Source: Verrucomicrobiota bacterium (GTDB taxonomy: Bacteria; Verrucomicrobiota; Verrucomicrobiia; Limisphaerales; VHDF01). Taken from it: a stretch of DNA of 33,122 bases. Under the pieces are notes generated by a model, which was not told where the DNA came from, made no database searches, and worked only from the letters and a program-made list of their open reading frames with translations. This document shows, piece by piece, positions 1 through 33,122 of this stretch; position 1 is the stretch's first letter; each line of letters starts with the position of its first letter. The translations under genes and the position numbers were made by a program. Location: NCBI GenBank assembly GCA_016871495.1, contig VHDF01000049.1, forward strand, positions 1 to 33,122, read 5' to 3'.

Positions 1-190
1 TAGACCACTTTGTCTCCTTCCGTTCGACACGCCAGATCGCGGTTGAGCTCCACAGACCCGGCAGGAAACATCGGTCATTGAACTTGCGGCATTCACCTAT
101 TCACCGCCACCACCCCCATCCTTGAAAGTCGAAAATGTCCCTCTTGGTCTCAATTCCATTCCACTCCACCCAATCTTTCCCCGCATGAGG
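1..190. other. Left edge, no feature seen
   Basis: The 190 nt downstream of mcsB hold no recognisable gene end, tRNA or clear terminator on either strand. Confidence 0.5.
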
Positions 191-1285
191 TCAGGATGTC
201 TGAGGCTGCGAAGGAGGCACGGGACGTCCGATGGGTTTCAATCGTTCCCTCAGCATATCCCCACGCAACAAGTCCCGCTCTTCGGCCGAAAGCTTCTCAG
301 CGTAGCCCTTCTGCAAATGAGCGGGCTGGGTCAAGATAAAGAGCTCGTCGACCAAAGCACGCTCGGCCCCCTGGAACATTCCCAAATCCACTCCGAGGCG
401 GAACAGCGAGAGCAAATTCATGGTTTCCTTGGAGGAAACGCTAAAAGCGTTCGAAAGGATGCCGTAAGCCCGGCCAATGTGGTTGAACACCATCTTCGAC
501 CGGTTTTCGAGCAGCGTCACCCGCGCGTTTTCCTCATGCTCGATGAGTTGGAGCAGCACCTTGTTCAATCGCTCGACGATCTCGCGCTCCTCCTCGCCCA
601 AAGTCATCTGGTTGGAAACTTGGAACACATTCCCCAGCGCCTCGGTCCCTTCCCCATAAAGCCCACGCACGGCGAGGCCCAGCTTGTTCACCGCCTGAAT
701 GATCGGATTGATCTGCTCGGCCAGCACCAGCGCCGGCAAATGAAGCATCGCGCTGACGCGAATGCCGGTGCCCAGATTCGTGGGACAAGCCGTCAGATAG
801 CCCCAATCGCTGCCAAACGCGTAGTCCACCTTGGTCTCCAGCGCGCTGTCAAACTGGTCGATGGCCGCCCAGGCCTGCTTGATCTGCAATCCCGGCCGCA
901 AAGCCTGCATGCGCAAATGATCCTCCTCGTTGATCATCACGCAAATCGACTCGTCCCGATTCAGCGCCAAACCGCTGCCGGCCCCCTTGGCCGCGTGCTC
1001 GCGGCTGATGAGATGACGCTCGACCAGGATCTGCTTGTCCAGCGCGCCCAGGCGGTCCATGGAAGCCGACAACGCTCCGGTCATTTGCGGGAGCCCCTCG
1101 ACGGCGGGCTGCAGCAGTTCAAGCACGCGCAGCCGGTCCTGCTTCTTCGCATGCGTCGGAAACGCGTACCCATTGACGTTTCGGGCCAGCCGGACACGGC
1201 TGGTCATCACGATGCGGTCATAGGGCCCGGTTCGTCGGCAGGACTCGGCGGGCGACACCAGAAACTCTTCCAAGTTCAAACCCAT
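191..1285 (-). CDS. mcsB: Protein-arginine kinase McsB
   Basis: Phosphorylates arginine side chains of damaged or regulatory proteins, marking them for ClpC-type unfoldases (family knowledge). The 364-residue length matches the usual ~360. The sequence shows the guanido-kinase signatures: SRVRLARN at residues 29-36, INEEDH at 119-123, and the active-site cysteine motif CPTNLGTG with Cys167. RGLYGEGTEALGN (207-219) is specific to McsB rather than to metazoan creatine/arginine kinases, and the N-terminal regulatory domain of those enzymes is absent. The ATG lies 3 nt after the mcsA stop, so the two are co-transcribed and probably translationally coupled. In Firmicutes clpC follows; here only 190 nt lie downstream before the window edge, so that cannot be checked. 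Confidence 0.96.
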   Translation of the reverse strand: MGLNLEEFLVSPAESCRRTGPYDRIVMTSRVRLARNVNGYAFPTHAKKQDRLRVLELLQPAVEGLPQMTGALSASMDRLGALDKQILVERHLISREHAAKGAGSGLALNRDESICVMINEEDHLRMQALRPGLQIKQAWAAIDQFDSALETKVDYAFGSDWGYLTACPTNLGTGIRVSAMLHLPALVLAEQINPIIQAVNKLGLAVRGLYGEGTEALGNVFQVSNQMTLGEEEREIVERLNKVLLQLIEHEENARVTLLENRSKMVFNHIGRAYGILSNAFSVSSKETMNLLSLFRLGVDLGMFQGAERALVDELFILTQPAHLQKGYAEKLSAEERDLLRGDMLRERLKPIGRPVPPSQPQTS

Positions 1286-1288
1286 AAA

Positions 1289-1795
1289 CTAAGCCGCGGG
1301 CGCGTTCGTGAGAGCGGTCTTCAGCCGCTTGATTTCGTCTCGCAAGACCACCGCCTGCTCAAAGTCTTCTTTGGCCACCGCCGCGTCGAGGCGGGAGGTC
1401 AGTTCCTGCAGCTTCTCGCCAAGCTCCCGGCTGTGCTGGCGGGATTGGGGCACTTTGCCAACATGGCGAACTCCCTTGTGCATGGTCTTGAGGAGGGTGG
1501 GAAGCTGTTCCTGAAAGGTCTCGTAACACATCGGGCAGCCCAGACGCCCGTTCTTCTTGAATTCGGCATGGGTGTAACCGCACTGCGCGCAGGAAACGTC
1601 GCTCGATGCCGAAACCTCCGCCTCTTGAGCGCTCCCCAGCCCAAGCAACAAATCAGCCAGGGAAAATCCCGTGGGGTCATCGGCCCCCTTTTCTTTGGAG
1701 CAAGCCTCGCACAGATCCACCTTTTTCGTGACCCCTTCGACAATCTGGGTCAGGTGGACCTTGGCTTCGTTCTTTTTGCAGAAGTCACAAAACAT
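1289..1795 (-). CDS. mcsA: McsA, zinc-finger/UVR-domain activator of McsB
   Basis: 168-residue partner and activator of the McsB kinase. Four CxxC pairs are visible (C3/C6, C29/C32, C69/C72, C87/C90), forming two zinc-binding units, followed by a C-terminal UVR motif at about 127-160 (LQELTSRLDAAV...DFEQAVVLRDEIKRL), the module shared with UvrB/UvrC and ClpC. Family length is about 170-185. The gene sits 3 nt upstream of mcsB and 71 nt downstream of ilvE on the same strand. No strong Shine-Dalgarno was found. The 71-nt gap could hold its own promoter (a TATGCT hexamer lies close upstream) but no good -35 accompanies it. The cytoplasmic role is inferred from the family. Confidence 0.93.
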   Translation of the reverse strand: MFCDFCKKNEAKVHLTQIVEGVTKKVDLCEACSKEKGADDPTGFSLADLLLGLGSAQEAEVSASSDVSCAQCGYTHAEFKKNGRLGCPMCYETFQEQLPTLLKTMHKGVRHVGKVPQSRQHSRELGEKLQELTSRLDAAVAKEDFEQAVVLRDEIKRLKTALTNAPAA

Positions 1796-1866
1796 GATTC
1801 AATCCATAGCATAACCGGCCAACCCCCGCACTCGAAATACCGCCGCCCGCACGGGAGGACTGGCCC

Positions 1867-2763
1867 TTAGGAAACGCGCCGTTTCGATCTCTCCGGAAAA
1901 ATCGGCTCTCCAGACGCCAGGGTCAAGCCGTGGTATCGCTGAACCAAATCGCGAGTCACCGGACCCGGCTTCCCATCACCGATCACACGTCCATCGACTT
2001 TGACCACCGGGATAAGCTCGGCGCCGGTCCCGGTGAGAAAACACTCGTCGGCATTAAAGACATCGTAGCGCGTCAAATTGGGTTCCTCGACCGCGATGCC
2101 TTTCTCCCGGGCCAACTCGATCACCACCCCGCGGGTGATTCCATACAGCGCCCCAGCCGACAAGGGGGGCGTGAACATGCGGCCCGATTTCACCAAGAAT
2201 AAATTGTCCCCGGTGCATTCCGCCACATAGCCGTCCGAATTCAACATGATCGCCTCCTCCACCCCCCCGATGTTGGCCTCGATCTTGGCGAGAATGTTGT
2301 TCAAATAGTTGAGCGACTTGATGGCCGGATTAACCGCATTGTGCAAATTCCGGGTCGTGGCCACCGTGATGATGTCCATGCCCTTCTCATACAAAGAAGG
2401 CGGATAAAGTTGAATCTTCCCCGCGATAATGATCACCGAGGGGTTCTTGCAGCGGTTCGGATTGAGCCCCAGCGTCCCCACCCCGCGCGTCACCACCAGC
2501 CGGATGTAGCCCTCCCGCAGGTTGTTCGCGCGGCACGTCGCCACCACCGCATCCATGATCTCCCGGTGCGTCATGGGAATCTCCAGCAAGATCGCCTTCG
2601 CTGAATAAAACAGCCGGTCGATGTGCTCCTTGAGTTTGAAGACACGCCCCCCGTAAGCCCGAATCCCCTCGAAGATGCCATCCCCATAGAGCAACCCATG
2701 GTCAAACACGGAAATTTTGGCGTCCCGCTCGCGGTAAAGTTTGCCGTCGATAAAAATTTTCAT
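1867..2763 (-). CDS. ilvE: Branched-chain amino acid aminotransferase (class IV)
   Basis: PLP-dependent transaminase interconverting leucine, isoleucine and valine with their 2-oxo acids. 298 residues from the chosen ATG at 2763. The N-terminus MKIFIDGKLYRERDAKISV and the motif YGDGIFEGIRAY are typical of IlvE; the Schiff-base lysine is Lys149 in KSLNYLNN; ECTGDNLFLV near 200 is the phosphate-binding region. The open frame continues 26 codons upstream to another ATG at 2841, but that extension is unlike the family and lies in the palindromic spacer, so I reject it. VTRGVGTLGLNP also favours IlvE over D-amino acid transaminase or 4-amino-4-deoxychorismate lyase, though class IV substrate calls from sequence are never certain. 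Confidence 0.92.
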   Translation of the reverse strand: MKIFIDGKLYRERDAKISVFDHGLLYGDGIFEGIRAYGGRVFKLKEHIDRLFYSAKAILLEIPMTHREIMDAVVATCRANNLREGYIRLVVTRGVGTLGLNPNRCKNPSVIIIAGKIQLYPPSLYEKGMDIITVATTRNLHNAVNPAIKSLNYLNNILAKIEANIGGVEEAIMLNSDGYVAECTGDNLFLVKSGRMFTPPLSAGALYGITRGVVIELAREKGIAVEEPNLTRYDVFNADECFLTGTGAELIPVVKVDGRVIGDGKPGPVTRDLVQRYHGLTLASGEPIFPERSKRRVS

Positions 2764-3100
2764 GACACGCGCGCGGAGCCTACCGGAGCGAGCCAAAGCG
2801 GTGCAATGGCGGAGTTCCCGGGCCTGGATTTGCCGGTGCATCCAGAGGCGGTCGGTGACTGGGCTGTCTTGGTAACGCAGACAGCCCTGTCTGCTGTTTC
2901 GCAGGCTGCCCAGCCTGCGGGGCGACGAAGGGAACCAGGCGCGTGGAGATCATGGAAGGGCCTCGTTCTTCACCCGCCGGGCCGACGGGCAGTCGGCGAT
3001 ACGGCAGGCTGGGCAGCCTGCGCCACACGACAGACAACTTCGGCATGCACGGTGGATTTGCGGTTCGACATTCGAACGCGGCCACGCCATCCCTTGAGGA
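2764..3100. repeat. Divergent ilvE / M28 spacer with nested GC palindromes
   Basis: No gene is seen in this 337-nt divergent spacer. It holds hairpin-forming palindromes: gggctgtc (2861-2868) with gacagccc (2880-2887); gcagacag-cc-ctgtctgc (2877-2894); gcaggctg-cc-cagcctgc (2901-2918); and gcaggctg-gg-cagcctgc (3004-3021). The 19 bases at 2900-2918 are the exact reverse complement of 3004-3022, so the two copies can also pair over ~85 nt. The first and second palindromes overlap, so they are mutually exclusive folds. Promoters for both flanking genes must lie here, but I could not pick convincing ones. Confidence 0.75.
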
Positions 3101-4858
3101 ATGCTCACCACCTCATGGAACCTCAGCCGACCCCACCCGCGAAATCCCAACCCGGGCGGTCTGCTTCTACCCGCCCTGGCCTGCCTGCTCGCCTCACTCC
3201 ATCCAAACCTCGCCGCTCAATCGGCTGTGGCTCGCGGATTTCCCAACTCCCTCAAACCCGCCCTGTCCTCCATCGAGGCCCACCAAATCCTGGCCCACAC
3301 CACCGTTCTCGCCTCCGACGAATTCGAGGGACGCGCGCCTGCCTCCCGCGGCGAAGAGCTCACCGTCGCTTATCTCCAAAACGCTTTCGCCAACATGGGG
3401 CTCAAACCGGGCCATACGGATGGCACTTTCATCCAGAAGGTTCCCCTCACCAGCACGAAATCGGAAATCCAAGCCCAACTGCATCTTCCCTCCGGCACGG
3501 TGGAACTGCAGCGCCCCCAGGATTACGTGGGCTGGTCACCGCGATACGAATCCCAAGTCGAAGTGGCCAAGAGCGAGCTTGTCTTCGTCGGCTACGGCGT
3601 CCTGGCTCCAGAGTACCAGTGGGACGACTACAAGGATCAGGACGTTCGGGGCAAGACGCTGGTCATGCTGGTCAACGATCCGGCGATTCCTGATCCCAAA
3701 GATCCCGCGAAACTGGATGACCGCCAGTTCAAGGGCCGCGCCATGACCTACTACGGACGCTGGACCTACAAATTCGAGATCGCCCAGACCAAGGGCGCCG
3801 CGGCCGCCATCCTCATCCATGAAACCGGCCCCGCCGGTTATCCTTACTTTGTCGTGATCAACAGTTGGAGCCGCGAGACCTTCGACCTCCGCGAACGAAC
3901 CCAGCAGCCGATCGCCGTGGCTTCCTGGATGAGCCTGGAACGAGCTCGCTCGATGCTGGCCGCTTGTGGAGAAGATTTTGAAGCGCTCAAGCGCAAAGCC
4001 GTCCGGCGGGATTTTAAACCCGTCCCGCTTGGAGCCCAAGTCACTTTCAAAGTACGCAACACATTCAGGCAAGTGGAGTCTCAAAATGTCCTGGCCCGCC
4101 TCGAAGGCAGCGATCCCAAATTGAAGCAGGCGCACGTCATCTACACTTCACACTGGGATCATCTGGGCCAGGATCCCAAACTGTCTGGGGACACCATTTT
4201 CAACGGAGCGGCCGACAATGCTGTCGGCACCGCTTGTTTGCTCGAAATGGCGGAAGCCTTCACGCGGTTGAAAACGCCACCGAAACGATCGATCCTTTTC
4301 CTGGCGGTCACGGCTGAAGAGCAAGGCCTGCTGGGCTCGAAACACTACGCCTCCCACCCGGTCTATCCCTTGTCGCGAACGTTGGCCAATATCAACCTTG
4401 ACGGCGCCAACACCTGGGGACGCACGGCCGACCTGGCCATCATCGGATTTGGAAATTCAACCCTGGACGATCTCGTCATCGCCGGAGCCCGGTTTCAAAA
4501 TCGCGATGTGCGCCCGGAACCCACGCCGGAAAAAGGTTATTTCTACCGGTCCGACCATTTTGAATTCGCCAAAGTCGGAGTGCCCGCGCTCTACCTGGAC
4601 AAAGAGGCCGTTGTTTATCTGGACCACCCCGGCGACTACGGCCGCCAAAAGCGGGAGGCTTACATCGAGAAAGATTACCACAAAGTCTCCGACCATGTGA
4701 GACCCGACTGGGATTTGACCGGTGCGGTGGAGGACGCGCAGTTGCTCACCTATGTCGGCTGGCGCGTCGCGCAAGGCTCGGAGTACCCGCGATGGAAGCC
4801 GGGAACGGAATTCAAAGCCCGCCGTGAAGCCATGCTCCGCTCCTCGACCGGCCGCTGA
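3101..4858 (+). CDS. Secreted M28-family metallopeptidase with PA-like insert
   Basis: Zinc aminopeptidase-like enzyme of 585 residues. An N-terminal signal peptide is seen (basic start, hydrophobic LLLPALACLLASL at 21-33, likely cleavage near AAQ at 38-40). A protease-associated-like insertion spans about 150-280 (VFVGYGVLAPEY, GKTLVML, KGAAAAILIH). The co-catalytic zinc site is complete: H351 in SHWDHLG, D372 in GAADNAVG, the E406-E407 pair in TAEEQGLLGS, D434 in INLDGA and H486 in RSDHFEFA. This points to an active exported peptidase. The ATG at 3101 has GAGGA directly abutting it, which is closer than normal for ribosome binding. It is convergent with yebC, 42 nt apart. Substrate is unknown. 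Confidence 0.93.
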   Translation: MLTTSWNLSRPHPRNPNPGGLLLPALACLLASLHPNLAAQSAVARGFPNSLKPALSSIEAHQILAHTTVLASDEFEGRAPASRGEELTVAYLQNAFANMGLKPGHTDGTFIQKVPLTSTKSEIQAQLHLPSGTVELQRPQDYVGWSPRYESQVEVAKSELVFVGYGVLAPEYQWDDYKDQDVRGKTLVMLVNDPAIPDPKDPAKLDDRQFKGRAMTYYGRWTYKFEIAQTKGAAAAILIHETGPAGYPYFVVINSWSRETFDLRERTQQPIAVASWMSLERARSMLAACGEDFEALKRKAVRRDFKPVPLGAQVTFKVRNTFRQVESQNVLARLEGSDPKLKQAHVIYTSHWDHLGQDPKLSGDTIFNGAADNAVGTACLLEMAEAFTRLKTPPKRSILFLAVTAEEQGLLGSKHYASHPVYPLSRTLANINLDGANTWGRTADLAIIGFGNSTLDDLVIAGARFQNRDVRPEPTPEKGYFYRSDHFEFAKVGVPALYLDKEAVVYLDHPGDYGRQKREAYIEKDYHKVSDHVRPDWDLTGAVEDAQLLTYVGWRVAQGSEYPRWKPGTEFKARREAMLRSSTGR

Positions 4859-4900
4859 CCTCAAATCATTTCTGCAAGGTATTCCTACGCCTCCTGCCCG

Positions 4901-5626
4901 CTACTTGAGGCCTGCATACACACGATGCACGTCGTCGTGATCGTCAAGCCCTTCCAGGAACGCCACGACCGATCGCCGCTGTTCTTCGGCCAACTCGACA
5001 AAGTTCTTCGCCAAGTAACGCATTTCTGAAGCCTGCACCACCCAGCCCGCCGCCCTCAACGCTTTCGCCACCGCGTCCAAATCGCGAATCTCCGTGATAA
5101 ATCGGGCTCCCGTCTGACCTTCGGACACCTCCCCGCCTTCCAGCGGTTCCACGTTCTGCGCCCCCGCCTCGATGGCCGCGGCCTCAATATCCTGGCCCTC
5201 GCCACCCGGTCGCACCGCCTCCACCACACCCATGTGATCGAAAAAGAAAGCGACGCTGCCGGGATTGCCCAACTGGCCGGATTTGAACAGATTTCGAATC
5301 TCCGGCGCCGTCCGATTGCGGTTGTCCGTCAGGCACTCGACGATCACCGGCACCTTGTGCGGCGCGAACCCCTCGTAGGTCACCTGTTCGTACGTAATTT
5401 TTTCGTCGGTCAATCCCGCGCCCTTCTTGACGGCGCGATCGATCGTGTCCCGCGGAACCGAGGCCTTGCGGGCGGACTCCACCGCGGCGGAAAGCCGGGC
5501 GTTCAAGTCCGGATCCGCGCCGCCAAGCTTGGCGGCAACCATCAATTCCCGCACGAGCTTGCCAATCACTTGTCCACGCTTGGTCGCATTCGCGACGCGG
5601 CCCGCTTGTTTCCATTGAGCACCCAC
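4901..5626 (-). CDS. YebC/PmpR/TACO1-family protein, GTG start
   Basis: Broadly conserved family; members have been described as transcriptional regulators and, more recently, as factors helping ribosomes translate difficult stretches. 241 residues from a GTG at 5626, matching the ~240-residue family. With this start the protein begins MGAQWKQAGR, the N-terminus I know from Verrucomicrobia/Bacteroidetes members. A longer reading to 5713 adds 29 residues unlike the family. Diagnostic segments are ARKASVPRDTIDRAVKKGAG, YEGFAPHKVPVIVECLTDN and NPGSVAFFFDHMG. The C-terminal domain runs to the acidic LDDHDDVHRVYAG end. The protein is monocistronic as far as can be seen. Confidence 0.94.
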   Translation of the reverse strand: MGAQWKQAGRVANATKRGQVIGKLVRELMVAAKLGGADPDLNARLSAAVESARKASVPRDTIDRAVKKGAGLTDEKITYEQVTYEGFAPHKVPVIVECLTDNRNRTAPEIRNLFKSGQLGNPGSVAFFFDHMGVVEAVRPGGEGQDIEAAAIEAGAQNVEPLEGGEVSEGQTGARFITEIRDLDAVAKALRAAGWVVQASEMRYLAKNFVELAEEQRRSVVAFLEGLDDHDDVHRVYAGLK

Positions 5627-5734
5627 AGCCCGTTGATAATGCCTCGACCGCGAGAGATCAACGTGTTTGCGGTGAAATGTCGAAACCGCCACACCTAGAG
5701 GTCGATCTGCCAAACCCGAGCAAAACCCCTCGCG

Positions 5735-6200
5735 ATGAAGCCCGTCTTCAGACCCAATTCGGAAAAACCAGGCCGCTGGCTACGATTCACTCTCGCAGCC
5801 GCCCTGGCCATCGGCGAGACGGACAACGACCGCGCCCGCGAAGCTTTGCGATGGCTGGTGCGCCTCGTCTTCCTGGCCCTGCCGGAAAACGGACGCCTTC
5901 GGGCCGGCTTTGGCGAGTTCGCTCGGAATGTTCGGGCAGACGCTGGAGGGTAACGAAAGGCGCGAGGAGGCGCTGGCCAGTTTTGCCGAAGGCGTGCGCT
6001 TGCTCACACCACATTTTCAGGCGCTCCCTGCCGCCCATGCGTCGCTCATGCAGGGGCTGGCGCAGGAGTATCAGCGCCTGGCGCAAGCCCTCAACCAGCC
6101 GACGGACGAGGCGCTGCTCGCGCCGGTGGCCGCAATCTTCGCGCGGCTGCAAGCGCCGGCTCCAGCCGGGACGACGAACCAATCGCCACCGTCGACTTGA
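5735..6200 (+). pseudogene. Remnant of a TPR-repeat protein, frameshifted
   Basis: Two overlapping frames together resemble the C-terminal end of a long TPR protein. Frame 2 gives NDRAREALRWLVRLVFLALPEN up to about 5890, and frame 3 continues from 5892 with DAFGPALASSLGMFGQTLEG, then NERREEALASFAEGVRLLTP and a short C-terminal helix pair to the stop at 6198-6200. One extra base near 5891 accounts for the break. The join LPEN/DAFGPALA fits the PDAFxPxLAxSLxxLG spacing of such TPR proteins. No N-terminal domain or credible start remains. It could instead be a small expressed ORF from the TTG at 5910, but nothing supports that. Confidence 0.5.
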
Positions 6201-6320
6201 GCCACCGGCCACGGACCGGGCACTGATCAGCGAACTGAGACTGGGCCTTGGCCTCACGGTGATCCTGCGCCCAGTAACGAGCGCGGCGGGATCGATACCA
6301 GCGAGAGCTTTCGAAACGAT

Positions 6321-8384
6321 TCAACTCGGCTGCTTCGATTTCGCGCGCTTTGGTTTGTCTTTGGACGCCAGGGCCTCAGGACGGGCGGTGAGGCGTTCCA
6401 GCAGCGCGAGCGCAATGGTCTGGCGCTCTGGAGCGAGGGTTTGGAGATGCTCGCGGTGATCGTGGGCCACGAAGGCGTCGCGCACGGTTTGGAAGGGCGT
6501 GGCGTCCGGCAGCGAATCCAGCAGGGCCAGTGCCTCGGCGGGCTTGGTCAGACGGGCCAGACGGAGCAAGCCGTCCACGGTGAAGTCAAAGACGTCGTCG
6601 GCACTGGGATGGGTGAGGCACCACGCGACCAGGGAGGGCAGCAAGCCCTGCCAGTCCCCGGCTTGTTCGCCGCAAACCTGAAGGAACATGTGCCGTGCGA
6701 AGCCATGGCCCGGCTTGAGTGAAACCCCTCTCGTGGCGCAGGCACGGGCTTCCGCGTGGTGGGTGCCGGTCCGGCTGAGGATCTGAGCCAGGCCAGTCCA
6801 CGGAGACGCATATTCCGGATCGAGTTCGATGGCCTTGCGGTAGGCGGACTCCGCGACGGTCCAAGCCTCCTTTTCCTTGAAGAAATCCGCGAGTTGACAC
6901 CACCAGCTTGCCTGATCCGGCTTAAAGCCGAGCTTCTTCCTCAGTGCCTCTGGCATCGTCTTGCAGAAACCAATGATTCCGACCTTGGGCAGATCCGCCT
7001 GCGCCCGCTCGGGATTGAACCATTCGTCCAGCGATTCCCAGGCGGTGCTTTCCCATCCTTCGCGCAACGTGGCAGACATGAGTGCCCGGCGGTCCTCGCC
7101 TTCTTCCGCGCGGGCCAGCGCGCTGTGCAGCACCGAGTGGGCGTCGCGCCGTCCTTCGGGGCCGCACTCGGCACCTTCCCGCGCCGCCCGGGCCAGCACG
7201 TCCGCCGAGGCCCGGTCGGGAAACACAATGCGGACAAGGGCCACGAACCAGTCCAGCCGGTTCCGGGCCGCGCGTCCGTGGCGCATGAGGTAGTGGATGT
7301 TCGAGAAGCGGTCGGCGAGCAGGTAGGTCTTGCGCTTGGGCCCGCCCGCCGCTTCGCGCAGGAAGCCGGCCTTGACCAGCGTGCGAAGCTGGGCGCTCAC
7401 CTGATTGCTGGGCAACCGGGTGGCGGTGGCCAGCGAGGCGACCTCGACCGGATCCCAGGCCAGCGCGACGGCGTCGAAGATGCGCTGCTGCTGCACCGGG
7501 AGCGCGTCCACGATGGCCTTGAAGTAGGGAGTGAACTCATCCATCAGCCGCTGCAGATCGGCGCGGATGTCGCCGCGCAACCCTTCGACCAGCAGACGGT
7601 AGAAGGTCTTCACCAGCCGGGGATTGCCGCCGGTGAGCAGATGCAGGGCGCGCACGGTGCCCTGCCGTTCCTGCAAGGTCTTCTCGATGGAGGCGTCGCC
7701 CCGGCTCTTCGCCAGAGCGAGCAGGCAGGTTTCCATTTCCTCGGCCGTCAGCGGGCGGAGTTCAAAGCAGCGGAAAAAGTCGTAGAACGGCTGGTCCACT
7801 GAGGTGATTTCATCGAAGTAACGCGTGGCCGCGCCGATGACCATGACGCGTGAATCTTGCATGAGGAAGGCGCGCAGCCTATGGAGCGGTGCGGGATCGG
7901 AGATGGAGCTGAGCACGTCGTTGAGGTTGTCGACGAGGAGCAAGGCCCGGCGACGGCCACGATCCACCAGTTGGAGGAAGGTTTCGCGGGCGCGGTCTTC
8001 GATGTCAGACGATGCCGTGACGAGAAGTTGATCAGCCAGCGTGCCGGGGGAATGGGTGACGTGTTCCCATTGGCGGAGGCATTCGAGCCAGAAGTCCGCC
8101 AAGTCGCCCACACGGCGACTTTCCTCATCGAACACGACGGGCTGCCAGCCCGATGCGAGGGTCGTGTCGCGGTTGACCCGATGCGCGATGGCCCAGAGCG
8201 TGGTGGTCTTGCCCATGCCGCGCGCACCGATGAGCAGGCAGTGTTGCTGGGGCTGTCCGGGCTTGTTGCCGCGGACAATGCCGAGGATCGTCTCCAGCAT
8301 GGGCTGGCGGGCGGTGAACTGTGCGAGCAGATCTTCCGGCGCCAGCAGGGCTGGATTATAGAGGGCGAAAGCTTGTTGAGCCAT
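6321..8384 (-). CDS. AAA ATPase with winged helix and C-terminal TPRs
   Basis: 687-residue multidomain NTPase from the ATG at 8384, 4 nt after the stop of the upstream ATPase frame; a 40-codon longer reading to 8504 overlaps that gene and is rejected. An AAA_16/ATPase_2-like P-loop lies at 53-60 (GARGMGKT), Walker B at 147-153 (ALLLVDN), and a sensor-like strand VMVIGAATRYFDEI at 180-193. A winged-helix region spans about 300-345 (VEVASLATATRLPSNQVSAQ). From about 490 there are TPR-like helices (AESAYRKAIELDPEYASPWT). The C-terminus is lysine-rich. This architecture resembles STAND-like signalling ATPases, but function and partner are unknown. It lies in an accessory stretch beside another, broken ATPase and a TPR remnant, which suggests horizontal spread. 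Confidence 0.8.
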   Translation of the reverse strand: MAQQAFALYNPALLAPEDLLAQFTARQPMLETILGIVRGNKPGQPQQHCLLIGARGMGKTTTLWAIAHRVNRDTTLASGWQPVVFDEESRRVGDLADFWLECLRQWEHVTHSPGTLADQLLVTASSDIEDRARETFLQLVDRGRRRALLLVDNLNDVLSSISDPAPLHRLRAFLMQDSRVMVIGAATRYFDEITSVDQPFYDFFRCFELRPLTAEEMETCLLALAKSRGDASIEKTLQERQGTVRALHLLTGGNPRLVKTFYRLLVEGLRGDIRADLQRLMDEFTPYFKAIVDALPVQQQRIFDAVALAWDPVEVASLATATRLPSNQVSAQLRTLVKAGFLREAAGGPKRKTYLLADRFSNIHYLMRHGRAARNRLDWFVALVRIVFPDRASADVLARAAREGAECGPEGRRDAHSVLHSALARAEEGEDRRALMSATLREGWESTAWESLDEWFNPERAQADLPKVGIIGFCKTMPEALRKKLGFKPDQASWWCQLADFFKEKEAWTVAESAYRKAIELDPEYASPWTGLAQILSRTGTHHAEARACATRGVSLKPGHGFARHMFLQVCGEQAGDWQGLLPSLVAWCLTHPSADDVFDFTVDGLLRLARLTKPAEALALLDSLPDATPFQTVRDAFVAHDHREHLQTLAPERQTIALALLERLTARPEALASKDKPKRAKSKQPS

Positions 8385-8388
8385 GGGG

Positions 8389-9530
8389 TCAGTCGGTTTT
8401 GCGGAGCCAGAAATCCCGGAGGATGTTCGAACCAAAGCGAGTGCGGCGTGGAGCAGCGGTTTCTTGAAGCACGTAGCCGTCGTGTTTGAGCGTGTCGAGC
8501 ACATGGTCGAGCTCCTCGATGCCTTCAGTCGTCTGACTTAACGCGGGTTCGAGTTTCTGGTGAAGAAGGTCAAAGTCCTCCCGGCTCAACCCGTTGTTGG
8601 AGCGGCAGACGGCTTTGAGAATCTCACGGCCCAGGCGGCGCTCGCTGTCGGAAAAGATGTCCTTCAACCGGTTGAACATGCCGTCGCAATACTGGTTGCG
8701 GCTGCCGTTGACTAACCGGTTGCGATAGATCGCTTCGAGCTCGGCCGTGGTGGGAGGTTTCTGGAATTCGCCGTCTTGGATTTCGGAGATGAAGAGTTGC
8801 AGCAAGATCGGCCAGTTCGCGCCGAGCAGGCTGAGGATTTTCTTCTGGCCCGGTTTACTGAGGGGGACGTCGTTGTGCTCCGCAAGGGTGGCCAGCAAGC
8901 CCAGCGCTTCCTCGTCGGTCAGCGGCGGAATTTCATGCGCGTCAAACTCGTTGATCGACGCAGCCAAACCAAGTTTCCGCACCACTCCCTTCAAGCCAAT
9001 GGAGCCAGTCACCATAAACCGGACCTTTTTCCCTTCAGTTCATTCCGCGCGGCGCGAAACCAGTTGAGCACCGCTTCGACTTCGTCTCGGGATCGCTGCT
9101 TGGCAACGAGCTTGAGGAAGGTCGGAAACTCATCGGCGGGCTTTCGCCATCGGCAACCCTCGCTCGGAGCCCTCAACTCAACACTGGCCACACCGGGGAC
9201 TTGAAGCTTCTCAATTCCAGACAGCAAAGCGGCGACTTTCCCTGTTGCTCGCGCGGCCCAACCCTTCGGTTGCTGCAAGGCTTCTCTGAGCTTGTCCAGC
9301 ATGGCGGCCAGCCAGCCCTCGACGCTGTCATGCTTTTCCAAGTTCAGCAGGATCGGCAGGAAGTGGCCCGGGTTTGCCTCAATCTCTTCAAGGCACGAGG
9401 TCTTTCCCGTCCGGCGCGGGCCAAGGAAGGCCACGTTGTCCCGCGCGAGCGCACGGCGGAGTTTCGCGATCAGGGCGGGGCGTTTGTAGAAGTTTTCTCC
9501 CGTTGCCGGAGATCCGATTCGCAGTTCCAT
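8389..9530 (-). pseudogene. AAA ATPase split by a -1 frameshift
   Basis: One ATPase reading spread over two frames. The first (9530-9009) carries the P-loop GPRRTGKTS at 37-45; the second (9015-8389) carries the downstream part starting VTGSIGLKGVVRKLGL and a C-terminal helical region. Translating across the break with a one-base back-step gives NELKGKKVRFMVTGSIGLKG, which matches how this family reads. The break lies at G GGA AAA (about 9026-9033), a canonical -1 slippery heptamer, and the first frame stops six codons later; its TGA overlaps the ATG of the second frame. The segment where Walker B is expected (RKPADEFPTFL, about 129-139) lacks the hydrophobic strand before DE, suggesting an internal deletion. 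Decay is more likely than programmed slippage, but both remain open. Confidence 0.7.
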
Positions 9531-9537
9531 GCAAAGT

Positions 9538-9582
9538 ATTCATTGCGCAATAAATTCATTGCGCAATAAAATTGTTGCACAA
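9538..9582. promoter_or_regulatory. Three 16-bp-spaced palindromic sites (ATTGCGCAAT)
   Basis: Directly upstream of the split ATPase start (9530). The 16-bp unit ttcattgcgcaataaa occurs twice in tandem (9539-9554 and 9555-9570), each holding the perfect palindrome attgcgcaat. A third, degenerate site ttgcacaa follows at 9575-9582. The cores start at 9543, 9559 and 9575, exactly 16 bp apart. This looks like an operator array; a short spacing from the start codon would suit repression. No regulator is recognised nearby, so autoregulation is only a guess. Confidence 0.6.
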
Positions 9583-9638
9583 AGTTTGAGAGATGAGAAA
9601 AGCCGCCCCGGTTGCCACGAGGTGGCATGGCGAGCCAC

Positions 9639-9784
9639 TTAGACCGGATATTTCATGCTGAGCTTGCATCCGCGACAGTACCCCGCGTGAGGGCACGCGG
9701 CCAACCATCGCGACTGCCTCCGTGTTTGTAGGCCCGGTGTCCTCACCGGGCGTCCCGTGCATGAAATATGCGGGTTAGACCGGA
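9639..9784. mobile_element. MITE-like element with direct and inverted repeats
   Basis: A 146-bp stretch bounded by the 10-bp direct repeat ttagaccgga (9639-9648 and 9775-9784). Just inside lie inverted repeats atatttcatgc (9648-9658) and gcatgaaatat (9759-9769). The interior has further palindromes, including cccggtg-tcct-caccggg (about 9733-9750) and ccgcgtg-aggg-cacgcgg. It has no coding capacity. Direct repeats outside inverted repeats resemble a target duplication around a nonautonomous element, but the right inverted repeat is six bases away from the direct repeat, so the fit is not perfect. Confidence 0.4.
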
Positions 9785-9800
9785 CCTGCAGTTGCGGAAT

Positions 9801-10004
9801 CAGAACCCCTGACCCGGCGCGGTATCAGGTTGAACCCACTTGGCGGTCAATGGGGCGGAGCTCGGGAGAATCGTTTCCTTTCAGGTGAACCAGCCGGGCA
9901 GCATGAGGACCGCCAACGGACATAGATTTGGAGACGGATATACCACGACGGTTGAACGGCGTGAAGATTTGCAAAGGCCTGGATGAGAAAGACATGACGA
10001 AGAA
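9801..10004. repeat. Intergenic repeat, copy A
   Basis: Aligns almost without gaps to copy C (14765-14960) and over its core to copy B (11131-11225). The shared core is gcggag...cgg.agaatcgttt (gaatcgttt at 9868-9876 here, 67 bases from the left end in both A and C). On the minus strand a short reading ends ARLVHLKGNDSPELRPIDRQ followed by a stop in the same place as in copy C. It lies 113 nt upstream of the sigma-factor gene. The gap 9571-9638 and the AT-rich stretch 10005-10116 hold nothing I can call as a gene. Confidence 0.6.
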
Positions 10005-10116
10005 CCCAAAAATCATTCTTAATATCCTTATCACAAGATACTTATGCCGTTCGAATAAAATTTACAAACATGAGTCTACATGTTGACACTCTAAATTTTA
10101 TAGACAAAATTTATAC
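10005..10116 (+). promoter_or_regulatory. AT-rich leader of the sigma-factor gene
   Basis: The 112 nt before the sigma-factor ATG are strikingly AT-rich compared with the rest of the window. A perfect -35-like TTGACA occurs at 10083-10088, but no good -10 follows at 16-18 nt (aaaatt at 10106-10111 is poor), and such a promoter would leave essentially no leader. No Shine-Dalgarno precedes the ATG (sequence aaatttatac). A leaderless transcript or an upstream promoter are both possible. Confidence 0.35.
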
Positions 10117-10980
10117 ATGAAGCTCTTCAATGAAATCGAACATGGCGATGGACCTCGAGAGGTTCGGGATGGTTTCTCTCAGTACATGGAGGCGGTGGGG
10201 AAGGTAGCTTTGTTGTCCCCTTCCGATGAAATCGAGCTGGGTGGTAAGATTCAAAAGGGAGATGACAGCGCACGCGAGAAGATGATCTGTGCCAACCTTC
10301 GCTTGGTTATCAAAATCGCGCGCGAGTACGAAAACCTCGGCCTCCCTCTTCTCGACCTCATCAATGAAGGAAATGTTGGTCTCATGAGGGCGGTGGACCG
10401 TTTCGATCCCACCAAAGGGGTGCGATTCAGCACCTACGGGGCGTGGTGGATTCGCCAGAGCGTCAGGCGCGCCGTGACAAACCAATCGAAAACTATCCGT
10501 CTCCCCATCTATGTCGTCGATCGCCTGGGTCAGATGACCCGCGTGGCGGCCAAATTGAAGGAACTGCTAGGCCGGGAGCCTGCCGACGAGGAGGTGGCCA
10601 CGGAAATGGGCATCAGCCTGAGGCGGGTCACACGTCTGCGGAAGGCTTCCATCAACACGACTTCGCTCGACGCGCCTGTCGGCCCGGATCGAACGTTAAC
10701 CTGGGCCGAATGGCTCAAAGATGAGAACTCCGTCTCGCCCAGCCACTTGGCCGACACCAGCGCCGAGATGAGACGCCTTTCCAACCTTCTAACGAGACTC
10801 CCGCCGCGCGAATCGTTCATCCTGAAATTGCGTTACGGACTCGACGACGGCCAGGAACAGACTTTGGAGGAGATCGCCGGGCGCATGGGCGTGACTCGCG
10901 AGCGCATCCGCCAATTGCAAAACACCGCCTTGCGAAAACTTCGAAAAATGTACGAAAAACCATCCCGTGCCACGGCTTGA
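10117..10980 (+). CDS. RNA polymerase sigma-70 family factor (group 2/3 type)
   Basis: 287-residue sigma factor without region 1.1, hence an alternative rather than the housekeeping factor. Region 1.2-like segment YMEAVGKVALLSPSDEIELG at 23-42; region 2 with ANLRLVIKIAREYENLG, LLDLINEGNVGLMRAVDRFD and the promoter-melting/-10 helix RFSTYGAWWIRQSVRRAV; region 3 around LKELLGREPADEEVATEMGI; region 4 with LPPRESFILKLRYGLDDG and the -35 helix-turn-helix TLEEIAGRMGVTRERIRQLQ near the C-terminus. No anti-sigma factor is adjacent. It is flanked by two copies of an intergenic repeat (A and B). Its regulon cannot be inferred. Confidence 0.94.
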   Translation: MKLFNEIEHGDGPREVRDGFSQYMEAVGKVALLSPSDEIELGGKIQKGDDSAREKMICANLRLVIKIAREYENLGLPLLDLINEGNVGLMRAVDRFDPTKGVRFSTYGAWWIRQSVRRAVTNQSKTIRLPIYVVDRLGQMTRVAAKLKELLGREPADEEVATEMGISLRRVTRLRKASINTTSLDAPVGPDRTLTWAEWLKDENSVSPSHLADTSAEMRRLSNLLTRLPPRESFILKLRYGLDDGQEQTLEEIAGRMGVTRERIRQLQNTALRKLRKMYEKPSRATA

Positions 10981-11536
10981 TCCAACCCACCATCCCCCCT
11001 ACGGAACTGCCTCGATCCTCAGAGGAGAAGCTTCCTCAAGGAAGGTTCCACACTGGATTGAGCCCAAGACTGGAGCGTCATAGCTCAATTGCTTCACCGC
11101 CACGCGCCATGGACTCACCACCCCATCGCGGTAGATGAAGCGGAGACCGGAGGAATCGTTTGTGATGAGTTCATCAACCTGCGGAGCTTGAAGACCGACA
11201 AGACACAGCAATCCGGAGGCGGCCACCCCTGGGCAAATCGGCTACTTCATCGGCTGGCCTGTGGGCCACTCCTGGGTTAGGCGACGGGGCCCAGGGTCCC
11301 CAATGAGCTTGGGTCGGTCGAGGGTGGCCAGCTTGGTTTGGGATGCTGGCGGAGGCAGCCGGATCGCGAGGGTGGAGGCCGGATCCAGGGTGCGGTTTGA
11401 GCTCGTCTTTGGAAATCCCTCTTGCTTGCGCGAAGCTGCGGTTGGTAAACCGTAGCGGCTTCCGGGGGATCCGGGCGTTGGGAGATAGCTCTTAAAGTCG
11501 AGGAGCTGGTCCAATGCAAGCAGCTCATCGCCGAAC
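10981..11536. other. 556-nt spacer between sigma factor and topB
   Basis: No convincing gene. It contains repeat copy B (11131-11225). The remainder has short open frames on both strands, including a 123-codon minus-strand frame at 11242-11613 that runs into topB and matches nothing I know. A small inverted repeat gcggttggtaaaccg... lies near 11438. The topB promoter should be here but is not obvious. Confidence 0.5.
11131..11225. repeat. Intergenic repeat, copy B (shorter, more diverged)
   Basis: Core gatgaagcggagaccggagg at 11134-11153, then aatcgttt and gcggagcttgaagaccg (11181-11197), matching copies A and C. Minus-strand frame reads GLQAPQVDELITNDSSGLRF, the same frame as GLQAPRLVHRNRNDSSDLR in copy C, but there is no stop at the shared position. 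It lies about 310 nt upstream of topB. Confidence 0.55.
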
Positions 11537-14062
11537 ATGGGAAAATCTCTCATCATAGCGGAAAAGCCGTCCGTGGCCTCGGATATCGCCAAGGCCTTGG
11601 GGGGCTTCGCCAAGAAGGACGATTATTTCGAAAGCGACCAGCATGTGATCTCGTCCGCCATCGGTCACTTGGTGGAGTTGCGCGTTCCGGAGGCCTACGA
11701 GGTGAAGCGCGGCAAGTGGAGTTTCGCCCAACTGCCCGTCATCCCTCCCGAATTCGATCTGGCTCCCATCGAGAAAGGCGAGGCGAGGCTCAAACTCCTC
11801 ACGCGCTTGATCAAGCGCAAGGACGTGGACTCCCTCATCAACGCATGCGACGCCGGGCGCGAGGGGGAGCTGATTTTCCGCTACATCGTCCAGCACGCCA
11901 AAACGGACAAGCCGATGACCCGTCTTTGGCTGCAATCCATGACCCCCGCGGCCATTCGCGAGGGGTTTACGGCTTTGCGGGACGATCGTTCCATGCGCCC
12001 CCTGGCCGATGCTGCCATCTGCCGGTCGGAATCGGACTGGCTCGTTGGCATTAATGGCACCCGCGCCCTGACCGCTTTCAACTCCAAGACGGGCGGATTT
12101 CAGTTGACCACCGTGGGTCGCGTGCAAACCCCGACCCTGGCCATTATCGTCGAGCGCGAGGAGCGGATCAAACGATTCGTCGCCCGCGATTACTGGGAAG
12201 TCCACGCCACTTTCGTCGCCGCCTCCGGAGAATATGCCGGACGCTGGTTCGACGAGAAGTTCACCAAGGACAAAACGCGGGAGGCGGACGCCGAACTCAA
12301 ACCTGAGCGGATTTGGAACCGGGCCCATGCGGAAGCGATTCGCGCCAAATGCGCCGGACGCTCCGGACTGGTCACCGAGGAAAGCAAACCCAGTACGCAG
12401 CTCTCCCCGCTCCTTTATGATCTTACCAGTTTGCAGCGCGAAGCGAACGGGCGCTTCGGCTTCTCGGCTTCCGCCACTCTCAAACTGGCTCAATCGCTTT
12501 ACGAGCGGCACAAGGTCCTGACCTATCCCCGCACCGACTCCCGGGCCTTGCCTGAAGACTATCCGGCAACCGTGCGCAAGACGCTCGACTCCATGGAGGG
12601 ATCCGCTTACGGCTCCTTTGCGAATCGCATTTTGGAAGAGGGCTGGGTCAAGCCGAACAAGCGCATCTTCAACAACGCGAAAGTTTCGGACCATTTTGCC
12701 ATCATCCCCACTTCGATCGCTCCCAAGCATTTGAGCGAACCCGAAGCCAAGCTTTACGATCTGGTGGCGAAACGGTTCCTGGCGGTGTTCTTCCCCGCCG
12801 CCGAATTCCTGGTCACCACCCGCATCACGCGGGTCGAAGAGGAAGCCTTCAAGACCGAGGGCAAGGTGATGGTGCAAGCCGGCTGGCTCGCGGTGTATGG
12901 AAGGGACATCGAAGGCGACGACGCGCCCAGTCTGGCCCCGGTCAAACCGAATGAATCCGTCCTCGCCAAGACCGTGGAAGTCAAAGAGCTGCAAACCAAG
13001 CCGCCGGCCCGTTACACGGAGGCCACGCTGCTCACGGCGATGGAGGGCGCCGGCAAGTTGATCGAGGACGAAGAGCTGCGCGAGGCGATGAGCGCGAAGG
13101 GCCTGGGCACACCGGCCACCCGGGCGGCCATTATCGAAGGACTGCTTTACGAGAAGTACCTGCTCCGCCTGGGACGAGAATTGCAACCCACAGCGAAGGC
13201 CTTTTCCTTGATCACGCTGCTGCGCGGTTTGGAAATTCCCGAGCTCTGCTCCCTAGAGCTGACCGGCAACTGGGAGTTCAAACTGAAGCAAATTGAGCAG
13301 GGCGGCCTCCGCCGCGCCGAATTCATGTCGGAAATCGCCGTCATGACGCGCCGCATCGTGGAGCAGGCCAGGAAACATGAGAGCGACACGGTTCCCGGAG
13401 ATTTCAGCGAACTCAAAGTGCCGTGTCCCAAGTGCGGCGGCACCATCAAGGAGAATTACAAGAAGTTCCAGTGCCAGCGTTGCGAATTCGCACTCTGGAA
13501 AATTGTCGCGGGTCGGCAGTTCGAAATCGCGGAGATCGAAGAACTCATCACACAACGCAAGGTTGGCCCCATCCAGGGTTTCCGCAGCAAAATGGGCAAA
13601 CCTTTCGCCGCCGTCATCAAACTGAATCCCGACCTCAAACCGGAATTCGATTTTGGACCGGGGTCGGGGGGAGCCGACGGCCAGGCGGAGGCGATCGATT
13701 TCTCGAACCAAGAACCGATGGGCATCTGTCCCAAGTGCGGCGCCAAGGTCTTCGAACACAACATGAGCTATCTGTGCGAGAAAAGCACCGGACCCGCCAA
13801 GAGCTGCGACTTTCGTTCCGGCAAGATCATTCTCCAGCGGCCCATTGAGCCCGACCAAATGCGCAAGCTTCTGGCCGGCCGGCGCACGGATCTGCTTCAT
13901 AAATTTATTTCCAAGAAAGGGCGTCCGTTTTCCGCCTTCCTCGTGGTGGGTGAGGGAGGCAAGGTCGGATTTGAGTTCGCACCGCGCGAACCCAAGGCCC
14001 GCAAAACCGGCGGAACGCCGGGAACAACAGCGGCGGCACCTGCCGCGGACTCCCCCGCCTGA
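11537..14062 (+). CDS. topB: DNA topoisomerase III-type type IA topoisomerase
   Basis: 841-residue type IA topoisomerase that passes single strands and decatenates intermediates. The Toprim domain starts at LIIAEKPSVASDIAKAL (5-21) with the acidic motif DAGREGE at 105-111. The catalytic tyrosine is Tyr330 in LTYPRTDSR. GLGTPATRAAIIEGL at 522-536 is a conserved type IA segment. The C-terminus carries a zinc-binding C4 unit (C630, C633, C646, C649), a topoisomerase C-terminal repeat (about 655-705), a second Cys cluster (C731, C734, C747, C757) and a second repeat (about 770-825), ending in an Ala/Thr/Pro-rich tail. This is longer than E. coli TopB (~650). No Shine-Dalgarno is evident. A metal permease follows 4 nt after the stop. 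Confidence 0.95.
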   Translation: MGKSLIIAEKPSVASDIAKALGGFAKKDDYFESDQHVISSAIGHLVELRVPEAYEVKRGKWSFAQLPVIPPEFDLAPIEKGEARLKLLTRLIKRKDVDSLINACDAGREGELIFRYIVQHAKTDKPMTRLWLQSMTPAAIREGFTALRDDRSMRPLADAAICRSESDWLVGINGTRALTAFNSKTGGFQLTTVGRVQTPTLAIIVEREERIKRFVARDYWEVHATFVAASGEYAGRWFDEKFTKDKTREADAELKPERIWNRAHAEAIRAKCAGRSGLVTEESKPSTQLSPLLYDLTSLQREANGRFGFSASATLKLAQSLYERHKVLTYPRTDSRALPEDYPATVRKTLDSMEGSAYGSFANRILEEGWVKPNKRIFNNAKVSDHFAIIPTSIAPKHLSEPEAKLYDLVAKRFLAVFFPAAEFLVTTRITRVEEEAFKTEGKVMVQAGWLAVYGRDIEGDDAPSLAPVKPNESVLAKTVEVKELQTKPPARYTEATLLTAMEGAGKLIEDEELREAMSAKGLGTPATRAAIIEGLLYEKYLLRLGRELQPTAKAFSLITLLRGLEIPELCSLELTGNWEFKLKQIEQGGLRRAEFMSEIAVMTRRIVEQARKHESDTVPGDFSELKVPCPKCGGTIKENYKKFQCQRCEFALWKIVAGRQFEIAEIEELITQRKVGPIQGFRSKMGKPFAAVIKLNPDLKPEFDFGPGSGGADGQAEAIDFSNQEPMGICPKCGAKVFEHNMSYLCEKSTGPAKSCDFRSGKIILQRPIEPDQMRKLLAGRRTDLLHKFISKKGRPFSAFLVVGEGGKVGFEFAPREPKARKTGGTPGTTAAAPAADSPA

Positions 14063-14066
14063 AGCT

Positions 14067-14747
14067 GTGATCCTTGCTCTCCTCACCGGTCTCTCCGCGG
14101 GCGCGTATCACGTACTGGCGGGTCCGGATCACCTGGCCGCTGTGGCTCCCCTGGCGGCATCATCTCGAGTGCAAACGTGGCGGCTGGGATTGCGGTGGGG
14201 CGCGGGACACGCCGGAGGGGTGGCTTTGGTGGGACTCGCGGCGCTGTTTGTCCGCGAATGGGTGGCGGTTGAGAACCTCTCGGACGTCAGTGAAAGGTTG
14301 GTGGGCGTGCTGCTGATCGCCCTTGGTTTGTGGGGACTCCGCCAAGCCTGGAAGAAGCGCCTGCACGGGCACCGCCACGATCACGACGGACGACGCCACT
14401 GGCACGTGCACCTCCACGGCCAGGCCGATCGCCACCATGTCCATGACGAGAACACGCCGCATCAGCACACGCATACCGCGCTGGCCGTGGGCACGCTGCA
14501 TGGCCTGGCCGGTGGCTCGCATTTCCTGGCCGTGCTCCCGGCGATGGCCTTTCGTTCCACCGCGGAAGCCATGGCCTACTTGTTGGCCTATGGTTTGGGC
14601 ACCGCCACCACCATGGCCGGGTTCGCCGCCGTGATTGGATGGACCTTTCAGGGCGCCGCGCGGAGAAGCGCCCTCCTTTACCGGCGTGGCATGGCGGCCT
14701 GCTCCGTCGCCACGTTGATGACCGGCGCGTACTGGCTGCTCATTTGA
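14067..14747 (+). CDS. His-rich membrane protein, UreH/NiCoT-like metal permease
   Basis: 226-residue integral membrane protein from a GTG at 14067, 4 nt after the topB stop; the open frame extends back inside topB but that part is a shadow. Hydrophobic segments at about 2-20, 48-64, 78-92, 138-160, 168-192 and 208-226. The first helix has AGPDHLAAVAPLA, recalling the HxxxxDH metal motif of nickel/cobalt transporters; GLRWGAGH (41-48) and LHGLAGGSHFLAV (144-156) are further conserved patches. The loop 100-136 holds 14 histidines and is likely a metal buffer. Nickel, cobalt or another divalent metal could be the substrate; a general cation role is as far as the sequence goes. Coupling with topB may be only positional. 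Confidence 0.75.
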   Translation: MILALLTGLSAGAYHVLAGPDHLAAVAPLAASSRVQTWRLGLRWGAGHAGGVALVGLAALFVREWVAVENLSDVSERLVGVLLIALGLWGLRQAWKKRLHGHRHDHDGRRHWHVHLHGQADRHHVHDENTPHQHTHTALAVGTLHGLAGGSHFLAVLPAMAFRSTAEAMAYLLAYGLGTATTMAGFAAVIGWTFQGAARRSALLYRRGMAACSVATLMTGAYWLLI

Positions 14748-14764
14748 CCCGAGGCCGCAAGTCT

Positions 14765-14960
14765 CAGAACTCCTGATCTGGCGTGGAATCAGTTTGAGCC
14801 CGCTTGGCGATCGATGAGGCGGAGGTCGGAAGAATCGTTTCGGTTCCGGTGAACAAGCCGCGGAGCTTGAAGACCACCGGGGGACAGAGATTCGGAAGCG
14901 GACATGTCCAATGCTTGAGGGTTCTCAGCAAGAGGCATGAGCCGAAAGATGACGAAAGAA
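14765..14960. repeat. Intergenic repeat, copy C
   Basis: Aligns to copy A over its whole length, with gaatcgttt at 14832-14840. The minus strand holds a 38-codon frame from ATG 14905 to TGA 14789 ending LVHRNRNDSSDLRLIDRQ..., whose stop coincides with that of copy A. Of 29 aligned core codons 16 differ between A and C and only 5 of those are synonymous, so protein constraint is not evident. It lies in the spacer before kdsD (14748-15027), which otherwise shows nothing. Confidence 0.6.
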
Positions 14961-15027
14961 TTTCTCGCCGCTGCTGAGTTGCCGTTTCCAGGTTGAATCG
15001 CGCCAAGCCCGCTGGCAGCGTCTCGTC

Positions 15028-15996
15028 GTGACGCATCTTCCGCGCGCCAAAGAAGTTTTCCGGATCGAACTGGCGGGTATACGGGCGGTGGCTCAACACC
15101 TCGACGGCACCTTCGACCGCGCCATCGAGGCCATGACGGAGACGCTGGAGCGCCGCGGCAAAATCGTTCTCGTTGGCGTCGGCAAGTCGGGGTCCATCGG
15201 CAAGAAAATCGCCGCCACCTTGACCAGCACCGGAGCGCCCGCGGTGACGCTCGATCCCGTTGATGCCCTTCATGGAGATCTGGGGTTGCTCGGAGAGGGC
15301 GATCTCGTTCTGGCGCTGAGCTACTCGGGGGAAACGGAGGAATTGCTCAACCTGCTTCCCGCGCTGAAGCGGCTTTCGATCACGCTGATTGCCTTGACCG
15401 GCAATCCGCGCGGCACTCTGGCCCGGCATAGCCAGATCGTGCTGAACACCCGGGTGCCTCGCGAAGCTTGCCCTTTCAACCTCGCGCCCACCGCCAGCAG
15501 CACCGCGACCTTGGTCCTGGGCGACGCCTTGGCCATGGCCTTGCTGCAAGCGCGCGGATTTCGCAAACAAGACTTCGCGCATCGCCATCCTTCCGGCACC
15601 TTGGGGCGTTCTCTTCTGGAAAAGGTGAAGGACATCATGCGCCAGGGCGAAAGGCACGCCGTGTGCCCGGAATCCACACCCGTAAAAACGGCCTTGTTGA
15701 AAATGACCCAGGCCAAGAGCGGCGTGGTGTGCGCGATCGACCGGCGGGGGCGCCTCTCCGGCGTCTTTACCGATGGCGATTTGCGCCGCTTGATGGCCCG
15801 GCCCCATCACTCGCTCGACGCCCCCTTGCGGACCGTGATGACCCGGCACCCCGTGCATGTCAGAGAAGAGGCGCTGGCAGCCGAAGCCGTCGCCATCTTC
15901 AACCGACGCAAGATTGACGACCTGGTGGTGGTGAACCGAAAGGGCGAACCCGTCGGACACATCGATTCCCAGGATCTCGCCCGCTTGAATCTCTAG
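15028..15996 (+). CDS. kdsD: Arabinose-5-phosphate isomerase KdsD/KpsF/GutQ
   Basis: Converts ribulose-5-phosphate to arabinose-5-phosphate, the first committed step towards Kdo of lipopolysaccharide. 322 residues (family ~325) from a GTG at 15028. The SIS sugar-isomerase domain covers about 1-190, with GVGKSGSIGKKIAATLTSTG, the substrate-loop residues HGDLGLL and SYSGETEELLNLLP, plus HRHPSGTLGR at the domain end. Two CBS motifs follow (about 205-260 and 272-322), with SGVFTDGDLRRL typical of this family. The stop TAG shares its G with the GTG of the next gene (TAGTG), so the two are translationally coupled although their functions differ. Confidence 0.94.
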   Translation: MTHLPRAKEVFRIELAGIRAVAQHLDGTFDRAIEAMTETLERRGKIVLVGVGKSGSIGKKIAATLTSTGAPAVTLDPVDALHGDLGLLGEGDLVLALSYSGETEELLNLLPALKRLSITLIALTGNPRGTLARHSQIVLNTRVPREACPFNLAPTASSTATLVLGDALAMALLQARGFRKQDFAHRHPSGTLGRSLLEKVKDIMRQGERHAVCPESTPVKTALLKMTQAKSGVVCAIDRRGRLSGVFTDGDLRRLMARPHHSLDAPLRTVMTRHPVHVREEALAAEAVAIFNRRKIDDLVVVNRKGEPVGHIDSQDLARLNL

Positions 15997-17687
15997 TGAC
16001 CCCTTTTTACCAACGCTTGGCCGAGGCCCTCAAGGAATCCGATCCCTTCGCGCTGGCGCTCATCTCCGGCGTTCGCGGGTCGAGTCCCCAGAAACAAGGC
16101 GCCAAAGCGCTTTTCTTCGCCGATGGCACGATCGCGGGCACGCTTGGAGGAGGATGTCTCGAGGCTGAGATTCAGGATCGAGCAAGACGTGCGATCAGAA
16201 CCGGCGCTCCCGCGACCTTCGAACTCGTCCTCGATCATGACTTCGGATGGGACGACGGCCTGATTTGTGGCGGTCAAGTCGAGGGCCTGATCTTGCCTGC
16301 CGTGCGGGAAGCAAGCGATCTCTGGAACCAGATCGCTTCCGCCACCTCGCCCGTTTCTTGGGGAGTCCGGTCCGATTTTTCCATCGTTCCGTGTTCCTCC
16401 GCGCCCGCTCCGTCCGTCGCGAGCAACGCGTGGCGTTACATGGAAACGGTGCATCCCCGTGAGGCGTTGTGGATCGCGGGATCGGGACACATTGCCCAGG
16501 CGGTGGCGGAGTTTGCCCATCGGCTCGAATTCGAAGTCTCCGTCTTCGACGACCGCCCGGCGCTCGCGAATCGCGTCTGTTTTCCGCACGCCTCGCGGTT
16601 CCGCGTCGATTCCTGGGAACGTTTGCTTGAAGATGTCCCCGTCGGACCGCCCGCCTACGGACTCATTGTGACGCGAGGACACCAGCACGACGCCCTGGTG
16701 CTCAAGGCCTGGCTTGCGCGGCCCTTCGTCTTCCTCGGCATGATCGGGAGCCGGCGAAAAGCCCGCATGCTTCGCGAACGATTCATCCAGGAGGGTTGGG
16801 CGACGGAATCGACCTGGGCGAAACTCTCATGTCCGGTCGGCATCGACTTGCCCGGCACATCCGTTTCCGAGATCGCAATCAGTATTGTCGCGGAGCTGAT
16901 CCAGCGCCGGGCCGCTCATCGAACCTCACAACTTCATCCAAGCGCGCAATGGGTCGCTCTCCCGGGGAGTCGTCGCATGACGCCTGACTCGAAAACGGGC
17001 TCGCCGCGGTCCGTTCCGATAAGCTTTGGCGAATACGGCGCCGTGATCCTGGCCGCGGGTGCTTCCACGCGCATGGGATGCCCCAAGATGCTGCTGCCTT
17101 GGGGCAAGAGCACGGTCATTCAATCACTGGTGGAACAATGGCTGCGCGTCGGCGTGCAACAAGTGCTCGTGGTCATCCGGGCGGACGACGAACCACTGCG
17201 GAAGCATTTGGTTGAGGGGTCCACGTGGCGGGCGAGCGACGGCCGGGCCCGGATCTTGGAAAACAGCGCGGCGGAGCAAGGGATGTGGAGCTCTGTTCTC
17301 TGCGCGTCAAACTGGGGTGGATGGATTCCTTCGGTGCGCGGCATCGCCATTGCATTGGGAGATCAGCCGCATTTGGAGGATTACTTGCTGGACCAATTGC
17401 TCATGCTCCATCGCGAGGCTCGCGGCGGCAGGAGCGTGGCGCGGCCCCGGGTGCGGGGTCAATCAGGCCACCCGGTGGTGTTGGCGCGGGAGGATTTGCA
17501 GTCGGCCTCGCTCGGTGGCGCGGCGCACCTGAAGGACCACCTGGAACGGCTTCGTGACCGGTGGAGCTTTCTGGAGGTGGAAGATTCCGCGTGCCTGCAC
17601 GACATGGACGTTCCTGAGGATTATCGCGAATTGATCGCGCTCAAAAGTGTTCGTTCGAGCCCATCACCATCATCGTTGGATGCGTGA
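15996..17687 (+). CDS. XdhC/CoxI-MocA fusion: molybdenum-cofactor maturation protein
   Basis: 563-residue bifunctional protein. Residues 1-305 are XdhC/CoxI-like: GSSPQKQGAKALFFADG, GTLGGGCLEAEI, LICGGQVEGL with Cys91, then a Rossmann unit WIAGSGHIAQAV (159-170) and LGMIGSRRKA. A linker (306-345) leads to a MobA/MocA-like nucleotidyltransferase beginning AVILAAGASTRMGCPKMLLP (349-368), with GDQPHLEDYLLDQL, SGHPVVL and a final DMDVPEDY. XdhC binds and sulfurates Mo cofactor for xanthine-dehydrogenase-type enzymes and MocA makes the CMP dinucleotide form, so one polypeptide may do successive steps. No molybdoenzyme gene is in the window. The start is GTG overlapping the kdsD stop; Met328 in the linker is a possible internal start for the second half. 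Confidence 0.9.
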   Translation: MTPFYQRLAEALKESDPFALALISGVRGSSPQKQGAKALFFADGTIAGTLGGGCLEAEIQDRARRAIRTGAPATFELVLDHDFGWDDGLICGGQVEGLILPAVREASDLWNQIASATSPVSWGVRSDFSIVPCSSAPAPSVASNAWRYMETVHPREALWIAGSGHIAQAVAEFAHRLEFEVSVFDDRPALANRVCFPHASRFRVDSWERLLEDVPVGPPAYGLIVTRGHQHDALVLKAWLARPFVFLGMIGSRRKARMLRERFIQEGWATESTWAKLSCPVGIDLPGTSVSEIAISIVAELIQRRAAHRTSQLHPSAQWVALPGSRRMTPDSKTGSPRSVPISFGEYGAVILAAGASTRMGCPKMLLPWGKSTVIQSLVEQWLRVGVQQVLVVIRADDEPLRKHLVEGSTWRASDGRARILENSAAEQGMWSSVLCASNWGGWIPSVRGIAIALGDQPHLEDYLLDQLLMLHREARGGRSVARPRVRGQSGHPVVLAREDLQSASLGGAAHLKDHLERLRDRWSFLEVEDSACLHDMDVPEDYRELIALKSVRSSPSPSSLDA

Positions 17688-17733
17688 ACACGAATGAAAA
17701 ACAGAATCTTGTCATCTGTTCGTCGCTCTTTTG

Positions 17734-17764
17734 TTGCAATTCGCGTCCTCCTTCGATAAATAAT
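17734..17764 (+). promoter_or_regulatory. Candidate promoter of the KA-rich peptide
   Basis: TTGCAA at 17734-17739 as -35, and TAAATA (17757-17762, spacer 17) or AATAAT (17759-17764, spacer 19) as -10. It is followed by a roughly 70-nt leader with a small cccgc/gcggg hairpin, a strong Shine-Dalgarno and a short ORF that ends before a terminator, which is the main reason to believe it. Confidence 0.4.
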
Positions 17765-17839
17765 GGCGCGTCCACAAATCCAAAACAATCAAACCAACTC
17801 TCCCGCACTTCGCGGGTCTCGATCGGAGGTGAGTGCCTC

Positions 17840-17908
17840 GTGCCAGCAGCCAAGAAAAAAGCAGCAGCTAAGAAGCCAGCCAAGAAAGCAGCAGCCAAGA
17901 AAAAGTAG
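17840..17908 (+). CDS. 22-residue Lys/Ala-rich histone-H1-like peptide
   Basis: Starting at GTG 17840, the reading is MPAAKKKAAAKKPAKKAAAK followed by two lysines: only Met, Pro, Ala and Lys, with half the residues lysine. This resembles the C-terminal tails of bacterial histone-H1-like proteins and could coat nucleic acid. A near-perfect Shine-Dalgarno GGAGGTGA lies at 17825-17832, about 8-10 nt upstream. The same frame is open back to 17684 but that extension has an unrelated, low-complexity-free composition and lies partly upstream of the Shine-Dalgarno. A competing start GTG at 17829 in another frame would give an Arg/Gln/Lys-rich peptide. The ORF is followed by a terminator. Either a genuine microprotein or the surviving tail of a longer gene. 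Confidence 0.5.
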   Translation: MPAAKKKAAAKKPAKKAAAKKK

Positions 17909-17937
17909 CCGAATCCGATTACTTTCTTGAATTCACC

Positions 17938-17995
17938 ACCTGCAAGGCCGCCGCGGGATTTGGACAACCCCCGCTACGCCTTGCAGGTTTTTCTT
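17938..17995 (+). terminator. Rho-independent terminator after the KA peptide
   Basis: Arms acctgcaaggc (17938-17948) and gccttgcaggt (17978-17988) pair perfectly over 11 bp. The loop holds a second stem (gcggg with cccgc), and the hairpin is followed by ttttctttcc. It lies 30 nt after the KA peptide stop and 31 nt before the exonuclease start. Confidence 0.8.
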
Positions 17996-18025
17996 TCCCT
18001 GCGTCCGACTTGATCCCGCCCGACC

Positions 18026-18742
18026 ATGTCCAAACTCGTGTTTGATATCGAGACCACGGCCATTCCCATCGATGCCTTCGATGAAGCGCAGAGGGAATAC
18101 TTGCTGCGCGATGCCGAACGTTTGCCGGACCTCGCCGCACGGGAACTGCGGAAGGCCGAGATCGTCCAGCAATGCAGCCTTTGGCCGCTCACCGCCCAAG
18201 TGCTTTGCATTGGCATGGTCAATGTCGAGAGCGGTCGCGGCCAGGCCCTCTTCCTGGCCGACGACTGTGAAGTTGAACCGAGCCCCGACAAGGTGGAATA
18301 CGTTCCCTGCGCCGAGGAAGCCGAGTTGCTGTCCGCGTTCTGGGACATTGCGCCCAAGTTCGACCATATCGTCACCTTCAATGGACGCTCGTTCGATGTG
18401 CCTTTCCTGTATTTGCGATCGGCTTTGCTGGCCGTTCCCATTACGCGCAAGGATTGGCTGGGCTACCGGTTTCAGACTGAGCCGCACTGCGACTTGGCCG
18501 AACAACTGACCTTTTATGGGGTCAGCGGACGCGAAGGCGCGGCGCGGCGGTTCAATCTGGACTTTTACTGCAAAGCGTTCGGGTTGGATTCCCCGAAGAG
18601 CCACGGCGTGTCGGGGCTCGACGTCCGGCAGTTATTTGCCGAGGGACGGCACCGGGACATTGCCGACTATTGCATGCGCGACGTGTTCGCGACCGTCGAG
18701 CTCTACAAGATCTGGCGAGACCGGCTGGCCGGCATCAAGTAA
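18026..18742 (+). CDS. DEDDy 3'-5' exonuclease, PolB-exonuclease-like
   Basis: 238-residue stand-alone exonuclease of the DnaQ-like fold (PolB exo2-type, PF10108-like). The catalytic set is visible: Exo I DIET with D7 and E9, Exo II TFNGRSFDVPFL around 118-129, and Exo III YCMRDVFATVELY near 216-228, where Tyr and Asp complete the DEDDy pattern. This predicts metal-dependent 3'-5' trimming of DNA or RNA. It has no polymerase domain. The gene stands alone after a terminator, and the long spacer behind it is noncoding, so the context adds nothing about substrate. Confidence 0.88.
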   Translation: MSKLVFDIETTAIPIDAFDEAQREYLLRDAERLPDLAARELRKAEIVQQCSLWPLTAQVLCIGMVNVESGRGQALFLADDCEVEPSPDKVEYVPCAEEAELLSAFWDIAPKFDHIVTFNGRSFDVPFLYLRSALLAVPITRKDWLGYRFQTEPHCDLAEQLTFYGVSGREGAARRFNLDFYCKAFGLDSPKSHGVSGLDVRQLFAEGRHRDIADYCMRDVFATVELYKIWRDRLAGIK

Positions 18743-19393
18743 TTCCTCGAATCGAATCGACGTTCGGGTGTTGCTGCGGCGGGTCTGCGACACAGCCGCG
18801 CTCCGGCGTCTTCGGAGCGCGACGGTGCGGAAAGCCAGTCGCAGCAGACCGAGCAGAATCACTTTGCTTTGGGGGGACAATTACCCAGGGCAGCCACGCG
18901 TTGCGGGTCAACCCTGGTCTGAGTGATCCTTAATCCGGCCGTTGGCGATTCTGTAGGGACAGACATCTCAAAAGATGCCTCCAAGGCATACATTTCATAA
19001 ATCCACTCGATCAATTGCCGTCACGAGTCGTTCGGAGTACTGCCCTCAGGCGGCTGCCACTGCGTGAATGCGGATCTCCCGAGGTGTCCATGCACCTCGG
19101 TTCCGGGGGGGCGGCGTTCCACCGCCGTCCCACCTTTTCAGAGGGTGATCAAGATGGGCTGCGGTGGAACGCAGCCCTCCCGGCGTGGTTCATCGTCCCA
19201 AGGCGCGTCCAAAATGGGAGGATCATGCGCCAGCCCATCGTGGACATTCGCGTGCAGACGCAAGCAGGTTACCACGCGTCAAGGGCTCACTCCACTTGCG
19301 ATCGGGCCAATCGCCCGTCAACCAGACCAGACCCGGATGAGACGCCTGTTGAACGCTTGTCAAAAGCCATCTCGGCGAGGACAAATGCAGGCC
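18743..19393. repeat. Palindrome-rich noncoding spacer
   Basis: 651 nt without a recognisable gene. Hairpins: cgcgctccg-type arms at 18797-18805 and 18813-18821 (9 bp, 7-nt loop), nested in a longer imperfect pairing of ggtctgcgac (18781-18790) with gtcgcagcagacc (about 18839-18850); ccgaggtg/cacctcgg (19079-19086, 19093-19100); cggcg/cgccg (19112-19116, 19123-19127); gggctgcg/cgcagccc (19156-19163, 19170-19177). The 12 bases gcgttccaccgc at 19114-19125 are the exact reverse complement of 19161-19172. Short open frames here have no protein-like composition. Confidence 0.65.
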
Positions 19394-19972
19394 ATGAGCA
19401 AGCGCCTTGAGGCTATTTCGGACGAACTCGCGGAGTGGATCGCCCAACAAAAAATATTCTTTGTCGCCAGCGCCCCGCTTTCCGCCCAGGGCCACGTGAA
19501 TTGTTCTCCCGAGGGGGGTGACAGTTTCAGGATCCTGGGGCCGCACTCCGCCGCCTACACCGACTACACGGGCAGCGGGGCCGAGACGGCGGCGCATCTC
19601 ATGGAAAACGGGCGCATCACGATCATGTTCTGCTCCTTCACTGGACCGCCGCGCATTGTGAGACTGCACGGTTGCGGGAAAGCCGTCCTGCCGTGCGATC
19701 CCGCGTTCGCCTCCCTTGCCGGCGCTTTTCCCTCCCACCCCGGAATCAGAGCCATCATCCGGATCGGCGTGGAACGGGTTTCCACTTCGTGCGGATACGC
19801 GGTCCCGTTTTTCGATCATCAAGGCCCGCGGAAGACACTGGAAGACTGGGCTGGCGCGAAAGGTGAAGCCGGACTTCAAGCCTACCGGGCCGAGAAAAAC
19901 CGGATCAGTCTCGACGGACTTCCCTCCCTGGCGCATGAAGCCCCGGGCGGAAATCTTCCCCTCACGTCATGA
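19394..19972 (+). CDS. Pyridoxamine 5'-phosphate oxidase-like flavoprotein
   Basis: 192 residues of the FMN-binding split-barrel superfamily. The chosen ATG gives MSKRLEAISDELAEWIAQQK, the usual beginning of these proteins; a GAGG at 19377-19380 would better suit an ATG three codons earlier (19385). A far longer reading to 19064 runs through a palindromic spacer and is rejected. Diagnostic segments: KIFFVASAPLSAQGHVN, YTDYTGSGAETAAHL, GRITIMFCSFTGPPRIVRLH and GCGKAVLP, then a C-terminal region with SCGYAVPFF. This subgroup is usually a general flavin/F420-type reductase of unknown substrate rather than PdxH itself. Confidence 0.87.
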   Translation: MSKRLEAISDELAEWIAQQKIFFVASAPLSAQGHVNCSPEGGDSFRILGPHSAAYTDYTGSGAETAAHLMENGRITIMFCSFTGPPRIVRLHGCGKAVLPCDPAFASLAGAFPSHPGIRAIIRIGVERVSTSCGYAVPFFDHQGPRKTLEDWAGAKGEAGLQAYRAEKNRISLDGLPSLAHEAPGGNLPLTS

Positions 19973-19990
19973 CCCCGGTTCAGGGATCGC

Positions 19991-20019
19991 TTGATTGGAC
20001 AGGGGGCCTCCGTTAGTTT
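19991..20019 (+). promoter_or_regulatory. Candidate promoter for hsp20-lon
   Basis: TTGATT at 19991-19996 and TAGTTT at 20014-20019, spaced exactly 17 nt, end 6 nt before the hsp20 ATG (20026), so a leaderless or very short leader transcript would result. A heat-shock-type CTTGAT element overlaps the same -35, but the matching -10 is not clear. No CIRCE or HrcA-type inverted repeat was seen. Confidence 0.3.
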
Positions 20020-20025
20020 CCCTTC

Positions 20026-20436
20026 ATGGCTCTGCACAAGTTCTCCTCGGTCATCCCTTTTCCCGAAAGAGCGCTGGCCTCGGGCGATTTGGAAACTTCA
20101 GGAGAAGAAACCTGGTCGCCCAACACCGACCTCTACGTGAGTGGCGAGGGCGCGGTCATCACCATGGAACTGGCTGGAATCCGGCGGGAAGATTTGGAGC
20201 TTTCCGCCGATGGCCAGCGCTTGCGCGTGCGCGGCCTTCGAGGAGATGACTCCCGCCCGGGCGGTTGCAACTACCTCGCGATGGAGATTCATTACGGGGC
20301 ATTTGAAAAAGCCCTCGACTTGCCGGCGGGTTACGATCTGACCCAGGCACGCGCCGTGTATCACAATGGCATCCTCCGCATCGAGGTGCCCAAACGGCCT
20401 GGCCCCGCCGGCGACCGCTCGATCACCGTTCAGTGA
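20026..20436 (+). CDS. Hsp20/alpha-crystallin small heat-shock protein
   Basis: 136-residue ATP-independent holdase. The alpha-crystallin domain spans about 30-128: PNTDLYVSGEGAVITMELAG opens it, LELSADGQRLRVRGLR is the middle strand pair, and the hallmark A-x-x-x-N-G-x-L/I motif is ARAVYHNGILRIEVPKR at 108-124. The short N-terminal arm (about 30 residues) and a C-terminal SITVQ resembling the I-x-I/V anchor fit a typical bacterial Hsp20. Its stop is 13 nt before the lon ATG, so holdase and protease are probably one transcription unit. Confidence 0.95.
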   Translation: MALHKFSSVIPFPERALASGDLETSGEETWSPNTDLYVSGEGAVITMELAGIRREDLELSADGQRLRVRGLRGDDSRPGGCNYLAMEIHYGAFEKALDLPAGYDLTQARAVYHNGILRIEVPKRPGPAGDRSITVQ

Positions 20437-20449
20437 ACGCCGTTGTAAC

Positions 20450-22882
20450 ATGAGTACTCCCGACACGGAGTTCATCAATATCCTCGATTCAAGCTCGAGT
20501 TTCGACACGGCCTTCACGACCAAGGCCAGTCCGAAAAGCCCGCCCTCCGAGCTGCCCATTCTGGGACTGTCGGACATCGTCATCTTCCCCGGCATGGTGG
20601 CGCCCCTGCTCGTGGAAAGCGCGGGCAGCATCCGGCTCGTCGATGACGCCGTGGCCGGGGATCGCTTTGTCGGACTGGTGTTGCAACGCAAACCCGAGGT
20701 GCAGGAACCCGTGCCGGCGGACCTCTACATCGCGGGTTGTCTCGCCCGCATTCGGAAAATGCTCAAGTTTCCGGACGGCACCGTGCGGGTCATGGTCGAG
20801 GGATTGCGCCGGTTCCGCATTCTCTCCTACGTCGCGGAATCGCCCTACTTGCGGGCGAAGATCGAGACCCAAAAGGATCAAGTAGAGGATACCCTTGAGC
20901 TCACGGCGTTGCGGCGAAACGTCCAGCAGCAGTTCCAGGAAATTATCGAGCATTCCCCGGCGCTTCCGGAGCAGGTCAAGGTCGCGGCCTTGAACACGGA
21001 CAAGCCGGGCAAACTGACCGACTTGGCGGCGGCCAATGTCAATCTGACTTTGGCCGAGCGCCAGGAACTGCTGGAGCTCGTGGATGTCAAGGAACGGCTG
21101 ACCCGCATGGTTCCCTGGCTCCGGCGCGAGGTTGAAGTGCTTCATCTGGGCTCGAAAATTCAACGCGAGGTCGCCTCGTCGATGTCGAAAAGCCAGCGCG
21201 ATTTTTTCCTCCGCGAGCAGTTGCGCGCCATTCAACGCGAATTGGGCGACGCCGACCCGCTCGGCTCCGAAACCCAGTCCTTTCGCGACCGGCTTTCCGC
21301 CTTGTCGCTGCCCGAGGAGGCGCGCACCGTGGCCCAGCGGGAGATCGAGCGCATGCAATCCATCCCGCCCTCGGTGGCCGAATACACGGTCGCGAGAAAT
21401 TACGTGGATTGGATTCTCGGTTTGCCGTGGGGAAAAGTGACGGAAGACAAGCTCGATCTGGCCGAGGCCGAAGCGATTTTGAATCGCGCTCATCACGGGC
21501 TGGCGAAAGTGAAGGACCGGTTGCTGGAGTTCATCGCCGTCGTCAAGTTGCGGCAAAAACACAAAGGTCCCGTGCTGTGTCTGATTGGCCCACCCGGCGT
21601 GGGCAAGACTTCCCTGGGACAAAGCGTGGCGGACGCTCTGGGCCGAAAGTTCATTCGTATCTCCCTGGGCGGCATGAGGGACGAGGCGGAAATCCGCGGC
21701 CACCGGCGCACCTATGTCGGAGCGATGCCCGGACGCATCATTCAGGGGCTTCGCCGGGTGGAAAGCTGCAATCCCGTCCTGCTGCTTGACGAGTTGGACA
21801 AGGTGGGTGCGGATTTTCGGGGTGACCCCGCGGCGGCACTGCTCGAAGTACTGGATCCGCAGCAGAACCACGCGTTCAACGATCACTACCTCGACCTTCC
21901 TTTTGATTTGTCGCGCGTGCTGTTCCTGGCCACGGCCAATTGGCTGGACCCCGTCCACGCGGCGTTGCGCGACCGCCTGGAGGTCATCGAGATTCCGAGC
22001 TACACCGCCGCCGAAAAACTCGACATTGCGCTGAAACATTTGCTGCCGCGGCAATTGACAGAGCACGGCCTCACGCGCCAGAACCTCGTGATGGACACCA
22101 GCGCGTTGCGCCACCTCGTCAGGGATTACACTCGAGAGGCTGGAGTTCGCCAACTGGAGCGGGAGATTGCGGCCGTGACGCGCAAAGTGGCCCGCCGCAT
22201 CGCTTCCAATCCGTCCCAGACCATTCTGCGTGTCTCCGGCAAAAACCTGCGCGAATGGCTCGGATCTCCGAAGTTTGAAACCGGGAAGCACGAACGCGCG
22301 CCCGCCTTCGGTATGGCTACCGGCTTGGCCTGGACACCGGTGGGAGGTGAAATTCTTACCATCGAGGCGTCGAGCATGCCCGGCAAGGGCGATCTCATTC
22401 TCACCGGATCCCTGGGGGAAGTCATGAAGGAGAGTGCCCGGGCTGCCCTCAGCTACCTGCGAAGCCATGGTGAGGCGTTTGGCTTGAAAGCAGTGCCCTT
22501 CGAGAAGCTGGACCTGCACATCCATGTGCCGGCGGGGGCCACTCCGAAGGATGGTCCCAGCGCCGGCCTGGCGATCGTGATCGCCTTGGCCTCGCTGCTG
22601 GCGCGCCGACGGGCCGACAACACCCTGGCCATGACGGGAGAAATCAGTTTGCGGGGGAGAGTGTTGCGAGTGGGTGGGATCAAGGAGAAATGCCTCGCCG
22701 CGGCGCGCTCCGGCATCACCGAGGTCATCCTGCCTTCGGAGAACCGGGTGGACTGGGAGGAAGTTCCGGAGGAAGTGCGACGCGCCGTCACTCCGATCTT
22801 CGTCAAAACCGTCGCCGAAGCTTTGCCTCACGCATTGCGCGTCAAGAAACACCGGCGCCAAAAATCAGCGGAAAAGAGATAG
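20450..22882 (+). CDS. lon: ATP-dependent serine protease Lon (LonA type)
   Basis: Degrades misfolded and short-lived regulatory proteins in the cytoplasm. 810 residues from the ATG at 20450; a 28-codon longer reading would overlap hsp20. The N-terminal substrate-binding domain starts at ELPILGLSDIVIFPGMVAPL (34-53). Walker A is GPPGVGKTS at 380-388 and Walker B LLLDE with D447/E448; the AAA+ segment RGHRRTYVGAMPGRIIQ follows Walker A. The proteolytic dyad is complete: Ser704 in KDGPSAGLAI and Lys747 in GGIKEKCLAA, 43 residues apart as in E. coli Lon. Length and order match LonA (~790-820). It sits between hsp20 (13 nt) and an exported protein gene (9 nt). Confidence 0.97.
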   Translation: MSTPDTEFINILDSSSSFDTAFTTKASPKSPPSELPILGLSDIVIFPGMVAPLLVESAGSIRLVDDAVAGDRFVGLVLQRKPEVQEPVPADLYIAGCLARIRKMLKFPDGTVRVMVEGLRRFRILSYVAESPYLRAKIETQKDQVEDTLELTALRRNVQQQFQEIIEHSPALPEQVKVAALNTDKPGKLTDLAAANVNLTLAERQELLELVDVKERLTRMVPWLRREVEVLHLGSKIQREVASSMSKSQRDFFLREQLRAIQRELGDADPLGSETQSFRDRLSALSLPEEARTVAQREIERMQSIPPSVAEYTVARNYVDWILGLPWGKVTEDKLDLAEAEAILNRAHHGLAKVKDRLLEFIAVVKLRQKHKGPVLCLIGPPGVGKTSLGQSVADALGRKFIRISLGGMRDEAEIRGHRRTYVGAMPGRIIQGLRRVESCNPVLLLDELDKVGADFRGDPAAALLEVLDPQQNHAFNDHYLDLPFDLSRVLFLATANWLDPVHAALRDRLEVIEIPSYTAAEKLDIALKHLLPRQLTEHGLTRQNLVMDTSALRHLVRDYTREAGVRQLEREIAAVTRKVARRIASNPSQTILRVSGKNLREWLGSPKFETGKHERAPAFGMATGLAWTPVGGEILTIEASSMPGKGDLILTGSLGEVMKESARAALSYLRSHGEAFGLKAVPFEKLDLHIHVPAGATPKDGPSAGLAIVIALASLLARRRADNTLAMTGEISLRGRVLRVGGIKEKCLAAARSGITEVILPSENRVDWEEVPEEVRRAVTPIFVKTVAEALPHALRVKKHRRQKSAEKR

Positions 22883-22891
22883 GATGCCATC

Positions 22892-23686
22892 GTGAAGCCT
22901 AGCAACCCGGGTTGGAGAAAAGAATCATTCGCACGGGTTCTGCTTCTCGGCGGCCTGCTGAGCTGCACATGGCTTGCGGCCGCGGCGCCCGATCTTTTTA
23001 CAGCGGCCCGTGAGGGGCTATCGCTGGCGGCGCGCCTGCGGGAGCAACGCCCGCTGCCCGAAGCTTCGGGGAGCCTGACCACGCGCCGTGCCGATGGATC
23101 CCTCGTCGTTCATGATGTCCGGCTCAAAGTCGTCGAGCATGGAAGCAACCGTTGGAGCACGGTTTACGAGACGAACCCGCGCGGGACGGCCGGCCAGGGA
23201 ACCAGCGAAAGACTTGAAGTCATCCGCGAATCTGGACAAGCCATTCGTTATCGCCTCGCGGCCGCACCCGGCGGGGAAGGCAAACCCGGTCCGGTCGCGG
23301 AAGTTTCGGGAGCGCAGGCGGCGGTGGCGTTCGCGCGGACCGATTTTTGGCTCAGCGATTTGGGCTTGGAGTTCCTCGCCTGGCCCGAGCAGCGGGTGCT
23401 TCGGAGCGAGATGAGGAAGAGCCGCTCCTGCAAAGTTCTCGAAAGTTTGAATCCGGGAAGGCAGGGAGAGGATTACGCGCGAGTGATTTCCTGGGTGGAT
23501 ATCGAAACGGGCAACTTGCTGCGAGCGGAAGCTTACGACGCCGCGGGCAAGCGCCGGAAGGAATTCTCCGTCAGCAAAGTCGGGAAAGCCCAGGGCCGCT
23601 GGCAGGTGAGAGAAATCCGCATTTACGACCACCGGGCCGATTCCACCACGACTCTGGAGTTCGAGCTCGATGTTCCGGAGCCCTAG
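22892..23686 (+). CDS. Exported LolA-like outer-membrane lipoprotein-sorting homolog
   Basis: 264 residues from a GTG at 22892 with AGGA 7 nt upstream. Signal peptide: RKESFARVLLLGGLLSCTWL at 9-28, likely cleaved after AAA near 32. The mature part looks like the LolA/LppX beta-fold family used by proteins annotated as outer membrane lipoprotein-sorting protein: TDFWLSDLGLEFLAWPEQRV, then SWVDIETGNLLRAEAYDAAG and the final strands IYDHRADSTTTLEFELDV. This is more similar to the DUF-type LolA relatives than to LolA itself. Only 9 nt separate it from lon, so co-transcription is likely, although a functional link to the protease is not obvious. Confidence 0.7.
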   Translation: MKPSNPGWRKESFARVLLLGGLLSCTWLAAAAPDLFTAAREGLSLAARLREQRPLPEASGSLTTRRADGSLVVHDVRLKVVEHGSNRWSTVYETNPRGTAGQGTSERLEVIRESGQAIRYRLAAAPGGEGKPGPVAEVSGAQAAVAFARTDFWLSDLGLEFLAWPEQRVLRSEMRKSRSCKVLESLNPGRQGEDYARVISWVDIETGNLLRAEAYDAAGKRRKEFSVSKVGKAQGRWQVREIRIYDHRADSTTTLEFELDVPEP

Positions 23687-23752
23687 CCGGGTGGTTCCCC
23701 CTCGGCTGGTTCAGGGAAAAGCGAACCATCGCGTTTCCCCAGCACGGAATGC

Positions 23753-24379
23753 TTACTTGGTCTTCGTTTCGCCTTCCTTTTTCTCCTCGGGTTTGGCGGC
23801 GGCTGAGGGAGGCGGCGCGTTTTCGTTGAGCTTCTTCAAGACGTCCTGGGTGATGTCGTATTGTCCGCTGTTAAAGACGACGACGGGAGTTTCATTGCGG
23901 CTTTCGGAGGCGGTGTCCAGAACGAGCGCGTATCCTTCAATCTTGGCCTTGGCATCCACCACTTCCTTGATCTCCTGGATGATTTTTTCGCGCATCCGCT
24001 TGTTCTGTTGCACAAATTGATCCTGGGCCTGCACGTCGTACTTGCGGATATTGGCCTCGATCTCCCGGATCTCCTCCAACTTGGCTTCCGCGGAGCGTTT
24101 GCGCTTGTCGCGTTCGTCGGAGGAAATGGAAGGATCCTTCGCGCCTTCCATGACCTTGTTGTATTCTTCCTGGGCCTTCTTGAAATCATCAAGCATGCCC
24201 TGGCGGAGTTTGAGGATATCCTGGCCGCGCTCCTTCAGTTTGACGTCGGCTTCCTTGGTCTTGTAATAGCCGTCGAAGACTTTGCGCAGATCGATGATGG
24301 CGACTTTTTGTTGCGCGAGGGCGGAACTGGCGAACAAGCCGGCAAGGGCGAGGATCAACAAGCGATGAGTTGGTTTCAT
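23753..24379 (-). CDS. skp: Periplasmic chaperone Skp/OmpH
   Basis: 208 residues. A signal peptide (MKPTHRLLILALAGLFASSA, cleaved after ALA at 20-22) leads to QQKVAIIDLRKVFDGYYKTK, the typical Skp beta-strand opening. A long charged coiled-coil (about 45-150) forms the tentacle helices, and the chain returns to GYALVLDTASESRNETPVVV, the last body strands. A Pro/Ala/Lys/Glu-rich tail (about 185-208) is extra relative to E. coli Skp (161). The ATG is 9 nt after the bamA stop, matching the widespread bamA-skp order. It escorts unfolded outer-membrane proteins to the BAM complex. Confidence 0.93.
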   Translation of the reverse strand: MKPTHRLLILALAGLFASSALAQQKVAIIDLRKVFDGYYKTKEADVKLKERGQDILKLRQGMLDDFKKAQEEYNKVMEGAKDPSISSDERDKRKRSAEAKLEEIREIEANIRKYDVQAQDQFVQQNKRMREKIIQEIKEVVDAKAKIEGYALVLDTASESRNETPVVVFNSGQYDITQDVLKKLNENAPPPSAAAKPEEKKEGETKTK

Positions 24380-24388
24380 GAGAATCGG

Positions 24389-26725
24389 CTAAAACACTTT
24401 GGAGTAACCCACCCCGAATTGGAAGCGGCCGCTGTCGCTGGTGAAGCGGTCGTGCGTGATGGGAATGCCGTAGTCCAGACGCAAAGGCGCGCCGAACTGG
24501 GGGATTTCGAGTCGAATGCCAAAACCGAAATTGTCGTAGTAAAACGGCTCCTCTCGGGAACGGTTGGGATTGAAACTGAACGAACTGCGATAGACGTTGC
24601 CGACGTCGTAAAAGGCCGCGAAACGAAGGCGTGAAATGATGGGAATGCTGTATTCCAGCGAACCGAACCAGTAAGTCTCACCGCCGATCGGCTCGCCGTT
24701 GATGTCCTTCGGCCCGGCGTGCCGGTATTTGTAACCGCGGAGCGTGTTGGCGCCGCCGAGGAACCAGCGGTCGAAAAGCGGAACCCGGTCGGAATCCCCA
24801 TGCGATTCGACGGCACCGATATTGCCAGCGATCTCAATGATGTGGCTCGGCCAGAAGCCCCGGAAATACCAGGCCGTGTTGAAGTCGATCTTGTAAAAAT
24901 CAGTGTCTCCCCCGAAAGGCCCGCCGGCATAGGCGGTTTCGATCGAGGAACGCTGGCCCTTGTTGGGGAGGCGCACGCTGTTGCGCGTGTCGTAGATGAT
25001 GGAAGGCCCGACCTTCGAGACAAGCCGGCTGCCTTCCTCCCGCTTGAATTCGTCCGAGGCGTTGACGTCCACGTCCCGGATGTCGATGTTCTCGATCGTG
25101 TAGCTCAACCCGACGGCGAGGTCCCTCGTGATCGCCTTGACCAGGCCGAAGCGCGCCCCGGTCTGCTGCTGCTCATAAATGTCGCTCAGGTAATTCAACT
25201 CGCGGTGATAGAGGTCGACCTCAAAGCGCAGCCGTTGATTGAGAAACCAGGGCTCGACGAAGGAGATCACGAAATCTTTGCGGCGGGTTCCCAGCGTGGC
25301 GCGAATGCGGAACCGCTGGCCGCCGCCTCGGAAATAGGGTGGATTGAAAAGGTCGAAATTCCCCTGGGTCAGACCGACGAAACCAATCAGGTTGTCGATG
25401 GTGCTGAAGCCGGCCCCGATGTCGAACGAACCCGTGGTGCCCTCCTCCAGCGCCAGGACCAAATTCTTGCGGTTGGACACGTCGGTCGGCTCGATCTCGG
25501 TGTCGATCTTGGCGAAATACTGCATCTGCCCGAGAATGTTGGTGCTGTCTTTCACCCGCACCATGTCGAACACTTCCCCGGGGGAAATGGCCAACTCGCG
25601 CCGAATCACCCGGTCCTTGGTGATGGTGTTCCCCCGGATTTCAATCTTTTCGACGTAGGACTTGTCGCCCTCCTCGATGTCGTAGAGCATGTCAATCGTT
25701 CCCGTCTCAATGTTCGCGCTCTTAATCGGGCGGACGACGGTATCGATGTAGCCTCGGGAGCCATAAAAATCCGTCAGCGAGAGGTGATCCCTTTGCAGCG
25801 CTTTCGGAGTGAACGTTTGCCCGGGCGCCATTTTCAAAGCGGCAAGGAGATCGTTCGTCGGGAACAGCTTGTTTCCTTTGAACGACACCGTGCCGACTTT
25901 GTATTGCTTCCCTTCAAAGACGTCGAAATGGATGACCATGCGATGGGCGGAAACCTGGTCGAATCGGACATCTTTCAACTCGAAATCGACATAGCCCTCG
26001 CCTTGATAGAATTCCCGGATTCGCTCCTTGTCCTCGTCAAGCTGGTCGTCCTTCAACACCCCGCTCCCGGTGAGCCATGAGAACATCCAGTGGCGGCGGG
26101 TCTTGACCACCCTCCGCAGCTTCTTCTGCTTGAAGGCTTCCGCGGCGTCAAAATCGATACGCTCGATTTTCACTTTTGGAGACTCGGCGATTTCGAAGGT
26201 CACCGTGCCCCGTCCCGTGGCAGCCGTCACCACGGGAACCGCCTTGACTTCCGTCTTTTGGAGGCCGGCCTTCTGATACATCTTCTTAATTTCCAGCGCA
26301 TCGAGGGCGAGCTTGGATTCATTCATGGGCTCGCCCACCTTCGAGGTAACCTTCTTTTGCAGCTTGGTCCGGCTGTACTTTTTATTCCCGTCGAAGCGGA
26401 TGTCGGTCAGGAGCGGCTTGCCCTGGAGCACATAAGTCAGAACGACGCCGTCCGTTCCGGTCTCCTCCAGGCTGACCTGAATGTTGTAAAAGAAACCGGT
26501 CCCGTAGAGATTGTGGATATCGTTATCCACCGACGCCTTTTCGTAGGGCTCGTTGAGTTTGACCCGGATATTGGCCTTGGCGAGTTCGTCGCTGACAGCA
26601 GGAGGGCCGACGTGCTTGATCTGGATGCCGCGAACGGTGCGGCGAAGTTGGGCGTGGGAATCTCCAGGCCAGAGAACGATGGCGCAGGCGAAGAGGAGAA
26701 CGCTGAGTCGGTGAAGTACGGTCAT
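24389..26725 (-). CDS. bamA: Outer-membrane protein assembly factor BamA
   Basis: 778 residues from the ATG at 26725, which gives a clean signal peptide (MTVLHRLSVLLFACAIVLWP, cleaved after SHA); a 19-codon longer reading overlaps dnaB and is rejected. Five POTRA repeats can be followed: starts near VRGIQIKHVG, LLTDIRFDGNKKYS, VKIERIDFDAAEAF, YKVGTVSFKGNKLF and YVEKIEIRGNTITK. The Omp85 barrel begins around FDIGAGFSTIDNLIG and includes the conserved loop-6 motif LRGYKYR. The chain ends GVGYSKVF with the terminal phenylalanine expected of barrel proteins. It inserts beta-barrels in the outer membrane. Co-transcribed with skp (9 nt) and 19 nt behind dnaB. Confidence 0.96.
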   Translation of the reverse strand: MTVLHRLSVLLFACAIVLWPGDSHAQLRRTVRGIQIKHVGPPAVSDELAKANIRVKLNEPYEKASVDNDIHNLYGTGFFYNIQVSLEETGTDGVVLTYVLQGKPLLTDIRFDGNKKYSRTKLQKKVTSKVGEPMNESKLALDALEIKKMYQKAGLQKTEVKAVPVVTAATGRGTVTFEIAESPKVKIERIDFDAAEAFKQKKLRRVVKTRRHWMFSWLTGSGVLKDDQLDEDKERIREFYQGEGYVDFELKDVRFDQVSAHRMVIHFDVFEGKQYKVGTVSFKGNKLFPTNDLLAALKMAPGQTFTPKALQRDHLSLTDFYGSRGYIDTVVRPIKSANIETGTIDMLYDIEEGDKSYVEKIEIRGNTITKDRVIRRELAISPGEVFDMVRVKDSTNILGQMQYFAKIDTEIEPTDVSNRKNLVLALEEGTTGSFDIGAGFSTIDNLIGFVGLTQGNFDLFNPPYFRGGGQRFRIRATLGTRRKDFVISFVEPWFLNQRLRFEVDLYHRELNYLSDIYEQQQTGARFGLVKAITRDLAVGLSYTIENIDIRDVDVNASDEFKREEGSRLVSKVGPSIIYDTRNSVRLPNKGQRSSIETAYAGGPFGGDTDFYKIDFNTAWYFRGFWPSHIIEIAGNIGAVESHGDSDRVPLFDRWFLGGANTLRGYKYRHAGPKDINGEPIGGETYWFGSLEYSIPIISRLRFAAFYDVGNVYRSSFSFNPNRSREEPFYYDNFGFGIRLEIPQFGAPLRLDYGIPITHDRFTSDSGRFQFGVGYSKVF

Positions 26726-26744
26726 TGCGTGGGGGGAACGCGCC

Positions 26745-28199
26745 TCAAACGTCCTCGGCGGAAACCTTCGCGGCGCTTTCAAATCGTGTGTAGCCTTTCA
26801 AAAACGTCAAGTGAACATCGCCCGTGGGTCCATTTCGTTGCTTGGCAATCAGCAAGTTGACGGGGACCGCATCGGACTCAGCCTGTGTTGCGGGCTCATC
26901 TTCCTCACCGCGGCTGGGTTTGTAAAGTAGAGCGACAAGGTCGGCATCTTGTTCAATCGCGCCCGATTCGCGCAAGTCGGAGAGCCGGGGCTTGCGATCC
27001 TTGTCTTTCTCCAATTCCCGGTTCAACTGGCTCAAGACCACGACAGGCACGTTGAGTTCCTTGGCCAAAGCCTTGACCCCGTTGGAGATATCGGCGATTT
27101 CCTGCTGGCGGTTTTCGGCGCGCCTCGCCGTCGAATGCAGCAATTGGAGGTAGTCCACCACCAACAATTTGATGCCGTGTTGCTGGGCCATCCGCCGGGC
27201 GCGGGCGCGCATTTGCAAAATAGAGAGCCCTGGTGTGTCGTCGATGATGAGCGGTGCCCCCGCCAGTTTGCCCGCTGCCAGAGTGAGTTTGGGGAAATCG
27301 CGCTCGGCCAGAAAACCGTCGCGAATGTCCCGCAAGTTCACCCTGGCGCGCGAACAGAGCATGCGCAAGACGAGGGACTCCGCCGTCATTTCCAAACTGA
27401 ACACACCCACCGGCAGCTTTTGATCCACGGCCACGGCCTCCGCGATGTTCATGGCCAAGGAGGTCTTGCCCATGCTGGGCCGGGCCGCGATGACGATCAT
27501 TTCGCCGCCATGCAGCCCGCTCGTCATTTTGTCCAGATCCGGAAATCCCGTCCCAATGCCGGTCAACATCCCCTGACGCTGATGAAAATCCTCGATGGTG
27601 CTGATGGCCTTGTGAACCAATTCCTTGATGCCGCTCGCTCCGGCCTCCGTGCGCTCCTCACTGATGCGCAAAATATCCCGTTCGACCTCGTCCAGCAGGG
27701 CGTCCACCTCGCCCTCATGTTCATGGACCCGCCCGATCACGTCGGAGCAGGTGCGGATCATTTTGCGGAGGACGGATTTCTCGCGGAGAATTTCGAGATA
27801 ATAAGGCAGGTGCGCGGCGGATGGAACGGCATCGACCAGCGCGGCGACATAGGCCAAGCCTCCGACCGCTTCGAGCTGGTTCTTGTCTTTCAGATGCTGC
27901 GGCACCGTGATGAGGTCAATGGCGAGCTTGGCGTCGTACATTTCGACGAGCGTCTCGTAGAGCGCACGGTGGCGGAGATCATAGAAGGATTCGGAGCCCG
28001 CTCTGAGTTTCTCGATGCAAAGTCCGATGTTTTCGGAAGGCGAGAGCAGGATGCAACCGAGCACGCCTTGCTCAGCCTCGTTGGAATGCGGGGGAAGGCG
28101 GTCGAGTCGCTGACCGGCGGCGGAGCTTGGGCGGACGCGCTTGGTTTTCTTCAGGTCGGCGGGAGGCGCGCCGGCGCCGGCTTCGGGCGTGTCGATCAT
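26745..28199 (-). CDS. dnaB: Replicative DNA helicase DnaB
   Basis: 484-residue hexameric 5'-3' helicase. The N-terminal DnaB-N domain runs from about 35 (PPHSNEAEQGVLGCILL) to 140 (LPYYLEILREKSVLRKMI). The RecA-like C-terminal domain starts with GIGTGFPDLDKMTSGLHGG, Walker A ARPSMGKTSLA, then GVFSLEMTAESLVLRML (motif H1a), Walker B LLVVDYLQLL, LSQLNRELEKD and the DLRESGAIEQDADLV arginine-finger region, and ends with KQRNGPTG. No intein was seen. The sequence lacks a clear Shine-Dalgarno. bamA follows 19 nt later, an uncommon but plausible partner. Confidence 0.97.
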   Translation of the reverse strand: MIDTPEAGAGAPPADLKKTKRVRPSSAAGQRLDRLPPHSNEAEQGVLGCILLSPSENIGLCIEKLRAGSESFYDLRHRALYETLVEMYDAKLAIDLITVPQHLKDKNQLEAVGGLAYVAALVDAVPSAAHLPYYLEILREKSVLRKMIRTCSDVIGRVHEHEGEVDALLDEVERDILRISEERTEAGASGIKELVHKAISTIEDFHQRQGMLTGIGTGFPDLDKMTSGLHGGEMIVIAARPSMGKTSLAMNIAEAVAVDQKLPVGVFSLEMTAESLVLRMLCSRARVNLRDIRDGFLAERDFPKLTLAAGKLAGAPLIIDDTPGLSILQMRARARRMAQQHGIKLLVVDYLQLLHSTARRAENRQQEIADISNGVKALAKELNVPVVVLSQLNRELEKDKDRKPRLSDLRESGAIEQDADLVALLYKPSRGEEDEPATQAESDAVPVNLLIAKQRNGPTGDVHLTFLKGYTRFESAAKVSAEDV

Positions 28200-28352
28200 C
28201 GAAGAAGGAAAACCGGGCCGGGCCGGAAAGACAACGTCAGGTTGTTGGAGTTATTCCCATCCAGGTTGTTCACGGATCAGGATGTTTGAAAACGATTCAA
28301 GGGCAAGGCCTTCGGAGCCGGCTTTCGGTGCTTCCGGAGGGTCACCCCCAAG

Positions 28353-28361
28353 TTATCCACA
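28353..28361 (+). promoter_or_regulatory. DnaA-box match TTATCCACA
   Basis: A perfect TTATNCACA 9-mer lies 154 nt upstream of dnaB. Only one good box is present (gttgttcacgg at 28263-28273 is a weak match), so an origin is unlikely; DnaA control of dnaB is a possibility. Confidence 0.45.
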
Positions 28362-28532
28362 GCGGCCCGGGAGAATCGAAGTTTTTTTGAACAAATCGCC
28401 GCGGTCAGGCGTCACACCAATGCCCATCGGATTTTGGTTTTCCGATGGCCATTCCCGCGAGTTTTACTGGCGGGAACCGCCGGTCCGCCAGCGGTTCTGG
28501 CGGAAAGGAGGGTTGGTTTGGTTGTTTGGGTG

Positions 28533-28567
28533 GGCGGGTGCCGCGAGGCACCCGCCTTCTTTTTTCG
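28533..28567 (+). terminator. Strong rho-independent terminator, plus strand
   Basis: Arms ggcgggtgcc (28533-28542) and ggcacccgcc (28547-28556) pair over 10 bp with loop gcga, a GNRA tetraloop, followed by ttcttttttcg. No plus-strand gene precedes it; both neighbours read leftwards. Confidence 0.85.
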
Positions 28568-28671
28568 TCAACGTTCGAAAGATCCTCAAACTCCCCCTGC
28601 TCTGAAAAGGAAGTCGCTCAACCCGCTCGCAACTTTTGGACTGGCTTCGGTGTATTCCATGGGGCCATCCG

Positions 28672-29448
28672 TCAACGGCCGCATTCCATTTCGGAAAAAA
28701 GCCGGATGCTTTTGAGCCGGATCGCACTCACCGGACTGGCGCCGGACGGCGCGGCCAGACAACCCCGGTAGCCTTCATCCGGGAGGAAGGGATGGAGGGT
28801 CCAATTCGCAGCAGGTTCTTGCGCCCCGCTGATCGCCATCAAGCGGCTGGTGCCATCGTGATCCACACGGGTCTCGATCCTCTCCGGCGCGAGCGAAAGT
28901 CCCGTTCCCAGGGCCTTGAGCACGCTTTCCTTGCGTGTCCAGCATTCGAAAAACGCGGCTTCCCGGCCGTGGGGTGGAATGCCGGCAATCCATTCCCGCT
29001 CGTGAAGCGTGAAAAAACGCTCCATGACGCCATTCGCGTCATGCATGGGGCGAATTCTTTCCACATCCACCCCGACTTCGCCAACTCGCGTGAACGCAAG
29101 GGCGCCAAACGCTCCAGAATGCGAAACATTGAAGTACCATGGAGTGTCCGGACAAGAGAGTTTCCCGTGCGGTCCGGCCTTGAATTCGACTTCAGCCGGT
29201 TCGCGGCGAATCAAACGGGCCGCGAGCATTCTCAACCAGGCGCGGGTTTGAACGAATCGAACCCGGTCTTCCCGCGCGCGAAAGCGCCCGGCCCGCTCGA
29301 TTTCCAACGCATCGAGAACGCGCAGAAAGGGTGCCGGACTCTCCACCGACAAGTCGAATTCGAGCAAAAGCACCCTGGCTTCCATGGCGGTGGACTCGAA
29401 GGCCGCCGACCAGCTTGCGCCAGGGTCAAGCACTTGGACCGGGATCAC
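28672..29448 (-). CDS. Sfp-type 4'-phosphopantetheinyl transferase
   Basis: Transfers the phosphopantetheine arm of CoA onto a carrier-domain serine. 258 residues from GTG 29448, 3 nt after the stop of the synthetase gene; the ATG at 29385 (MEARVLLLEFDLS) gives 237 residues and matches family N-termini better. Diagnostic motifs: FNVSHSGAFGALAF, VGVDVERIRP (magnesium-binding Asp/Glu), and FFECWTRKESVLKALGTGLS. Length suits the Sfp/HetI class rather than AcpS. Its position directly behind a carrier-domain protein strongly suggests that it activates that protein. Confidence 0.93.
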   Translation of the reverse strand: MIPVQVLDPGASWSAAFESTAMEARVLLLEFDLSVESPAPFLRVLDALEIERAGRFRAREDRVRFVQTRAWLRMLAARLIRREPAEVEFKAGPHGKLSCPDTPWYFNVSHSGAFGALAFTRVGEVGVDVERIRPMHDANGVMERFFTLHEREWIAGIPPHGREAAFFECWTRKESVLKALGTGLSLAPERIETRVDHDGTSRLMAISGAQEPAANWTLHPFLPDEGYRGCLAAPSGASPVSAIRLKSIRLFSEMECGR

Positions 29449-29451
29449 AAA

Positions 29452-32400
29452 TCAAAACAGGCGCACGCGGGCGTAGGAAATGGTTGAACTCTCCCCGGCG
29501 CGATGCCCAAGCATGTCGAGAAAACGGGACGGCTTGCTTCCGGCTCGAGGCGTGGCCGTGAAATAGCTGGTAAAAGGCTGGGCGAAGGGAATCGTGACGG
29601 GAGGCGAAAACGCGGCGTGGGCCCCGATTTCATGAACCCGATTCTCAGAGAGCGCGACACCGTTCGGTGCTTTTCCCGACCAATAATAGGCCACAAACAA
29701 CCGGCGGCCGGGCGCCTCATGAAATCGCGCCGCGGAAGCCACCGGTCCGGGAGCCTGCTCGGTGGACTCAACCAGCGTGGCGCGCCGGACCCAGCGGCCA
29801 TTCCGTAACACGCCGTAATAGAGACCGTGAGATTGCCTGGCCTGAGGAAAGAACGTCTCCCGCAATCGCTCGTCGATGGCGCGCTCCGTCCAGAGCAGAT
29901 GAATCTCGCCCCGCGCTCCAACCCATAAATCGCACGGCCAGACAAAACCGCCGGTTTTGTCGCGACTGGCGATTTCGATCCAATCCGCGAAAGGCCTTTT
30001 CGCAGCATCCGGAGTCCAGGTGTAAAAGAGCCGGCGAAAATCGTAATCCCAAGCTTGTCCCGTCAGCTTTCGCTTGTGTTCACGCCAGGCTTGATAGGGC
30101 TCGAGCACGTCACTGACCCCGAAGAAATGCACGGCGCGTCCGGCGATCGCCACATTGGGATAACAGAGTCGAATGGGTTGAGGGGTGTCATACTCGGCAC
30201 CCCAGGGCCATCGGAGCTGGCCTTGGGCGGTGCGCGATCCGTCCACCAGCGTCCATTCGGCATGTGTGTAACCGATGTTTTGGAACAGGATGTAGCTGTC
30301 GGTGAAAGGATCGGCGGCAAAACTCCGGTAGGAATGTTCCGTAAAACGGGGCTGGCCTTGCCAGCGAGGCTGCCATCGCGAGTCCGGCTCTCCCGACCCC
30401 TCCACCGGGAATCGATAGATCTCCGGGAGCGCGGGGCCTCCATTCGGCTCCGGCGGCCTGCCTAACGTGGGATTGGCTGACAACAACACGTTGCGGTTTT
30501 TCACCAGGACCAGGGGTGAAGGTTCGCGGGTCCTTCCGACGGGATCGGCCCAACGCTTCTGCCAACCCTGCTGATCGCGTTCGAGAAAGACCCAACGGCA
30601 GTTGTTTAATGGAGGTACGCCTTCGAGCGTTTCCAATCCGGCGGCAAAGACTTTGTCACCGGCTCGCACCAGGCTCGTGGAACCGGCACACCACATCGGC
30701 CCCGCCCCGTTTTGCGCAGGCTTGAACGCGTAAACGGTTTCCTCCACCTCCACTTTCGGCTGGAGGGGGTCCGAGGCGCCCTCCGCGCGGGTTGCGAATC
30801 CCAGGAGCACCGCAACCAGGAGGGCCGCCGGCGTGCCCATGAGTTTCGGGTGCGAAGGGAATCCTTCGTAAGTCAAACCCGGCTGCAAGCGTTCGTGCTT
30901 CATGACCACACTGTGGGGCAGAACCCGGGCGCCCGCTCCCACCTCAACGCCATACAACAGGAGCGCATTGCGCCCGATGCTGGCCCCGGCCCGGATCACA
31001 ATGGGATCCATTTTCAAAACACGGTCTTCGAAAGTGTGGGCTTGAAACAATCCATCCACCGTCGCGCCGTCTTCAAAAACGAACATGTCGGGATCCGCCA
31101 TGTCGTGGGCAAATTCTCCCCCAAAGACGACTCCCCGTCCAACCTTCATTCCGGTGCTTCGGAGCAGCCAGGGCAACAACGGGGTGCCTTCCACCAAGGC
31201 CACCAGGTCCACCGCAAGCAGGCTCCAACTCATGCACACAAAGTCCCATCGGCTCGCCCAACACGACCAAAGCGGGTGGAGTTGCGGGCGCACTTTTCCG
31301 AGCAACACCCATTTCAAAGCCAGCGCGGCCAGGAACGGCATCGCGATGGCCGCCAGTCCGAGCCAGGGCAGCCACAATCCGAACCACACGCTGGAAGGAA
31401 GCATGGAACTTCCCCAGGCCGCCCCCGCAATCCAAACTCCGCCCGCTGCCATCAGGGGAAGAGGCAGCGCGAAGCGGGCGCATTCCCAGAAGACACGGGA
31501 GCAAACCTTCACGAGAGAAGGGTGATGGGTGTCGCGCTGGTCGAATCCATGAACCTCCCGCCTCGGCAACGCAAAGGGAGGATCTCCGAACCAATCCTGG
31601 CCAGGTTTCAGATCGGCTCGTCCCGCCACCGTGCAAATACCAACCAGGATCCCCCCCGGCACGCTCTCGCCCAACCCCAACACGGCTCCATTTCCAATAA
31701 AGCTGTGGGAACCGATGCTCACCTTGTGCAGAAGGACTTCGCCCCTGGAGATACGGGGTCCGCCCGCATAAATGCCGTCGGCGCAAAACGCGTAGTCGCC
31801 GATCTCCAGCAGTTCCGGAAGACAATCGATCAAACCGCTCAATTCCGTGCCGCGCCCTACCCGCGCGCCCGCCAGACGCAGCCACCAAGGCCAGAAAAGT
31901 GTGCCATAAAGCCAGTCCCCGGCCCACTTGCACACGCCCGTCTTGATCCAGACTCGAATGAACTCGAAACTCCAGCGCGAGATCCTGCCCTCGGCAACGC
32001 GACCCAAAAGTCGAAGCAGGCCGGCCGCCAGCAACCAGGTCAACGGCACCGCGAGGATCTCCAAGACGGCCAGCCGGGCAAAGGACTGCCACGAGAAAGA
32101 AAGATTCCCGAACGAGGTGGCGCTCCCGAGACCCACCTCGTAACCCCAGACCAGCAGAGCGAGCTCGACCGGCAATGCCAGCACCCCAAACACCCCGGTA
32201 ACCGCAAGCAGGGTCAGCAATCCATGGAGGCGCGGAGATCGGATTCCGGCCGAACCCTTTGAGCCATCCCTCCACGTCGAATGCCCGACCGGCCGCGCGG
32301 GGACCCCGCGCCAACACTCGCCGGCCGGCACATGAGTTCCAGGCTCCAGCGACGCCATGGCTTCAAGCGTCGCACCAGATTCCAGATGACAACGGGGTCC

Positions 32401-33122
32401 GATTCCACCGTGCAGTTCCACGGTCGCGGCGTCGTCAACGCGAACGGGAGCAAACCGGATGGTGCGAAACTCCAGCTCCATCAATCGGAGGCTGGCGTCC
32501 TGGTTCAGGGTCACGTCGTTGCCCAAGTCCAGAAGATCCCAACCGCCGTGGGAAAGATTAACCCCGCGGTGGATGTGAACGCGCTCGCCCACTCGCGCGC
32601 CCAGGGCGCGCAGCGCGTCACAGGCAAATTCAGTACCCGCCAGCAAATTCCATGGAATCGAGCGAGCGACCTGGTGGACGATCCAGTGCCGCAAATACAA
32701 ACTCCCATAAACAGGCGCTTCACCCTCTTGATACCGCCCGATCAAGCAACGTTTGACGGCTGCGGTGAACACCACGAAAAACGGAGTCGCCAGCCACAGA
32801 ACGGCTATGGCCATGGGGGCGAACGTCAGCACCAGCCCCGGCCAACCCATCCAGGCGTGAAGCCGAGGCAGGAGTTCCCAGCCCACAAGGTAACTCGCCG
32901 CGCCCGTCACCGCTAACAGCACGAAGACGAAACCACCTTGCACAAGTGTGGCGATCCCCATGGATCCCAAAGTCGCTGGCTCACGTTCTTCGATCATGGG
33001 CGCCGCCCGCCCCGTCTCCATCCGCTGCCCGATCCGCTCCAGGGTGCGGCCTTCGTAAACGTCTCGGACCGAGAGCGTCGATCGAGCATCCCAGTGACGA
33101 ACCCTCGAGACCAAAAGGGCCG
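29452..33122 (-). CDS. Pls/PosA-like synthetase C-terminus fused to exported propeller-like domain (5'-truncated)
   Basis: The frame is open to the window end, so the N-terminal part, expected to be an adenylation domain and most of the carrier domain, lies outside. Counting from the TTG at 33114, residues 1-33 are the last carrier helix (TLSVRDVYEGRTLERIGQRM). Then come three soluble left-handed-helix-like units (about 168-275, 412-520, 652-757) separated by hydrophobic pairs at about 56-80/92-120, 298-325/347-371 and 547-570/577-605: six membrane segments, the plan of epsilon-poly-lysine synthetase (A-T-TM-C1-C2-C3). This part ends at EGFPSHPKL. The frame continues without a stop from Met759 into a signal-peptide-like segment (LLVAVLLGFATRAEGA) and a ~440-residue Trp-rich, sialidase/BNR-like exported domain. 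The product is unknown. A phosphopantetheinyl transferase follows 3 nt later. Confidence 0.82.
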   Translation of the reverse strand, partial: ALLVSRVRHWDARSTLSVRDVYEGRTLERIGQRMETGRAAPMIEEREPATLGSMGIATLVQGGFVFVLLAVTGAASYLVGWELLPRLHAWMGWPGLVLTFAPMAIAVLWLATPFFVVFTAAVKRCLIGRYQEGEAPVYGSLYLRHWIVHQVARSIPWNLLAGTEFACDALRALGARVGERVHIHRGVNLSHGGWDLLDLGNDVTLNQDASLRLMELEFRTIRFAPVRVDDAATVELHGGIGPRCHLESGATLEAMASLEPGTHVPAGECWRGVPARPVGHSTWRDGSKGSAGIRSPRLHGLLTLLAVTGVFGVLALPVELALLVWGYEVGLGSATSFGNLSFSWQSFARLAVLEILAVPLTWLLAAGLLRLLGRVAEGRISRWSFEFIRVWIKTGVCKWAGDWLYGTLFWPWWLRLAGARVGRGTELSGLIDCLPELLEIGDYAFCADGIYAGGPRISRGEVLLHKVSIGSHSFIGNGAVLGLGESVPGGILVGICTVAGRADLKPGQDWFGDPPFALPRREVHGFDQRDTHHPSLVKVCSRVFWECARFALPLPLMAAGGVWIAGAAWGSSMLPSSVWFGLWLPWLGLAAIAMPFLAALALKWVLLGKVRPQLHPLWSCWASRWDFVCMSWSLLAVDLVALVEGTPLLPWLLRSTGMKVGRGVVFGGEFAHDMADPDMFVFEDGATVDGLFQAHTFEDRVLKMDPIVIRAGASIGRNALLLYGVEVGAGARVLPHSVVMKHERLQPGLTYEGFPSHPKLMGTPAALLVAVLLGFATRAEGASDPLQPKVEVEETVYAFKPAQNGAGPMWCAGSTSLVRAGDKVFAAGLETLEGVPPLNNCRWVFLERDQQGWQKRWADPVGRTREPSPLVLVKNRNVLLSANPTLGRPPEPNGGPALPEIYRFPVEGSGEPDSRWQPRWQGQPRFTEHSYRSFAADPFTDSYILFQNIGYTHAEWTLVDGSRTAQGQLRWPWGAEYDTPQPIRLCYPNVAIAGRAVHFFGVSDVLEPYQAWREHKRKLTGQAWDYDFRRLFYTWTPDAAKRPFADWIEIASRDKTGGFVWPCDLWVGARGEIHLLWTERAIDERLRETFFPQARQSHGLYYGVLRNGRWVRRATLVESTEQAPGPVASAARFHEAPGRRLFVAYYWSGKAPNGVALSENRVHEIGAHAAFSPPVTIPFAQPFTSYFTATPRAGSKPSRFLDMLGHRAGESSTISYARVRLF

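Follow-up and report, generated by a model that had tools for sequence, protein, structure and literature searches.

The question raised by this locus is whether a membrane-bound synthetase of the Pls/PosA kind, the family that makes poly-amino acids, carries an exported domain of its own, or whether two neighbouring genes have run together. The window, by which we mean the whole analysed stretch of 33,122 nucleotides, comes from a draft genome assembly of 201 contigs. A single stop-free frame of 1222 codons runs through positions 33120..29452 of its minus strand and reaches the contig edge, confirming the open in-frame continuation from a synthetase into a second domain that the preliminary description of this sequence had reported; the window ends in the middle of a gene because the contig ends there. 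The first 127 bases of another contig of the same genome (C103:1-127) are identical to the last 127 bases of the window. When the two are joined, the frame starts at a GTG (C103:1940) and encodes a protein of 1827 residues, of which residues 1-1,365 form a complete Pls/PosA-type synthetase and the last 462 a complete secreted protein. The extension of the contig proposed in the preliminary description was thus achieved through the 127-base overlap, and it led to an AMP-binding domain. The features discussed below are as follows.

Contig C103, locus L003:128-1940, minus strand: adenylation and carrier parts of the synthetase (AMP-binding PF00501 on C103).
30841..33120, minus strand: C-terminal part of the synthetase, window-frame residues 1-760 (TIGR02353, homologues, 127-base contig join).
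30856..32901, minus strand: three membrane/left-handed-beta-helix units, the polymerisation region (TIGR02353 match).
30838..30850, minus strand: junction ...GFPSHPKL-M (EGFPSHPKL-M), without a stop (homologue tails and three-frame sequence).
30775..30840, minus strand: start Met and signal peptide of the propeller, MGTPAALLVAVLLGFATRAEGA (alignment with the start Met and signal peptides of stand-alone homologues).
29452..30774, minus strand: secreted beta-propeller domain, with its stop TGA at 29454-29452 (homologues, AlphaFold2, PDB matches).
28672..29448, minus strand: 4'-phosphopantetheinyl transferase (PPTase) gene (PF01648, 72 bits; AASDHPPT_N, 27 bits).

The identity of the first half as a Pls/PosA-like synthetase is well borne out. 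The joined N-terminal part holds an adenylation domain (AMP-binding PF00501, 233 bits) followed by its C-terminal subdomain, and inspection of the joined protein reveals the carrier motif DWGGDSMTA (core GGDS) after it. TIGR02353, the profile of the Pls/PosA NRPS terminal domain, covers window-frame residues 74-755 and aligns there almost from end to end (positions 12-694 of 695; 338 bits, E 1e-100). This score, 337.9 bits unrounded, falls short of the curated cut-off of 423.1 bits, as do the 362-422 bits of relatives from the same subclade, and for this reason we do not give the protein the strict equivalog name. Both PosA, the delta-poly-L-ornithine synthetase of Acinetobacter baumannii, and Pls, the epsilon-poly-L-lysine synthetase of Streptomyces, are described as having adenylation and carrier domains and a terminal region that comprises three helix pairs, six helices in all, and three left-handed beta-helix units (PMC10522769). 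Hydropathy of the window frame, with peaks at residues 54-72, 104-122, 300-318, 350-368 and 589-607, agrees in outline with this layout, five of the six helices exceeding the threshold used, and a Hexapep match (PF00132) lies at residues 707-739. The AlphaFold2 model of the synthetase and junction, built from a single sequence, reached a pLDDT of 40, at which the distance of the third unit from the membrane is unreadable. In contrast to PosA and Pls, the frame runs on for 462 residues past the third unit into the propeller.

The substrate code derived from the alignment, DSECYGGVTK, also supports this identity. Like PosA and Pls, the enzyme has Asp and Glu at code positions 1 and 3, the combination expected for a cationic amino acid, whereas position 2 is Ser instead of the Met of PosA. 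The same ten residues occur in 11 related synthetases of the same order (L036, L037, L077-L079, L082-L086, L094) and in a homopolymer synthetase of Bdellovibrionales, the adenylation domain of which activated L-arginine modestly and for which the available portion of the report mentions no additional C-terminal domain (PMC10522769). By analogy with this one published homologue, arginine is suggested as the substrate of the DSECYGGVTK clade. A SET-domain gene lies directly upstream of the synthetase (L003 on contig C103, 1950-2456, minus strand), and in nine related loci (L037, L078, L079, L082-L086, L094) such a gene abuts or overlaps the synthetase start. It is this gene, and not the propeller, that is the conserved partner of the synthetase; its product is possibly a methyltransferase for the polymer, or a partner of another kind. 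On the other side, the PPTase gene begins with a GTG 3 bases past the stop of the joined frame, and a PPTase match likewise sits just downstream of the synthetase at one further locus (L052); the adjacent enzyme plausibly activates the carrier of the synthetase. The next gene (26745-28199, minus strand) resembles, by eye, the replicative DNA helicase DnaB.

The second half proved to be an entire secreted protein. The segment MGTPAALLVAVLLGFATRAEGA follows the Met at 30840 (ATG, Met761) and precedes a 440-residue domain, so that a complete protein of 462 residues runs from this Met onward. Its signal-peptide segment has a hydropathy of 1.66 at residues 759-777, and candidate signal peptidase sites would lie after TRA or AEG in FATRAEGAS. 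The alignment with twenty homologues, 46-61% identical, begins at the start Met and takes in the signal peptide; relatives occur in Verrucomicrobiota, Planctomycetota, Hydrogenedentota, Armatimonadota and other taxa. They belong to an unnamed family of stand-alone secreted propellers (loci L096-L175) which share the length and signal peptide position of the window protein and, unlike it, are encoded by a separate gene unjoined to any synthetase. AlphaFold2, run with 41 sequences, predicted a beta-propeller with a pLDDT of 90; together with the aligned signal peptides, this upholds the signal-peptide-like helix and propeller-like domain of the preliminary description.

The function of the propeller has been approached through its fold. 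The PDB entries nearest to the model are 7esk, 5muk and 4irt (Z 26-28), and by these nearest folds the domain would be a propeller of the seven-bladed type. The rhamnose-glucuronate lyase FoRham1 (PL42, 7ESK) aligns along almost the full length of the domain (Z 27.6, 365 aligned residues, rmsd 3.7) and the GH145 protein BT3686 (5MUK) gives a Z of 26.7, with 10% identity to these two despite the common fold. Among the 41 propeller sequences, His169 and Arg269/270 never vary, and 40 of them have His193. This set resembles the His85/His105/Arg166 set described in PMC8377490, and may represent the same residues as the catalytic set of PL42, GH145, PL24 and PL25; its two histidines are 24 residues apart, a spacing similar to the 20-21 of the catalytic or neighbouring His in those families (PMC8377490). 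The Pfam search returned no family match for the window domain, BNR_4 being weakly matched in 3 of the 41 relatives, and the sole match in a profile search of solved structures was a weak one to a sialidase (E 0.18). Our best guess for this half is a secreted enzyme that acts on glycans, perhaps as a lyase. Diverged paralogues, each about 32% identical to the window protein, form a tandem pair in another genome (G627:C46:4758-7566). Broken or truncated copies in two more (L090 of G118, 7834-9241; L076 of G282, 5999-6163) show that the propeller gene decays in some genomes.

The proposal of a new functional architecture found no support among relatives. The whole frame was searched in 97 relatives and, at the levels of order, class and phylum, in 320, 384 and 387 genomes respectively, sets that partly overlap and in which the closest kinship is the same order; a stop-free match across both halves was found in the source genome only. 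Matches in other genomes are confined to one half, and the few that overrun the junction are weak and pass mostly through stop codons, as in one genome (G163) where the match extends to residue 819 via four stops. An apparent joined match in G282 (residues 727-826 across a TGA) turned out to be a truncated propeller remnant and not a synthetase-propeller pair. A contig scan with the whole frame as query found no relative, and one with the propeller alignment as query found 80 loci. No synthetase was detected near about 100 propeller loci (20 order-level neighbourhoods and 80 organism-named loci), within flanks of mostly 6-8 kb that are shorter at contig ends; some genomes, e.g., G110 and G329, contain both genes on different contigs. 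A literature search likewise found no synthetase of the Pls/PosA kind with an external domain. The relatives thus consistently encode the two halves apart, largely the very situation that the preliminary description had named as refuting a true fusion, and its own alternative, a stop lost between two genes, becomes the better reading.

We therefore favour, with moderate confidence, the explanation that two unrelated adjacent genes, one for the synthetase and one for the secreted propeller, were merged into one frame by a missing stop. This reading is favoured by the uniqueness of the fusion to the source genome among those searched, the early ends of the synthetase homologues and the stand-alone, unlinked state of the propeller homologues. 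Most likely the merger arose by accident, in this lineage or in the assembly, rather than as a two-part enzyme by design; as to its nature, either a gene merger private to the lineage or an assembly error is likely.

The junction itself bears on both possibilities. The synthetase homologues, 43-48% identical, match to about residue 757-759, and relatives stop 0 to about 20 residues past an EGxPTR-like motif, whereas the window synthetase has no chain end after the third unit; the single long frame exists because the stop between synthetase and propeller is missing. Strong homology supports both halves, with no more than a few residues left uncovered at the junction, which is more than chance would give, and the intact start Met and signal peptide at the join make it look like adjacent genes after stop loss. 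No Shine-Dalgarno-like motif precedes the propeller ATG and no Lys or Arg occurs at propeller residues 2-6. These absences give no strong sign of independent initiation at the ATG and fit a dependence of the propeller on the upstream frame, weakly, since only 31 of the 93 homologues carry such a motif and 66 of the 93 a basic residue. The other two frames have stops at -62 and -35 relative to the ATG and next at +182, with none between -35 and +182, so that a one-base indel would not restore the expected ending and a frameshift artefact is disfavoured; a single substitution could restore a stop at the junction. It is conceivable, if rather unlikely, that the stop exists in the organism and was lost from the draft assembly through a base error or strain mixing, the two genes being ordinary operon neighbours with the PPTase. 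The fragmented state of the assembly, the separation of the halves everywhere else searched and the presence of both in full, with the start Met of the propeller, are in keeping with such an error, but it would have to be a substitution precisely at the stop, given that an indel yields none near the expected end.

The propeller family does form true fusions elsewhere, and so a selected fusion in the window is not absurd. The architectures observed at other loci are listed here.

L156:1725-6674, plus strand: aspartyl protease and ankyrin repeats, then propeller.
L176:4240-7410, minus strand: amidohydrolase, then propeller.
L183:1574-4645, minus strand: amidohydrolase, then propeller.
L182:515-3214, minus strand: propeller, then an extra C-terminal region.

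The amidohydrolase-propeller fusion occurs in two genomes (L176, L183). Of eight long frames upstream of other propellers that were inspected as possible fusions, most read as non-coding GC-rich open frames, and two kinds were true fusions to exported enzymes. In the fusions at L156, L176 and L183 the propeller lacks a signal peptide of its own, while the window keeps it whole, together with its Met, as would be expected if a stop between neighbouring genes had been lost recently. An exported propeller attached to any partner with a cytoplasmic C-terminus needs a signal peptide, however, and its retention alone does not exclude a function. The external domain behind an additional membrane anchor put forward in the preliminary description is topologically possible, since with a cytoplasmic third unit the signal-like helix would bring the propeller to the outer side of the membrane, but a purposeful fusion is unsupported by the relatives. 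We consider it improbable that the synthetase has its own exported propeller, either left uncleaved behind a seventh membrane helix, where it would bind or trim the exported product or a surface glycan, or released from a polyprotein that signal peptidase would split into a synthetase in the membrane and a secreted enzyme acting on glycans, in fixed one-to-one amounts: the topology works on paper and the family is found fused to other exported enzymes, but the fusion is absent from all relatives searched, the two families are not neighbours at the loci examined, a Met that is still present and a signal peptide that looks cleavable speak for a recent join, and the nearest folds of the propeller act on glycans and not on poly-amino acids.

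Under the preferred reading of two genes merged by a missing stop, ribosomes would read through the synthetase into the propeller, and the signal peptide, although emerging only after a cytoplasmic domain, would enter the export machinery just as it does in the free protein. A cut by signal peptidase would then probably follow, leaving a free propeller and a synthetase with a short extra tail. The two would in this way end up as separate products, and the merger would be tolerated, probably without a special function. The amino acid activated by the synthetase would be a cationic one, as the code indicates; once loaded onto the carrier, which the adjacent PPTase would prime, it would be polymerised at the membrane. 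The propeller would act outside, on glycans.

The significance of the locus is mainly one of caution, in that a frame left open across two genes, each of them complete, can pass for a new multidomain enzyme. Should the join prove real and be translated, the locus would be a rare instance of an internal signal peptide that joins an NRPS-like enzyme of the cytoplasmic side and a secreted protein in one precursor. Beyond the junction, the analysis points to a Limisphaerales-related clade of homopolymer synthetases with the code DSECYGGVTK and a conserved SET-domain partner, the polymer of which could be made and identified.
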